A program made the position numbers and the translations under genes. From positions 1,984,001 through 2,048,000 of the forward strand of contig NZ_JANPVN010000001.1 in assembly GCF_026157085.1 (NCBI RefSeq): a DNA stretch of 64,000 nt, read 5' to 3'. This DNA comes from Sphingomicrobium arenosum (GTDB lineage Bacteria; Pseudomonadota; Alphaproteobacteria; Sphingomonadales; Sphingomonadaceae). Below the pieces are notes generated by a model, which was given only the letters and a program-made list of their open reading frames with translations, made no database searches and was not told where the DNA came from. Positions within the stretch are counted from its first letter, which is position 1. Each line of letters opens with the position of its first letter. Positions 1 through 64,000 of the stretch are shown here, piece after piece.

Positions 1-945
1 TTCGCCCGGGATATCGTCGATCTTGAGATAGCCGGTCAGCGCGGGCTGCGGGCCGGTCCCCGGCGCCTGCACCTCGTCGGCGGTCTCGACGGTGGTGTGG
101 CCGTTCTGGCTCATTTCCTCGTCTTCGCCGACCGGCTTCTTTCCGTTCGCGATCGAGACCTTGGCGCGGCCTGAGCGATCGCCGCTTTCCTGCGCATGGG
201 TGGTGTAATCGGCATCGCCCTCGGTAGGACGGCTCGCCGCCCGCTTGGCCTGGACGGCAGGCAGCAGCAGCGCGGCTTCGTCGTCCTCGTTCACCGGCTT
301 CTTGCCATTTTCCACGGCGACCGAGGCGCGGCCGCTGCTGTCCTTGTTCGCCGCCTGCAACGCGGCGATGTCATACCAGACTTCATGTTCGTCGCCCGCC
401 TGCGGGGTTTGCGGCGCCTGGACCTCGTCGGCCGTCTCGACCGTCGTGTGACCGGCCTGGAGCAGCGCGCCGGTGGCACCGTCGATCACCCGGACATGGC
501 CTTCGGCGCTCTTGACGATGATGTCGGGGATGCCGTCGCCATTGACGTCGGCGCTCGCGGTCTGCGGGCTGCCGGTGGCCGCCTCGGGTGCCAGCACCTC
601 GTCGGCGGTCTCGACGGTCGTGCCATTTTGCACGAGGCCCGCGAGCGCGCCCCAGCCGATCTGGCCCATGTCGATTTCCTCTTCGTGCGGCGTCGTGCCC
701 GCCGCTGCACTGCCGCCGTCCGCCTCTCCGAGCGCGGCATCGGCAACCGCGCCGAGGCCCTTCTGTTCGGCGACGTCGCGCGCCTTCTTCTCGACGATTT
801 CGCCCGCCGCCTTCTTGAGGAAGTCGAAGGGACCCGCCGCGCTCATGCTCGCGGCATGGGCGGGCTGGCAGGCAAAGCCCGCGACGCTCGCCAACATGGC
901 GGCGGCAATGGTCTTAATGGCGCTGTTCTGGATGATGTTGGTCAT
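1..945 (-). CDS. Secreted repeat protein, C-terminus beyond the window edge
   Basis: The reading frame opens at ATG 943-945 on the minus strand and runs without a stop to base 1 (315 codons seen), so the gene is truncated by the window. A GAGAGG ribosome site precedes the start. Residues 1 to about 32 look like a signal peptide ending AHA. The mature part has a Lys/Glu-rich helix, then a DVNGDGIPDIIV stretch that resembles the Ca-binding loop of FG-GAP/VCBS repeats. Two short motifs recur: TTVETADEV three times (bases about 595-625, 421-450, 71-100) and a block with SGRA followed by NGKKPV and acidic residues twice (about 290-340 and 130-178). I do not recognise a family. A cell-surface or periplasmic structural role is only inference. 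A small membrane protein gene lies 31 nt upstream on the same strand. Confidence 0.75.
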   Translation of the reverse strand, partial: MTNIIQNSAIKTIAAAMLASVAGFACQPAHAASMSAAGPFDFLKKAAGEIVEKKARDVAEQKGLGAVADAALGEADGGSAAAGTTPHEEEIDMGQIGWGALAGLVQNGTTVETADEVLAPEAATGSPQTASADVNGDGIPDIIVKSAEGHVRVIDGATGALLQAGHTTVETADEVQAPQTPQAGDEHEVWYDIAALQAANKDSSGRASVAVENGKKPVNEDDEAALLLPAVQAKRAASRPTEGDADYTTHAQESGDRSGRAKVSIANGKKPVGEDEEMSQNGHTTVETADEVQAPGTGPQPALTGYLKIDDIPGE

Positions 946-976
946 GATACCTCTCTTTGAAATCCGTGAAAAAATG

Positions 977-1189
977 TCAGCGGCCGACGCCATGGTCGGG
1001 AGCGGCATCGGCCGCCGACGGGACGGGGAGCATCGCGAACCGGTCCGCATCGGGATACGCGGGGTTGGACTGGGGGAGTGCCCCGAGCGAACCGGTCGCG
1101 AGGATGAGCATGACGCATCCCAGACCCGACAGGCCGGCCAGCCCGCGTTGGCGGACCGGGACCTTGGAGGTGGCAGCGATGGCGATCAT
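977..1189 (-). CDS. Small single-pass membrane or lipoprotein-like protein, 70 aa
   Basis: A 70-residue reading frame with a strong GAGGAG site 8 nt before ATG 1189. The N-terminus carries basic residues (KVPVRQR) followed by a hydrophobic run containing one cysteine (about residues 17-37), then a polar Pro/Ala/Asp tail. It could be a membrane-anchored peptide or a poorly matching lipoprotein. It sits 31 nt upstream of the secreted repeat protein on the same strand, so the two are probably cotranscribed, and it is divergent from the response regulator that starts near 1361. No family is recognised. The good ribosome site is the main reason for calling it. Confidence 0.5.
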   Translation of the reverse strand: MIAIAATSKVPVRQRGLAGLSGLGCVMLILATGSLGALPQSNPAYPDADRFAMLPVPSAADAAPDHGVGR

Positions 1190-1360
1190 TCTCTTGGCTC
1201 CTCGAACATTCGCGGCCGCCTCGTTGCGACCGTCGAAGAGCCTTTTCGCCCCGCCCCGTCAGCGCCCCATGTTTTTGGAGCAGCGATCTTGTTTCAATTG
1301 TTTCAGGCTTGTATCACGTCCCAAAGCGGCTAGCCTTTGGCGCTGAGTGGGGGACGCGTG

Positions 1361-2083
1361 ATGAGCGAGGACGGCAAGGCATTCCACATCGTCTCGGTCG
1401 ACGACGAGGTCGAGATCGGCGCGCTCATCAAGCGCTACTTCGAAAAACACGGCCTGCCCGTCTCGACCTGTGCCTCGGCCGCCGAATTTCGCGACCTCGC
1501 CGCCAGCCGCCCCGTCGACATCGCGCTGCTCGATATCAACATGCCGGGCGAGGACGGGCTCTCCATCGCCCGCGACCTCGTCAAGCGGGGGACATGCGGC
1601 ATCATCTTTCTCACCGCCGACAATGACGATGTCGACAAGATCGTCGGGCTCGAGCTGGGTGCCGACGATTATATCACCAAGCCCTTCAATCCGCGCGAAC
1701 TGCTCGCCCGCACCCGGGCGTTGATGCGCCGCCTGTCGAAGGACGGCGAGGACGCGAGCGCCACGCTGGGCAGCGAGATCGCCATCGGCACCGCGCGCCT
1801 CAATCTCGACACGCGCCGTCTGTTCGACGCCGAGGGCAAGGAAATCCCGCTGACCGCGATGGAATATGATCTCCTCGCCGCCTTCGCGCGCCATCCCAAC
1901 CAGATCCTCAGCCGCGACCGCCTCCTCGACCTTGCCCATGGCAAGGAGGACAAGGCCTTCGACCGCTCGATCGACACCCGCATCGTGCGGCTGCGCAAGA
2001 AGATCGAAGTGGACCCCGCCCACCCCCGCGCCATCCGCACCGTGCGCGGCATGGGCTACCGCTTCTGCCCGGGCGAGGGTTGA
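1361..2083 (+). CDS. OmpR/PhoB-family response regulator (orphan)
   Basis: A 240-residue two-domain regulator. The N-terminal receiver domain (about 8-122) has the acidic pair D14/D15, the phospho-acceptor D58 in LLDINMPGEDG, T85 and K107 in TKPF. The C-terminal winged-helix DNA-binding domain (about 140-238) ends with the usual VRGMGYRF. The reading frame can be extended to TTG 1337, but ATG 1361, with a GTGGGGGA site upstream, gives a normal N-terminus. No histidine kinase gene is adjacent, so its partner lies elsewhere. It is divergent from the small membrane protein and the repeat protein, which share its upstream region (1190-1360) and are plausible targets by position only. Confidence 0.93.
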   Translation: MSEDGKAFHIVSVDDEVEIGALIKRYFEKHGLPVSTCASAAEFRDLAASRPVDIALLDINMPGEDGLSIARDLVKRGTCGIIFLTADNDDVDKIVGLELGADDYITKPFNPRELLARTRALMRRLSKDGEDASATLGSEIAIGTARLNLDTRRLFDAEGKEIPLTAMEYDLLAAFARHPNQILSRDRLLDLAHGKEDKAFDRSIDTRIVRLRKKIEVDPAHPRAIRTVRGMGYRFCPGEG

Positions 2084-2148
2084 GCCGCCTGTCGTTTCGC
2101 CTGCGCAAAAAAGGGTGACACCACCGCACGCGTCCCTAAATAGGACGC

Positions 2149-2769
2149 ATGGTCCAGTCGCGTAGTAAAACCACTCGCGAGCGCGTGCTCGCGGCCACCA
2201 CCGACCTCCTCATGGAGCGCGGGATCGCGGGCGTCACGATCAAGGACATCCGCGACGCCTCGGGCGTGTCCAACGGCTCGATCTTCCATCATTTCGGCTC
2301 AAAGGACGGCGTCGTCGCCGAGATTTTCGCGCGCGAACGGCTCGCCTATCTCGGCAGCGTGGCCGACGCGATCATCGGCCATGAGGGCGATCCCTGCGAT
2401 GCCTTTGGCGAGGGCGCGCGCGCTGCGCTCCACTGGCAGGTCGCCCATCCCAACCGTTTCTCGCGCCTCGTCTCGGCCTTCAACGAAAGCGACTGGCTGC
2501 GCGAGAATGGCGACATCTGGCGCGAACTTGCGCACGAGATCGAAAATCCCGTCATCGAATGGGCGCTGCCCCATTTCCAGTCGGGCCGCCTGCCGCTGCT
2601 TCCCGCCACCTTCTTCCAGTCCTTCATCACCGGCGCGACCGAGCGGCTGACCCATGGCTGGATGACGCAGCGCCTCGACCGCACCCCGACCGATTTCGCC
2701 GACGAGGTCGCGCTGATGACCGCCGCGGGATTGAAGGCGCTGCGCGAGGCCCAGGGCCAGAAGCGCTAG
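2149..2769 (+). CDS. TetR/AcrR-family transcriptional regulator
   Basis: A 206-residue protein with an N-terminal TetR helix-turn-helix (about residues 10-56; the core reads VTIKDIRDASGVSNGSIFHH, with the diagnostic aromatic/His pair after the recognition helix). The C-terminal all-helical region would bind a ligand and dimerise; it is not assignable to a specific subfamily by eye. The gene lies 65 nt after the response regulator and converges on the AbgT transporter gene. Its target cannot be read from the sequence; the transporter promoter at about 4390-4490 is one possibility. Confidence 0.9.
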   Translation: MVQSRSKTTRERVLAATTDLLMERGIAGVTIKDIRDASGVSNGSIFHHFGSKDGVVAEIFARERLAYLGSVADAIIGHEGDPCDAFGEGARAALHWQVAHPNRFSRLVSAFNESDWLRENGDIWRELAHEIENPVIEWALPHFQSGRLPLLPATFFQSFITGATERLTHGWMTQRLDRTPTDFADEVALMTAAGLKALREAQGQKR

Positions 2770-2784
2770 CGCCGCTCCCTCGCC

Positions 2785-4389
2785 CTAGCCGCCCGGCGTG
2801 TAGAAGGTCGGGCTTCCCGGTCCCACCGGCAGGCCGATGACGAAGGTCCAGACGTAGAAGAAGATGCTCCACGCGGTCAGGAAGAAGATCGTATAGGGCA
2901 GCATCATCGCGATCAGCGTGCCGACGCCCAGGTCCTTCTGATAGCGCGTCGCCCAGGCGAGGATCAGCCCGAAATAGCTCATCATCGGGGTGATGATGTT
3001 GGTCGTGCTGTCGCCGATCCGATAGGCCGCCTGGATCGCCTCGGGCGCATAGCCGATCAGCATCAGCATCGGCACGAAGATCGGCGCGGTCACCGCCCAC
3101 TGCGCGCTCGCCGAGCCCAGCGACAGGTTGATGATCGCGCACAACAGGATGAAGGCGAAAAAGACCAGCGGCCCCGTCAGCCCCGTGTCGACGAGAAACT
3201 GCGCCCCCGTCACCGCCGTGATCGCCCCGAGGTTGGTCCAGCCGAAAAAGGCCACGAACTGCGCCGCGAAGAACACCAGCACGATGTACAAGCCGAGGCT
3301 CGACAGCGCCTTCGACATCGCATCGATCACGTCGCGGTCGGTCTTCATCGTTCCCGCCGCGCGCCCATAGGCATAGCCGATCACCACGAAGAAGATGAAG
3401 ATCCACACCACGAAGCCGTCGAAGAAGGGCGAGTCCATCCGGTCGCCATCCTCGGGATTCCTCAGCACCCCCCATTCGGGCACCAGCGTCAGCGCCATCA
3501 GCGCCAGCACGCCGACCAGCGCGATCCCCGCCCAGCGGAGTCCCTTGCGCTCCTTGTCGTCCAGCGGCTCCATCATGTGATCGTCGAGGATCGTCGGATC
3601 GGCTTTCGACTTGTCGTAGGCCCCCAACTGCGGCTCGACGATATAGAGCGACACGAGGCTCCCGATCGCGGCGATGAGGAAGGTCGAGGCGAACATGAAA
3701 TACCAGTTGGCCGTCGCCAGCACGGTATAATCGCCATCGATCAGCTGCGCCGCCTCCTCGGTGATCCCCGCGAGCAGCGGGTCGACCGTGCCGATCAGCA
3801 AATTGGCGCTATATCCCCCCGACACCCCGGCAAAGGCCGCCGCCATGCCCGCCAGCGGATGGCGCCCCAGCGCATAATAGATCGCCCCGCCCAGGGGGAT
3901 CAGCACCACGTAACCGACCTCGCTCGCCGTGTTGGAGATGATCCCCGCGAACACGATCGCCACCGTCACCAGCTTGGGCGGCGCTTTCAGCACGAGGCTG
4001 CGCACCGCCGCCGACAACATCCCTGAATGCTCCGCCACGCCGACGCCCAGCATCGCCACCAGCACCACGCCCAAGGGCGCGAAACCGGTGAAATTGTCGA
4101 CCAGCCCGGTAAAGATGCGCCGCACCCCGTCGCCATCCATCAGGCTCACCGCGCGGATCATCCCGTCGGCCGCCACGCCATTTGCGCCTTCGGGCCGGGG
4201 GTCGACCACCGCCACCCCCATCCAGCCCATCAGCCCCGACAACAGCACGATCCCCAGCGCCAAGAGCGCGAACAGCGTCACCGGATGCGGCAGCAAATTG
4301 CCCAGCCACTCGACCCCGTCGAGAAAGCGCGAAAAGGCATTCTTCTTGGCGCGCGCCTGTTCCTGCGGCGGGATGGGAAATTCGTTCAT
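2785..4389 (-). CDS. AbgT-family transporter (p-aminobenzoyl-glutamate or drug/H+ type)
   Basis: A 534-residue polytopic inner-membrane protein, the normal length for the AbgT family. The N-terminus is a short cytoplasmic segment and the first helix follows a GNLLPHPVTLFALLALG stretch typical of the family. Family signatures seen include VAMLGVGVAEHSGML, ISNTASEVGYVVLIPL and the helical hairpin with GDSTTNIITPMMSYFG near residue 440. Members import p-aminobenzoyl-glutamate or export sulfonamides using the proton gradient; which applies here cannot be told. ATG 4389 has a GGAG site 6 nt upstream. It stands alone and converges on the TetR gene. Confidence 0.92.
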   Translation of the reverse strand: MNEFPIPPQEQARAKKNAFSRFLDGVEWLGNLLPHPVTLFALLALGIVLLSGLMGWMGVAVVDPRPEGANGVAADGMIRAVSLMDGDGVRRIFTGLVDNFTGFAPLGVVLVAMLGVGVAEHSGMLSAAVRSLVLKAPPKLVTVAIVFAGIISNTASEVGYVVLIPLGGAIYYALGRHPLAGMAAAFAGVSGGYSANLLIGTVDPLLAGITEEAAQLIDGDYTVLATANWYFMFASTFLIAAIGSLVSLYIVEPQLGAYDKSKADPTILDDHMMEPLDDKERKGLRWAGIALVGVLALMALTLVPEWGVLRNPEDGDRMDSPFFDGFVVWIFIFFVVIGYAYGRAAGTMKTDRDVIDAMSKALSSLGLYIVLVFFAAQFVAFFGWTNLGAITAVTGAQFLVDTGLTGPLVFFAFILLCAIINLSLGSASAQWAVTAPIFVPMLMLIGYAPEAIQAAYRIGDSTTNIITPMMSYFGLILAWATRYQKDLGVGTLIAMMLPYTIFFLTAWSIFFYVWTFVIGLPVGPGSPTFYTPGG

Positions 4390-4497
4390 GGGGGACTCCG
4401 GGGGGAAAGGTCGCGCCAGCCTAGCGACTCCGCCTTATTCATCAACCGCCAAGCCGAACCCTTCCCAAACGCCCCCGCGCCTCCTACACAGGAGCCA

Positions 4498-6512
<2,015 letters not shown>

Positions 6513-6535
6513 TTTTCTTTAAACGAAAGTTGAGC

Positions 6536-7615
6536 ATGTCCCATTCCACGCCCCTCATCCTGCTCTCGTCTGGATTGAGAGCACGCTATCGTGAGGATGT
6601 CGTTCGCGCGTTAGCACTGCCAACTGGTAGGAAACTTCAATTCCGATATCGAAAAAGACACATTGAGTCCGCGCTTGTAAAAAACCTAAAGTCTTTGACC
6701 GGTCGGACGGTTTTTATTTGCTACCTGGAATGCTCTGATCCCAATCGTCAGATTCGTTTGCTTCCAGTGAGAAGTGCTAAAATTGGTGCGGTCGAAGCGG
6801 CGGGGGAGAAGTTCATATTTACTCTCATTGTCGAGAAGTACTTCTCTTCTCCAAATGATGCCGCGAAGCTGATTGAAGCTGACAAAAAGTTTAAGGTCCC
6901 GGCTTGGAAAACTCCGGCTGATGGAGGATCGACGTACGCGTCTGGGCTCTGGGCACAGGGTTCAGAGCTTTCTTTGAGCGACTTCGAACTCGTAAAGCAT
7001 AACCGAGACGGTGGTCACTTGCTGGCTTTCGAAAATACTGCGGTTCAACTCGGGGCAACATCAGATTTCTCGTCAGTCGAAGAACGGCTGTTCTTCAATC
7101 TCGTTGCGCTTGAGGAGGCAGGTAAGCGATATGAGTTTGGTCCTTCGCCAACCTTCAAGCGGAATGGTGTTCAGTCGGTTCTGATCCACCATTTGACCCC
7201 CAATATGCCTACCGGTCCGGAGGCTCCCACTCTGTTTCTTAAGTATGCTGTGTTCGGTCACGGCCTTGAGCCCATCCACGGCAACTTATTAAAAATTGAT
7301 AGTGAATACGACCTCAAACGTCTCAGACTCGATGTAAAAAAAGGAGTACGTGACACTATCAACTCCCTATCTATAGGAAGGACTTCTGCATCGAAACCAG
7401 ACGAATTGCAGGACTCTGAGGTTGAGGTCGAGATACGTGTACGAAGCAGTCAATGGAAGGTTCTGCTGAATATCCTATTCATCATGTCAGGGATCGCAGC
7501 TGCAGGTATTGTTGCCGCCGGAAGCTCACTGACCCTAAACAAAGCACTCTTAATTCTTTTCGCCGCTTTCATTGCGGCCGCCTCGAGCGTTTTAGGTTAT
7601 AAGACACGAGCTTGA
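6536..7615 (+). CDS. Membrane-anchored protein of unknown function, first gene of a low-GC two-gene module
   Basis: A 359-residue protein. The soluble N-terminal part (1 to about 305) begins with SSGLRARYREDVVRALALP followed by a basic stretch (FRYRKRH), and I recognise no domain. The C-terminus has two hydrophobic helices (about 310-331 and 336-355) ending in a short KTRA tail, so the soluble part is anchored to the membrane. GC content is visibly lower (near 48%) and codon use richer in A/T than in the flanking thiC and HPF-like genes, which suggests horizontal transfer. The stop codon overlaps the TTG start of the next gene by 4 nt (TTGA), so the two are translationally coupled. A membrane effector paired with a DUF4338 protein is the working inference. 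ATG 6536 was preferred over TTG 6530. Confidence 0.72.
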   Translation: MSHSTPLILLSSGLRARYREDVVRALALPTGRKLQFRYRKRHIESALVKNLKSLTGRTVFICYLECSDPNRQIRLLPVRSAKIGAVEAAGEKFIFTLIVEKYFSSPNDAAKLIEADKKFKVPAWKTPADGGSTYASGLWAQGSELSLSDFELVKHNRDGGHLLAFENTAVQLGATSDFSSVEERLFFNLVALEEAGKRYEFGPSPTFKRNGVQSVLIHHLTPNMPTGPEAPTLFLKYAVFGHGLEPIHGNLLKIDSEYDLKRLRLDVKKGVRDTINSLSIGRTSASKPDELQDSEVEVEIRVRSSQWKVLLNILFIMSGIAAAGIVAAGSSLTLNKALLILFAAFIAAASSVLGYKTRA

Positions 7616-8742
7616 CCTTTCAGGACCACAGAGAGGCCTTCCGAGAATGTTGGGCGAGGGATGTAAGCGGTGCCCGCGTCGCTGATGGGCCCGACAGGTC
7701 AATCGTCCACAAGGCATACGCTCAGAAAATTATCGAGCGAGCTCGCCGGGAATCCGGGTTCTTCGCGCAAACTAAGGGTTTATTTCAATCGTACATAGCA
7801 CAAGGTTCTAGCGTCAGTCCCGAACGAATTTGTCCAAGACTTGTCATCGTGACTGACAATTTTGAAAAGAAGCTTTTCCGGGCAGCCACATCGTATTGGT
7901 CGATCCCCGTCTCACAGGGGTTTGGTCGCCGGATTCGATTCTTAGTCATTGATGAAAATACTGGCTGCCTAATTGGCATTTTCGCAATTGGAGACCCAGT
8001 ATTCAATCTGGCAGCTCGAGATAGGTATATCGATTGGACTTCGGACCAGAGGGTCTCCAGACTTTCATGCGTGATGGACGCGTATGTGCTGGGCGCCCTC
8101 CCGCCATACTCTAGCATTCTCGGAGGAAAGCTGGTCGCGAGTTTGGTCCGCTCGCGCGAAGTGTCTCAAATCTTTGACGCGAAATATGGCAATCGAGAAA
8201 GCATCATCTCGGGTAGGTGCAGTTATAATCGCTTGGCTATGGTTACGGTAAGCTCTGCCTTTGGCAGGTCCTCGTTGTATAATCGACTAAAATTAGATGG
8301 AGATTGGATCTTCCGCTCGGTGGGTTACTCAAAGGGGTGGGGGCATCACCACGTGACCGAAGAAGCCTTTGACCTCGCAAAGAAACTCTTGTCGGCGAAG
8401 CAGTCAAATACGCTTGAAACTTACGAGTTTGGCAAGGGGCCGAATTGGAAAATTCGGGTTCTAAGAGAAGCGATGAAAATTGCGGGTATAGCTAGGAATG
8501 AACTGCTCCACGGAATTCAAAGAGAGGTCTTCGTCTCGGAGTTCGGCGCTAACACTAAAGCCTATTTGTGCGGCCTCGAACATGAGCTCGACAACGAGTC
8601 TCTGTCGTCGGTCGAATGCATTACAAAATCGAGCTTGAGGCGGTGGGTGCTACCAAGAGCGGATCGCAGAAAGGATTTTGTTCTTTCTTCACCGCACGCC
8701 ACAGTTCGCCAAATTGAACGCAACCTTTCACTCTCGGGATAA
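7612..8742 (+). CDS. DUF4338 (DruA-like) protein, second gene of the module
   Basis: A 376-residue protein starting at TTG 7612, overlapping the upstream stop by 4 nt. Residues about 104-250 carry the hallmarks of the DUF4338 family, whose named member is DruA of the Druantia anti-phage system: GRRIRFLVIDENTGCLIGIF, then RDRYIDWTSDQR (137-147), a following VMDAYVLGALPPY segment, and a late GYSKGWGHHH (238-247). The N-terminal 100 residues are basic and helical. There is no large DruE-type helicase or other Druantia gene nearby, so this is not a canonical Druantia locus. GC is low like its partner. Function inferred: nucleic-acid recognition or processing in defence. The family assignment is by eye and not checked by search. 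Confidence 0.75.
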   Translation: MTFQDHREAFRECWARDVSGARVADGPDRSIVHKAYAQKIIERARRESGFFAQTKGLFQSYIAQGSSVSPERICPRLVIVTDNFEKKLFRAATSYWSIPVSQGFGRRIRFLVIDENTGCLIGIFAIGDPVFNLAARDRYIDWTSDQRVSRLSCVMDAYVLGALPPYSSILGGKLVASLVRSREVSQIFDAKYGNRESIISGRCSYNRLAMVTVSSAFGRSSLYNRLKLDGDWIFRSVGYSKGWGHHHVTEEAFDLAKKLLSAKQSNTLETYEFGKGPNWKIRVLREAMKIAGIARNELLHGIQREVFVSEFGANTKAYLCGLEHELDNESLSSVECITKSSLRRWVLPRADRRKDFVLSSPHATVRQIERNLSLSG

Positions 8743-8962
8743 TGAGCGCGAGGGCGGCCTCGCGCCGTCGAAGCTGTCGGCGCCAAAGCGCCGCAGCCCG
8801 GCCGTGTCGGCGCGGCTCTTCGACGCAGCTTTCGCTCGCTTCGCTCCGCTCTTGCTGCGCTCGGCGCGCCTTCGTGCAACCGCCGCCCTTCCTCGCGCTT
8901 TGTCCTTGCGAACCCCGCCGCGTCACCCCCGGCGCGGGGGCAAGAAGCGTAAGGAACCCGAC
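8743..8962. repeat. GC-rich intergenic region with a REP-like palindrome
   Basis: This 220-nt gap has no convincing gene. It starts with a perfect inverted repeat GCGCGAGG-GCGG-CCTCGCGC (8746-8765), 3 nt after the island's last stop, and then CGGCGC-CAAA-GCGCCG (8778-8793). The first element occurs again, in reverse complement, at 53444-53463. The palindrome could act as a terminator or as a REP-type repeat. The high GC contrasts sharply with the island that ends at 8742. Confidence 0.6.
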
Positions 8963-9286
8963 ATGCAGTTCATGTTCAACACCGACAATAATATCGACGG
9001 CACGCAGGAAGTCGCCGAGCGCATCGAGACCGGCATTCGCGGCACGCTCTCGCGCTTCGAGGACCAGCTCACCCGCGTCGTGCTCCATGTAAATCAGGAA
9101 ACCGACGAGCATTACACCGCCTCGCTGGAAGCCCGCATCGAGGGCCAGCAGCCCCAGGCCGTCACCGCCGACGGCGGCAGCGTCGACGGCGTCGCCATGG
9201 AAGCGGGCGAGAAGATGGAGCGCCTGCTCGACAGCCACTTCGGCAAACTCGAAGCCCGCCGCCCCCAACCCGACACCATCGGCTAG
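8963..9286 (+). CDS. HPF/RaiA-family ribosome-associated protein
   Basis: A 107-residue protein starting MQFMFNTDNNIDG, with an AAGGA site 8 nt before ATG 8963. The pattern (an early beta strand, RIETGIRGTLSRFEDQLTRVVLHV, then a strand-helix end with MEAGEKMERLLDSHFGKL) matches the short HPF/RaiA-like proteins (sigma-54 modulation fold) that bind the 30S subunit in stress or stationary phase. It lacks the long C-terminal dimerisation domain of long HPF. A longer in-frame start at 8678 would run through the repeat region and was rejected. Confidence 0.75.
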   Translation: MQFMFNTDNNIDGTQEVAERIETGIRGTLSRFEDQLTRVVLHVNQETDEHYTASLEARIEGQQPQAVTADGGSVDGVAMEAGEKMERLLDSHFGKLEARRPQPDTIG

Positions 9287-9312
9287 GTGCCGGCGGCACG
9301 ATCCGCCGACTT

Positions 9313-9337
9313 GGGCGGCGCCCGCGTGGCGCCGCCC
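9313..9337. terminator. Perfect GC-rich hairpin between convergent genes
   Basis: GGGCGGCGCC (9313-9322), loop CGCGT, GGCGCCGCCC (9328-9337). It lies 26 nt after the HPF-like gene. No U-tract follows, so termination strength is uncertain. The rest of the gap to 9524 holds only the dispersed repeat described separately. Confidence 0.5.
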
Positions 9338-9432
9338 CTGTCCTACACGCGCCCCGCGATGTTATGACGGGCAAGGCGCCACCCACGCCCCCGCTCTTTC
9401 TCCCCGTCGCCCCCCGCCCCCGCCCGCAATGC

Positions 9433-9523
9433 AGCGACCCCGCAGCGGGCAATTTCAGACACTTAGCCGCAAAAAGTTCCATAAGTGGACAAAGTGGACA
9501 AACCCCCGATTTCGTCCAACAGC
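9433..9523 (-). repeat. Dispersed 3'-UTR repeat, copy 1
   Basis: Read on the minus strand, this starts one base after the stop of the YaiI-family gene with GCTGTTGGA, and contains the direct repeat TGTCCACTT twice followed by TGGAACTTT, an AAGT, TGAAAT and CGGGGTCGC. The same order and spacing occurs at 13149-13235, again directly after a minus-strand stop codon. The tandem GTGGACAAAGTGGACA (plus strand 9485-9500) is identical in both copies. Confidence 0.7.
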
Positions 9524-9524
9524 G

Positions 9525-9971
9525 CTACCCGCGCCGCGCCACCAACACCCGATCCAGCGCCTGCAGGAACCGGCTCCGATCCGTCTTCGTGAACGGCGGC
9601 GGCCCGCCCCCGATGCCGTCCGCCCCCGCACGCAAATCCGCCATGATCGCCCGCGTCGCGATGGCGCTACCGATATTCCCCGCATCGAACGGCTTGCCGT
9701 TCGGCGCCAGCACCGCCGCGCCCGCCTTGAGGCACCGCTCGGCGAGCAGGATGTCCGCGGTCACCACCACCGCCTCCGGCCCCGCCTTATCCGCGATCCA
9801 GTCGTCGGCGGCATCGAACCCATCGCTGACCACTACGCGGGACACGTCGGGATGATCGGGCACGCGCAAATGGCTGTTCGCCACCACCACGACCTTCGCG
9901 CCGTGCCGCCACGCGACCTTGTAGATCTCGTCCTTCACCGGACAGGCATCGCCATCGACTAGGATCATCAT
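9525..9971 (-). CDS. YaiI/YqxD family protein (UPF0178, DUF188)
   Basis: About 148 residues from ATG 9971, preceded by GGAGGGG; the frame can be extended to 9995. The N-terminus MMILVDGDACPVKDEIYKVAWRH and the later VVTADILLAERCL and GKPFDAGNIGSAIATRAIM are the conserved blocks of this PIN-like family. The Asp residues at the start of the fold suggest metal binding, and the biochemical role is unknown in the literature I recall. Its stop is directly followed by the dispersed repeat, and a 45-nt gap separates it from the upstream osmC. Confidence 0.9.
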   Translation of the reverse strand: MMILVDGDACPVKDEIYKVAWRHGAKVVVVANSHLRVPDHPDVSRVVVSDGFDAADDWIADKAGPEAVVVTADILLAERCLKAGAAVLAPNGKPFDAGNIGSAIATRAIMADLRAGADGIGGGPPPFTKTDRSRFLQALDRVLVARRG

Positions 9972-10016
9972 GCGCCCCTCCATGCCCGGCCCCACCCGCC
10001 AGCGAAAGCCCGCGCC

Positions 10017-10445
10017 TTATTTGAGCGTCGCGTCCAGGGTAATCTCGCAATCCAAGAGCTTGGACAGCGGGCAATTCTCCTTCGCCTCGCCCGCGATCTT
10101 CTGGAAATCCTCATCGCTGATCCCCGGCACCGCCGCCTCCAGCGTCAAGGCCGACTTGGTCACCGTAAACCCCTCGCCGTCCTTCTCCAGCGTCACCTCG
10201 CACTTGGTATCGAGCTGTCCGTCCTCATAACCCGCCTTCGCGAGGCCAAAACTCGTCGCCATGGTGAAACAGGAAGCATGCGCCGCCCCGATCAGTTCCT
10301 CGGGATTGGTCCCCGGCGCATCTTCGAACCGCGTGTTGAACCCATAGGGCTGCGCGTCGAGCGCCCCGCTCTCGGTCCAGATATGCCCCTTGCCATCCTT
10401 GCCCAAGCCCTCATAGCGCGCCGATGCGTGATTGATGGTCGCCAT
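10017..10445 (-). CDS. osmC: OsmC family peroxiredoxin
   Basis: A 142-residue thiol peroxidase that reduces organic hydroperoxides. The sequence follows E. coli OsmC closely, including SGALDAQPYGFNTRFE, GTNPEELIGAAHASCF and the final EITLDATLK. Both redox cysteines are present at the usual positions, C59 and C125 (ENCPLS). It is cytoplasmic with no signal peptide. It forms a minus-strand stress cluster with the flavin-binding protein upstream and YaiI downstream. No operator was recognised. Confidence 0.95.
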   Translation of the reverse strand: MATINHASARYEGLGKDGKGHIWTESGALDAQPYGFNTRFEDAPGTNPEELIGAAHASCFTMATSFGLAKAGYEDGQLDTKCEVTLEKDGEGFTVTKSALTLEAAVPGISDEDFQKIAGEAKENCPLSKLLDCEITLDATLK

Positions 10446-10491
10446 CTCTTTGTCTCCACTTTCGAAATAAATAGTCGGCGGTATCGCCTTT

Positions 10492-10902
10492 TCAGGCGGT
10501 CCACTCGCCCTCCTCGCGGCCCTTCCACCAGGCGATCCGCTCGGGCGTCAGCTCGATCAGGATCAGCCCCTCGGTGTCGAGCCCGTCCTCGAACCAATTG
10601 TCGAGATCGGGCACCCAGTGCTTCTCGTGCACCGCCCGGTCGCGGTGGAGCTTCCCGCGCCCTTGGACCGCGACATAGGTCTCCTTGCCGGCATAGGTCG
10701 CGCCGCAGCGGTCGTCGGCCCTCAGATCATTGTCGATCCGCCCGTCGTCGGTGCTGAAATAATAGGTCGTGCCGTCATCGGCGACATCCTTGTTGTTGGA
10801 CATCGGCCGCGCCGCGATATCGCCGCCATCGGTCTTGGTCACCAGCATCGAGATATCGATGCCCTTCATCATGTCGATCAACTTGTCGTCGGGGCGTGTC
10901 AT
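10492..10902 (-). CDS. Pyridoxamine 5'-phosphate oxidase-related FMN-binding protein (general stress protein 26 type)
   Basis: A 136-residue split-barrel flavin-binding protein. It begins with a short helix (KLIDMMKGIDISMLVT), followed by ARPMSNNKDVADDGTTYYFS and VAVQGRGKLHRD, a pattern of the GsP26/PdxH-like family, and ends with a WKGREEGEW tail. It probably binds FMN or F420; its substrate is unknown. The partner osmC starts 47 nt downstream, so the two could be cotranscribed. It is not PdxH, being too short and lacking the PdxH C-terminal block. Confidence 0.85.
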   Translation of the reverse strand: MTRPDDKLIDMMKGIDISMLVTKTDGGDIAARPMSNNKDVADDGTTYYFSTDDGRIDNDLRADDRCGATYAGKETYVAVQGRGKLHRDRAVHEKHWVPDLDNWFEDGLDTEGLILIELTPERIAWWKGREEGEWTA

Positions 10903-11093
10903 TTTCTGTCTCCACAGCTATGTTTCGACTTCAACAGACGAGGTAAGCCGAAGGTGCCCCGGCCAGGATTATTCGTGCCCCCAATGCGACGCCTTCGTCC
11001 ACATCACCGCCCCGCGCTTCAGGCCCGCTTGACAGGCAGCCGCCCCATTTTAGCATCGCCACCACGTGACGCGCCGGGCCCGGGGGAGTTTGC

Positions 11094-11612
11094 ATGATCA
11101 GGATTTGTTTGTTCGCCGCGAGCCTTTCGCTCGTCCTTGCCGCCTGTGCGGGCCCGCCCGATTATCCCCAGCCGACCGAGCGCGACGCGCTGGCCGCCTA
11201 CAAGAATGGCATCCGCGCCGACCTCGCCGTGCCGCTGCCGCCCGATCCGAAGGTCGGCGGCACCGCGATCGGCGACACGCCGGGCGAGGCCTATGCCAAG
11301 ACGGTCACGACCTTCGAATATGAAAGCTTGCGCGGTGGCCGCGAGATCCTGCGCCGCCGCCTGCCCGCCATCCGCAAGGTGCGCCTCGGCGAATGCACCG
11401 GCGCCCGCGTCAGCCTCGACCGCGTCCAGGACTATAGCCACCACCGTCTCGCCGATGTGGACCGGGCGTGGGAATGCGCCTTCACCGACGAGGTCGACAG
11501 CGCCCGCGGCCGCGTCGCGGCGAACGGGACCGCCTATTTCTACCGCGCCGACGAAAAGTGGCTGATGGCCACCTTCCGCAAGGGTCGCGGCAGCTACGAG
11601 CGCGTGCGCTAG
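11094..11612 (+). CDS. Putative lipoprotein, 172 aa, unknown function
   Basis: ATG 11094 follows a GGGGGAG site. The N-terminus has a lipobox (SLVLAACAG, Cys 18), so it should be lipidated and exported. The mature part contains two cysteines (GECTGAR and WECAF) that may form a disulfide, and ends KGRGSYERVR. No family is recognised. It converges on the SpoIIAA-like gene, with 7 nt between the stop codons. Confidence 0.75.
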   Translation: MIRICLFAASLSLVLAACAGPPDYPQPTERDALAAYKNGIRADLAVPLPPDPKVGGTAIGDTPGEAYAKTVTTFEYESLRGGREILRRRLPAIRKVRLGECTGARVSLDRVQDYSHHRLADVDRAWECAFTDEVDSARGRVAANGTAYFYRADEKWLMATFRKGRGSYERVR

Positions 11613-11619
11613 CCCGCGC

Positions 11620-12357
11620 TCAGCGCTTCACCCAGGCCTTGGCTTCCTCGAGGTCGGCGACGTCGAACAAGCGGCTGTCCACGTCCCACAGCGGCGCGAA
11701 CAGCTTGGCCGCGCGGCGCACCCAGCCGATGTCGGTGACCAGCGCGATGCGCTTGAAATTGCGGACATGGCCCAGCCCGAACTTGGCATCGGCCCACGCC
11801 GCATCGGGGCTGTAACCGGCATAATCATCGTCCATCACGACCAGCATCTTGACCGCCTCGCGATCCTCCAGCCGCGCCTCGATCATCGGGATCAGCGTTT
11901 TGTCATAATCCTCCGCCGTGATGACGCCGACGAGCCGCACCGCGACCACGTCGCGCGGTAGCCCCTCGATCTCCTCGAAGCGTCCCGGGTCATCGCCCTG
12001 CGCCGTGGCCCACGCCACCGCCTGCTCGGCCTTGTCGGCAGGGAAATGCCGTACCCTCGTCTTGGTGAAGGCATCGGCGATGCCCGGCATCATCGCGGCA
12101 AACACGCCGGACCCCACCACCGCCACCTTGGGAATGACTTTCTTGTGAACCGATACGAAATGGAAATGCCGCGCCATCGCCGCGACGCTTTCCCAGTGCG
12201 GCACGGCGTCCAGCATGATGACGAGGCTCGGCACCACGTCATGCGTGTTGATGCTTCCGTCGACCGCCTTCTCCAGCGCGTCGAGATCGGACGTGTTGAG
12301 CGCCCCCTCGGGCGTCAGGATCGCGACCTTGGGGTCGGACAGGTCGATGGTCAGCAT
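11620..12357 (-). CDS. Tandem SpoIIAA-like (STAS-fold) protein
   Basis: A 245-residue cytoplasmic protein. Two repeats of an SpoIIAA-like fold are visible: residues about 1-115 (MLTIDLSDPKVAILTPEG ... LVIMLDAVPHWESVAAMARH ... KVAVVGSGVFA) and about 125-245 (VVAVRLVGVITAEDYDKTLIPMIEARL ... LVVMDDDYAGYSPDAAW ... RIALVTDIGWVRRA). The second follows the usual pattern of stand-alone proteins, where such domains have been linked to stress or membrane association, but function is unknown. ATG 12357 has an AGGAGG site 6 nt upstream, which decides the start over 12381. An FNR-type box lies 55 nt upstream (12412-12425), suggesting induction under low oxygen. Confidence 0.8.
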   Translation of the reverse strand: MLTIDLSDPKVAILTPEGALNTSDLDALEKAVDGSINTHDVVPSLVIMLDAVPHWESVAAMARHFHFVSVHKKVIPKVAVVGSGVFAAMMPGIADAFTKTRVRHFPADKAEQAVAWATAQGDDPGRFEEIEGLPRDVVAVRLVGVITAEDYDKTLIPMIEARLEDREAVKMLVVMDDDYAGYSPDAAWADAKFGLGHVRNFKRIALVTDIGWVRRAAKLFAPLWDVDSRLFDVADLEEAKAWVKR

Positions 12358-12411
12358 GGCATCCTCCTTTGAGCATGCCATTGCTTCTATCCCGTCATGC
12401 CCACGCGCGCC

Positions 12412-12425
12412 TTGATCAGGGTCAA
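12412..12425 (-). promoter_or_regulatory. FNR/FixK-type operator upstream of the SpoIIAA-like gene
   Basis: TTGATCAGGGTCAA fits the TTGA-N6-TCAA core of FNR sites. It lies 55 nt upstream of ATG 12357, almost the same distance as the perfect site at 41845-41858 from its gene. On the minus strand both sites continue GATCAAGGCG. The FNR-type regulator at 40662-41348 has the ETVSR recognition residues expected for this box. Confidence 0.65.
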
Positions 12426-12439
12426 GCGCTTGAAAAGCA

Positions 12440-13030
12440 TCAGCTTCCCCAATGCGGCGGCGGCGATGCCACCGGCTGCGTCAGGTCGAATTCGGCGCGG
12501 AAATGGCGCCCCGTCGGCCGCTTGAGTTCATAGGCGAATGCGCGGTCCGAGATGTCCATCGCCCACACATTGACCACCGAAGCGTCCAGCCCCTCGGTCT
12601 CGAACAGCGCGATGCTCTCCTCGTCGACCGGAAATGACTGCCGCGCCGCCGTGCCTGCCACCTCGCTCGTGCCGCCATACATCGTCACCGCGTCGGGCGA
12701 TCCATCCTCGTGGCGGTGGTCATGCTTCAATGCGAGACGGTCGGCCCCGATCCGCGTCACGACCCAGGTCCGCGACCGATCCTCGCCGACGGTGAGCGGG
12801 ATGCGTATCTGCTCGTCGCTGCAGTCGGCGACATGCATGACGAGCGGCTTGCCGTCCCAGTCGCCGCTCCCACCCTCGTCGACCACTGCGCGCCCGGCAT
12901 AGGCCTTGCCGCAATGCGCGCTCAGCGTCTCGAAGAAGCGCGCCGCGGGGACCTCCTCCACCGGCGCCACGCTGGCGCATCCCGCCAATGCCGCCACCCC
13001 GATCGTCGCGATTGCCGTCATCCGCATCAT
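12440..13030 (-). CDS. Putative lipoprotein, 196 aa
   Basis: ATG 13030 (a second ATG follows at 13027) with an AGGAGCGG site; longer starts in the track lack a signal. The N-terminus MMRMTAIATIGVAALAGCAS has a lipobox with Cys 18. The mature part includes FFETLSAHCGKAYAGR and CSDEQIRIPL, with two cysteines that may pair, and a C-terminal region FAYELKRPTGRHFRAEFDLT. Similar uncharacterised proteins are, to my recollection, frequent in sphingomonads, but I cannot name a domain. The copy-2 dispersed repeat lies upstream of it (13149-13235). Confidence 0.75.
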   Translation of the reverse strand: MMRMTAIATIGVAALAGCASVAPVEEVPAARFFETLSAHCGKAYAGRAVVDEGGSGDWDGKPLVMHVADCSDEQIRIPLTVGEDRSRTWVVTRIGADRLALKHDHRHEDGSPDAVTMYGGTSEVAGTAARQSFPVDEESIALFETEGLDASVVNVWAMDISDRAFAYELKRPTGRHFRAEFDLTQPVASPPPHWGS

Positions 13031-13148
13031 CCGCTCCTGTCCTACAGTCGGGGTCGCATGATAGGCTCCTCCCGGCTCCTGCCAACCGCTCTTTGATCCT
13101 GTCCGCACCCGCACCTGTCATTCGCCGCCACCAGGGCGCCCTCTGGCG

Positions 13149-13235
13149 ACCCGTGTGGCGCGATTTCAAGGACTTGCCCGGAGAAAGTTCCACGAAGTGG
13201 ACAAAGTGGACACTGTTCGGATTTCCTCCAACAGC
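13149..13235 (-). repeat. Dispersed 3'-UTR repeat, copy 2
   Basis: On the minus strand it begins 2 nt after the stop of the 13238-13750 gene with GCTGTTGGA and keeps the same series of blocks as copy 1 at 9433-9523: GAAATC, TGTCCACTT twice, TGGAACTTT, AAGT, TTGAAAT and CGGGTCGC. Between the blocks the sequence is diverged, which points to selection on the blocks or to an old mobile repeat. Confidence 0.7.
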
Positions 13236-13237
13236 CG

Positions 13238-13750
13238 TCAGGCGAAGGGCCGATGCGCCCCCAGCCCGTGCCGCGCGATGCCGCTCACCCGCTGTGGGCG
13301 CGCCGTCAGGACGAGCACGCCCCACATGGCGACCGTCACGCCCCACAGGAGAAGCTTGGGATTGACCTCGAGATAGTTGAGGAACAGTCCGCCATGGAGC
13401 GCCAGATAGGCGAAGATCAGTGTCACCCCGCGCCGACGCGCGCCGCGCCACCAGCTCATCGCCCCCGCGACCAGCACCACACCCATCGCCATGATGACGA
13501 GGAAGTAGCTGGCAGGCGTGAAGGCGAAGACCAGCGCCCGATCGGCGCGCTCGGCGAGGAAGGGGGCGACCTGCGCCAACCCCTCGGCCATCTCGCCCGT
13601 CGCCGTCCACCAGCCGTTCGCCGCCGCGAACATCAGCGCACCCACGCCGACCCGGACCAGTCCGAAGAGGAAGAAGAACAGGACGATGGCCCCGACGAGG
13701 AGGCGCTGGAGCGAAAGGCGCGGCGCGCGCTGGCGGGCAAGGCTGGTCAT
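13238..13750 (-). CDS. Four-helix integral membrane protein, unknown
   Basis: A 170-residue protein with four predicted membrane helices: about 17-42, 78-98, 108-124 and 132-148. The loop before helix 2 is amphipathic (TGEMAEGLAQVAPFLAERAD). The N-terminus is basic and would be cytoplasmic. No catalytic motif is apparent and no family is recognised. The copy-2 repeat follows its stop codon. Confidence 0.7.
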   Translation of the reverse strand: MTSLARQRAPRLSLQRLLVGAIVLFFFLFGLVRVGVGALMFAAANGWWTATGEMAEGLAQVAPFLAERADRALVFAFTPASYFLVIMAMGVVLVAGAMSWWRGARRRGVTLIFAYLALHGGLFLNYLEVNPKLLLWGVTVAMWGVLVLTARPQRVSGIARHGLGAHRPFA

Positions 13751-13862
13751 GCCGTCCTGCTAGGCCGACACACCATCGAGGACAAGCCCGATCGGCCCTC
13801 GTCCACCCTTCCTTAACCTCGCCGATTTACCCCGGACACAACGAAAATTGCGTGCGGGTGGA

Positions 13863-15125
13863 ATGATGGGGCGAGAGGAACGACTAAACGTCGACCGGGC
13901 GGCGATGGCGGATGCCGTCAACCACCCCGGCTATGTCCACATCCCGAGCGCCCAGACCGAGGGCGTTCGCTCCTACCGCGAACCGCCCGAGCCGCATCCC
14001 GCCCAGCTCACCTATCTCACCCCCGAGGGCGAGCATCAGTTCACCGAGCGGCTGCGCGGCCTGCTCATCGACGGACGATTCGACGAGGCCGCCCGCGTCC
14101 TCGAGGAAGCGCTCGCCCCCTTCGACGGCAAGATCGCCCGCCTGTGCAAGGCGACGCGCATCGAGGATATCGTCATCGAGGGCTGGGAAGACCTCGACGA
14201 GATCATCGCCGAATTCGAGGGTCCGCCGATCACTGCCATCACCGCGGGGCTGGGCAACGAACCCGACCTCGTCTTCGACCTCACCAAGGAGCATGAGCCC
14301 ACGCTCATCTTCGCGCTCTATTCGGACGATGTCTTCGATTTCTCGCGGCTCGACGATGCGCAGCTCCTCGACCAGTGCATGAGCGATTGCCCGGGCTGGG
14401 TCGGGCATGAGGAAGACGTGGAATTCTACGTCAACATCGAGGGCCTCGCCCCGCTCAACACCGCGCTCATCCACTGCAAGCATTTGCATTTCCTGCGCGA
14501 CGGGCGTGACGGGGTCGAGGGGCGCGCGCCGGGCGGCTATGTCGAATATCAGCTCGGCTGCTGGTGGCGCGCCACCCGCTTCCTCCAGGCGGTCGATGCT
14601 AAGGTGCGACAGGTCGGGTTGCCCAAGGGTGTGCGGCTCATCACCGGGCTCATCGGCATGAACGCCGACCTCGCCACCCTGCTCGGCCAGCGCCGCGCCC
14701 CGGCCCCTGCCGCCGCGCCGTCGGTGCTCGCGACCAAGGGCGGTGCGGGCGGCGGCGCGGGCGAGGACGCTTTCGCCACGCTGACCATGAAGAAATGGGT
14801 GCCCAAGCACGATCCGCTCGCCGATATGGAGTCGGGCTCGAGCCTGCGCCAGCGCATCGCCGCGAGCGAGGAAGCGCCGGCGCCCGACGCCGCGCCCGCA
14901 CCGACTCCGATGCCCGCTCCCGCAGCGCCGATCACGGCAAGCGCTCCGGCCTATCGAGGCGCCGCCGCGCAGGAGCATATGATGGCCTCAGCTCCGGTCG
15001 CCCCTCCGGCAACCGCGCCCGATGCCTCGGTGTTCGATCCGCTGCCCGAACCGGTGGCCGAGCCCGCCCGTCCGCGCGGCGGTTTCCTCGCCCGCCTGTT
15101 TCAGCGCCGCAAGAAGAAGAACTAG
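13863..15125 (+). CDS. Hypothetical 420-aa protein with a globular N-domain and Pro/Ala-rich tail
   Basis: The first 280 residues look folded, with acidic segments (EGWEDLDEIIAEFEGPPITAI, DLTKEHEPTLIFALYSDDVF) and HCKHLHFLRDGRDG. They are followed by a low-complexity Pro/Ala linker (about 290-400) and a basic C-terminal tail (GGFLARLFQRRKKKN) that could bind membrane or nucleic acid. No domain is recognised. Starts at TTG 13848, ATG 13863 and ATG 13905 are all possible; a GGGTGGA site immediately before 13863/13866 supports that pair. It converges on the Mpo1-like gene, with the stop codons overlapping by 4 nt. Confidence 0.7.
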   Translation: MMGREERLNVDRAAMADAVNHPGYVHIPSAQTEGVRSYREPPEPHPAQLTYLTPEGEHQFTERLRGLLIDGRFDEAARVLEEALAPFDGKIARLCKATRIEDIVIEGWEDLDEIIAEFEGPPITAITAGLGNEPDLVFDLTKEHEPTLIFALYSDDVFDFSRLDDAQLLDQCMSDCPGWVGHEEDVEFYVNIEGLAPLNTALIHCKHLHFLRDGRDGVEGRAPGGYVEYQLGCWWRATRFLQAVDAKVRQVGLPKGVRLITGLIGMNADLATLLGQRRAPAPAAAPSVLATKGGAGGGAGEDAFATLTMKKWVPKHDPLADMESGSSLRQRIAASEEAPAPDAAPAPTPMPAPAAPITASAPAYRGAAAQEHMMASAPVAPPATAPDASVFDPLPEPVAEPARPRGGFLARLFQRRKKKN

Positions 15126-15451
15126 GCGACCCCCGCCTTGTCGAGCTCGGGCTTCAGGCGCCCGGTCAGCCACAGCCACCACATCTTAAAATCGGCTGCC
15201 AGCGACCAGAGCGGATAGGTAAAGGTCGCGGGCCGGTTCTTCTCGACGAGGAAATGGCCGACCCAGGCGAAGAAATAGCCCGCCAGCGGCAGCGCGGCGA
15301 GCAGCAGCCAGTGCCCCGTCACCGCGAACAACACCGCCAGCGCGACCGCCAGGCTGGTCCCGAAATAATGCAGCGCCCGTGTCCGCGGCTTCGAATGCTC
15401 GCGCAGGTAATAGGGCCAGAAATCGGCAAAGCTGGTGATGGGATCAGCCAT
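15122..15451 (-). CDS. Mpo1-like (DUF962) membrane protein
   Basis: A 109-residue protein from ATG 15451 that begins MADPITSFADFWPYYLREHS, then KPRTRALHYFGT, GHFLVEKNRPATF and a final FKMWWLWLTGRL. This is the pattern of the DUF962/Mpo1 family, whose yeast member is a 2-hydroxy fatty acid dioxygenase. Histidines in REHSKPRTRALHYFG and GYFFAWVGHFLVEKNRPA are the likely metal ligands. Three to four membrane helices. Longer N-terminal starts in the same frame are not family-like. It is divergent from the dehydrogenase gene. Confidence 0.88.
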   Translation of the reverse strand: MADPITSFADFWPYYLREHSKPRTRALHYFGTSLAVALAVLFAVTGHWLLLAALPLAGYFFAWVGHFLVEKNRPATFTYPLWSLAADFKMWWLWLTGRLKPELDKAGVA

Positions 15452-15542
15452 GCGCCGCACCCTGCCAAGTCGGCGCGCCCCTGTCCATCGAGGGAACGAC
15501 CGGCAGTCGGCCCCGTTCGATGACATGCGAAAGGAAGCCTCC

Positions 15543-16898
15543 ATGCTCAAGAGCGTCAACCCCGTCACCGGCGAGACCATCGCCACCCACGAACCGCTCG
15601 ACGAAGCGGGGATCGACGCCGCGCTGGATCGCGCGCACTCGGCCTATGCCGATTGGCGCACGAGTTCGCTCGAGGCGCGCTGCGACCTGCTGCGCGCCAT
15701 TGCAGGACGCTTCGAGGCGGACCGCGACGCCATGGCCGAGATCGCCACCCGCGAGATGGGCAAGACGCTGCGCGAAAGCCGCGCCGAGGTCGACAAATGC
15801 GCCAGCGCGCTGCGCCATTTCGCCGATCATGGCCCCGCGATGCTGGAGCCAGAGCCGATCCCCGGCGGCAAGGGCGAATTGCGCTGGCTCCCCATCGGCC
15901 CGGTGCTCGCGGTCATGCCGTGGAATTTTCCCTATTGGCAGGTCGTGCGATTTCTCACCCCCATGGTGCTGGCGGGCAACGTCGGGCTTCTGAAGCATGC
16001 CAGCAACGTCCAGGGCGTCGGCAAGGCGATCGAGCAGGCGGTGCAAGAGGCGGGTGCGCCGGACGGCCTGTTCCAGAACCTCGTCATCGGCTCCAAGCCC
16101 ATCGCCGGCATCATCGAGGACGATCGCGTTCGCGCCGTCACGCTGACGGGCAGCGAGGGGGCCGGACGCGCGGTCGCCGAAACCGCCGGGCGTGCGCTCA
16201 AGAAGGTCGTGCTCGAACTGGGCGGCTCGGACCCCTTCATCGTCATGCCCTCGGCCGACATGGAGGCGGCGGTCGAGACGGCGGTCAAGGCGCGCATCCA
16301 GAATGCGGGCCAGAGCTGCATCTGCGGCAAGCGCATGATCGTCCACGCCGACATCTACGAGGACTTCGAGGGCCGTTTCATCGAGGCGATGCTGGACGTG
16401 AAGGCAGGCGACCCGATGGACGAGGCGAGCGACATCGGCCCGATGTCGAGCGAGGAACAGCGCGACACCGTGCTCGACCAGCTCGAGAAGGCGATGGAGG
16501 CCGGCGGGCATCTGGTCGGCGGCGAAAAGAAGGACGGCCCGGGAGCCTATCTGAGCGCGGGCGTGCTGACCGGGCTCGAACCCGATGGCGCGATGCAGGA
16601 CGAGGAGTTGTTCGGCCCCGTCGCCATGCTGTTCGAGGCAAAGGACGTGGAGGATGCTATCCGCATCGCCAACATCACGCCCTATGGGCTCGGGTCGGCC
16701 GTGTTTACCGAGGACGAGACGGAGGCAGAAACCTTCATCACCGGCCTCGATGCCGGCATGACCGCAATCAACCAGATGACCGCCTCGACCCCCGAAGCAC
16801 CCTTCGGCGGCGTCAAGAACTCGGGCCACGGCCGCGAACTGGCGCGCTTCGGCCTGCATGAGTTCATGAATTTGAAGAGCGTCTTTCGCAAAAGTTGA
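15543..16898 (+). CDS. Aldehyde dehydrogenase, succinate-semialdehyde type
   Basis: A 451-residue NAD(P)-dependent aldehyde dehydrogenase. Catalytic Glu225 (LELGGSDPF) and Cys259 (NAGQSCICGKR) are present, as is MPWNFPYWQVVRF. It resembles the Sad/GabD-type subgroup, being short at the N-terminus and with the GQSCICG active site, so succinate semialdehyde is the likely substrate, though other short aldehydes are possible. ATG 15543 has an AAGGAAG site. A strong hairpin follows its stop. Confidence 0.9.
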   Translation: MLKSVNPVTGETIATHEPLDEAGIDAALDRAHSAYADWRTSSLEARCDLLRAIAGRFEADRDAMAEIATREMGKTLRESRAEVDKCASALRHFADHGPAMLEPEPIPGGKGELRWLPIGPVLAVMPWNFPYWQVVRFLTPMVLAGNVGLLKHASNVQGVGKAIEQAVQEAGAPDGLFQNLVIGSKPIAGIIEDDRVRAVTLTGSEGAGRAVAETAGRALKKVVLELGGSDPFIVMPSADMEAAVETAVKARIQNAGQSCICGKRMIVHADIYEDFEGRFIEAMLDVKAGDPMDEASDIGPMSSEEQRDTVLDQLEKAMEAGGHLVGGEKKDGPGAYLSAGVLTGLEPDGAMQDEELFGPVAMLFEAKDVEDAIRIANITPYGLGSAVFTEDETEAETFITGLDAGMTAINQMTASTPEAPFGGVKNSGHGRELARFGLHEFMNLKSVFRKS

Positions 16899-16932
16899 AG
16901 GGCCGCCCGCTCGGCTTGAGCGGACGGCCCTT
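16898..16932. terminator. Bidirectional-type terminator hairpin
   Basis: AAGGGCCGCCCGCTC, loop GGCTT, GAGCGGACGGCCCTT: a long stem that starts at the last base of the dehydrogenase stop codon. The flanking A/T bases (AAG... and ...CTT) let it work in both directions, and it lies between two convergent genes. Confidence 0.8.
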
Positions 16933-16958
16933 CGCTGACCTTCGCGGTCCCGCTAGTG

Positions 16959-18437
16959 CTAGCGCAGCGGGCCGTACAGCGCCTGTTCGGCGAAGGTCGG
17001 GTTCTTCGGCATGAGGATGATCTTCTCGCGCTTGGCGAGCGTCGTCTGGCCGGAAGACGCCGACATCGGCGTGCAGACCGCCTTGCCCCCCGCCATGTAA
17101 TCGAGTGCCTCGGCGATCGAATCCTCGCGGGCATCGCCCATCGGCAAGGTGTAGTCGTCAGGCGCGCGGCAGGTCACCGGATAGGTATCCGCCAGCCCGT
17201 CGAAATAATCGCCGACGCCATCGGCATTGACCGTCTTGAAGGCGATGACGCGCAGGCGGTCGTCGCAAGCCTCGCGGTCGATGGCGATCTGGCCGACCGC
17301 CTTGCCGTAGGTGTTGGAGCCGACGAGCGCGGTATTGTCACCGAAATAGGGCGGGAAGGCATTGGCCAGCAATTCGCTCGCCGAAGCGGAGCGGTCGGTG
17401 GTGATGAAGGCGAGACGGTTCGGCTGCAGCTGCTGCGTTGTCGTCTGGAAATATTCCTTCTTGTCCGCCTCGGTCACGTTGTAGTTGCGCAGCACGCCGT
17501 CCGAATAGATCGTCTCGCTGAACAGCTCGCCGTTGAGCCCTTCAGACAGGAGGTCGCCGAAATGTTCGGCGACATCGACGAGCCCGCCGCCATTGTAGCG
17601 CAGGTCGACGACGATCTGGTCGACACCCGCGCTGTTGAATTCGGCGAAGGCGCTGCTGAGCTGGGTCTTGGCATTGCTGGTCGCGAAGGTGCGCAGGTTG
17701 ACGTAGCCCACATTGCCGATCACTTCGACGCCGTAGCGCTTCGATACCGGATCGAGGCTATATTCGCTCGCCGTCAGCGTGACCGTCTGCGCCGGCAGAT
17801 AGCTACCCGGGTTGGAATAGTCGGCGGGCTGGAATTCGACCACCGTCTGGGCACCGTCCTCGGCAGGGAAGAGAAGGTCGATCAGCGTGCCGTTATTGTA
17901 CGCCGTGACCGGGTCGGTCAGCGTCGCGGCGGTCCGCCCGACGCGCTTGATCAACGCACCGCGGTCGATCCCGGCCTGCTTGTAGGCGGGGCCGTTCTCG
18001 AAGGTTTCGAGGACGATCAGCGCATTACCCGCCTCGAACGAGGGACGCCAGCCGAAGTCCTGGTAGGTCGCGTTGGCGATCTGGGCTTCTTCCTCCTCGA
18101 TCGAGCGCACATAGGTGAAGCCCGCCTTGTCCAGTTTCTGCGCATAAGCAGGTGCCAGCAGCGCCTCGATATAGCTTTGCAGGGTCGTGTAATTGTCGGG
18201 ATTGACCGTATCGTCGACGAGGTCGGGATAGAGGTAATATTCCTTCAGCGTCTCGAGCACCCATTCCTTACGCGCCGAAAGCGAGCAGCTGGTGCCCGAA
18301 GTCGGGGGCGGGGTGACGACGCCGCCGCCGCCATCGCCGCCGGAACGCGGCGGGGTGGTGGTCCCACCGCTGCCGCCGCCGCAGCTCGCCAGCATGGTGC
18401 TGGCTAGAACCAGGCCGAGAAACTTGTCCGCTCGCAT
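16959..18437 (-). CDS. S41 family C-terminal-processing-type peptidase, lipoprotein
   Basis: A 492-residue exported protease. The N-terminus MRADKFLGLVLASTMLASCGGG has a lipobox, then a Gly/Thr/Pro-rich linker, a helical CtpA N-domain (EWVLETLKEYYLYPDLVDD), a PDZ-like part (about 130-215) and the S41 catalytic domain with DLRYNGGGLVDVAEHFGDLL, the nucleophile region TDRSASASELLANAF and a later lysine-containing NTYGKAVGQ. ATG 18437 has GGAG 8 nt upstream; an upstream in-frame start would not be exported well. It is likely outer-membrane or periplasm anchored. Confidence 0.9.
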   Translation of the reverse strand: MRADKFLGLVLASTMLASCGGGSGGTTTPPRSGGDGGGGVVTPPPTSGTSCSLSARKEWVLETLKEYYLYPDLVDDTVNPDNYTTLQSYIEALLAPAYAQKLDKAGFTYVRSIEEEEAQIANATYQDFGWRPSFEAGNALIVLETFENGPAYKQAGIDRGALIKRVGRTAATLTDPVTAYNNGTLIDLLFPAEDGAQTVVEFQPADYSNPGSYLPAQTVTLTASEYSLDPVSKRYGVEVIGNVGYVNLRTFATSNAKTQLSSAFAEFNSAGVDQIVVDLRYNGGGLVDVAEHFGDLLSEGLNGELFSETIYSDGVLRNYNVTEADKKEYFQTTTQQLQPNRLAFITTDRSASASELLANAFPPYFGDNTALVGSNTYGKAVGQIAIDREACDDRLRVIAFKTVNADGVGDYFDGLADTYPVTCRAPDDYTLPMGDAREDSIAEALDYMAGGKAVCTPMSASSGQTTLAKREKIILMPKNPTFAEQALYGPLR

Positions 18438-18564
18438 ATGCTTTACTCCGTCCAAATGCCCCGCTCCCCTGCCGTACGGAAGGCAGGATGAAGGACAAAA
18501 CCCCATGAAAATCAATGCACTGTTAAATTTGCGCGGCTGAACCTAGCGTTTCCAGCGCGTTCGT

Positions 18565-19101
18565 CTAGCGCTTGGCCATTTCTTCCACGGCCTGCAGCGT
18601 TTTTGCCACATGTTCGGCATAGTCCATTTCCGAATGCACCATCGCCACGCTGCCGTCCTGCGCGATGACATAGGAGGTGCGGTTGGCGACCGGCACCACC
18701 GCGCCGATTCCAGCCAGCTCGACATCATAGGCCGCGAGGAGGTCGGCGGAGGCGTGCGCCATCGGCACCTTGGAGCGGCACACGTCGGTCGAGAAGCGCG
18801 CCAACGTATCCAGATCGTCGGTCGACAGGCCGATCACCCGCGCGCCAGCGGCCTCGAAGCGAGGCATCGCGTCGGCGAAGGCCTTGCTCTCCAGCGTGCA
18901 GCCCTTGGTGAAGGCCTTGGGAAAAAAATAAAGCACGACCGGTCCGTGGCGCAGCTGCTCGGCGAGATGGACGCGGAAGGTCTTGTCGCCGAGCATGCCC
19001 ATCGTCTTGAAGTCGGGCGCGCTCGTCCCGCTCGCCAGTTGGGCCGGGAGCGGCCCCACAACGGCCATCGCCAGCGCGGCGCCCAGCAGCATTTTCTTCA
19101 T
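18565..19101 (-). CDS. Exported Bcp/AhpC-type peroxiredoxin
   Basis: A 178-residue thioredoxin-fold peroxidase with a signal peptide (MKKMLLGAALAMAVVGPLPAQL), which is unusual for the Bcp/PrxQ group. The peroxidatic cysteine is C68 in FPKAFTKGCTLESKAF; another cysteine, C108, lies after helix 3 and could be resolving. The reduction partner is not evident. ATG 19101 was chosen because the longer 19335 start is unlikely. It is close to, but not coupled with, the divergent lipoprotein gene at 19184. Confidence 0.87.
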   Translation of the reverse strand: MKKMLLGAALAMAVVGPLPAQLASGTSAPDFKTMGMLGDKTFRVHLAEQLRHGPVVLYFFPKAFTKGCTLESKAFADAMPRFEAAGARVIGLSTDDLDTLARFSTDVCRSKVPMAHASADLLAAYDVELAGIGAVVPVANRTSYVIAQDGSVAMVHSEMDYAEHVAKTLQAVEEMAKR

Positions 19102-19183
19102 CCTTGCGTCCCTTCGCTTGCATCGAGCAACCTTTGGCGGCTGCCCATGCGTTGTGTCTGTTCGAACGAGCCGGGAGACTGTC

Positions 19184-19759
19184 ATGATCCATCGCCAGCG
19201 CCTAGCACGGATTTCGGCCGTAGCGCCGCTGCTTGCCCTGACGCTAACCGGCTGCGGCGACGCGCGGCAAGACGATGCCCGGACGACGCGCCTCGAGGGC
19301 CAGCCGACGGCGGCGCCCGAGGAGGCGCTCGGCACGGGCGAGGAGCAATTGGTCGCCCCATTATCGCCCGTCGGCGCATCGCAAGGCTGGACGGTCGAAC
19401 AGTCGGCCGGCGGCGCGCGGCTCGTCTACGACCCGCTCGATCCCGCCGACGACACCTCGCTCGACCCGGTCCTCGTCCTGACCTGCACGGGCGGAGGGCA
19501 CCTCATCGTGCGCCTTCCCCGTGTCGCAGCGATCGGCAGCGAGGAGCGGCTCAGCATCGGCTCCGGTGACAATGTGGTGGCGCTCGTCGCGGACACGACG
19601 CCTGAGCGCGGCGGCATTGCGGCGCGGGGCGAGGTCCCCAACCGCTTGGGCGCCATGCTGGGTGCTGGCTTCGCCGTGTCCTACGGGGCCTATTCGACCG
19701 GCGTATTGCCGCCCGTTCCGCCAGCGAGCATCGATGCCATCCGCTCGTCCTGCAACTGA
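19184..19759 (+). CDS. Putative lipoprotein, 191 aa
   Basis: ATG 19184 has a GGGAGA site. The N-terminus ends in LTLTGCGD, a lipobox with Cys 22. The mature part (LVYDPLDPADDTSLDPVLVLTCTGGGHLIVRLPRVAAIGSEE) looks beta-rich with one extra Cys. The C-terminal 24 codons overlap the end of the convergent acyltransferase gene by 70 nt. Similar proteins are not named by a domain I recognise. Confidence 0.65.
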   Translation: MIHRQRLARISAVAPLLALTLTGCGDARQDDARTTRLEGQPTAAPEEALGTGEEQLVAPLSPVGASQGWTVEQSAGGARLVYDPLDPADDTSLDPVLVLTCTGGGHLIVRLPRVAAIGSEERLSIGSGDNVVALVADTTPERGGIAARGEVPNRLGAMLGAGFAVSYGAYSTGVLPPVPPASIDAIRSSCN

Positions 19760-20388
19760 GGATCGAGCCCGCTACCGTCGGGGAAGAGCACCTGGTCGGG
19801 ATTTTTGGGATAGAGGCTTTTGAAGAAGCGCATCGCCGGTTCCATATCCTTGTCCATGTCGCCGGTCGGGTGGATGATCGGGCCGAGAATGCCGAGCTTG
19901 TTAACGTAGTCGGGACCCGCGCAGACGATCGGTATGCCCGCTTCCTGCGCGATGCGATAATAGCCCGTGCGCCATTCCTGCGTCTTGGAGCGCGTGCCCT
20001 CGATCGCGATGACCAGCGCGAAATCCTCGGCCTCCTCGATCTTCTGCACCACCTGCTGGACCATGTTGGCGCGCTTGCGGCGGTCGACCGCCACGCCCCC
20101 CATCGCGCGCATGAAGCCGCCCATGGGCCAGCGGAACAGCGTGTGCTTGCCGAGATAGCGCGGGGTGATGCCGAAATGGTCGACCACGCCCAGAAAGACG
20201 AGGAAGTCGAAGTTGGAACTGTGCGGCGCGCCCGCGATGATGAACTTGTCGGTATCGGGCAACGAACCGATGACGCGCCAGCCATCGCTGTGGAACCAGC
20301 GCAGCGAGGCCCATTTCAGGAGCCGCGCGAGTAGCGACATGGGTTGGTCCTTACGGGTCGCGGAAGCATCGGTCTGGGGCGCGGTCAT
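19690..20388 (-). CDS. 1-acylglycerol-3-phosphate acyltransferase-like (PlsC-fold) protein
   Basis: A 232-residue lysophospholipid acyltransferase-family protein. The H-X4-D catalytic motif is H56-SSNF-D61 and the EGTRSK motif is at 130-135. The N-terminus is short and polar before the first amphipathic helix; an internal ATG at 20340 with AAGGA 7 nt upstream is an alternative start. It most resembles stand-alone acyltransferases of unknown acceptor rather than the PlsC used for phosphatidic acid. The last part of the gene overlaps the convergent lipoprotein gene by 70 nt. Confidence 0.85.
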   Translation of the reverse strand: MTAPQTDASATRKDQPMSLLARLLKWASLRWFHSDGWRVIGSLPDTDKFIIAGAPHSSNFDFLVFLGVVDHFGITPRYLGKHTLFRWPMGGFMRAMGGVAVDRRKRANMVQQVVQKIEEAEDFALVIAIEGTRSKTQEWRTGYYRIAQEAGIPIVCAGPDYVNKLGILGPIIHPTGDMDKDMEPAMRFFKSLYPKNPDQVLFPDGSGLDPQLQDERMASMLAGGTGGNTPVE

Positions 20389-20488
20389 GCCCCTCAATCG
20401 GCGCTGAGTGCCGCTTATGCAAGCCGGAACCGCGCGCGGGGCTGCCGGGTTGGCCTTCGCGAACGACGTGCAATTTACGAGGTAGACC

Positions 20489-20719
20489 ATGACCCGCCTG
20501 ACCCTTCCCCTGCTCCTGCTCGCCGCGACCGCGGCCTGCGGCAATACCGAGAGTGATGCCGACACTGCGCTCGACCCCACCCCCGATGTCGAGACGTTGC
20601 AGAACGTGCCCGACGACTATGAGCCAGCGGTCGTCAACGAAGAGGAAGCCATGACCCAGCCGGTCGCCGAGGATCCCGACCTGTCGGCCACCGAACCCGA
20701 CCCCGCGCCGGTCGACTAG
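20489..20719 (+). CDS. Small acidic lipoprotein, 76 aa
   Basis: ATG 20489 preceded by GAGG. The signal peptide MTRLTLPLLLLAATAACGNT has a lipobox at Cys 17; the mature 60 residues are strongly acidic with repeated Asp/Glu-Pro (DTALDPTPDVET, EDPDLSATEPDPAPVD) and no other cysteine. No family is recognised. The fasciclin lipoprotein follows by 90 nt in the same direction. Confidence 0.7.
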   Translation: MTRLTLPLLLLAATAACGNTESDADTALDPTPDVETLQNVPDDYEPAVVNEEEAMTQPVAEDPDLSATEPDPAPVD

Positions 20720-20809
20720 GCCCTACCTCCTTTGGTCCAAGCATGGAACGCGGCCCCGCTGCGACCCGTTGGTTGACCGATTCCCAACGAATTTTCGGAG
20801 AATAGGATT

Positions 20810-21394
20810 ATGAAGACGATCACGCTCGCCCTGATGAGTTCGGCCGCGCTGGCGCTTAGCGCTTGCGGCGACACCGACACGACGGTGGAGACCGAAACCG
20901 ACACCAACATGCCCGCGAACGAAATGGCCATGGAAGAAGAGCAGGGCGACACCATCGTCGACCTCGCCTCGAGCAACGAGAATTTCTCGACCCTCGTCAG
21001 CGCGGTGACCACCGCCGAATTGGCCGAGACGCTGTCGGGCGAGGGTCCCTACACCGTCTTTGCCCCCGACAATGCCGCCTTCGAGAAGCTCGATAGCGCC
21101 ACGCTCGAAGGGCTGATGACCGAGGAACAGCGTGATCAGCTGACCAACATCCTCACCTATCATGTCGTCGAAGGCGACCTGATGGCTGAAGGCGTCCTGA
21201 AGCAGATCGAGGACGCGGGCGGCACGCTCGAACTGACGACCGTCGGTGGCGGTACGCTGAGCGCCAGCGTGGTCGACGGCAATGTCGTGCTGACCGACGC
21301 CAATGGCGGCACTGCGACCGTGACGCAGACCGACCTCGACGCTTCGAATGGCGTCATCCACGTCATCGATACCGTGCTGATGCCCGCCGGCTAA
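20810..21394 (+). CDS. Fasciclin (FAS1) domain lipoprotein
   Basis: A 194-residue exported protein. The lipobox is at ALSACGD (Cys 19), followed by an acidic linker and one FAS1 domain (about 45-192) with the two conserved blocks YTVFAPDNAAFEKL and the late NGVIHVIDTVLMP. ATG 20810 has a GGAG-type site. FAS1 proteins are adhesion or surface-anchoring modules; the bacterial role is not established. A rho-independent terminator at 21451-21486 ends this unit. Confidence 0.92.
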   Translation: MKTITLALMSSAALALSACGDTDTTVETETDTNMPANEMAMEEEQGDTIVDLASSNENFSTLVSAVTTAELAETLSGEGPYTVFAPDNAAFEKLDSATLEGLMTEEQRDQLTNILTYHVVEGDLMAEGVLKQIEDAGGTLELTTVGGGTLSASVVDGNVVLTDANGGTATVTQTDLDASNGVIHVIDTVLMPAG

Positions 21395-21450
21395 GCGCAG
21401 CGAACAGCGGTCGGCGTCCCCCCGCTCTTAAGGGTGCGCCGACAGCATGG

Positions 21451-21486
21451 GCGCCGTCGATCCTTTGGTATCGGCGGCGTCTTTTT
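21451..21486 (+). terminator. Rho-independent terminator after the fasciclin gene
   Basis: GCGCCGTCGATCC, loop TTT, GGTATCGGCGGCGT followed by CTTTTTG: a stem with a few mismatches and a run of five T. It lies about 55 nt past the stop. Confidence 0.75.
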
Positions 21487-21506
21487 GCGTTGAACTAACG
21501 GAGCGC

Positions 21507-22163
21507 TCAGCGCGCGGCGACGAGATCGACGAACCGGTCTGCGGCTTGCGCGGCGCGCACGGCAGCGCGGTTGAGGTTGGTTTGGAAATCGGCCACGCCC
21601 GCGCCATCGGCGGCGTCGGACACCGCGCGGATCCCGGCCCAGGGCAGGTCGTGATGGCCCGCGATCTGCGCTACCGAGCCGGTTTCCATGTCGACCAGAT
21701 CGGCCTCGAACTGCCCGGCAAGTGCCTCGGCCCGGACCTCGTCCTCGATGAAGCTGTCACCGGTCAGGATGGTGGCCGTGGGCAGGCCGAGCCCGGGGTC
21801 GGCCATCGCCAGCATCGGTTCCAGCCGCGAAATACCGATTGGCAGCGTGCCGGCACGATAGGCGACGAACTCGTCCTGTCGCCACGCCCCGAAATCATGC
21901 TGAAAGGCGTCGGCGATCCAGAACAAGGGGTCACGACGCGGGCCGATCCGGCCCGCCACGCCGAGACTGAGCAGGCAGTCGGCACCGTGAGAAATGAGGC
22001 AGGTCGCAGCAAGCGCCGCATTGACCTTGCCGACACCCGCGCAGGCCACGGTCCAATGCTCGCCCTCACGACAGTAGAAGGGCATATCGCGATGCGCATG
22101 CCCCTGCCCGGGGCGAAAGCTGTCGGCTTCCTCGAGAAGTCCCGTAATGATGCCGATGCGCAT
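21507..22163 (-). CDS. Nucleoside phosphorylase-family protein (MTA/SAH nucleosidase-like)
   Basis: A 218-residue protein from ATG 22163 (MRIGIITGLLEEADSF), which fits the family better than the longer 22220 start. Signatures: CAGVGKVNAALAATCLI (ribose/base site), DLVDMETGSVAQIAG near the end of the fold, and AVSDAADG. It may act on purine nucleosides or, in related clusters, on hopanoid intermediates (HpnG); the neighbourhood gives no support for the latter. The exact substrate is unresolved. Confidence 0.85.
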   Translation of the reverse strand: MRIGIITGLLEEADSFRPGQGHAHRDMPFYCREGEHWTVACAGVGKVNAALAATCLISHGADCLLSLGVAGRIGPRRDPLFWIADAFQHDFGAWRQDEFVAYRAGTLPIGISRLEPMLAMADPGLGLPTATILTGDSFIEDEVRAEALAGQFEADLVDMETGSVAQIAGHHDLPWAGIRAVSDAADGAGVADFQTNLNRAAVRAAQAADRFVDLVAAR

Positions 22164-22273
22164 GACACGCGTCCTACAAAAGCCCGCCTGCAGTACATAG
22201 CAAGCAAGCGGATCCGTCACACCCCGGTCTTTAAGCGGTGACGCTACGGATTACTAGACTTTTTAGAGAGTTT

Positions 22274-22420
22274 CTACAGCGCGGGAATGATCCACACCAG
22301 CGACATGGCAATGACGATCAGAAGGAGCGAGATGCCCAGCACCCAGCGAGTGATATGCGGCTTGACCGCTCCCGTCGCCTCTTCTTCAGACACATGCACT
22401 TCATCGCCCTTGCGATACAT
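22274..22420 (-). CDS. Small single-pass membrane protein, 48 aa
   Basis: A 48-residue protein with a polar N-terminus (MYRKGDEVHVSEEEATGAVK) and one C-terminal membrane helix (about 25-46) ending in IIPAL. ATG 22420 has a very good GGAGG site (8 nt). The polar, charged N-terminus and good site, not length, argue for a real gene. Function unknown. Confidence 0.7.
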   Translation of the reverse strand: MYRKGDEVHVSEEEATGAVKPHITRWVLGISLLLIVIAMSLVWIIPAL

Positions 22421-22610
22421 AGAAAATTCCTCCGCTATTCAGAATCGAAAACCAGCGAGCCCCGTCATTGGTTGCAAGTAACCACCCCCCGCTTTGGTCC
22501 GGGTCGCGGCGGCGGCAGCGAAAAACCTGTATTTTCTCCGATAGCGGGCTAGGATCACGCCGACCGGGCGGCCGCATGCGCCGCCAAGCCATTCGAGGTG
22601 CCCTGCTGAC

Positions 22611-24395
22611 GTGTTGAGCCTGCCATCCCTTCACGCCGCCCTCGCGCTCCTTGTCGCAGTGTGCATGTTCGCGGCCTTTGCCTCGAACCGTTTTCGCATC
22701 GAGATCATCAGCCTGATGACCATCGGCGCGATCGCGCTGATGCTCTATCTCATCCCCTTGCCCCAGACCAATCCCAAGGACGGCCTCGAGCTCGCCTTCG
22801 GCGGGTTCGGTCATACCGCGCTGGTCACCATCTGCGCGCTGATGGTGATGGGACGCGGACTGGTGGTGACCGGCGCGCTCGAGCCCGCCGCGCGGGCGCT
22901 CGGCAGCATCTTTCGCATCAACAATCATCTCGGCCTGCTGGTCACGCTGAGCCTCGCCATGTTCGCCTCGATGGTGGTCAACGACACCCCGGTGCTGGTT
23001 CTCCTCATCCCGGTCATGGTCCAGCTCGCGGCCGGCGGGGCCATGCCCGCCTCGAAGACGCTCATACCGCTGAACGCCGCCATCCTCATCGGCGGCATGG
23101 CAACGACCATCGGCACCTCGACCAACCTCCTCGTCGTCTCCATCGCGGCCGATCTCGGAATGCAGGAGATCCCGATCTTCCACTTCACGCCGATCGTCCT
23201 GATGGCCGCGCTCATCTGCCTGCCCTACATCTGGCTGGTGATGCCAAGGCTCTTGCCCGACAACAGTCCCGAGGCCGGGCACGAGCCGCGCAAGTTCATC
23301 GCCACCTTGCGCGTCGGGACGGGGTCGAGCTGGCTCGAGCGCTCCTATGACGATTTCAAGGAGAAGCTTCCCGAGACCTTCTCCTTCCTGCGCAACCCCA
23401 AGACGCTCCAGCCGGGGCAGCGGCTCGCCGCCTTCGGGACCGCCGATGCACTGCGCGATGCGGCGCGCAAATTGGGCGCCACCGCCGCGCCGCGCTGGCT
23501 GATCGAACGGCTAGGGCGCGACAGCGCCGCCAATGGCGAGGACCTTGTCGAGGCCGAAATGGCGGTGTCGGGCGACAGCCGCCTCGTCGGGCGCACGCTC
23601 CAGACCGCGGGCATTCGCGGCGTCGCCGTGCTCGGCGTGGCGCAGGCCCCCACCCGCAGCTTCGCCGCCCCGCGCGAGATGAGCGCCGAGGCGCGGTTGG
23701 CCGAGGGCGACATCCTCCTCGTGCTCGGGCGCGAAAGCGCGCTCCAGGAATTCGCGCAAAATGACGCCCTGCTGATGCTCGACGGCGCGCGTCCGCTGCC
23801 GCGCCGAAGGAAGGCGCTCACCGCCGTGCTCATCATGGGCACCGCCGTGCTCCTCGCCTCGCTCGGCATCGTGCCGATCGCCATCTCGGCGCTGGCGGGC
23901 GCGGTCGCCATGTTCGTCACCGGCTGCGTGCATTTCGACAAGGTCGGGCGCGCGCTGTCGGCCAAGGTGATCGTGCTGGTCGCCGCCTCGATCGCCATCG
24001 GACGCCTGATCTTCGAAAGCGGCGCGGCACAGTGGATGGGCGAGATCCTCGGCTATGCGATGAGCGGGCTCGCCCCGCCCTTCGTCCTCGCGCTCATCAT
24101 GCTGTTCGTGACGCTGCTCACCAACTTCGCGTCCAACGCCACGGCGGCGGCGGTCGGCACCCCCATCGCCTTTTCGCTGGCCGGGCAATTGGGGCTCGAG
24201 GTCGAGCCGCTGGTGCTGGCCGTCCTGTTCGGCTGCAACCTGTGCTACGCCACCCCCATCGCCTATCAGACCAACATGCTGATCATGGCCGAGGGCGATT
24301 ATCGGTTTAACGACTATCTCAAGACCGGTATCCCGCTCGTTATCCTGATGGTGGCGAGCCTGTCGGTGATCCTGTCGATCACCTACGGCCTCTAG
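22611..24395 (+). CDS. SLC13/DASS-family permease with TrkA-C domains
   Basis: A 594-residue transporter starting at GTG 22611. Helices flank two helical-hairpin motifs, seen at SMVVNDTPVLVLLIPV (about residue 124) and near TNFASNATAAAVGTPIAF (C-terminal half). The central cytoplasmic part (about 230-390) contains two RCK/TrkA-C-like repeats, as in the CitM/SLC13-type permeases with regulatory domains. Members import di- or tricarboxylates or sulfate with Na+; the substrate here is not decided. It stands alone on the plus strand. Confidence 0.87.
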   Translation: MLSLPSLHAALALLVAVCMFAAFASNRFRIEIISLMTIGAIALMLYLIPLPQTNPKDGLELAFGGFGHTALVTICALMVMGRGLVVTGALEPAARALGSIFRINNHLGLLVTLSLAMFASMVVNDTPVLVLLIPVMVQLAAGGAMPASKTLIPLNAAILIGGMATTIGTSTNLLVVSIAADLGMQEIPIFHFTPIVLMAALICLPYIWLVMPRLLPDNSPEAGHEPRKFIATLRVGTGSSWLERSYDDFKEKLPETFSFLRNPKTLQPGQRLAAFGTADALRDAARKLGATAAPRWLIERLGRDSAANGEDLVEAEMAVSGDSRLVGRTLQTAGIRGVAVLGVAQAPTRSFAAPREMSAEARLAEGDILLVLGRESALQEFAQNDALLMLDGARPLPRRRKALTAVLIMGTAVLLASLGIVPIAISALAGAVAMFVTGCVHFDKVGRALSAKVIVLVAASIAIGRLIFESGAAQWMGEILGYAMSGLAPPFVLALIMLFVTLLTNFASNATAAAVGTPIAFSLAGQLGLEVEPLVLAVLFGCNLCYATPIAYQTNMLIMAEGDYRFNDYLKTGIPLVILMVASLSVILSITYGL

Positions 24396-24414
24396 CCTTC
24401 CCATAAGGCAAAAG

Positions 24415-24442
24415 GCCCGCCGATCGGTCGGATCGGCGAGCC
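24415..24442. terminator. Short terminator-like hairpin between convergent genes
   Basis: GCCGATC (24419-24425), loop GGTCG, GATCGGC (24431-24437), within an AAAAGGCC context. It lies 24 nt after the permease stop; no T-tract is seen. Confidence 0.4.
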
Positions 24443-24497
24443 TCGTCGCTCGGCCCGCCCGGCGCCGCGTCGCGCCGGGGGCATGGGGTCGTCGCTC

Positions 24498-24683
24498 TTA
24501 TGCGGTGGGAGCGACGAGGCCCGTGATGAAGTAGAAGAGCAGCGCGGTGCCGGCGGAGACGAAGAAGGCGAGCACCCAAGCGAGGCGCACCAGCGTGACG
24601 TCGATCCCGGTATAATCGGCGATCCCGGCGGAGACGCCCATCAGCTTGCCGTCATTCTTGTTGATGAGAAACTTGCGGTCCAT
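24498..24683 (-). CDS. PspC domain protein, 61 aa
   Basis: A minimal phage-shock-protein C: KFLINKNDGKLMGVSAGIADYTGID followed by one membrane helix (WVLAFFVSAGTALLFYFITG). PspC proteins sense or stabilise the inner membrane under stress, with PspB/A in E. coli. Here no pspA, pspB or pspF is adjacent. It follows the 35-aa gene with a 36-nt gap, so both probably share a promoter. Confidence 0.92.
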   Translation of the reverse strand: MDRKFLINKNDGKLMGVSAGIADYTGIDVTLVRLAWVLAFFVSAGTALLFYFITGLVAPTA

Positions 24684-24719
24684 TGGTCTTGGTCTTTCCT
24701 TTTTCAGATCTTGGGTCGG

Positions 24720-24827
24720 TTAGGCGATCGGAGCACCCGACAAAGCGGCACCGAGAAACAGGCTGGCGACGATGAGCGATCCGGCGATCGACACGAGGAC
24801 GTCTTTGGCAGCATTTTGAGCAAACAT
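24720..24827 (-). CDS. Small membrane protein, 35 aa, upstream of pspC
   Basis: A 35-residue peptide, MFAQNAAKDVLVSIAGSLIVASLFLGAALSGAPIA in sense (quoted in parts: MFAQNAAKDV, then a single hydrophobic helix, then SGAPIA). ATG 24827 has a GGGAG site, and the stop is TAA at 24720-24722. It is too short for usual gene callers but has the pattern of small stress-inducible membrane peptides. The adjacent sigma-54-type promoter and the pspC gene behind it suggest a membrane-stress role; that is inference. Confidence 0.65.
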   Translation of the reverse strand: MFAQNAAKDVLVSIAGSLIVASLFLGAALSGAPIA

Positions 24828-24875
24828 GGTCTTTCTCCCTTTTGGCGAACCCGTCATTGGGCTCACTGGGTACAA

Positions 24876-24891
24876 TGCAGGGAGCGTGCCA
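24876..24891 (-). promoter_or_regulatory. Candidate sigma-54 (-24/-12) promoter for the pspC mini-operon
   Basis: On the minus strand the sequence reads TGGCACG-CTCC-CTGCA: the -24 GG and -12 GC elements are 10 nt apart as required and only one base departs from the TTGCA form. The predicted start is near 24865, about 38 nt before ATG 24827. E. coli psp operons are sigma-54-dependent, which makes the match worth noting. Confidence 0.5.
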
Positions 24892-24895
24892 AATG

Positions 24896-24922
24896 AAAAA
24901 AGCGTGCAAAATCAATGCACGC
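24896..24922 (-). terminator. Rho-independent terminator of the 24952-25200 gene
   Basis: On the minus strand GCGTGCA-TTGATTT-TGCACGC is followed by six T. It directly precedes the sigma-54-type promoter of the next unit, so readthrough into it would be prevented. Confidence 0.85.
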
Positions 24923-24951
24923 CCTCATCATTCCGAATTTTCGGTGGTGTC

Positions 24952-25200
24952 TTATCCCGATTGTTCGGGAAAATTTCCCAACTCGGTCCGTAGCGCCACG
25001 GGGATGGCTTCGATCTTGCGGCATTCCGCCTCGATCCACGGCGTGTCGAGATCGCTCGCGCGCATCAACGCTGCATCGATCGTCGCCTCGCAAGCCGCCT
25101 GGCTCTGGAACGCCAACTGGCCCGTCGCGACAGGTTCGCACATCGCGCCACCATCGGCGCAGGCAAAGAGGAGGACGGCGAAATCGAACGGGGACGGCAT
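24952..25200 (-). CDS. Small cysteine-containing protein, about 82 aa, unknown
   Basis: From ATG 25200 (or 25206). The N-terminal part MPSPFDFAVLLFACADGGAMCEP holds a hydrophobic stretch and two of the four cysteines; a later CEATIDAAL and WIEAECRKIE follow. Disulfide formation is possible if exported, but no clear signal peptide is seen. No family is recognised. It ends with a clear terminator (24896-24922). It is divergent from the ABC exporter gene. Confidence 0.6.
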   Translation of the reverse strand: MPSPFDFAVLLFACADGGAMCEPVATGQLAFQSQAACEATIDAALMRASDLDTPWIEAECRKIEAIPVALRTELGNFPEQSG

Positions 25201-25343
25201 GAACAAGTCTTTCTGACCAATGGCTTATTTCCATGACGAACGTCGATTGCATCGCCCCGTTCCGGCATTTCCGCAGGCGTAACGAAATGCGGGGGGCCGA
25301 AGCCCGCATTGCGATTGGTGCCCTCGCTCCCTACCTCCCTTTC

Positions 25344-27164
25344 ATGGCCCGCCCCACCAAAGGACATGCCCCTGAGGGCGGCGACTTTCGTATCCTGCTG
25401 CGATTCCTGCCCTGGCTCTGGCCCGACGGCCGCGCCGACCTCAAGACCCGCGTGGTCGTCTCGATCATCCTCGTCATCCTCGGCAAGGCGGTCGTGCTCG
25501 CCGTGCCCTTCTTCTACAAGGAGGTCGTCGACCGCATGGCGGGCGACGGCGCGGGCGCGGGCGCGGCGCTCGGTATCATTCTCGGCCTCGTCGCGGCCTA
25601 TGCGAGCATGCGGCTCCTCGGCACGCTCATCGACAATGTGCGCAACGGTATCTTCGAGCGGGTCGGGCAGGAAGCGGCGCGCGGGCTCGCCTCCAAGCTC
25701 TTTCGTCACATTCACCGGCTATCGCTACGCTTCCACCTCGAACGCCGTACCGGCAGCCTCACGCGCCTCGTCGAGCGCGGGACCAAGAGCGTGGACTCCA
25801 TGCTCTATTTCATCCTGTTCAACATCGCGCCGACCGCGATCGAGCTGATCGGCATCGCCATCATCTTCACGGTCGAGTTCGGCATCGCGCTGACCGCCGC
25901 CACCATGGTGATGGTCGTCGCCTATATCTGGTTCACCCGCGTCGTCACCGATTGGCGCAACCAGATCCGCCGCGACATGAATACCGTCGATCAGAAGGCC
26001 GCCCAGCGCGCGGTCGACAGCCTGCTCAACTACGAGACGGTCAAATATTTTGGCGCGGAGGAGCGCGAGAGCGCGCGCTATGATGCCGCCGTCGCCAGCT
26101 ATACCGACGCCGCGGTGAAGAACGAGACCAGCCTCGCCTGGCTCAACGCGGGGCAGGCGGTCATCACCAACCTGATGATGGCGGGCGCGATGGGCTATAC
26201 CGTCTGGGGGTGGAGCGAGGGACGCTTCACGCCGGGCGACGTCGTCCTCGTCAATTCGCTCCTCATGCAGCTTTATCGCCCGCTCAACATGCTCGGCTGG
26301 GTTTATCGCTCGATCAAGCAGGGGCTGATCGACATGGAAGAGATGTTCGGCCTCCTCGACACGCCGGTCGAGATCGAGGACGCGGACGGGGCGCAGGACC
26401 TGCGCGTGGGCGCGGGCCATGTCCGCTTCGAAAATGTTCGCTTCGGCTATGGTCCGGATCGCGAGATCCTGAAAGGAATCAGCCTCGATGTGCCCGCCGG
26501 CACCAGCCTCGCCGTCGTCGGCCCGTCGGGCGCGGGCAAGTCGACGCTCGCCCGCCTCCTCTATCGTTTTTACGAATCGCAGGGCGGGCGCATTACCATC
26601 GACGGCGTGGACATCGCCGCCGTGACGCAGGCAAGCCTGCGCGCCGCCATCGGCATCGTCCCGCAGGACGCGGTGCTGTTCAACGACACCATCGGCTACA
26701 ACATCGGCTATGGCCGCGAAAATGCCGGCATGGCGGATATCGAGGCGGCGGCGAAAGGCGCCAGCATCGACCGGTTCATCGAGAGCCTGGCGCAAGGTTA
26801 TGACACCAAGGTCGGCGAACGCGGGTTGAAGCTGTCGGGCGGCGAGAAACAGCGTGTCGCCATCGCCCGCACGCTCCTGAAGGACCCGCCGATCCTGATC
26901 CTCGACGAGGCGACGAGCGCCCTCGACAGCGCGACCGAACAGGACATTCAGGCGACTCTCGAGGATGTCATGCAGCGCCGCACCAGCATCATGATCGCCC
27001 ACCGCCTCTCGACCGTCGTCCATGCTGATCAGATCGTCGTCCTCGACCAAGGCCACATCGCCGAACGCGGCACGCATGAGGAATTACTCAGCTTGGGCGG
27101 CCTCTACGCCGACCTCTGGGCGCGGCAGGCACGCGAGCGAGCGTTGGAGAAGGCGGCGGAGTAG
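25344..27164 (+). CDS. Atm1-type ABC transporter (heavy metal/glutathione exporter-like)
   Basis: A fused ABC exporter half-transporter of 606 residues from ATG 25344; two longer starts (25233, 25287) are not family-like. The membrane domain (about 20-330) has six helices and the ATPase has Walker A VGPSGAGKSTLARLLYRFY, signature LSGGEKQRVAIARTLL, Walker B LILDEATSALD and the H-loop AHRL. The transmembrane region with an ERVGQEAARGLASKLFRHIH stretch resembles the Atm1/ABCB7 group, which exports glutathione-bound metal or sulfur compounds. It would act as a homodimer in the inner membrane. Confidence 0.92.
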   Translation: MARPTKGHAPEGGDFRILLRFLPWLWPDGRADLKTRVVVSIILVILGKAVVLAVPFFYKEVVDRMAGDGAGAGAALGIILGLVAAYASMRLLGTLIDNVRNGIFERVGQEAARGLASKLFRHIHRLSLRFHLERRTGSLTRLVERGTKSVDSMLYFILFNIAPTAIELIGIAIIFTVEFGIALTAATMVMVVAYIWFTRVVTDWRNQIRRDMNTVDQKAAQRAVDSLLNYETVKYFGAEERESARYDAAVASYTDAAVKNETSLAWLNAGQAVITNLMMAGAMGYTVWGWSEGRFTPGDVVLVNSLLMQLYRPLNMLGWVYRSIKQGLIDMEEMFGLLDTPVEIEDADGAQDLRVGAGHVRFENVRFGYGPDREILKGISLDVPAGTSLAVVGPSGAGKSTLARLLYRFYESQGGRITIDGVDIAAVTQASLRAAIGIVPQDAVLFNDTIGYNIGYGRENAGMADIEAAAKGASIDRFIESLAQGYDTKVGERGLKLSGGEKQRVAIARTLLKDPPILILDEATSALDSATEQDIQATLEDVMQRRTSIMIAHRLSTVVHADQIVVLDQGHIAERGTHEELLSLGGLYADLWARQARERALEKAAE

Positions 27165-27168
27165 ACGC

Positions 27169-28938
27169 TTAGTCGTCCATCCCCAGCGCCGGGATGATAT
27201 GCTCGCCGATGAAGCGTTGGCGCCAGCGGCTCCACACGCCGCCGTGATAATAATTGCCCCCGGTCATCGCCACCGCCAGCTCCAATTCGGGCACGACGAT
27301 CAGCAGTTGCCCGCCATTTCCATTGGCCTCGTAGCTGTCGTAGCTGCGATCGCCGACGCGGACCGTGTCGATGCGCCAATGATACCCCTGCCACGCGCGC
27401 GAGGTTTCATTGTCGAACTCCTCCTGCGTCATGCCGGTGGTCTCGGGCGAGATCTCGATATGCTTCGTGAAGCTCTCTTCGACCCACGCCGCCGGGATCA
27501 GCCGCTGCCCATTCCACGTCCCGCCCGAGGCATAGACGGCCCCGATCTTGAGCAAATCGCGCGGGCGCATGTAGACCCCGCCGCCGAGATAGCCCTCGCC
27601 ATTGGGCGCCAGTGCCCAGTGATAGGGCCCGAAGTCGAGCGGGCGGGCGATGAGTTGGTCGAACAGGGCGACCACCGGCTTACCGCTGGCGGCGCGCAGA
27701 CTGGCACCGACGATATCGGCGCTGGCCGAACAATAGGCATAGCGCTCGCCCGGCGCGAACAGCACTGGAAGGCGCGCGGTGTAGCGCCAGTAATTGGGTT
27801 CCTGCGTCTGCGTCCACAGCGCCTCTTCGGAGCCGAGCGCGGAATTTTCCGAACAGTCGAGCCCGCTCGAATAGGTCATCAGGTCGCCGAAGCGGATATC
27901 GGCCTTGCGCGGATCGTCGAGCGGCTCGCCCATGCCATCGAAAATGTCGACCAGCGTGCGCGTATCGGCATGGATGTCCACGCCCTGCTGCTGCAAGGCG
28001 CCGACCATTGCCGAGCCGAACATCTTCGATGCCGAGCGCAGATCATGACGATCCTCGCGGTCATGCCCGTAGAAATATTCCTCGTAGACGAGCTCGCCCT
28101 GGTGGGAGACCAGCAAGGAGTGAAGCAGTTGCGGCTGCAGGGAGGTGGGGTCGTAGCCCGCGATCTGCGCCGTCATCGCGCCGAGCGCGGCGCGGTCGAA
28201 ACCGTGATCGGCGGCATCGGCCACGCGCCACCCGTCGTCCTGCGCAGACGGCGGCGCGTAGGTCGTATCGCTACCCGGCAATCGCGGCAAATAGGCGCTG
28301 GCCTCGTCGCGGGCGACCTGCCGGAGCGCGATCGGATGCGCGAAATCGGGATGGGCGAGGCGCAGTGTGCCATCGCCGCCTGGCTCGATCGACAGCGGCC
28401 CGGGGTCCTGCCCGGCGATGCTCACCAGCGTGAAACTGCCATCGCCATCGTCATCGACGCGAAAGCCGATCTTGCCGAGCGCATAGCGTTCGGGGTTGCG
28501 AATGACCGCGCGCTGGCGGCCATCGTCATCGGTGAAGAAGTCGAGGAAGAGCGTGTAAGGGCGCGACTGGACCGAGAGGTTAGCCTGCCAACTGTCGTCG
28601 AACCCCTTGTCGGGGGAGACATGAAAGGGCGTCGCCATCGGTTGGTAGCCAAGCGGTCCGCGCGGCTGCACCCACATGCCCGACAGGCTTCCATCGGGCT
28701 CGACGTGCGCATCGACCCGACCGCCATTATCGGCGCGAAAGGACAAGCGGTCGTCGCGATGGTCGAACTGCATCGAGATTCCGCCCTCCTGCGCAAGCCA
28801 CTCGCCGTCCACGTCGAGGAGCAGAAATTCGCGTTTGTCGGAAAGGGCAGGGATGGTGAACTGCCACAAGCCTTCCGGCTGCGCGGCCACCGCCTGCGCG
28901 TTCAAGGCGAGCCCCATCGCCACCGATCCAATCATCAT
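27169..28938 (-). CDS. Exported class C beta-lactamase-like serine hydrolase
   Basis: A 589-residue protein with a signal peptide (residues 1-18, ending AVAAQ). Residues about 22-210 form a beta-rich domain, and 260-589 the serine hydrolase fold with S302-A-S-K305 (SxxK), a Tyr-Cys-Ser at the YxN position (RYAYCSASADIV) and a late NGNGGQL at the KTG position. It is not a true beta-lactamase as the last motif differs; esterase or D-Ala-related activity is more likely. It is followed by the ABC exporter in convergent order with 4 nt between them. Confidence 0.85.
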   Translation of the reverse strand: MMIGSVAMGLALNAQAVAAQPEGLWQFTIPALSDKREFLLLDVDGEWLAQEGGISMQFDHRDDRLSFRADNGGRVDAHVEPDGSLSGMWVQPRGPLGYQPMATPFHVSPDKGFDDSWQANLSVQSRPYTLFLDFFTDDDGRQRAVIRNPERYALGKIGFRVDDDGDGSFTLVSIAGQDPGPLSIEPGGDGTLRLAHPDFAHPIALRQVARDEASAYLPRLPGSDTTYAPPSAQDDGWRVADAADHGFDRAALGAMTAQIAGYDPTSLQPQLLHSLLVSHQGELVYEEYFYGHDREDRHDLRSASKMFGSAMVGALQQQGVDIHADTRTLVDIFDGMGEPLDDPRKADIRFGDLMTYSSGLDCSENSALGSEEALWTQTQEPNYWRYTARLPVLFAPGERYAYCSASADIVGASLRAASGKPVVALFDQLIARPLDFGPYHWALAPNGEGYLGGGVYMRPRDLLKIGAVYASGGTWNGQRLIPAAWVEESFTKHIEISPETTGMTQEEFDNETSRAWQGYHWRIDTVRVGDRSYDSYEANGNGGQLLIVVPELELAVAMTGGNYYHGGVWSRWRQRFIGEHIIPALGMDD

Positions 28939-29152
28939 CCGTCCCCTATTCGTTGCGGTGACGGTCTCATCGTCGAGGCACTACCGCAAGGCCGTTCGTC
29001 CCGTTTAGCGTGTCGTTCGTAGAAGAGGCGGGTTTCGCGGTGCTAAGGGGCTGCCAAGCCGAGCTCTAGGCGCGGAAGGCGTGCGAATGGGTAGTACAGA
29101 GAGCGCCGATATGACGCCTTTCGCAATCCACTTCATAGTGTAACTAGACACC

Positions 29153-29488
29153 ATGAGCCCGGAGATTTTTAACGTTCGAGATGAACGAGGTCGCTTCCTC
29201 TGCCCAGCATGCGGATGGCCCGAGTTATTTGACGGGACGTCATACGACAAGCGGGGAGGCGTCATTGGAACTGGCACCTGCGCATGTTGCCTTTGGGAAC
29301 CTGGGTTCGACGACGACCCAAACGCAAGCGCCGACGCGAAAGCCACGATCATCGCATCGTTGCGCCACTACCGTCGAAATTGGGATGCAGACAATTTTTC
29401 ATGGGCGCGCTCTGGCGAGCCGCCCGAAAATTGGGACGGCGCTGCCCAAATCGAAAAGTTATTCTCAGTTGCGCCGTTCGTGAAGTAG
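29153..29488 (+). CDS. CPCC-type cysteine-rich protein
   Basis: A 111-residue protein with a Zn-type pair CPACGWPELFDG and CACCLWEPGFDDD (C-X2-C, C-X-C-C) matching the CPCC-family. The remainder is a helical part with NWDADNFSWARSGEPPENWDG. CPCC proteins are unassigned and often occur alone or in polymorphic toxin/immunity loci. The region 28939-29152 before it holds no gene or recognisable signal. Its GC is a little lower than the flanking genes, consistent with transfer. Confidence 0.82.
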   Translation: MSPEIFNVRDERGRFLCPACGWPELFDGTSYDKRGGVIGTGTCACCLWEPGFDDDPNASADAKATIIASLRHYRRNWDADNFSWARSGEPPENWDGAAQIEKLFSVAPFVK

Positions 29489-29496
29489 CATCCCAC

Positions 29497-30957
29497 CTAC
29501 GCCGCCGCCGTCGTCCAGCCGAGCGCGGGAAGCGTAATGCTCGTCTTGCCGCCCATGTCGGTGCGTTTCACGATGAGTTCGCGCTCCTCGATATAGTCGA
29601 CGAGGCGGCGTGCGCGCGACAGGCTGGCGGTGCCGTAGATGGCGGCGATCGCATCTTCGCTCGGGCTGGGCGCGCCGTCGCGGGCCGCCTTGGCGATGAG
29701 GAGGAAGGGCGCGAGCATGTCGTCGGGCAGGCGCTCCGCGGCCTGCAGCACCTCGCCCCATTCGCCCGCCGGATCCTCGGGAATGCCCGCGCGCGCAGCC
29801 GCCATGCGCTGGCCGAAGGCGGACAGGTCGAGCGGCGTCTCGCGCAGCCCCTTCATCCGGCAGCGGACCGAGAAATCCTGATAGGCGATGGCGGTCGAGC
29901 GCGGCTTGCCATCTTCTTCATCGACCATCGCGGCGAGGGCCTCGGCGATGATCGGCTCGACATCGGCAGCATCGGGCGCGGGGACGGGCGGCTCGGCCTC
30001 GGCGCGGCGCGTGGTCACGGCGGCGGCAAGCTGCTCCATCATCGTCTCGGACGCCAATGGCTTGGGCGCGGCCTTCTCGGGCTTGGGCGGCTCGGGCGCA
30101 TCCGCTAGGTCGTCGAACAACAGGCTCGCCGCCTCCTCTCCGGTCGCGGTCGGTAGCGGAGTCAGCTGGGGCGTTGCATCCTTCGGCCCCGTCTCGACCG
30201 CGCCGATCTTCACCTTCAAGGGCCGCCGCGAGATCGCGGGACCCAATCCGAGGAACTGCCCGCGCTCCAAATCGCGGATCGCTTCCGCCTGCCGCCGCTC
30301 CATGCCCAAGAGATCGGCGGCGCGCGCCATGTCGATGTCGAGGAAGGTGCGGCCCATGAGGAAGTTGGAGGCTTCCGCCGCGACATTCTTCGCCAGCTTC
30401 GCGAGCCGCTGCGTCGCGATGATCCCCGCCAGCCCGCGCTTGCGGCCCCGGCACATGAGGTTGGTCATCGCGCCGAGCGAGGCGCGGCGCACGTCCTCGG
30501 GCACCTCGCCGCCCGCCGTCGGCGCGAACATCTGCGCTTCATCGACGATGACGAGCGCGGGAAACCACATGTCGCGCGGGGCGTCGAACAGCGTGTTGAG
30601 GAAATTGGCGGCGCAGCGCATCTGTCCGTCGGCCTCGAGGCCTTCGAGGCTAAGCACCACGCTCAGACGATGCTCGCGAATGCGGATGGCGAGCTTGCCG
30701 ATCTCGCTTTCCGAATGCGCCGCGCCCTCGATCACGACATGGCCATAGGCCTCGGACAGCGTCGTGAATTCGCCCTCGGGGTCGATGATGACCTGTTGCA
30801 CCTGCCCCGCGCTCTTCTCGAGGAGGCGCCGCAACAGGTGCGACTTGCCGCTCCCCGAATTGCCCTGGACGAGCAGCCGGGTGGCGAGCAATTCTTCGAG
30901 ATTGAGGGGAACGGTCGTCCCGTGCGGGTCGACCCCCATGTCGACGGCGATAGGCAT
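29497..30957 (-). CDS. HerA/FtsK-like ATPase
   Basis: A 486-residue P-loop ATPase. N-terminal Walker A is GNSGSGKSHLLRRLLEK (about 33-47), Walker B is PALVIVDEAQMFAPT (about 133-147), and the arginine region is LMCRGRKRGLAGIIATQRLAKL, matching HerA-type ATPases. After residue 260 an acidic, Pro-rich linker leads to a C-terminal helical domain of unknown fold, ending with a winged-helix-like stretch (ASLSRARRLVDYIEERELIVKR). HerA relatives pair with NurA nuclease in DNA end processing or act in bacterial defence; no nuclease is adjacent here. It is divergent from the TIGR01244 gene. Confidence 0.85.
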   Translation of the reverse strand: MPIAVDMGVDPHGTTVPLNLEELLATRLLVQGNSGSGKSHLLRRLLEKSAGQVQQVIIDPEGEFTTLSEAYGHVVIEGAAHSESEIGKLAIRIREHRLSVVLSLEGLEADGQMRCAANFLNTLFDAPRDMWFPALVIVDEAQMFAPTAGGEVPEDVRRASLGAMTNLMCRGRKRGLAGIIATQRLAKLAKNVAAEASNFLMGRTFLDIDMARAADLLGMERRQAEAIRDLERGQFLGLGPAISRRPLKVKIGAVETGPKDATPQLTPLPTATGEEAASLLFDDLADAPEPPKPEKAAPKPLASETMMEQLAAAVTTRRAEAEPPVPAPDAADVEPIIAEALAAMVDEEDGKPRSTAIAYQDFSVRCRMKGLRETPLDLSAFGQRMAAARAGIPEDPAGEWGEVLQAAERLPDDMLAPFLLIAKAARDGAPSPSEDAIAAIYGTASLSRARRLVDYIEERELIVKRTDMGGKTSITLPALGWTTAAA

Positions 30958-31047
30958 TGCCCCACCCTAGCCACAACTGGTTGCAAGCCCCAAGCGAAAC
31001 CGGCAGGGGTCCCCGCGCATTGTGCATTTCAAACGGGAGTGTGATCG

Positions 31048-31464
31048 ATGATCCTCAAGAGAGTGGCCTTGGACGGCGATTTCCATGTCGGCAGCCAGAT
31101 GGGGCTCGACGATGTCGAGACGCTGAAGGCCGAAGGCTTCACCATGGTCATCAACAATCGCCCCGATCACGAAGTCGACGACCAGCCGAGCGCCGCCGAT
31201 CTCGAAACGGCGTGCAAGGCCGCCGGCATGGAATATGCCCATGTGCCGATCAGCCGGGGCATTTCGCCCGCCGACGTCGCCGCCGAATGCGCCGCGATCG
31301 AGAAGGCGGGCAGCGCCAAGACCTTCGCCTTCTGCCGCTCGGGCACCCGCTCGACATTGTTGTGGGCGCTGGCGCATCACGAGAAGGGTCGCTCGATCGA
31401 CGAGCTGAAGGAAAAAGCGTCCGAGGCGGGCTACAGCCTCGATCCGATCAACCACTTGTTGTGA
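31048..31464 (+). CDS. TIGR01244/DUF442 family protein (protein-phosphatase-like)
   Basis: A 138-residue protein with the phosphatase-like loop FCRSGTRST (Cys96 as nucleophile) and a leading VINNRPDHEVDDQPS block. These match the beta-lactamase hydrolase-like/TIGR01244 family, which are often linked to sulfide oxidation or a dual-specificity phosphatase fold. ATG 31048 is preferred. It precedes recQ in the same orientation, with 30 nt between. Confidence 0.85.
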   Translation: MILKRVALDGDFHVGSQMGLDDVETLKAEGFTMVINNRPDHEVDDQPSAADLETACKAAGMEYAHVPISRGISPADVAAECAAIEKAGSAKTFAFCRSGTRSTLLWALAHHEKGRSIDELKEKASEAGYSLDPINHLL

Positions 31465-31494
31465 CCCGCGCCCGCGCACGCTAGCAAGCCAGGC

Positions 31495-33254
<1,760 letters not shown>

Positions 33255-33258
<4 letters not shown>

Positions 33259-33482
33259 TCGGCGACGACCTCGGCATCGGGCGACGACTTGAGGATGTCA
33301 CGCGCCACGGCGAGGTCGCTGTCATCGACCATCAACCGCACCCATGCCAGCCCGGCCCCGCCGAAGACATTGTTGAGGCCGGTGTCGAACACCACCGCCA
33401 TGATGTCTTCGGCCTCGAGCCGATGGCGGGCGAGGTCGGCCTCGACCTGGGTGGCGTAGCGCGCGACTTCGACGAGACTCAC
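33255..33482 (-). CDS. DUF2007 domain protein, 75 aa
   Basis: It reads VSLVEVARYATQVEADLARHRLEAEDI from GTG 33482, with the GTGA overlapping the tldD stop by 4 nt, so it is probably translated by coupling. The end is ILKSSPDAEVVAD. DUF2007 is a small ACT-like fold with a signal-transducing protein role proposed. A longer start in the same frame reads through tldD and was rejected. Confidence 0.82.
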
Positions 33483-34903
33483 GCCTCGGTGCCGCCGACG
33501 GTAATGGCACTGATGAGGCAGCTCGGCTGGCCGACGCCCGCGGGCACCGACTGGCCGCCCTTGCCGCACATGCCGACGCCCTCGTCCAGCGCCATATCGT
33601 TGCCGATGCCGGTAACGCGCTGCATCACTGTGGGCCCGTCGCCGATCAGGGTGGCGCCCTTGATCGGATCGCCCAGCTTGCCCTTCTCGACCTTGTAAGC
33701 CTCGGTGCAGCCGAACACGAACTTGCCGCTGACGATGTCGACCTGCCCGCCGCCGAAACTCTTGGCATAGATGCCCTTGTCGATGCGTGAGAGCAGTTCT
33801 TGCGGATCGTCTTGGCCGCCCAGCATGAACGTATTGGTCATGCGCGGCATGGGGGCGTGGGCGAAGCTTTCGCGGCGCCCGTTGCCGGTCGGCTCGACGC
33901 CCATCAGCCGGGCGTTCAAACGGTCCTGCATATAGCCCTTGAGGATGCCGTCCTCGATCAGCACGTTGCGCTGCGTCGGCGTGCCTTCATCGTCGATCGT
34001 CAGGCTGCCGCGCCGATCCTCGATATTGCCTTCATCGACCACGGTGACGCCCTTCGATGCCACCCTTTCGCCGATGCGGCCCGAGAAGGTCGACTGGCCC
34101 TTGCGGTTGAAATCGCCTTCCAGCCCATGGCCGACCGCTTCGTGCAGCAGCACCCCGCACCAGCCCGAGCCGAGCAGGACCGGCATGTCGCCCGCGGGCG
34201 CAGGCACCGAGCGCATGTTCACATCGGCCATGCGCACGGCTTCATCGACGCAGCGCAACCAGGTCGCGCGCTCGAACAGGCGGTCGTAAAGGTAGCGTCC
34301 GCCAAGGCCATGGCTGCCGCTCTCGCGCCGCTCGCCATCGGCCATCACGACCGAGACGTTGAGGCGCACGAGCGGGCGGATATCGGTGCCGATGAAACCG
34401 TCGGCGCGGACGATCTCGACCAGGCTCCAGCTGCCCGACAGGATCACGCTGACCTGGTCGATGCGCGGATCGCGCGCGCGCGCTTCGGCCTCGATCTCGC
34501 CGATCAGCGCGAGTTTCTTCTCGAACGGCACCGCAACGAGCGGATCGGCGTCGGTATAGAGCCGTACGTTGGTGCCGCGCGGCGGCCCGGCGGGTGCCTG
34601 CTTGGACGGATCGAGCAGCCGCAGCGTCTCGGCGGCGCGGTCGATCGCCGCCATGCTCAGTTCATTGGCATGGGCGAAACCGGTCATCTCGCCGGTCACC
34701 CCGCGCAGGCCGAAGCCCCGGTCGGTCGAATAGTCGGCAGCGCGCAGGCGTCCATCGTCGAACGCCACCATCTCGCTGGCGCGATATTGCAGATAGAGTT
34801 CGCCATCGTCGCGGATCGACAGATGCGCGCGCGCGGCGGCCTGCGCATCACTCGGTTCGAACGCGCCTGACGTATAGAGAAAGCCTCGCGGGCCGAGGCT
34901 CAC
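33479..34903 (-). CDS. tldD: Metalloprotease TldD
   Basis: A 474-residue protein from GTG 34903, whose GTGA overlaps the zinc-finger gene stop by 4 nt. The zinc motif HEAVGHGLEGDFNRKG and the C-terminal MCGKGGQSVPAG are typical. With TldE it forms a peptidase that removes leader peptides (microcin B17, CcdA). No tldE is in the window; the partner subunit lies elsewhere. Start chosen by overlap and family: longer ATG start 34957 lies within the upstream gene. Confidence 0.95.
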   Translation of the reverse strand: MSLGPRGFLYTSGAFEPSDAQAAARAHLSIRDDGELYLQYRASEMVAFDDGRLRAADYSTDRGFGLRGVTGEMTGFAHANELSMAAIDRAAETLRLLDPSKQAPAGPPRGTNVRLYTDADPLVAVPFEKKLALIGEIEAEARARDPRIDQVSVILSGSWSLVEIVRADGFIGTDIRPLVRLNVSVVMADGERRESGSHGLGGRYLYDRLFERATWLRCVDEAVRMADVNMRSVPAPAGDMPVLLGSGWCGVLLHEAVGHGLEGDFNRKGQSTFSGRIGERVASKGVTVVDEGNIEDRRGSLTIDDEGTPTQRNVLIEDGILKGYMQDRLNARLMGVEPTGNGRRESFAHAPMPRMTNTFMLGGQDDPQELLSRIDKGIYAKSFGGGQVDIVSGKFVFGCTEAYKVEKGKLGDPIKGATLIGDGPTVMQRVTGIGNDMALDEGVGMCGKGGQSVPAGVGQPSCLISAITVGGTEA

Positions 34904-35100
34904 GCCGCATCCTCTTGATCGGCCGGGCCGCCCTTGAGGACGAAACGCCGGTCGCAATATTTACACTCGACATAGCCATTGTCGTCGATGTGATAGTAGA
35001 CGCGCGGATGGCCGAGCGCGGGCGAAATGTCGCCGGCGCCGTCGCAATGGACGCGAAGCGTGTCGACTCGCAGCGTCTCGGGCGGAGGAATGTTGCTCAT
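34900..35100 (-). CDS. Zinc-finger CHCC-type protein (NDUFS6-like)
   Basis: A 66-residue protein from ATG 35100 with metal ligands in HCDGAGDISPALGHPRVYYHI and CKYCDRRF: Cys, His, then Cys-X2-Cys. This is the zf-CHCC family, whose mitochondrial member NDUFS6 is a complex I subunit; the bacterial role is not established. It is the first gene of a three-gene operon, and tldD begins at the next start, overlapping by 4 nt. The longer 35172 start is not supported. Confidence 0.85.
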   Translation of the reverse strand: MSNIPPPETLRVDTLRVHCDGAGDISPALGHPRVYYHIDDNGYVECKYCDRRFVLKGGPADQEDAA

Positions 35101-35168
35101 CCGCCCCAGATAGCGAGGCACCCCGCGCGCATCAATGACCCGGCTCAGCGGAGGCGCGGCGTTTGCGC

Positions 35169-36575
35169 TCAATGAGCGCGCGGCAGGGGCGTCCCGCGCA
35201 GCGTCAGCGCGCCGATGCCGCCATTCTCATCCTCGACAACGCCCCACAGCTGTTGGTCGACGAGGCGCAGGAGCCGTCCGTCGGCAAGCAGCCGCACGGC
35301 GAACGGCTCGCCCCCGCTCGCGATCATCGCCAGCCCGCCCTCGTGGCGGACGAGGTCGTAGGTATATTCATCGAGCCGATAGAGCCCCTCGTAGCGCGCC
35401 AACGCGGCCTCGCTCCACGACGCCGCCTCCACCTCTTCGCGATAGGGAAGCGGGAGGCCCATTTCCTCAGCCAGCGCATCGGCCAAGGCGCGATAGAGGA
35501 TCGGCCCGCGCTCGCTATTGGTCAGGATCACCATCCCCGCTTTCGCCTCGGGCCAACCGAACAGGATCGACTTCATGCCGATATTGCTGCCCGAATGGGC
35601 AAAGCGCCGCAGTCCGCCTTCGGTGACCACGCCGAAGCCATGGGCGTAGACCGAGCTGTCGTCGGGTGCGGTGAGCAGGAAGTCGGCCATCGCCGGGCTA
35701 ATCGGTCCGCCGTCCTCGCCTGCCGCGGCGCGGTTCATCGCGATGACGAAGCGCGCCACGTCGCTCGGCGTCGACCACAGCCCCGCCGCCGCCGCCTCGG
35801 GTTGACTGCGATGCCCGCCAGCGATGGGCTGGCCGTCGGCGTCATGCGCATTGCTCGCGGCGGTGGCGGGTTCGTTGAACTGCGATGCGCTCATGCCGAG
35901 CGGACTGAGCAGCAGCCGGTCCATGACAGCGGCGAACCCTTCGCCCTCGCTTGCCTCGATCGCCTTCTGGACCACGGTGTAGCCGCCGCCCGAATAGCGA
36001 AAGCGCCCGCGCGCCTCGGGCTCGACGCGAACCTTCTCGTTGCTCGCGCCATCGACCCCGTCGAGGATCGCGTCGAGCGTCGGAATTTCCTGATCGGGAC
36101 CATAGCCGGGAAAGCCCGACACGGTGGTCCCACCGCGATGGCTGAGCAGGTCGGCAAGGCTCACGTCCTCGCCATTCTCCAGCGTCCAGTCCCCGAGCAG
36201 CGGCTGGACCGGCGCGTCGAGCGCGATGCCTCGCGTGTCTGCCCAGATAGCCGTCCCCGCCGCGCTCACTGCTTTGGATAGGCTGGCGACCTGGAAGCGG
36301 GTGTCGGTGGTCATCGGCTGTGCCACCCAACCCTCACCATGCCGCGCCCATCCGAAACTGCGGGCCGCGACGATCTCATTATCCTCGATGATCGCCACCG
36401 ACACGCCTGGCACCGCCAGTTCGGCCATCAATGCTTCGATGCTGCGCGGCGTTTCTTCCTCGCCGGCGATGATGACGGCAGGTTGCAGCTGCTCGGCAGC
36501 GCGGTCGATCGCATTCGGCATGGCCTGCGTCGTCGCGGCCTGCAGCCCGGCCAATGCCATCAGCGTCACGTACAT
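35169..36575 (-). CDS. Exported class C beta-lactamase-like serine hydrolase, first of a tandem pair
   Basis: A 468-residue exported protein with start ATG 36575 (signal-like MYVTLMALAGLQAATTQA). SxxK is S98-L-S-K101; the second site is RYSGGGYT (Tyr-Ser-Gly) and the third is FAHSGSNIG (HSG). This fits the serine hydrolase/EstB-like group and not a true class C lactamase. The C-terminal 90 residues form a small beta domain. A paralogue lies directly upstream (36669-38063). Confidence 0.88.
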   Translation of the reverse strand: MYVTLMALAGLQAATTQAMPNAIDRAAEQLQPAVIIAGEEETPRSIEALMAELAVPGVSVAIIEDNEIVAARSFGWARHGEGWVAQPMTTDTRFQVASLSKAVSAAGTAIWADTRGIALDAPVQPLLGDWTLENGEDVSLADLLSHRGGTTVSGFPGYGPDQEIPTLDAILDGVDGASNEKVRVEPEARGRFRYSGGGYTVVQKAIEASEGEGFAAVMDRLLLSPLGMSASQFNEPATAASNAHDADGQPIAGGHRSQPEAAAAGLWSTPSDVARFVIAMNRAAAGEDGGPISPAMADFLLTAPDDSSVYAHGFGVVTEGGLRRFAHSGSNIGMKSILFGWPEAKAGMVILTNSERGPILYRALADALAEEMGLPLPYREEVEAASWSEAALARYEGLYRLDEYTYDLVRHEGGLAMIASGGEPFAVRLLADGRLLRLVDQQLWGVVEDENGGIGALTLRGTPLPRAH

Positions 36576-36668
36576 TGCCCGTCCCCTTAATGCTCCGCCC
36601 AGCCGTACCAAGCGGGCGGCGCAGCGCCAGTCCGCCGGTCGATCCCAGCTGTCGCTCGTCGAGCGCGG

Positions 36669-38063
36669 CTATTGCTTGGGCAGCACGGTGCTCCCCGCCG
36701 ACAGGCCGGTGACGGTCCCGTCCTCGCCGCGCACGATGTCGACCAGCTGGTCGCTTTCGGGCAAATAGAGCCGGTCTTCCTCGATCAGGATCCCCGGCGC
36801 GGTCTCGCCCTCGGGATCGGTCAACAGGAGGCCGTCGCCATCCACGCTGAAGCGGAAAATGCGCTCGCCCAGCTTGTAACCGCCCGCCACCGCGCCGAGC
36901 GTTTCGGGGGTCGCTTCGGCGCGCACCAGCCGTTCCTGCTCGTAGCCCGGCCAGCCCATCTCCAGGCCGACCGCACGGGCAAGCGCATCGAACAACGTCC
37001 AGCCGCGATCGCCGTTGGTCATGATGACGACCCCTTCGCCGCGCTCGGGATAGGAGACCATCAGCGCCTTGTAGCCTGCGTTCGAGCCCGTATGCGAAAA
37101 GCGCAGCGCATCGCCCTCGCCCTCGATGCCGAAGCCGAGCGCGTAATTCGCGCCCTCGGCGGGCGGCGCGATGAGCATGCGCGCGCCTTCGGGGCTTACC
37201 GGTGCGCCCGTCTCGCCCGCCAGCGAACGGTTCATCGTGATGAGAAAGCGTGCCATGTCGCTCGGCGTCGTCCACAGGCTCGCCGCCGCCGTCTCGGGAT
37301 AGAGATGGTAGCCATCGGCGATCGGCCGCCCATTTTCGTCATGCGCGAGCGCCAGCGTCGAGCGAGGCCCGCGCGGCGGCATGTCGAAGCTCGAATGGTC
37401 CATGCCGAGCGGCATCAAAACCATCCGCGCCATCACGTCCTCGAAGGACTGGCGTTCCGCTTCCTCGACCAGCAGCTGCGCGACGGTATAGCCGCCGCCC
37501 GAATAGCTATAGTCGCCCGGCGTCTTGTCGATGCGCACCACGGGGCTGTTGCCCTCGCCTTTCAGCACGCCGAGCGTATCGGGCATGGCGGCCGCGTCGG
37601 CATAGCCTTCGAAGCCCGGCACGCTGGTCCCCGCGCGATGCGACAACAACGTGCGCAAGGTGGCGGGCGCATATTCGCCTTCGTCGAGCTGCCATCCTTC
37701 GAGCCGCGCATTGACCGGCTGGTCGAGATCGACCTCGCCGGCCTCGGCCAGCGCCATCACGCCATAAGCGGCCACCGACTTGGACAGGCTGGCGGCCTGG
37801 AAGCGCGTGTCGAGATGTGCCGGCACCCGGCCCGCCGGGTCGGCCCAGCCGAAGCTGCGTGCGGCGATGATCTCATTGTCGTCGAAGAGCGCGATGGAGA
37901 CGGCGGGCACGTTGAGCTCGGCCATCATCTCGTAGATGTCCCGCAGCGGCGGCTCGTCACCGACGACCACGCGCTGTGGGGCGATCGCCTCGATGGCGCG
38001 GTCGATGGGGGTCGGCTCGATCGGCGCGCTGGAGATCAGCGCGGCGGACAGGATGGACAGCAT
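36669..38063 (-). CDS. Exported class C beta-lactamase-like serine hydrolase, second of a tandem pair
   Basis: A 464-residue paralogue of the 35169-36575 product: the same order of blocks (DLRD..MMAEL, FGWADP, ASLSK with S92-L-S-K95, HRAGTSVPGF, YSGGGYT, TPSDMARFLITMNR, FSHTGSN) but only moderately alike by eye. The signal peptide is shorter (MLSILSAALISSA). The genes probably arose by tandem duplication and are 93 nt apart. Substrate is unknown: esterase or D-aminopeptidase are both possible. Confidence 0.88.
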   Translation of the reverse strand: MLSILSAALISSAPIEPTPIDRAIEAIAPQRVVVGDEPPLRDIYEMMAELNVPAVSIALFDDNEIIAARSFGWADPAGRVPAHLDTRFQAASLSKSVAAYGVMALAEAGEVDLDQPVNARLEGWQLDEGEYAPATLRTLLSHRAGTSVPGFEGYADAAAMPDTLGVLKGEGNSPVVRIDKTPGDYSYSGGGYTVAQLLVEEAERQSFEDVMARMVLMPLGMDHSSFDMPPRGPRSTLALAHDENGRPIADGYHLYPETAAASLWTTPSDMARFLITMNRSLAGETGAPVSPEGARMLIAPPAEGANYALGFGIEGEGDALRFSHTGSNAGYKALMVSYPERGEGVVIMTNGDRGWTLFDALARAVGLEMGWPGYEQERLVRAEATPETLGAVAGGYKLGERIFRFSVDGDGLLLTDPEGETAPGILIEEDRLYLPESDQLVDIVRGEDGTVTGLSAGSTVLPKQ

Positions 38064-38155
38064 AGGTAATTCCCCTCGCGGACACTGCGTGTATCGCCCG
38101 TGTAGGACAGCAAAGGGATTGGCGCAACGGCGCGCATGTCGCTAAGGCGCAAGGC

Positions 38156-39082
38156 ATGAGCACTGCCCCCGCGATCCGCATCGACCGCCTGTCCAAGACC
38201 TATGCCGGCGGCAAACGTGCGCTCGACGATGTCAGCTTCGAAGTGCCGCAGGGCCAGATCTTCGGGCTGCTGGGCCCGAATGGCGCGGGCAAGTCGACGC
38301 TCATCAACATTCTCGCGGGGCTCGTCACCAAGACGAGCGGGACCGCCGAAATCTGGGGCTTCGACATCGACGCCGACCATCGCAGCGCCAAGCGCTCGAT
38401 CGGGATCGTGCCGCAGGAAATCCTGTTCGACCCCTTTTTCACCCCCGCCGAGGCGCTCGAAATCCAGGCCGGCCTCTACGGCATTCCCAAGGCCGAGCGT
38501 CGCACCGCCGAATTGCTCGAGGCGGTGGCGCTGACCGACAAGGCCGATGCCTATGCGCGCACTTTGTCGGGCGGCATGAAACGCCGCCTGCTGGTCGCCA
38601 AGGCCATGGTCCATTCGCCCCCCATCCTCGTCCTCGACGAACCCACGGCGGGCGTCGACATCGACCTTCGCCAGCAGCTGTGGGACTATGTCCGAGAGCT
38701 CCACGCACGGGGCGTGACGGTGGTGCTGACCACCCATTATCTCGAGGAAGCCGAGGAACTGTGCGACCGCATCGCCATCATCAATCACGGCAAGCTCGTC
38801 ACCAACGAGCCGACCCGCGAGCTCCTCGCCCGGGCACAGGAAAAGCAGGTCGTCGTCACCTTCGACCGCGCGGTGGCAGGGTTGCCCGCCGACGATCGCT
38901 TCGAGAAGATCGAGCGGATCGGCGAGACCGAGGTCGCCATCTCCTATTCGAAGGACAAGGTGAATGCGGGCGAGGTGCTGCGCCTTCTCGCCCGTGAGGG
39001 CTATGACATCGTCGATGTACGCACCCGCGAACCTGACCTCGAGGATGTGTTCCTCAGCCTGACGAGAGGCAGCGCTGCATGA
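38156..39082 (+). CDS. ABC transporter ATP-binding subunit, no adjacent permease
   Basis: A 308-residue ATPase with Walker A GLLGPNGAGKSTLINILAG, signature LSGGMKRRLLVAKAM and Walker B LVLDEPTAGVD plus HYLEEAEEL. The C-terminal 80 residues are the extension common in drug/ABC-2-type exporters (NodI/CcmA-like). A permease usually follows but here the next gene, overlapping by 4 nt (ATGA), is nadB. A permease must be encoded elsewhere or the gene is a relic of one. Confidence 0.88.
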   Translation: MSTAPAIRIDRLSKTYAGGKRALDDVSFEVPQGQIFGLLGPNGAGKSTLINILAGLVTKTSGTAEIWGFDIDADHRSAKRSIGIVPQEILFDPFFTPAEALEIQAGLYGIPKAERRTAELLEAVALTDKADAYARTLSGGMKRRLLVAKAMVHSPPILVLDEPTAGVDIDLRQQLWDYVRELHARGVTVVLTTHYLEEAEELCDRIAIINHGKLVTNEPTRELLARAQEKQVVVTFDRAVAGLPADDRFEKIERIGETEVAISYSKDKVNAGEVLRLLAREGYDIVDVRTREPDLEDVFLSLTRGSAA

Positions 39083-40665
39083 GCCATCAAGAGTTCGACA
39101 TCCTCGTCATCGGTACCGGCGCGGCAGGGCTGACTGCCGCCCTCAATCTCGCCGAGCGGTTCAAGGTCGGGGTGCTCGCCAAGGGCAAGCTCGGCGGGGG
39201 GGCGACCGAATGGGCGCAGGGCGGGATCGCCGCCGTGCTCGAGGACGAAGACAGTTTCGAGAACCATATCCGCGACACGATGATCGCGGGGGCGGGGCTG
39301 AACGACCGCGAGGTCGTCGAGATGGTCGTCCAGCGCGCGCCGGCGGCAATCGAGAAACTCGCCAAGCTGGGCGTTCCCTTCAATCTCGACACCGACGGCG
39401 ACTGGCACCTGACGCGCGAGGGCGGGCACAGCCATCGCCGCATCGTCCACGTCCATGACGCCACCGGCTGGGCGGTCGCACAGGCGCTCGAGAAGGCGGC
39501 GGTGAGCAACGCCAACATCACGTTGCTACCGAACCGCGTGGCGATCGACTTCGTCCAAGGTCGCCACGGTACCGAATATTCCACCAGCGGCGCGGTCCAC
39601 GGCGTCTATGCACTCAATCGCGAGAGCGGCGATGTCGAAACGCTGACCGCGCGCGCCACCGTGCTGGCGACCGGCGGGGCGGGGCGGGCCTATCAATTCT
39701 CGACCGCGCCGCGCGGCGCCACCGGCGACGGCATCGCCATGGCGTGGCGTAGCGGTTGCCGCGTGTCGAACATGGAATTCATGCAATTCCACCCGACCTG
39801 CCTTTATAATCTCGAGGTGAAGAACTTCCTCATCACCGAGGCGGTGCGCGGCGAGGGCGGTTACCTGCTCCACCCGCAGACGGGCGAGCGCTTCATGGCC
39901 AATTACGACGAGCGGCTCGAACTGGCGCCACGCGACATCGTCGCCCGCGCCATCGACGCCGAGATCAAGCGCGACGGCCTCGACTATGTCCATCTCGACA
40001 TCTCGCACCGCGGCGAGGCGTTCGTGAAGGAGCATTTCCCGACCATCTACGACAAGCTGATCGGGCTCGGCATCGACATCACGAAGCAGCCCATCCCCGT
40101 CGTGCCCGCCCAGCATTACACCTGCGGCGGGGTCGTCGTGGACATGGACGGGCGCACCGACGCCCCCGGCCTCTATGCAGCGGGCGAGGTCACCCAGTCG
40201 GGGCTCCACGGCGCCAATCGCCTCGCCAGCAACAGCCTCCTCGAATGCTTCGTCTTCGGCGATGCCGCGGCCGAACATATCAAGGCGCATTGGGACGCGC
40301 TGCCCCAGCCCATCGCCGTGCGCGCCTGGGACGAAAGCCGTGTTACCGACAGCGACGAGGAAGTCGTCATCCAGCAGGTTTGGGGCGAAATCCGCCGCTT
40401 CATGTGGAATTTCGTCGGCATCGTGCGCACCACCAAGCGGCTCGAACGCGCCAAGGCCCGTATCGACCTGCTGCGGCAGGAGGTCGACGATTATTACAAG
40501 AATTTCCGCGTGACTCCGGATCTCATCGAATTGCGCAGCCTCGTCGAGGTCGCCGATTTGATCGTGCGCTGCGCGCTGGCCCGCCACGAAAGCCGCGGGC
40601 TCCACTACACGCTCGATTATCCTGAAACGGCCGAGGTCGCGAAGGATACGGTGCTGGCGCCATGA
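39079..40665 (+). CDS. nadB: L-aspartate oxidase NadB
   Basis: A 528-residue flavoprotein oxidising aspartate to iminoaspartate for quinolinate in NAD synthesis. The FAD site is DILVIGTGAAGLTAALNLAE, followed by GGGATEWAQGGIAAV, the catalytic part FMQFHPTCLY and EAVRGEGGYL, and HYTCGGVVVDMDGRT. Overlaps: ATGA with the ABC gene at 39079-39082, and ATGA with the next regulator gene (40662-40665). NadA and NadC genes are not in the window. Confidence 0.96.
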   Translation: MSHQEFDILVIGTGAAGLTAALNLAERFKVGVLAKGKLGGGATEWAQGGIAAVLEDEDSFENHIRDTMIAGAGLNDREVVEMVVQRAPAAIEKLAKLGVPFNLDTDGDWHLTREGGHSHRRIVHVHDATGWAVAQALEKAAVSNANITLLPNRVAIDFVQGRHGTEYSTSGAVHGVYALNRESGDVETLTARATVLATGGAGRAYQFSTAPRGATGDGIAMAWRSGCRVSNMEFMQFHPTCLYNLEVKNFLITEAVRGEGGYLLHPQTGERFMANYDERLELAPRDIVARAIDAEIKRDGLDYVHLDISHRGEAFVKEHFPTIYDKLIGLGIDITKQPIPVVPAQHYTCGGVVVDMDGRTDAPGLYAAGEVTQSGLHGANRLASNSLLECFVFGDAAAEHIKAHWDALPQPIAVRAWDESRVTDSDEEVVIQQVWGEIRRFMWNFVGIVRTTKRLERAKARIDLLRQEVDDYYKNFRVTPDLIELRSLVEVADLIVRCALARHESRGLHYTLDYPETAEVAKDTVLAP

Positions 40666-41348
40666 AGCTGCAATGCGACACCTGCCCCGTGCGTGACAGC
40701 GCCGCTTGCGCCTCGCTCTCCATCGAGGAGCGCGACGAGTTGGCGCGGATCGGGTCGCATCGTCATTTGAAGCGCGGCGAGGTGCTGTTTCATGCGGGCG
40801 ACGAAGCCGATGTCTGCGCGACCTTGAACATCGGGCTCCTGAAGATTTCGCACCTCGATGCCGAGGGCAACGAGCGCATCTTGAGCCTTGTCCACCCGGC
40901 GGGCTTCGTCGGCGAGATGTTCGCGCCGGTCGAAAATCACGACGTTGTCGCGCTGACCGACAGCCGCCTGTGCCTGTTCGACCGGCGCGAATATGAAAAG
41001 GCGATCGAGCGTTTCCCCGCGCTCGCCCGCGCGCTGCTGCGGCGCTCGGCCGCCGATTTGTTCGAGGCGCGCGCGCAGATCGCATTGGATGCCAAGAAGG
41101 GCGCGGGCGCGAAGATCGCCAACCTGCTGCGCTCGCTCGCCCGCGCGGCGAGTGGCTCGCCCTGTCACTCGGCGGGCGAATTCGACCTGCCGCTGACCCG
41201 CGGCGAGATGGCGGGCCTCTTGGGCCTCACCATCGAGACCGTCTCGCGCCAACTCACGAAAATGGAAAAGAGCGACATCATCGCCCGCACGGGCACGCGC
41301 GGGATCCGTATCACGGACCCCGCGCGGCTCGCGGACCTGGCCGAATAG
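40662..41348 (+). CDS. FNR-type Crp-family regulator
   Basis: A 228-residue regulator. N-terminal Fe-S ligands C5, C8 and C16 (CDTCPVRDSAAC) plus C104 (SRLCLFDRR) make four, spaced like in FnrL-type O2 sensors. The cNMP-like barrel follows (about 25-130) and the C-terminal helix-turn-helix (about 165-225) has TIETVSRQLTKME: the E..SR residues of FNR that read TTGAT. It is translationally coupled to nadB by ATGA. Two boxes in this window (12412-12425; 41845-41858) fit its expected operator. Confidence 0.92.
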   Translation: MKLQCDTCPVRDSAACASLSIEERDELARIGSHRHLKRGEVLFHAGDEADVCATLNIGLLKISHLDAEGNERILSLVHPAGFVGEMFAPVENHDVVALTDSRLCLFDRREYEKAIERFPALARALLRRSAADLFEARAQIALDAKKGAGAKIANLLRSLARAASGSPCHSAGEFDLPLTRGEMAGLLGLTIETVSRQLTKMEKSDIIARTGTRGIRITDPARLADLAE

Positions 41349-41356
41349 CCGGGAGG

Positions 41357-41791
41357 CTAGACCAAGGCGGCGATACTCACCGCGGCGATGCCCCAGCCGA
41401 CGATGAGGATGGGGAGGATGAGAACCTGCGCCACCGCATCGCCGCCCGAGCTCTTGCCGGTTTCGGTGGCGATGCCCTTGGCGAGCAGCGTGTCGAGACG
41501 CATCGCGCGGCTCGAGCGTTCGGGGGCGATCTTGGTCCAGGCCATCGGCACCGCGAAGGCGGCGACGACGAACAGGAAGAAGATCGCCATCGGCAGCACC
41601 ATTTCGGGATGCGGGAAGCCGACCCCCATGATGCCGAGATAGAGAAGGAAGGCGCCGAAATACATGGCGTGTAGCGCGGCGGGCAGGCCAAAGCTGCGAT
41701 CCTCCACATCGGTGCGAATGTTGCGCAGCTCAGGCGCGGCGACGCGCTCGGCACTGGCGATAACTTGGGCTTCGGTAAGCGGCTTGGACAT
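41357..41791 (-). CDS. Three-helix membrane protein, likely FNR-regulated
   Basis: A 144-residue protein with a cytoplasmic N-terminus (MSKPLTEAQVIASAERVAAPEL) and three hydrophobic helices (about 36-58, 63-83, 121-143). The start has AAGGAG. A perfect FNR box lies 54 nt upstream. Its relation to respiration or redox is suggested only by this promoter. No family is recognised. Confidence 0.72.
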   Translation of the reverse strand: MSKPLTEAQVIASAERVAAPELRNIRTDVEDRSFGLPAALHAMYFGAFLLYLGIMGVGFPHPEMVLPMAIFFLFVVAAFAVPMAWTKIAPERSSRAMRLDTLLAKGIATETGKSSGGDAVAQVLILPILIVGWGIAAVSIAALV

Positions 41792-41844
41792 TGGGCATCT
41801 CCTTTTGGATGCCCTCCTTTTGACGGCCGATTGACGCGGTCGCC

Positions 41845-41858
41845 TTGATCGCGATCAA
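41845..41858 (-). promoter_or_regulatory. Perfect FNR box
   Basis: TTGATCGCGATCAA, a perfect TTGAT-N4-ATCAA palindrome. It lies upstream of the 41357-41791 gene, 54 nt from its start, and 4 nt after the stop of the small gene at 41862. Orientation is symmetrical; assignment to the minus-strand gene is by position. Confidence 0.85.
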
Positions 41859-41861
41859 AGC

Positions 41862-42059
41862 TCAGGCAGGAATCCGGAACGGTACCGTTTCATGCCCGCC
41901 GACCTCGCCGACGCAGCGCGCGCCCGACCAGATTTCGGCGCGCCGCCCGCGCCGCACCCTGTTGGCATAGTCGATTGCCTCGAGCACGTCGCCGCCGGGC
42001 AGCGTCTCGGCATCGACCACCTTGCTCTGTTCGAAATAGAGGATGGAAAAACGGGGCAT
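41862..42059 (-). CDS. Small cytoplasmic protein, 65 aa, unknown
   Basis: MPRFSILYFEQSKVVDAETLPGG, then an amphipathic helix (VLEAIDYANRVRRGRRAEIW) and a C-terminal beta part (GEVGGHETVPFRIP). The start has an AAGG site at the usual distance. The pattern is one I associate with short conserved sphingomonad proteins, without a known role. Downstream of it lies the FNR box. Confidence 0.65.
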   Translation of the reverse strand: MPRFSILYFEQSKVVDAETLPGGDVLEAIDYANRVRRGRRAEIWSGARCVGEVGGHETVPFRIPA

Positions 42060-42161
42060 GACAAAACCTTACGCGTCGGAACCAGAATCGTAAGACGCGC
42101 GGCGTGGTTAATGGGTCCGCGCCGCCGCCTCGGTTCGTCGCATCTCCGCCGACGCCCGTCG

Positions 42162-43463
42162 TTAAGCGCCCCAATTCTCCTTCGCGCCTTCATCATCAGT
42201 CCGCTCGCAATGGTCGCCTTCGTCTTCCCCACGGACGAGATCGAGGTTGCGCAGCAGCGGCGGCATGGTGATCCCTTGCACGAAGATCGAGAAAGCGACG
42301 ACGAGGAAGGCTGCCGAGATGATCGCCGCGCGCTCGGGCACGCTTTCGGGGATCGACAGCGCCAGCGCGAGGCTCAGGGCGCCGCGGAGCCCGCCCCAGA
42401 AGAGAATGTGCTTGTAGCGCCACGGGATCGCGAGTTTCGATCTGGTCCATGCATAGGTGACCGGGTAGATCGCCACCGCGCGTCCGGCGAGTTGGAGGAC
42501 GACTGCGATGGCGGCAATGGGAATGGCGGCCAGCAGGGTCGGCGAGGCCTCGCCATCGCCGATGAGGATGAACACGAAGCTGTTGGCGAGGAAGGCGGCA
42601 TAGTCCCAGAAACTGAGGACCGCGCCGCGCCCTTCGTCGCTGATCGAGCCGAGCCAGCCGACATTGCCGACCATGATGCCAGCAGCGACACAGGCGAGTA
42701 CGCCCGACATGCCGAAATGTTCGGCCGCGAGGAAGCTGCCATAGGCCGCGAGCACGGTCAGCGAGATTTCGACGAGCTTGTCCTCGGTCCGCCCCGCGAC
42801 CAACAACAGCCCACCCGACACGACGAGCCCGATGACGATGCCGCCGCCTGCGATGCGGACAAGGTCCCAAGCCGCACCGCCCACCGACAGCGCTTCAAAG
42901 CTGCCCACCGCCGCCACGCCGAGCAGCAGCGCGAACAGCACAGCGGCGACGCCGTCATTGAGCAGGCTCTCGCTCTCGACTAGCAGATGGAGCCGGTGGT
43001 CGACCTTGTTTTCCTTGAAGGTGGCAATGACGCTGACCGGGTCGGTCGCGGCGATGAGGACGCCGAAGAACATCGCGCCGAGCCAGCCCCAGCCGACCAG
43101 ATAATGCATCCCAGCCGCGACCAGCGCGGCTGCGGCCACGACGCCGACGGTAACGAGGCTCAGGAGCAGCGGCAGTTCCTTGCGCAAATTCTTCCACGGG
43201 ATCTGGATCGCCGCTTCGAACAGGAGCGGCGGCAGCAGAAGCTCGAACACCAGCGTCGGGGTCAGTTCGAGATCGACCCCGATAGGCGTCAGTGCAATGC
43301 CGAAGCCCGCGATCACCAGCCCGACCGAATAGGGCAGCCCGATGCGCCGCGTCGCGATCGCCACCAGCGTGGCGACGAAGATCACCAACCCCAGCGTGGT
43401 GAAATCGACCGGCGGCGCGTCTTGCGCGGCCCCGGCGGCGAGGATCATCGAAGGCAGGCTCAT
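42162..43463 (-). CDS. CPA1-type cation:proton antiporter
   Basis: A 433-residue polytopic protein. The characteristic acidic core AATDPVSVIATFKENKVDHRL and SLLNDGVAAVLFAL are typical of the Na+(K+)/H+ exchangers (NhaP type). About 12 helices; the C-terminal cytoplasmic tail is very short and acidic. It would export Na+ or K+ for pH and salt balance. It is divergent from polA, with 66 nt between them. Confidence 0.93.
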   Translation of the reverse strand: MSLPSMILAAGAAQDAPPVDFTTLGLVIFVATLVAIATRRIGLPYSVGLVIAGFGIALTPIGVDLELTPTLVFELLLPPLLFEAAIQIPWKNLRKELPLLLSLVTVGVVAAAALVAAGMHYLVGWGWLGAMFFGVLIAATDPVSVIATFKENKVDHRLHLLVESESLLNDGVAAVLFALLLGVAAVGSFEALSVGGAAWDLVRIAGGGIVIGLVVSGGLLLVAGRTEDKLVEISLTVLAAYGSFLAAEHFGMSGVLACVAAGIMVGNVGWLGSISDEGRGAVLSFWDYAAFLANSFVFILIGDGEASPTLLAAIPIAAIAVVLQLAGRAVAIYPVTYAWTRSKLAIPWRYKHILFWGGLRGALSLALALSIPESVPERAAIISAAFLVVAFSIFVQGITMPPLLRNLDLVRGEDEGDHCERTDDEGAKENWGA

Positions 43464-43529
43464 CGCTTCCCTATCGCCCGGTCAATTCGGCATGGCAACC
43501 GGCGGCAAGGCTGCTAGAAGCGCTTCACC

Positions 43530-46343
43530 ATGGCCAAACAGCCCCATCTCTATCTCGTCGACGGCTCGAGCTATATCTTTCGCGCCTATCACGTTCTGCC
43601 GCCGATCACGAACAAGGCGGGCACCCCCGCCGGCGCGGTTTATGGCTATACCGCGATGCTGTGGAAGCTCGCCGATGGGTTGAACAAGGAAGACGGGCCG
43701 AGCCATCTCGCGGTGATCTTCGATGCCTCGGGCAAGACCCACCGCGACGAATTGTTCGAGGAATATAAGGCCAACCGCCCGCCCGCGCCCGAGGACCTCG
43801 TCCCGCAATTTCCGCTGACGCGGGAAGCGACCCGCGCCTTTTCCATCCCCTGCATCGAGGAAGAGGGGCTGGAGGCCGACGACATCATCGCCTGCTATGC
43901 CCGCGCCGCCGCCGACGAGGGCTGGCGCGTCACCATCGTGTCGTCCGACAAGGATCTGATGCAGCTGATCGAGACGCGCGATAATGGCGCGGACATCGAT
44001 ATGCTCGACACGATGAAGGACAAGCGCATCCGCCGCGAGGACGTCATCGAGAAATTCGGCGTGCCGCCCGAGAAGGTCGGCGATCTCCTCGCCATGATGG
44101 GCGACAAGGTCGACAATGTGCCCGGCGTCCCCGGCGTCGGCCCCAAGACCGCCGCGCAATTGCTCGAGCAATATGGCGATCTCCAGACGATCCTCGATAG
44201 CCTCGACGAGATCACCAAGCCGGCTCTGAAGCGCAATCTCACCGAACATCGCGACGCCGCGCTGCTGTCGCGCGAATTGGTCGAGCTCGTTTGCGACCGC
44301 CCGCTGCCGCAGACGCTGGAGAGCCTGAAGCTCGACGGCATCCCCGCCGAGCCCTTGCGCGCCTTCCTCGAGGAACAGGGCTTCAAGCGGTTGCTCGACC
44401 GCATGGGCGGCGGGTCGAAGAGCGAGGCCGAGCGCGGTAAGGCGGGCGAGACCGGCATGGCGAGCGCCGACCCCGGCCCCGCCGCGCCCCCCGAGCCCGA
44501 AAAGATCAGCGTCGACCGCTCGAAGTATGAGACCGTCACCGAGCGAAGCGACCTCGAGCGCTGGATTCTCGCCGCGCGCCACGTCGGTCATGTCGCTGTA
44601 GATACCGAGACCGACTGCCTCGACTGCGTCACCGGCAATCTCGTCGGCATCAGCCTTGCGGTCGGCCCCGACGTCGCCTGCTACATCCCTCTGGATCATG
44701 GCGGCACCGACCTGCTCGGCGAGCGCCCCGAACAGCTCGGCAAGGCCGCAGTGCTGGCCGCGCTGAAGCCGCTGCTAGAGGACGAGGCGGTGCTCAAGGT
44801 CGGCCACAACCTCAAATATGACCTCGCCATGTTCAGCCGCGAGGGCATTGCGATGGCGCCCTATGACGACACGCTCGTCATGAGCTTCAACTTGGATGCC
44901 GGGCGCAGCCTCGCGGGGCACGGTATGGACACGCTGGCCAAGCAGCATTTCGAGCATCAGTGCATCGCCTTCAAGGACGTGTGCGGGACCGGCAAGAAGC
45001 AGATCAGCTTTGCCGAGGTGCCGCTGGACAAGGCGACCGAATATGCCGCCGAGGACGCCGATATCGCGCTGCGCCTGTGGCAGCGCCTCAAACCTCGGAT
45101 GGCGCCCGAACGCGCCGCCACCGTCTACCAACGCGTCGATCGCCCGATGCCCGCCGTCCTGTCGCGGATGGAACTGCGCGGCATCAAGGTCGACCGCGCC
45201 GCGCTGGCCAGCCTGTCGAAACAGTTCGCCGAGGACATGGCCGCGCTGGAAGCCGAAATCTACGCCGCCGCCGGCGAGGAATTCACCATCGGATCGCCCC
45301 AGCAGCTCGGCAACATCCTGTTCGAGAAGTTGGGCGCCAAGGGCGGGCGCAAGGGCAAGTCGGGCAATTATTCGACCGACCAGAGCGAACTCGAACGGCT
45401 CGCGGGCGAGGGCTTCGAGGTCGCCACCAAGGTGCTCGAATGGCGGCAGCTGTCGAAATTGAAATCGACCTATACCGACGCGCTGCAGGAACAGATCAAC
45501 GCCAAGACGGGCCGCGTCCACACGAGCTACAGCCTCGCGGGCGCCCAGACCGGGCGCCTGTCGTCGAACGACCCCAACCTCCAGAACATCCCTATTCGCA
45601 CCCCCATCGGCGCCAAGATCCGCGACTGCTTCGTCGCCGAGGAGGGCCACAGCCTCTTGAGCGCCGACTATAGCCAGATCGAGCTCCGCCTCGCCGCGCA
45701 TATGGCCGACGTGCCCCAGCTGAAGGACGCCTTCCAGCAGGGACAGGACATTCACGATCGCACCGCGACCGAATTGTTCGGCGAGGTGACGAAGGAAACC
45801 CGCGGAAAAGCGAAGACCGTCAACTTCGCCATCCTCTACGGAATTTCCGCCTTCGGCCTGTCGAACCGTCTCGACATCTCGCGCGAGGAAGCCAAGGCGA
45901 TCATCGACACCTATTTCCAGCGCTTCCCCGGCATCCAGAACTATATCGCGCGCACCATCGCCGAGGTGAAGGAAACGGGTTTCACCACCACGCTGTTCGG
46001 TCGCAAGACGCATTTTCCGAACATCAATTCGAAGATGCAGAACGTGCGATCGGGCGCCGAACGCGCCGCCGTCAACGCCCCCATCCAGGGAACCAGCGCC
46101 GATCTCATCAAACGGGCGATGGCACGGATGGACGCAGCGCTGGCCGACGCCGGTCTCGATGACGTGAAGATGCTCCTCCAGGTGCATGACGAACTCCTCT
46201 TCGAAGTCCCCAAGGGCAAGGAAGAGGCCGCCGCGGCGGTGATCCGCCCGGTAATGGAGCAGGCCGCCGCGCCCATGCTGTCGATCGACGTGCCGCTCGA
46301 GGTCGAGATCGGCTGGGGCGACAATTGGGGCATGGCACATTGA
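43530..46343 (+). CDS. polA: DNA polymerase I
   Basis: A 937-residue polymerase with three domains: 5'-3' exonuclease (about 5-290, SSDKDLMQLI and VPGVGPKTAAQLL), 3'-5' exonuclease (about 325-525, with an intact DTETD), and the polymerase (about 560-935; DYSQIELRLAAH, RGKAKTVNFAILYG, HDELLFE). It fills gaps and removes RNA primers. All active-site residues I can check are present, so all three activities are expected. Confidence 0.98.
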   Translation: MAKQPHLYLVDGSSYIFRAYHVLPPITNKAGTPAGAVYGYTAMLWKLADGLNKEDGPSHLAVIFDASGKTHRDELFEEYKANRPPAPEDLVPQFPLTREATRAFSIPCIEEEGLEADDIIACYARAAADEGWRVTIVSSDKDLMQLIETRDNGADIDMLDTMKDKRIRREDVIEKFGVPPEKVGDLLAMMGDKVDNVPGVPGVGPKTAAQLLEQYGDLQTILDSLDEITKPALKRNLTEHRDAALLSRELVELVCDRPLPQTLESLKLDGIPAEPLRAFLEEQGFKRLLDRMGGGSKSEAERGKAGETGMASADPGPAAPPEPEKISVDRSKYETVTERSDLERWILAARHVGHVAVDTETDCLDCVTGNLVGISLAVGPDVACYIPLDHGGTDLLGERPEQLGKAAVLAALKPLLEDEAVLKVGHNLKYDLAMFSREGIAMAPYDDTLVMSFNLDAGRSLAGHGMDTLAKQHFEHQCIAFKDVCGTGKKQISFAEVPLDKATEYAAEDADIALRLWQRLKPRMAPERAATVYQRVDRPMPAVLSRMELRGIKVDRAALASLSKQFAEDMAALEAEIYAAAGEEFTIGSPQQLGNILFEKLGAKGGRKGKSGNYSTDQSELERLAGEGFEVATKVLEWRQLSKLKSTYTDALQEQINAKTGRVHTSYSLAGAQTGRLSSNDPNLQNIPIRTPIGAKIRDCFVAEEGHSLLSADYSQIELRLAAHMADVPQLKDAFQQGQDIHDRTATELFGEVTKETRGKAKTVNFAILYGISAFGLSNRLDISREEAKAIIDTYFQRFPGIQNYIARTIAEVKETGFTTTLFGRKTHFPNINSKMQNVRSGAERAAVNAPIQGTSADLIKRAMARMDAALADAGLDDVKMLLQVHDELLFEVPKGKEEAAAAVIRPVMEQAAAPMLSIDVPLEVEIGWGDNWGMAH

Positions 46344-46365
46344 TCGGCCGCGGAGGAAGAAACAC

Positions 46366-47904
46366 GTGAGCACCCCCAAGGCCGATGGCGGCAAGGGCGA
46401 CCTCGCCGCGTTGGCGCGTGGCGGCCGCATCAATTTCATCGGCTTCCTCTTGCGCCTGTTGGGCCGCATCCCCTTCCTCTTCATCGCCGGGCGCTTCTAT
46501 GGCGCCGAGGCGCTGGGGCGCTTCGCCTTCGCGCTGATCGTCGTCGAATTCGCCGCCCAGCTGTCGACTCTGGGCCTCAAGCGCGGGCTCGCCCAGCAGC
46601 TCAGCAAGTCGCCCGAGGAAGCGCATAACAATGTCGCTTGGGATGCGCTTATGGTGGCCTTCGCGGGCTCGCTGGTCGCCATGGCGATCCTCTTCATCTT
46701 CCCCTGGATGATGTTTCCGGGCAGCGAGGTGCGCGGGCTGGAACGCCTTCTTCCCATCACGGTCCTCGCGCTCGCCTGGACCGAGATCGCGCTTGCCGCC
46801 TGCAACTATCGCCACGACGTCAAGGTCACGGTGCGTAGCCGCGCCATCGTCGAGCCATGGATCCTGTCGATCGTCGCGGCGGTCTGGATTTCCATCTCGA
46901 CCGACGACGGCCTCATCATCGCTTATGTGTTCTCGATGGTCGGGGCGTTCGTGACCGCCATGCATGCGTTCATCAGGGCGTACGGTCTACCGCTGAACTG
47001 GTCGCCGCATATCCGCGAACTTGGCCGCATGGCGCTGCAGAACCTGCCCGTCGCCGCCGCCGATGCGACCGAATGGATGACCCGCCGCCTCGATCTCATC
47101 GTGCTCGGCTTCTTCTTCTCGCCGACCATCTACGGCATCTATTATGCCGCGCAGGCGCTGGCCTCGCTGCCGGGCCGCCTCAAGACCAGCTTCGAGCCGA
47201 TCATGGGCCCTGTGATCAGCCAGAATATCGAGGCGGGCAACATGACCGCCGTCGGCCAGCAGGTGCGCCAGGTCGGCTTCTGGATCATCGCCGCGCAGGC
47301 CGGCATCGGCCTTGCGCTCGGCATCCCCGCCATGGCCGTCCTCAACCTCGTCGGCGAGGAATTCGGCTCGGGCTATATCATCCTCGCCGTCCTGCTCGCC
47401 GCCGAGGTCATCGCCGCGATGGCCGCGGTCAGCGACGCCGCGCTCATCTATCTGGCGCGCCATCGCAACATGATCATCGGCTTCATCATGCTGGGGATCG
47501 AGGCGGCGACCGGCGCGGCCGCCATCCTCATCCTGCGCTCCTTGGGCTATCCACCCGAAATACAGGCCGCGGGTGCTGCCGCCGGGCTCGCCATCGCCTT
47601 CGGCTTTGCTGCAGTCGCCAAAGCTTGGCTCCTCTCGGGCATCGTCAACACCAGCGTGTCGGGCTGGCGCTGGCCGCTCGTCTGGGCGGCGGTGGCCACT
47701 GTCCCGCTCGGTCTCATGATCGGCCGCCTGCCCGACTGGGCGCAGCTCACCATGGGCGCGCCGACCATTCTCCTCATCTTCGGCATCGTCGTCTGGCGCT
47801 GGGGCTTCGGGCCGGAGGATCGCGAGCTGTTCAAGATGAGAAAGGGCGAAGCGAGCAGCGCCGAATTGCCCGCGCCCGGTTCGACGGGCGATACGCCGAG
47901 CTAG
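46366..47904 (+). CDS. Oligosaccharide flippase / lipopolysaccharide biosynthesis membrane protein
   Basis: A 512-residue, about 12-14-helix MATE/Wzx-like transporter starting at GTG 46366 with a GGAGG site. It begins GGRINFIGFLLRLLGRIPFLFIAGRFYG and shows GLKRGLAQQLSK. It probably flips a lipid-linked sugar. It lies alone; no glycosyltransferase is adjacent. A 22-nt gap follows polA, so cotranscription is possible. Confidence 0.87.
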   Translation: MSTPKADGGKGDLAALARGGRINFIGFLLRLLGRIPFLFIAGRFYGAEALGRFAFALIVVEFAAQLSTLGLKRGLAQQLSKSPEEAHNNVAWDALMVAFAGSLVAMAILFIFPWMMFPGSEVRGLERLLPITVLALAWTEIALAACNYRHDVKVTVRSRAIVEPWILSIVAAVWISISTDDGLIIAYVFSMVGAFVTAMHAFIRAYGLPLNWSPHIRELGRMALQNLPVAAADATEWMTRRLDLIVLGFFFSPTIYGIYYAAQALASLPGRLKTSFEPIMGPVISQNIEAGNMTAVGQQVRQVGFWIIAAQAGIGLALGIPAMAVLNLVGEEFGSGYIILAVLLAAEVIAAMAAVSDAALIYLARHRNMIIGFIMLGIEAATGAAAILILRSLGYPPEIQAAGAAAGLAIAFGFAAVAKAWLLSGIVNTSVSGWRWPLVWAAVATVPLGLMIGRLPDWAQLTMGAPTILLIFGIVVWRWGFGPEDRELFKMRKGEASSAELPAPGSTGDTPS

Positions 47905-48014
47905 GCGCTAGCGAAATGGTTGGCGGATAGCGGCGCGGGGCGGCCCGCGACGTCGGTCCTGTCGCGCTAAAGCACGCAGGCCGTCCGCCTTTCGCTGTCT
48001 CTCGACAAAAGCGC

Positions 48015-48032
48015 GCGTTGCTCGCGCAACGC
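48015..48032. terminator. Short hairpin between convergent flippase and purH genes
   Basis: GCGTTGC-TCGC-GCAACGC is a perfect 7-bp stem with a 4-nt loop. The 147-nt gap (47905-48051) holds no gene. There is no T-tract; the role as terminator is inferred from position only. Confidence 0.45.
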
Positions 48033-48051
48033 CGCGCTTCTGCTCGGCAGC

Positions 48052-49638
<1,587 letters not shown>

Positions 49639-49646
49639 GATGGTCC

Positions 49647-51257
49647 TTAGCTCGAGCGGCGGAATTGCCAGTTGACGGTCGCGCCCTCCTTGCCCGCCTC
49701 GGCGGCGATGACAAGCTGGCTTGCGTTGATCGGGCGCGCACCCGGCGCGATGACGAGGCTCTGGTCGAGCGACAGCGCGCCGCCGGTGCAGCGGAACTGC
49801 CATGGCGGCGCATTGCGGGGGCGCAACAGCGCGCCCTGTCCGTCGGCGGTCGGAATGACCTCGACATCGGGGGCGATGTGAAAGCGCAAGAGGAAGGGTA
49901 GCGTCTTGCGCCTGAGGCGCCGTCCCTCAGGCTTGAGATTGTCTTCGCCGCGCACCTCCTTGCCGTCATTGGACAGCGCGAGCTTGCGTTCGTGCATCAG
50001 CCCGAAGCGCTTGAGATAACCGTCGTGCGTCGCGGTCAGGCGGCTGAAATGATCGTCCTCCTTGCGCTCCACCTCAATGGCCGGGATGCCTTTTTTCGGC
50101 ACTCCTTCATCGTCGAGCGGTGTCGAGTTGGCGCCATCGAGGACAAGTCCCGAATGGGCGTCCGATCCGCGCAGTCCCGCGACCAATGCTGGCGGCAGCC
50201 GGTCGGGCCGCGTGCCGGGGCCCCCGCAGCTCATCACCAGCCGCTGCTCGCCATCGCAAATCTCGATCGCCAGCGTGGAGGCGTGGGCGCTTGGCGCATG
50301 CGGCGGCAGCGGCGGCGGCGCGGCGTCGATCTGCACCACCGTGCCGAGCGCCGACAGGCGGTGATAGCCCCAGCCGCGCGGCTTGCGCAGCGGCCGGGCG
50401 CGCATGCCGCAGCCTTCGACCAGCGCGTTCAGCGCCTGCGGATCGCCGGGATGCCCACCCTGCCAGCTGGCGAGGCCGCCATCGCCCATGCGCACCCCGT
50501 GCAGCGCGGCGAGCGCGGCGCTCGCAGCATCCTCCAGCGCATCGGGCAGCGCCTGCTTGGCGGCAAAATAAGCGGCGCGGACCAGCCCCAGCCGGTCGAC
50601 CAGCAGCGCCTGTTCCCACGGCCGCCGACTGATCAGCCCGCCGTCCTCATGCTGGCCCTGCCCCAGCGCTCGCATCAGCCCCGCCTCGGCGCGCGCCACA
50701 CGCGGCAGGTCGCCTTCCATGCACAAGCACGCCGCCGTCATCCCCGCCCATGCGGTGATCCGCGGCAGCCCCGGCGGCACCTTGTCTGCGCTCTCGCCCA
50801 ATTGGCGCGCGGCGCGAGCCATGGCGTTGAGCAGGCTGCGCCGATACTCCTCGTCGCGGCTCGACAGGATGTAGGGCGCATAGGCCAGCCAGAAGAGCAG
50901 CCGTTCGCCCATGAGGTCACTCGCCCAGGCGGCATCGGGTTCGGCACCATGAACGTGCAGCCAGCGGCGCACCACCGCCTCCCCCAGCCGCGAGCCCTGT
51001 TCGCGCCCGGCGGCGGCGGCAAGGTCGCGCAGCCACGAAAAACCATGCAGGTGTCGGTGCAGCGGCTGCGCGAGGTCGAGCGTCGAGAAATCGAGCCCCT
51101 GCAGCGCGAACCGCTCGCCGTCGTGCAGGAGGACGCCCTGCCCGAGCGCCTCGCCCACGCCGCGATCGCCCTCGACATGGTCGCGCGCCACCGCCGCCAG
51201 CCGCAGCGACTGGCGTTTGCCCCCGAGCAGCCGACCGAGCCAGCCGCCCTCGCCCAT
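49647..51257 (-). CDS. Heparinase II/III-family protein
   Basis: A 536-residue protein with a helical N-terminal (alpha/alpha) domain ([32 protein letters not shown]) and a C-terminal beta domain ([29 protein letters not shown]). Sphingomonads commonly carry it next to purH. It is cytoplasmic by sequence (no signal peptide); its polysaccharide target is unknown. The ATG overlaps the rpe stop by 1 nt (TGATG). Confidence 0.87.
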
Positions 51258-51910
51258 CAGGCTTGCTTCAGCGCTTCGATGTTGGCGGCATAGGCGCCCG
51301 GCCCGCCACGGAAGACCGCGCTGCCCGCGACCAGCGCGGTCGCGCCCGCGCTCTTGCACGAGGGGGCGGTGTCAGGATCGACGCCGCCATCGACCTCGAT
51401 ATGGAAATCGAGCCCGCGCTGCTCCTTCAGCTTTGCGATGGCCTCGACCTTGCGCAGCTGGTCGTGGATGAACTTCTGTCCGCCAAAGCCGGGATTGACG
51501 CTCATCACGAGGACGAGGTCGGCGAGGTCGAGCAGATAGTCGATCGATTGCTCGCTCGTCCCCGGATTGATGACCACGCCCGCCTTCTTGCCTAGGCCGC
51601 GAATGGTCTGGAGCGTGCGATGCGCATGCGCGCCCGCTTCGGGATGGATGGTGATGATGTCCGCACCTGCCTCGGCGAAGGCCTCGAGATACGGGTCGAC
51701 CGGGCTGATCATCAGATGGACGTCGAAGGGCTTGTCGGTGTGCGGGCGCAGCGCCTTCACCACCGCCGGACCGATGGTGATGTTGGGCACGAAATGCCCG
51801 TCCATCACGTCGACATGGATCCAGTCGGCCCCCGCTGCATCGATGGCGCGAACTTCCTCGCCGAGCTTGGCGAAATCGGCGGACAGGATCGAGGGGGAGA
51901 TGATGGTCAT
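51257..51910 (-). CDS. rpe: Ribulose-phosphate 3-epimerase
   Basis: A 217-residue TIM-barrel enzyme, Zn/Fe-dependent. Motifs: [53 protein letters not shown] and EVDGGV. It epimerises ribulose-5-P and xylulose-5-P in the pentose phosphate pathway and Calvin cycle. ATG 51910 has GGGAAG upstream. It follows rsmB and precedes the heparinase gene by a 1-nt overlap. Confidence 0.97.
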
Positions 51911-51932
51911 GATGGTCTTCCCAATGCCCTGA

Positions 51933-53189
51933 TCAGGCGGCGCGGACAAGGTGCGCGATGAAGAAGCCGTCGAGCCCGCCGGCCTCGGCGAGCATCCCCG
52001 GCACGATCCTGAGCCAACCCTTCGCGCTCGGCCTCAAGCCCGCCATCTCGGGCACCGGCGCGATCTCGAAATCGGGATGGCGCGCGAGGAAGGCGGGAAT
52101 CTGCAATTCCCCCTCCTCGGGCTCTAGGCTGCAGGTAGCAAAGACAAGGCTCCCGCCCTTCTTCACCAGCCCCGCCGAAGCATCGAGCAGCTGCGCCTGC
52201 AATTCGGCCATTTCGGCGATGATGCGCGGGCTGGCGCGCAGCAGGCTCTCGGGATGGCGGCGAAAGGTGCCGGTCGCGCTGCAAGGCGCATCGAGCAGCA
52301 CCGCATCGAACGGATCGGCCTTGTGGCGGCGAAGGTCGCGGGTGACGACCCGCGCCGACAGGCCGGTGCGCGCAAGGTTCTGCTTCACCCGCTCCAAGCG
52401 CCGTTCAGACAGGTCGAGCGCGGTGACCTCATGCCCTGCGGCCGCGAGCTGGAGGGTCTTACCCCCCGGTGCCGCGCAGGCATCGAGCACCCGCTTAGCC
52501 TTTGCGGGGATTAGCCGCGCGGGCAGCGAGGCGGCAAGGTCCTGCACCCACCATTCGCCCTCGTCGAAACCTGGCAGCCCGGTCACCGCATCGCCCGAGG
52601 TCACGCGGACATGGCGGGGCGCGAGGCGCGCGCCCTCGGGCGCGGCGGCGTCATCACTCTTGAGGCTGATGTCGAGCGGCGGACGCTCACCCAGCATTTT
52701 GCGCGCGGCCTCGAGCGCCTCGTCGCCCCACAGCGCCCAGCGGTCGGCCACCCCGTCCGGGAGCTGCGGCACCTTGAGGTCGGGCAGTTGCTGCTTCAAC
52801 AGCTTCGAGATCACGCCATGGACCAGCCGACGCTGGCCGCCGACCACCAAGGGCAGCGCGGTGGCGACGACCGCATGATGCGGGATTTCGAGGACGATGG
52901 CCTGCGTGAGCGCAAGCCGCAGCACCTGCCGCACCTTCGCATCCTCGGCCACAGGCCTCTCCATCGCCCCGTCGATCAGTGCATCGAGGTCGGGCAGCCG
53001 CCGCAGCGTCTCGCCCGCGATGGCGTGCGCGAGCCGCGCATCGTCGGGCTTCAGCCCCGTCGTCGCGGCGGGCCCGGCGGCCTCTAGCGTTTCGGCGCGG
53101 CGCAGCACGGCGTCGAGCAATCTGAGGGCGGCGCGGCGTGCGCCGGTCCCAGCGGGGTCGGGGCTACGGTTGTTTTGCGGTCTTGGCAT
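51933..53189 (-). CDS. rsmB: RsmB/NOP-family SAM-dependent RNA methyltransferase
   Basis: A 418-residue enzyme with an N-terminal NusB-like domain (about 15-135) and a C-terminal methyltransferase ([37 protein letters not shown] and [13 protein letters not shown]). The two Cys in APCSATG and ATCSLEP are the family pair for m5C methylation of 16S rRNA. It lies 22 nt upstream of rpe. Confidence 0.93.
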
Positions 53190-53217
53190 GCGTCCCCTTA
53201 GCGCCCAAATGCAAGGG

Positions 53218-53385
53218 ATGAAACGCCCTAAACATCTCGAACCGCCCGAATATCTCTCGCCATCGCCCCCCGTGCCCGAACCCGAGAAGGTCGAGGTCGA
53301 CGAACCGCCCGTCGGCGAGGAAGAGAAAAAGGACCCGACCCGCTACGGCGATTGGGAACGCAAGGGGATCGCTTGGGATTTCTAG
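53218..53385 (+). CDS. Succinate dehydrogenase assembly factor 4-like (DUF1674) protein
   Basis: A 55-residue protein ending in DPTRYGDWERKGIAWDF, the diagnostic C-terminus of the SDHAF4/DUF1674 family. The N-terminus is Pro/Glu-rich and probably disordered. The family protects flavinated SdhA in assembly. ATG 53218 is preferred, but 53209 and 53188 are possible. No sdh gene is in the window. Confidence 0.85.
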   Translation: MKRPKHLEPPEYLSPSPPVPEPEKVEVDEPPVGEEEKKDPTRYGDWERKGIAWDF

Positions 53386-53477
53386 GCAAGCGCCCGAGCG
53401 TAGCGACGCCGGCCTGAAAGGCCGCCGGAGCAGCGCGAGGAGCGCGCGAGGCCGCCCTCGCGCCCTAGGCGCTCACC
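53386..53477. repeat. Intergenic region with second copy of REP-like palindrome
   Basis: The 20-nt block GCGCGAGGCCGCCCTCGCGC (53444-53463) is the exact reverse complement of that at 8746-8765. It lies between convergent sdhAF4 and gpsA genes. A further GGCCTGAAAGGCC hairpin (53421-53433) is nearby. It may serve as a bidirectional terminator. Confidence 0.6.
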
Positions 53478-54470
53478 TCAGGCATTTTCCGGCCGCGCCG
53501 GGCGGCTCAAGATCTGCTCCACCGCCGCCTCGATATCGACCGCGCCCGACAGGAGCGCCGCCACCGTCTCGACGATCGGCATGTCGATGTCGCGATCCTT
53601 GGCGATCTTGGCCAGCACCGGCGCGGTATGCGCGCCTTCTGCCACCGTCGTGCGATCGCTCATCAGTTCCTTCGCCGACTTGCCTTCGCCGATCGCCTTG
53701 CCAAGCGAGAAATTGCGGCTCGCGGTCGAGGTGCAGGTGAGGACGAGGTCGCCCAGCCCCGACAGGCCCGCCAGCGTCTCCTCGCGCGCGCCCACCGCCG
53801 CGCCGAAGCGCTTCATCTCGGCGAAGCCGCGCGCGATGATCGCGGCGCGCGCATTCTGCCCCATCGCCCGACCCTCGACGATCCCGCAGGCGATCGCGAG
53901 CACGTTCTTGATCGCGCCGCCGACCTCGGCCCCGGCGATATCGTCGGTCGAATATAGCCGGAATTGCGGCAGCGCGAGGCGCTCGTGCAGCGCCGTGCCC
54001 AGCGCCTCGTCCTCGCATGCCAGCGTCACCGCCGTCGGCAGCCCGCGCGCGACCTCATGCGCGAAGCAGGGCCCCGAGAGCACCGCGATGGGCGACGAGG
54101 CGCAGATATCCTTCGCGACATGGTGCAACAGCTGGCCCGAACGCTCCTCGATGCCCTTGGAGCACAGCACCAAAGGCATGCCGGGACAGGGCGCACGTTC
54201 GAGCACCGCGCGCATATGCTGGGCGGGCGTCACCACCAGCCAGGCATCGGCCTCGGCAAGGTCGGAGAAATTGTTGGTGGCGCGAATGCTCGGCTCGAGC
54301 GGAATGTCCTTCAGATAGACGGGGTTCTGGTGGATCTTGTTGACCGCCCGCGCGACATCCTCTTCCAAGGCCCAAAGCAGCACCTCGCGCCCGCCGGTCG
54401 CGGCCACCTGCGCAAGCGCAGTCCCCCAGGCGCCCGCGCCGACAACCGCGATCTTCTCGGTCTTGCTCAT
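53478..54470 (-). CDS. gpsA: NAD(P)-dependent glycerol-3-phosphate dehydrogenase
   Basis: A 330-residue enzyme making sn-glycerol-3-phosphate for phospholipids. The Rossmann motif is VVGAGAWGTALAQVAA, with LCSKGIE, LSGPCFAHEVARGLPTA and EVGGAIKNVLAIACGI in the expected order. The ATGA overlap with tsaD (54467-54470) shows coupling. Confidence 0.97.
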   Translation of the reverse strand: MSKTEKIAVVGAGAWGTALAQVAATGGREVLLWALEEDVARAVNKIHQNPVYLKDIPLEPSIRATNNFSDLAEADAWLVVTPAQHMRAVLERAPCPGMPLVLCSKGIEERSGQLLHHVAKDICASSPIAVLSGPCFAHEVARGLPTAVTLACEDEALGTALHERLALPQFRLYSTDDIAGAEVGGAIKNVLAIACGIVEGRAMGQNARAAIIARGFAEMKRFGAAVGAREETLAGLSGLGDLVLTCTSTASRNFSLGKAIGEGKSAKELMSDRTTVAEGAHTAPVLAKIAKDRDIDMPIVETVAALLSGAVDIEAAVEQILSRPARPENA

Positions 54471-55498
54471 GCTTTCACTCCTGCCCCGCGGACCTTTTCG
54501 GCTTGCCTGTCGAGCGGCCAGCGCGCCCGCGCCGGCGTATCGAGCGGATCGGTCAGTCCGGCCGCGAACCGCTCCGCCCCGGCCCAGCCGATCATCGCCG
54601 CATTATCGGTGCATAGCCACAAGGGCGGCACCGAAAAGCGGCGATCATGCTCGGCGGCGAGCGCTTCCAGCGCCCCGCGCACCGACTGGTTGGCCGCCAC
54701 CCCGCCCGCCACGACGAGCGCGGGGGCATCACTCTTGTCCAGCGCGATGCGGGTCCGGTCGACGAAACAGTCGACCACCGCCTGCTGGAAACTCGCCGCG
54801 ATATCGGCATGGCTGTGCTGATCGGCGACCACCGCGCGCTGCACCGCGCTCTTGAGGCCGGCGAAGCTGAAATGCGGCTCCCCCGAGCCGACCAGCGGGC
54901 GCGGCAAGGGCACGGCCTCGGGATCGCCCTGTTTCGCCAATTCTTCCACTGCCGGTCCGCCGGGATAGCCCAGCCCCATCAGCTTGGCCGCCTTGTCGAA
55001 CGCTTCGCCCGCCGCATCGTCGATGGTGGTCGCGAGCCGCCGATAGTCATCGACCCCGCGCACTTCGAGCAATTGGCAATGCCCCCCGCTGGCGAGCAAC
55101 AGGAGATAGGGAAAGTCGAGATCGGGATCGGTGAGCCGCGGCGACAGCGCATGGCCCTCGAGATGATTGACCGCGATGAGCGGCTTGCCCGTCGCCAGCG
55201 CCAGCCCCTTGCCCGCGAGCAGCCCGACCATCACCCCGCCGACCAGCCCCGGCCCCGCCGTCGCGGCGATCGCATCGACGTCGCCCGGCTCCATGTCGGC
55301 GTCGACTAGCACTTGCCGAACGAGGTCGGGCAGGATCTCGGCATGCGCGCGCGCGGCGATCTCGGGAACGACTCCGCCGAAGGGCGCGTGACGTTCGGCC
55401 TGCCCGATCACACCCTGCGCGATGATCTGCCGGTCCGACGTCACTAGCGCGGCGGCGCTGTCGTCGCAGGAGCTTTCAAGGGCGAGAATGACGGCCAT
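54467..55498 (-). CDS. tsaD: tRNA N6-adenosine threonylcarbamoyltransferase
   Basis: A 343-residue ASKHA-fold enzyme that makes t6A37 in tRNAs reading ANN codons. Motifs: ALESSCDDSAAAL, NHLEGHALSP (metal ligands), LLLASGGHCQLL and YPGGPAVEELAKQG. ATG 55498 follows AAGGAAG. It is divergent from hemC, and its stop overlaps gpsA. Confidence 0.97.
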   Translation of the reverse strand: MAVILALESSCDDSAAALVTSDRQIIAQGVIGQAERHAPFGGVVPEIAARAHAEILPDLVRQVLVDADMEPGDVDAIAATAGPGLVGGVMVGLLAGKGLALATGKPLIAVNHLEGHALSPRLTDPDLDFPYLLLLASGGHCQLLEVRGVDDYRRLATTIDDAAGEAFDKAAKLMGLGYPGGPAVEELAKQGDPEAVPLPRPLVGSGEPHFSFAGLKSAVQRAVVADQHSHADIAASFQQAVVDCFVDRTRIALDKSDAPALVVAGGVAANQSVRGALEALAAEHDRRFSVPPLWLCTDNAAMIGWAGAERFAAGLTDPLDTPARARWPLDRQAEKVRGAGVKA

Positions 55499-55577
55499 CG
55501 GCGCTTCCTTAGACCCGCTGCCCCTGCAAAAGCCAGCATCACTTGCAGCACGGGCAGCCATGAGGCAGGGACGGGCC

Positions 55578-56489
55578 ATGACTTTCCGTTTAGGCACGCG
55601 CGGCTCCCCGCTCGCCCTCCTTCAGGCCGAAATGGTCAAGGCGGCGCTCATCGCGGCGCACGGCTGGGGCGAGGATGACGTCACCATCGTCACCATTTCC
55701 ACGCGGGGCGACCGCGACCGTGTCGCGCCCCTCACCGAGATGGGTGGCAAGGCGGTCTGGACCAAGGAACTCGACCGCGCGCTCCTGAACGGCGAGACCG
55801 ATGCCAGCGTGCACAGCATGAAGGATGTGGAAAGCGATCCGCACCGCCCCGAGGGGCTCGGCATTGCCGCGATGCTGCCCCGCGCCGACGTGCGCGACCG
55901 GCTGATCGGCGCGGACAGCGTCGAAGCGCTGCCGCAAGGCGCGATGATCGGTACCGCCTCGCCGCGCCGCGCCGCCCAGCTCAAGCGCTTGCGCCCCGAC
56001 ATCGCGACCACGCTGTTGCGCGGCAATGTCGCCACTCGGCTCGCCGCCGTGGCCGAAGGGAGGGTTTATGCCACGCTGCTTGCCGCCGCGGGCCTGTCAC
56101 GCCTTGGCAGCGACGAAGGCAGCGCCATTCCCGTCGAGACGCTGCTCCCCGCTCCTGCACAAGGCGCGATCGGAATCGACGCCCGCGCCGACGACGAGCG
56201 CGCGCGCCTTCTGCTCGCCGCCATCGACCATGGCGACACCAGCCGCGCCGTCCGCCTAGAGCGCGCCTTCACCGCGGCCTTGGGCGGCGATTGCCATTCG
56301 CCCGTCGCGGCGCTCGCCAAGATGGACGGCGATCGCGCCCGCCTGCGCGCCGCGCTCTACGCCGAGGATGGCAGCGACGAGATCAGCCGCGACGTGACGC
56401 TCGCCGCAGAGGATCATGCCGGCGCCGCCACCCTCGCGCGCACCATGCTCGCCGAGGCGCCCGCCAGCATCGCGGGCCTGTTCGACTGA
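55578..56489 (+). CDS. hemC: Porphobilinogen deaminase
   Basis: A 303-residue enzyme that links four porphobilinogens into hydroxymethylbilane. Cofactor-attachment Cys is C239 (GGDCHSPVAA). Other motifs: LGTRGSPLALLQAEMV, VHSMKDV and ASPRRAAQL. ATG 55578 is consistent with the family start. Its TGA overlaps hemD ATG (TGATG). Confidence 0.97.
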   Translation: MTFRLGTRGSPLALLQAEMVKAALIAAHGWGEDDVTIVTISTRGDRDRVAPLTEMGGKAVWTKELDRALLNGETDASVHSMKDVESDPHRPEGLGIAAMLPRADVRDRLIGADSVEALPQGAMIGTASPRRAAQLKRLRPDIATTLLRGNVATRLAAVAEGRVYATLLAAAGLSRLGSDEGSAIPVETLLPAPAQGAIGIDARADDERARLLLAAIDHGDTSRAVRLERAFTAALGGDCHSPVAALAKMDGDRARLRAALYAEDGSDEISRDVTLAAEDHAGAATLARTMLAEAPASIAGLFD

Positions 56490-57166
56490 TGCGTCCCATC
56501 CTCCTCCTCCGCCCCGAGCCCGGCGCCAGCCTCAGCGCCAACCGCGCCGCCGACATGGGGATCGAGGGGGTGGAGACCCTCCCGCTGTTCAAGGTGCGTC
56601 CGATCGAATGGACCCCGCCCGACCCCAAGCGGTTCGACGCCATTCTCATGACCAGCGCCAATGCCGCGCGCCACGGGGGCGAAGGGCTCAAGGCCCTGCG
56701 CGACCTTCCCGTCCATGCCGTCGGCGAGGCCACCGCCGCCGCCGCCAAGGCCGCCGGGCTGATGGTCGACGAGGTCGGTAATGGCGGGATCGATGCGCTG
56801 CTCGACCGCATTCCGGCGGACGCGCGCCTCCTGCACCTCGCGGGCCAGCATCGCCGCGCTCCTGCCGACGCCCCGCAGACGATCGTCCCGCTCGCTGTCT
56901 ATTCCTCAGTCGCACGCGAGGATCCCCTCGGGCTCGAGCGGCTGGCGGGCGCTATTGCAGTCGTCCACAGCCCCCGCGCGGGCAAGCGGCTCGCCGAACT
57001 CGTCGCGCGCGAGGGCATCGACCCCGCCACCATCGCGGTCGCCGCGATCAGCGAGGACGCTTGCCCGCCCGGCAGGATGGACTTCGAGGAGGTCGCCGTC
57101 GCCGCGCGCCCTCGTGACCGCGAACTCTTGCAACTGGCCGCGCATTTGCGCGACAAGGGGCGATGA
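56489..57166 (+). CDS. hemD: Uroporphyrinogen-III synthase
   Basis: A 225-residue protein with low sequence conservation, as usual for HemD. It has RPEPGASLSANRAADMGIE, a SANAARHGGEG in the middle and AISEDACPPGRMDFEEVAVAARP at the end. Position directly after hemC (1-nt overlap) supports the call. It cyclises hydroxymethylbilane. The stop overlaps the next gene by 4 nt (ATGA). Confidence 0.92.
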   Translation: MRPILLLRPEPGASLSANRAADMGIEGVETLPLFKVRPIEWTPPDPKRFDAILMTSANAARHGGEGLKALRDLPVHAVGEATAAAAKAAGLMVDEVGNGGIDALLDRIPADARLLHLAGQHRRAPADAPQTIVPLAVYSSVAREDPLGLERLAGAIAVVHSPRAGKRLAELVAREGIDPATIAVAAISEDACPPGRMDFEEVAVAARPRDRELLQLAAHLRDKGR

Positions 57167-57978
57167 GCTGGAAAAAGCGGGTGGGGCTGGGGGCGGCCCT
57201 CATAAGTATCGGCATGGTCACGACGCTTTATGGCGTCAGCCATTGGGAGGCGGGCCAGCGCTGGCTCGGCCTCTCGCCGGACGCGGCCGATGACGTGACG
57301 GTAGAAGCCGTCGCCACAGCGGAGCGGCGCCCGCTTGCCGCCTTGCAGGTGCCCGGCGCCGCGGACGATCCCGCCCCGTCGGTGCCGACGCCCGTCGCCT
57401 CCGACTCCGATACCGACGCCCGCATCGCCGCGCTTGAACGGGCGATGGTGCGCGCCGAGGGGGCGGCCGGGCGCGCCGACGGCCTGCTCATCGCTTTTGC
57501 CGCGCGCCGCGCCGCCGAGCGCGGGCTGCCCCTCGGCGTCCTCGAGCCCCTGCTTGTGGACCGCTTTGCCGCACGTCACGAGGCCGCGGTCGGCACCCTC
57601 ATCGCCAATGCGCGCGACCCCGTCCTGCTCGACGATCTCGTCGAAGTCTATCAGGGACTGGGCGATGAATTGCGCGGCCCAGGCCCCGATGCCTCGATGC
57701 TCGACCGGGTGCGGCGGACGCTCGGCAGCCTCGTCATGGTCTATCCCGCGAGCGAGGCCAATCCGCGCCCCCGCGCCCGCTTCGAACGCGCGTTGGTCGA
57801 CCTCAAACTCGGCAATGTCGAAGGCGCACTCGCCGAGACGATGCGCTTGCCCGGCGCGCGGGGCGAGACCGCACAGCGCTGGGTCGGCGACGCGCGCCGC
57901 TACATCGCGACGCAGCGCGCGCTCGACACCATCGAGACCGCCGCCTTGCTCAACCGAGAGAATATCGCGACCAATTGA
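57163..57978 (+). CDS. Mic60/mitofilin-like membrane protein (HemX-type position)
   Basis: A 271-residue protein with one N-terminal helix (about 6-25), a Pro/Ala-rich spacer, a short coiled-coil-like helix (TDARIAALERAMVRAEG) and a helical C-terminal part (LLDDLVEVYQGLGDELRG) ending RRYIATQRALDTIETAALL. In alphaproteobacteria the Mic60/mitofilin-like protein is encoded right after hemD, which is the main evidence. Its coiled coil is much shorter than in mitochondrial Mic60. It shapes inner-membrane folds in related bacteria. Confidence 0.75.
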   Translation: MSWKKRVGLGAALISIGMVTTLYGVSHWEAGQRWLGLSPDAADDVTVEAVATAERRPLAALQVPGAADDPAPSVPTPVASDSDTDARIAALERAMVRAEGAAGRADGLLIAFAARRAAERGLPLGVLEPLLVDRFAARHEAAVGTLIANARDPVLLDDLVEVYQGLGDELRGPGPDASMLDRVRRTLGSLVMVYPASEANPRPRARFERALVDLKLGNVEGALAETMRLPGARGETAQRWVGDARRYIATQRALDTIETAALLNRENIATN

Positions 57979-58076
57979 TTTCGTCTCCGATATCTTTTTC
58001 GGACAGCCTTGGTTAAGCCTTTTTCTGCTAGATAAAAGCTCAGCAAAAACCGGGGCTTAGGGGAACGACTTCACAG

Positions 58077-59255
58077 ATGGCAAATTGGCTTGGCAAAGCA
58101 TTGATCGGGGGCGCGATGGTCCTCTCGTCGGTAGCGAGCGCGCAGCTCGTGGCCGAGGACGCTCGCCAGACCGTGCCGACGCGTCCGCCGCTCGAGATCG
58201 ACCTCGACGCGGCCGAAAATGACGAGGGCGTTGATCCGCGTGCGCCTTCTACCACCGATCTCGCCATCACCATCCCGCCGCGTCCGGCGGTCATCAATCC
58301 GCCCCATGTCGCCGAGCTCGACGCCCGCATTCATGAGCGCGTCAAGCGCTTCAGCGGCACCAGCGGCCTGGCGATAAAGGCGATCGATCAGGGATGGGAA
58401 GCCGGGTGGCAGACCGACCGTCTGTTTCCGCAACAGTCGGTGTCCAAGCTGTGGGTGAGCCTGACCGTGCTCGACCAGGTCGACCGGGGTCGCCTCAGCC
58501 TTGGCCAGACGCTCCGCTTCGATCGCGATGACGTCACCCTCTGGTCCTCGTCGACGGCGGGCCAGATCCTCAAGGGCGGCTACAGCCGGTCCTTGGACGG
58601 GCTCATCTTCGATGCGCTGACCAAGTCGGACAATCACGCCAACGACAAGATGCTTCGCCTCGTCGGCGGGCCCGAGGCGATCCGCCGCATGGTCAATGAC
58701 AAGGCGCTTGGCGACATTCGCTTCGGCGAAGGCGAGCGCGTCATGCAGGCGCAGATCGCCGGCCTCAGCTGGCGCCAGTCCTATGCCTATAACAATGGCT
58801 TCAACCGCGCCCGCGCCGCCGTGCCTTCGGGTCAGCGTCGCGCCGCTTTCCAGAATTATGTCGACGATCCCTTCGACGGCGCCGCGCCGATGGCGATCGC
58901 CCGCGCGCTGGCCCGGCTCGAACGCGGCGAATTGCTGTCGCCGCAATCCACCGCCAAGATGCTGACCACCATGGGCATGACCCGCACCGGCAAATTGCGC
59001 GTGAAGGGCGGATTGAAAGCCGGCTGGGAATGGAGCCACAAGACCGGCACCGGCCAGACACTCGGCGGCTGGCGCGGCGGCTTGAACGATGTCGGCATCC
59101 TCACCGCGCCCGACGGCACCAGCTATGCGCTCGCCTTCATGACCGTGCCCAATCCCGACGACGGCAGCGCGCAGGAACTGATGCGTGACGTCACCCGCAT
59201 GGTGATCGACCATCACGAGCGCTACGGCCGCACCGGCAGCATTGCCAGTCGCTAG
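58077..59255 (+). CDS. Class A beta-lactamase-like serine hydrolase, exported
   Basis: A 392-residue protein with a signal peptide (1-22) and a spacer of about 50 residues. The active-site motifs are those of class A enzymes: S121-V-S-K124 (SxxK), S184-D-N186 (SDN) and K322-T-G324 (KTG). I do not see a convincing Glu166 omega-loop motif, so strong penicillinase activity is uncertain; D,D-peptidase-like activity is possible. It is a single gene, 98 nt after the Mic60-like gene, and its promoter region is AT-richer (57980-58060). Confidence 0.9.
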   Translation: MANWLGKALIGGAMVLSSVASAQLVAEDARQTVPTRPPLEIDLDAAENDEGVDPRAPSTTDLAITIPPRPAVINPPHVAELDARIHERVKRFSGTSGLAIKAIDQGWEAGWQTDRLFPQQSVSKLWVSLTVLDQVDRGRLSLGQTLRFDRDDVTLWSSSTAGQILKGGYSRSLDGLIFDALTKSDNHANDKMLRLVGGPEAIRRMVNDKALGDIRFGEGERVMQAQIAGLSWRQSYAYNNGFNRARAAVPSGQRRAAFQNYVDDPFDGAAPMAIARALARLERGELLSPQSTAKMLTTMGMTRTGKLRVKGGLKAGWEWSHKTGTGQTLGGWRGGLNDVGILTAPDGTSYALAFMTVPNPDDGSAQELMRDVTRMVIDHHERYGRTGSIASR

Positions 59256-59277
59256 CGCCTCCCGTTAAGGCGGGGGC

Positions 59278-60024
59278 ATGGACCGCGCTTTCTTCGATCT
59301 CCTCCGCGACCGCGCGCGACGCGCTATCGCGGGCGTCACCGATCTGACGCCGGACAACAAGCTCGACACTGGCTTCGATCCGGTGACCGAGGCGGACCGC
59401 GCCGCCGAACGCGCGCTGCGCGAGGTCATCGAGGCGCATTTTCCGAACCATGGCATCTGGGGCGAGGAATATGGGTGGAGCCGCGAAGGTGCCAACCGTC
59501 ACTGGAGCCTCGATCCGATCGACGGTACGCGCGCCTTCATCTGCGGCCTGCCGAGCTGGGCGATACTGGTCGGTCACCTCGAAGACGGCGAACACATCGC
59601 CGGCATGATCGACCTGCCCGACCTCGACACGACTTATGTCGGCGTGGATGGCGAGACCCGCCTCAACGGTGACCCGGTACGCACCAGCGGCTGCGCCTCG
59701 CTTGCCCAAGCGCGCATCGCCACCACCGATCCCTATCTCTTCGATACGGGCGAAAAGCGTCGCTTCGAGTCGCTGCGCAGCGCCGCGCGACTGACCCGCT
59801 ACGGCATGGACGCCATGGCCTTTGCCAAGGTCGCCAGCGGGCACCTCGACCTTGCCACCGACACCGGCCTGAAGCGCCACGATTATGACGCGCTCGTCGC
59901 GGTCGTGCGCGGCGCGGGCGGTCATGTCGGCAATTGGTCGGGCGGCAGCGACCTGTCGGGCGGTGACGTCATCGCGGCTGCCAGCCAAGCGCTCTACGAC
60001 GAAGCGGTGCGCACGCTCGCCTAG
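59278..60024 (+). CDS. hisN: Inositol monophosphatase-family histidinol-phosphatase
   Basis: A 248-residue Mg-dependent phosphatase. The metal motifs are GIWGEEYG (Glu), DPIDGTRAFICG, and a late LKRHDYDALVAVVRGAGG. Closeness of sequence to HisN-type enzymes and the his operon 3.2 kb away support histidinol-phosphatase over inositol phosphatase. It converges on the flavoprotein gene with a 4-nt overlap. Confidence 0.88.
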   Translation: MDRAFFDLLRDRARRAIAGVTDLTPDNKLDTGFDPVTEADRAAERALREVIEAHFPNHGIWGEEYGWSREGANRHWSLDPIDGTRAFICGLPSWAILVGHLEDGEHIAGMIDLPDLDTTYVGVDGETRLNGDPVRTSGCASLAQARIATTDPYLFDTGEKRRFESLRSAARLTRYGMDAMAFAKVASGHLDLATDTGLKRHDYDALVAVVRGAGGHVGNWSGGSDLSGGDVIAAASQALYDEAVRTLA

Positions 60025-61193
60025 GCCGCCTGCCCCGCCGCGACCCCGCTCGCCCAGGCCCATTGGAAATTATAGCCGCCAAGCCAGCCGGTCACGTCGA
60101 CCGCCTCGCCGATGCAGAACAGGCCAGGCACCTTCTTCGCTTCCATCGTCTTCGACGACAGTTCGGCGGTCGAGATGCCGCCCACCGTCACCTCGGCCTT
60201 GGCGAAGCCCTCGCTGCCATTGGGCAGGAAGTCCCAACCCCCAAGCCGCGTCTCGGCGTGCGCCAGTGCCTTGTCGGGCAGGCCTTGCATCGGGCCTTTT
60301 AGCCCAAGCCGCTCTGCCAGCGTCCCCGCCAGCCGCTCGGGCAAGCGCTCGGCGAGCAGCGTGCCGACCTGCCGATTGGGCGCCGTGCGCTTGGCCTCGC
60401 GCAACCAGCCCTCGCCCTCGCTTGGCAGGAAGTCGATGCGCACCGCCTCGCCATTCTTCCAATAGCTCGACACCTGCAGAATCGCCGGCCCCGACAGCCC
60501 GCGATGCGTGAACAGCGCAGCCTCCTTGAACGGCGGCCCCGCCATGGCACGGGCCACCACCGGCGCTGCCACCCCCGCCAGTCCGCGGAACAGCAATTGG
60601 TCGCCCGCCAGCGTCAGCGGCACCAGCGCCGGACGCGGCTCGACGATCTTCATCCCCCATTGGCGTGCGAGGTCGTAGGCAAAGCTCGTCGCGCCCAGCT
60701 TGGGGATCGACAGACCGCCCGTCGCCAGCACCAGAGAATTTGATATCACTTTTCGTGCGCCGACCGTGGCGACGAATTCTTCCCTTTTTCGCGCCACTTC
60801 CGCCGCCTGCCCGAACGCAAACTCGACACCGGCTGCGCGGCACTCGTCCATCAGCATGGCAACGATCTGCTTGGCCGAACCATCGCAGAAAAGCTGCCCG
60901 AGCGTCTTCTCGTGCCACGCGATGCCATGGCGATCGACCAGCGCGATGAAGTCGGCGGGCGTGTAGCGCCGGAGCGCCGACTTGGCGAAATGCGGGTTTT
61001 GGCTGAGGTAATTAGGATCGCCCGCGCCGAGGTTGGTGAAGTTGCACCGCCCCCCGCCCGAGATCAGGATCTTCTTTCCCGGCGCGTCATTATGGTCGAT
61101 CACCAGCACGCGCCGTCCGCGCTGCCCGGCGGTCATCGCCGCCATCAGCCCCGCGGCGCCAGCGCCCATCACGATCACATCATAGGGGTCCAT
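60021..61193 (-). CDS. HI0933/BaiN-type NAD(P)/FAD-dependent oxidoreductase
   Basis: A 390-residue flavoprotein with the N-terminal dinucleotide fold DVIVMGAGAAGLMAAMTAGQRG, then GKKILISGGGRCNFTN, a NSLVLATGGLSIPKLG and the C-terminal FCIGEAVDVTGWLGGYNFQWAW. The substrate is unknown in this family. It follows the hisIE gene by 14 nt on the same strand. Confidence 0.93.
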   Translation of the reverse strand: MDPYDVIVMGAGAAGLMAAMTAGQRGRRVLVIDHNDAPGKKILISGGGRCNFTNLGAGDPNYLSQNPHFAKSALRRYTPADFIALVDRHGIAWHEKTLGQLFCDGSAKQIVAMLMDECRAAGVEFAFGQAAEVARKREEFVATVGARKVISNSLVLATGGLSIPKLGATSFAYDLARQWGMKIVEPRPALVPLTLAGDQLLFRGLAGVAAPVVARAMAGPPFKEAALFTHRGLSGPAILQVSSYWKNGEAVRIDFLPSEGEGWLREAKRTAPNRQVGTLLAERLPERLAGTLAERLGLKGPMQGLPDKALAHAETRLGGWDFLPNGSEGFAKAEVTVGGISTAELSSKTMEAKKVPGLFCIGEAVDVTGWLGGYNFQWAWASGVAAGQAA

Positions 61194-61207
61194 CGCCCGC
61201 GCCTAGA

Positions 61208-61807
61208 TCAGCCGTGACGGCGCTGCAACTCGGCGGTGACGTCGGCCAGCGCCAATCCCTGGTCTTTCAGCAGCACCAGCAGGTGATAGAGGAGGTCCGC
61301 CGCCTCGTTGGTCAGCTCCTCTGTATCGCCTACGGTTGCCGCCAAGGCTGCCTCGACGCCCTCCTCGCCGACCTTCTGCGCGACCCGCTTGGTGCCCTTT
61401 GCGAGCAACCGCGCGGTATAGCTGTCCTCGGGATCGGCCCCCGCGCGCTCGGCGATCACCGCTTCCAGTCGCGCAAGGAAATGCGGCGCGACGTCGACAG
61501 CGAAGCAGCTGTCCATGCCCTTGTGACAGGTCGGCCCGGCGGGATCAGCAATGATCAAAATCGCGTCGCCATCGCAATCCATATGGACCGACTGCACGGC
61601 AAGGCTGTTGCCGCTGCTCTCGCCCTTGACCCACAGCCGCTCCTTCGACCGGCTCCAGAAGGTCACCACGCCCGTCTCGATGGTCGCCTCCAGCGCCTCG
61701 CGATTCATATAGCCGAGCATCCGCACGCGGCCATCATCCGCGCCTTGCACGATCGCGGGCAACAGCCCGTCCATCTTGTCCCAGGCCAATGCCTTCACAT
61801 CGATCAT
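61208..61807 (-). CDS. hisI: Bifunctional phosphoribosyl-AMP cyclohydrolase/phosphoribosyl-ATP pyrophosphatase
   Basis: A 199-residue fusion. HisI part (residues about 1-100): [23 protein letters not shown], with Zn ligands in DCDGDAILI and [12 protein letters not shown]. HisE part (about 105-195): [13 protein letters not shown] and [14 protein letters not shown]. It catalyses steps 2 and 3 of histidine synthesis. ATG 61807 overlaps the hisF stop by 4 nt. Fused hisIE is usual in enterics and some alphaproteobacteria. Confidence 0.95.
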
Positions 61808-62571
61808 CGCCGTACCTCCATCCCTTGGCCCGCCAGATAATCCTTCAGGTCGCCGATCGCGATCCGCCGGTCGTGAAACACGCTCGCCGCCAACGCGCCC
61901 GAACAGCCAACGCCGAAGGCTTCGGCGAAATGCTGTGGCGTGCCCGCCCCGCCCGAAGCGATGACAGGCACGTCGACCGCCTCGCACAGCGCCTCCAGTT
62001 GCACGAGGTCATAGCCTTTACGAACCCCATCATTGTTCATCGCGTTGAGGACGATCTCGCCCGCCCCCAGCGCCACCGCCTCGCGCGCCCAGTCGAGCGT
62101 TTGCAGCCCCGCATCCTGCGTCGCTTCTGGCCGCCCGGTGAATTTCTTCACCCGCAGCACGCCGTCCGCATCGGTGAAACTGTCGATCCCCAGCACCACG
62201 CACTGACGCCCGAAGGCCTCCGCCAGCCGGGTGATAAGGGCTGGATCGCGCAGCGCGGGCGAATTGACGCTGACCTTGTCGGCCCCTGCGCCGAGCACCG
62301 CCGCCGCCTTCTCGACGCTGTCGATCCCGCCCGCCACGCTGAAGGGAATGTCGATCACCGCCGCCACCTTGTGAACCCAGTCCACATCGACGCTGCGACC
62401 ATCCGCGCTGGCGGTGATGTCGTAGAAGACGAGCTCGTCGGCGCCTTCGCGCACATAACGCTCGGCATTCTCGACGATATCGCCAATCGCGCGATGGTCG
62501 CGAAACTGCACGCCCTTCACGACTACCCCGTCGGCGACGTCGAGGCAGGGAATGATCCTAGCCGCGGGCAC
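61804..62571 (-). CDS. hisF: Imidazole glycerol-phosphate synthase cyclase subunit
   Basis: A 255-residue TIM barrel from GTG 62571, which overlaps the end of hisA by 14 nt. It starts [20 protein letters not shown]; typical active-site parts are [10 protein letters not shown] (catalytic Asp11 region in IIPCLDV and the second Asp in the C-half), [10 protein letters not shown] and LNAMNNDG. With HisH it makes IGP and AICAR; AICAR then feeds purH. Confidence 0.96.
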
Positions 62572-63280
62572 GCTCGATCCCCTCCGCCACGCTGAACGCG
62601 CCTTCCCAGATCGCCTTGCCGGTGATCGCCGCCGCCGCGCCCGCTTCACGCAGCGCATCGAGATCCTCGAGCGTCGCGACGCCGCCCGACGCCTGCACCG
62701 CCTTTTCGGGATAACGTTCGGCCAACGTAGCGTAGAGTTCGGTGTTGGGCCCGGCCATCATCCCGTCCTTGGCGATGTCGGTGACGAGCAGGTGTTGCAC
62801 GCTCGGGAATTGCGCCAGCACCTCATCGAGCGCCATGCCGCTATCCTCGGCCCAGCCGTGCTTGGCCACCATCGGCACCCCGCCGCGCAGATTAACGTCA
62901 AGCGCCAGCGTGATCCGATCGGGCCCGAAATAGCCAAGCATGTCGGCAAAGGCCCGCGGCTCGTTCAAGGCAAGGCTACCGACCACGACCCGCGCCACGC
63001 CTGCCTCGAACAGCGGCTTGGCATGCGCGGTCCCGCGAATGCCGCCCGCCACCTGCAAGGGAAGGATCGACGCCAGTTCCATCAACAGGTCGTGCTGCAC
63101 CGGGCTTTTCGCGCGCGTGCCGTCGAGATCGACGACATGCGCCATTACCGCCCCCGCGTCCCGGAATGCTTCGAGCGCTTCGCTGGGCGAGGGGTCGTAA
63201 TCGGTTCGCGCATCGAAATCGCCTTGGCGAAGGCGCACGGGTTTGCGGTCCATGAGGTCGAGGGCGGGCAGCAGGATCAT
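62558..63280 (-). CDS. hisA: ProFAR isomerase
   Basis: A 240-residue (beta/alpha)8 protein starting [21 protein letters not shown]. Motifs: [44 protein letters not shown] and [11 protein letters not shown]. Start ATG 63280 overlaps the hisH stop by 4 nt. It converts ProFAR to PRFAR. Confidence 0.96.
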
Positions 63281-63861
63281 GAGGTCAGGAAGGCTTTCAA
63301 AAAGGCCGCGCCGGGCGCGGAGGAACGTTCGGGATGGAATTGCGCACCCCAATAGGGGCCGCGGCGCACGATGACAGGAAACGTCCGGCCATAGGTCGCC
63401 GACGCCGCATCGGCCTCGCTCGGGGGACAGGCGAAACTATGCGCGAAATAGAGGTGGTCGCCGTCCTCGACCCCTAGCCCCGCCGCCACGTCGTGGAGCC
63501 GCGTCCAGCCCATATGCGGCACAGGGCGGCCGGGCGCGGGAGAAAGTGACGTCACTTTTCCCGGCAGGATGCCGAGCAGCGGCGTGTCGGTTTCGTCCGA
63601 CCCCTCGAACAAGAGCTGCATCCCGACGCAAATGCCGAGCGTCGGCCCGCTCCGTCCGCGCAGCACCTCGGCCAGCCCCGCTTGCTCGACCCGCTGCATC
63701 GCATAGCCGGCATGGCCAACACCGGGCAGGATCACCCGCTCGGCCTTGGCGATGACGTCAGGGTCGCGGGTACGCAGCGGCGGCGCCCCGATGCGCTCGA
63801 ACCCCAAACGCACCGATTCCACATTGCCATAGCCAAGATCGATCAGCGCAAGGTCGGTCAC
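63277..63861 (-). CDS. hisH: Imidazole glycerol-phosphate synthase glutaminase subunit
   Basis: A 194-residue class I glutamine amidotransferase with GTG start at 63861. The catalytic triad is C78 ([10 protein letters not shown]) and the His/Glu of QFHPERSS. It supplies ammonia to HisF. The GTG overlaps the hisB stop (GTGA, 4 nt). Confidence 0.96.
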
Positions 63862-64000
63862 AGCGACCCCTTGGTCGAGGGAATGCCGCCCCCGCCGCCC
63901 GTGCTCAATCCCTGCCGCAGCGCGCGCCCGAACGCCTTGAAGGCGCCCTCGACCTTGTGATGGTCATTGTCGCCCTCGACCTTCACGTGGATCGCCGCGC
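63858..64000 (-). CDS. hisB: Imidazoleglycerol-phosphate dehydratase, C-terminal part
   Basis: Only the last 46 residues are present. They include [20 protein letters not shown] and end GIPSTKGSL, the usual HisB C-terminus with metal-binding His residues. The gene continues beyond the right edge. It is the first visible gene of the his operon on the minus strand. Confidence 0.93.

Follow-up and report, generated by a model that had tools for sequence, protein, structure and literature searches.

A DUF4338 gene coupled to a membrane-protein gene in Sphingomicrobium arenosum, a putative DruE-less defense-type cassette of apparently foreign origin

The 64-kb window, that is, the whole stretch of Sphingomicrobium arenosum DNA analyzed here, carries two genes between thiC and an HPF-like gene, the latter name being taken over from a preliminary description of this DNA. 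As that description stated, the two open reading frames (6536 to 7615 and 7612 to 8742) overlap by TTGA and are coupled. We refer to the first as X and to the second, which belongs to the DruA family, as DruA. The features of the locus are as follows.

6513..8742, no strand assigned: low-GC inserted block, located after the thiC stop codon (6510-6512) and before the HPF-like gene
6536..7615, + strand: gene X, 359 aa, membrane anchored, ATG start, of a family absent from the libraries searched
6542..6997, + strand: X residues 3-154, alpha/beta domain, possibly EVE/PUA-like (a weak likeness)
7076..7447, + strand: X residues 181-304, Ig-like beta sandwich in the structure model
7451..7597, + strand: X residues 306-354, two-helix membrane hairpin, then a short basic tail
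7612..7615, + strand: TTGA overlap of the X stop and the DruA start, read from the sequence
7612..8742, + strand: DruA-family gene (DUF4338), 376 aa, TTG start
7816..8607, + strand: DruA residues 69-332, GNAT fold in the structure model

An in-frame TTG of X lies at 6530, upstream of the ATG at 6536. Scans for promoters and terminators gave scores inside the range of those of shuffles.

The block differs in composition from its flanks. The GC contents of X and DruA are 49.0% and 50.6%, versus 65.1% for thiC and 64.8% for the HPF-like gene; the contrast with a mid-60s chromosome drawn in the preliminary description therefore holds, and its figure of about 48% for the pair was slightly too low. 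The GC3 values of X and DruA (0.486 and 0.544, versus 0.871 for thiC and 0.870 for the HPF-like gene) are the two lowest in the window among 37 mechanically picked open reading frames of at least 250 aa, a set that probably includes some non-genes. Neither X nor DruA had a match in the other genomes of the genus that were searched. Since both GC and GC3 are low compared with the flanks and no match was found in the genus genomes searched, the block looks foreign and horizontally acquired, judging from its sequence, in line with the transfer proposed before. No tRNA genes were found within the window, and the short repeats at the block probably arose by chance. At 25 thiC loci of the genus, the HPF-like gene was not within reach of thiC, and other genes lie downstream of thiC there, so that no clean empty insertion site emerged. 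Additional, incomplete copies of the 3' end of thiC lie downstream of the gene at L039, L053, and L054 (genus genomes G505 and G529) and are perhaps marks of insertions at this place.

The 376-aa product of the second gene matched PF14236 with an E value of 2.3e-72 and 244 bits (curated cutoff, 27). The DUF4338 blocks of DruA recognized in the preliminary description are thus present, with the block RDRYIDWTSDQR beginning at residue 136, one residue before the position given there. It is the single DUF4338 gene of the S. arenosum genome, which is 100% complete. Structure prediction gave a model with the fold of the GNAT superfamily and with Mom among its structural matches, and Foldseek returned no row under an E value of 0.001. 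We take residues 164 to 175 to resemble the GNAT pyrophosphate-binding loop. DUF4338 is termed a GNAT domain in the accessible part of PMC10853773.

Among seven contexts of DruA relatives (41 to 44% identity), five show an order like that of Druantia type I, namely, DruA, one or more large proteins, a smaller protein, and a helicase. L013 was confirmed to carry DruD1 together with DruE1, and L075 to carry DruE1. Since the 948- to 955-aa protein after DruA in L002, L013, L074, and L075 had no PADLOC model at an E value of 1e-10, these four loci are type I-like and not textbook type I. In L076, DruA (10308-11504, - strand) is without DruE nearby and faces a 182-aa protein (9753-10301, + strand) that by eye has a membrane-bound look; this DruA groups with that of Mesorhizobium (support, 88/89). 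Nine Synechococcus phage records hold a stretch related to DruA residues 105 to 192 (E values of 4e-6 to 8e-6). A contig scan with DruA as a single protein gave no match.

According to the accessible part of PMC13192584, the Druantia subtypes have the DruE helicase in common. DruE had no match in the S. arenosum genome, and tblastn found nothing in the window; the same genome search was positive in 12 of 14 control genomes, which makes it loose rather than strict. Therefore, X-DruA is not Druantia as defined, though its DruA-family membership holds, and the earlier statement that no DruE or other Druantia partner is near was borne out genome-wide for DruE. One could then regard the pair as orphan pieces of a larger Druantia locus whose function is lost, the more so because the genome also lacks gene Y (described below) and DruA sits on a long branch (length, 3.11; median, 0.29; the bootstrap of this tree had yet to converge), deviating at 8 of 76 near-invariant columns (42 other DruA proteins: median, 1; maximum, 6). 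Its N terminus is also shorter than those of its relatives. Nevertheless, both frames are still open over 735 codons across a very large divergence with very many amino acid changes, which argues against decay alone; the overlap coupling is retained, and Qipengyuania vesicularis also has an X-DUF4338 cassette, with no DruE within the 19 kb read. We therefore hold a functionless remnant to be unlikely. The strongly diverged S. arenosum copy may be decaying or repurposed, and the absence of Y, the diverged DruA, and the arrangement of both genes in one overlapping operon suggest the latter.

The product of X carries two hydrophobic stretches near its C terminus (residues 307 to 334 and 325 to 357 in 19-residue windows), and the structure model places helices at residues 306 to 328 and 334 to 354, in agreement with the two C-terminal membrane helices described before. 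X looked like an orphan, its single-sequence search matching only itself among 7998 candidates scored, until a six-frame family search gave the first relative, in G166. There are 13 relatives in hand, to which S. arenosum X is 22 to 28% identical, and the basic tail and C-terminal hydrophobic stretches are found in 14/14 family members. S. arenosum X had no match in Pfam, PADLOC, NCBIfam, or PDB sequences, the searches of the last yielding nothing useful; for the 14 members, Pfam gave one stray L40e match (E value of 0.31), PADLOC gave none, and no PDB match was obtained by profile. X was found in no plasmids and in no viral contigs. Foldseek against viral models returned scattered folds, sandwich-like and others, with one row at an E value of <0.001. 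Computation thus predicts X to be a membrane protein with a C-terminal hairpin and an Ig-like domain. DruD was considered as an identity for X and rejected, as hhalign with the DruD1 of L013 and the DruD-position protein of L002 showed no similarity.

The N-terminal domain of X (residues 3 to 154) was rejected as an EVE domain by profile: PF01878 gave no match at an E value of 10 in the 14 members, and hhalign against six EVE sequences, taken from 6 of 16 EVE places, scored 13.4, which falls within the spread of scores from 60 shuffles (median, 12.1; top, 19.8). The structural search of X contained a THYN1 row, a weak EVE/PUA-like likeness. That row, the presence of Mom among the structural matches of DruA, and a weak match of the Mom profile to a related 303-aa DUF4338 protein (E value of 0.0032, below the Mom cutoff) would suit a modification system, in which DruA marks host nucleic acid in the fashion of Mom and the N-terminal domain of X reads the mark. 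However, the Mom profile (PF25680) matched none of 43 DruA proteins, i.e., that of S. arenosum and 42 others, and with the failed EVE test we regard such a system as very improbable.

Genomic context was readable for 6 of the 13 X relatives, and all six have a DUF4338 gene on the contig of X, at distances of 750, 763, 5282, 10476, 10562, and 20303 bases (about 20 kb in Novosphingobium), so that the neighborhood expected from the preliminary description recurs at 0.75 to 20 kb. As a background, DUF4338 occurs in 5 of 199 family genomes, S. arenosum and G166 counted in. Fisher's test gave p = 9e-10 for 6/6 versus 3/197 and 1.5e-5 when three layouts were counted, the six relatives being not independent, with kinship not fully corrected and the background unmatched to Mesorhizobium. 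In the first layout, shared by Parerythrobacter and Qipengyuania, a 303-aa DUF4338 gene is divergent from X. Over the roughly 19 to 20 kb compared between these two, only 2425 bases align (72.6%), and they correspond to DUF4338 and Y-X; the Qipengyuania cassette lies near tRNA-Tyr, with housekeeping-like genes as neighbors. In the second layout (S. canadensis), X heads an operon with a 676-aa DUF4338 protein last. The genes between them are presumably GHKL-type ATPases, and one matches MzaB in PADLOC; in Novosphingobium, DruE and further genes apparently interrupt the same module. In the third layout (Mesorhizobium), X faces the end of a neighboring operon, which encodes DruE1 and DruD1 next to X (L024) and DruA1 at its opposite end (L091). 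In L014, L015, L016, L022, and L026, operons recur in which a DUF4338 protein (about 675 aa) is combined with what we take to be GHKL-type ATPases; in L014 and L015, the operon is beside a DruE-like helicase.

Overall, the computed association of the X family with DUF4338 is well supported, X regularly accompanies DUF4338 proteins, and the two very likely function together. A toxin-antitoxin or self-maintenance pair, with X as a membrane toxin and its GNAT-fold partner as antidote or regulator, could likewise appear as two small coupled genes in a mobile cassette, or as the divergent 303-aa arrangement of two genomes. However, the DUF4338 partner varies in size and gene layout, and X also occurs with Druantia-like and other longer operons, which makes this explanation quite unlikely.

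In 6/6 relatives with context, a reading frame that we call Y lies directly before X, as listed below.

L024:9725-9979, Y, 84 aa, directly before X
L025:9725-9979, Y, 84 aa, directly before X
L026:9703-9957, Y, 84 aa, directly before X
L027:9729-9983, Y, 84 aa, directly before X
L028:9695-9955, Y, 86 aa, directly before X
L029:9728-9982, Y, 84 aa, directly before X

Across these loci, Y is 70 to 99% identical to the first row, its dN/dS is low in the two pairs tested, and all six sequences match PHROG 27874, annotated as of unknown function. Y has counterparts in alphaproteobacterial phages: homologues occur in 41 phage records, a number that includes duplicate entries of one phage, and most of these phages are those of Rhizobium and Sinorhizobium. 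Of 19 viral contigs containing Y, none had X or DUF4338 in the flanks read, which reached up to 4 kb per side. Y was absent from the S. arenosum genome, from four other genomes of the genus, and from seven genomes with DUF4338 and without X. Partial matches (52% of Y, 48% identity) occur in four Variovorax plasmid records, and therefore Y in bacteria is not strictly limited to X loci; in the one such record read, neither X nor DUF4338 was near the match. As a guess, Y may act as a phage-related bait or antidote. The compact two-component system proposed at the outset stands as a coupled pair, but it is not simply a two-gene system, since Y precedes X in all six relatives, X lies beside a type I-like operon, and X heads the operon of the 676-aa DUF4338 protein.

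X and DUF4338 probably work in defense. We give about an even chance to the reading that X-DruA is a horizontally acquired, DruE-less, defense-type cassette of DUF4338 plus a membrane protein, with X as the effector at the membrane; the effector role of X itself, as opposed to that of sensor or tether, is possible, at slightly less than even. The action of DruA and the way in which X faces are our inference. X would face the cytosol with its two domains and be anchored in the inner membrane through its C-terminal hairpin, and the GNAT-fold, Mom-like DruA would bind or modify nucleic acid or a nucleic-acid-bound target. Upon infection, a DruA-dependent signal or mark would engage the soluble domains of X, which would then act at the membrane and deliver the response.

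A close rival assigns the effector role to DruA and makes X a sensor or membrane tether, whose Ig-like domain, on recognizing a phage protein, would recruit the GNAT-fold partner to DNA as it enters at the membrane. It arises because X has an Ig-like sandwich in its model and because Druantia III probably senses through DruH, a protein with Ig-like domains that diverges more than DruE does, as far as the accessible part of PMC13192584 goes; X is thus perhaps a sensor or tether rather than the killer supposed before. The dN of X (0.178) is higher than that of Y (0.066) but not above that of the DUF4338 partner (0.182), Ig-like folds are very common, and no phage ligand of X is known. We consider this rival rather unlikely. 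As for the membrane-effector cassette, a wider extension of it would have X serve DUF4338 proteins generally as their membrane partner, whether in a cassette lacking DruE, within a longer DUF4338 operon, or next to an operon of the Druantia type I-like kind, with Y in the relatives as a bait or built-in reference, so that phage interference with Y fires a membrane response via X and DUF4338; this is a long shot.

DruA is part of a well-known antiviral system, and its own role is unexplained in the accessible parts of the literature searched. Papers on Druantia, DruA, DUF4338, and DruE (PMC12458937, PMC10853773, PMC11090510, PMC13192584, PMC8565338, and PMC13316683, with subscription papers mostly outside the search) described, in their accessible parts, neither X nor a pair lacking DruE. 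A DUF4338 protein with one membrane protein and without DruE would allow the job of DruA to be tested alone. Moreover, the family of X has no Pfam, PADLOC, or NCBIfam model as searched, and the phage-like Y beside its relatives is a direct lead to the trigger.

Compared with known systems, DruA shares its modeled fold with GNAT acyltransferases and phage Mu Mom, whereas its sequence is too remote from theirs, and no Pfam acetyltransferase or Mom match was obtained for it. Druantia type III (DruH-DruE) resembles the pair in having two genes and, in the accessible part of PMC13192584, Ig-like domains in DruH, to be set beside the Ig-like sandwich of X. It differs in that S. arenosum is without DruE, neither X nor DruA matches DruH in PADLOC, and DUF4338 is not among the two components of type III. 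From Druantia type I, the pair differs by the lack of DruE in S. arenosum and of DruB, DruC, and DruD beside DruA, by an X without a PADLOC match, and by its flanks, thiC and the HPF-like gene. In contrast, the likeness to type I lies in a DruA of the same family (PADLOC DruA1, 398 bits) and in the Mesorhizobium relatives of X, which adjoin DruE1 and DruD1 (L024), with DruA1 farther away (L091).
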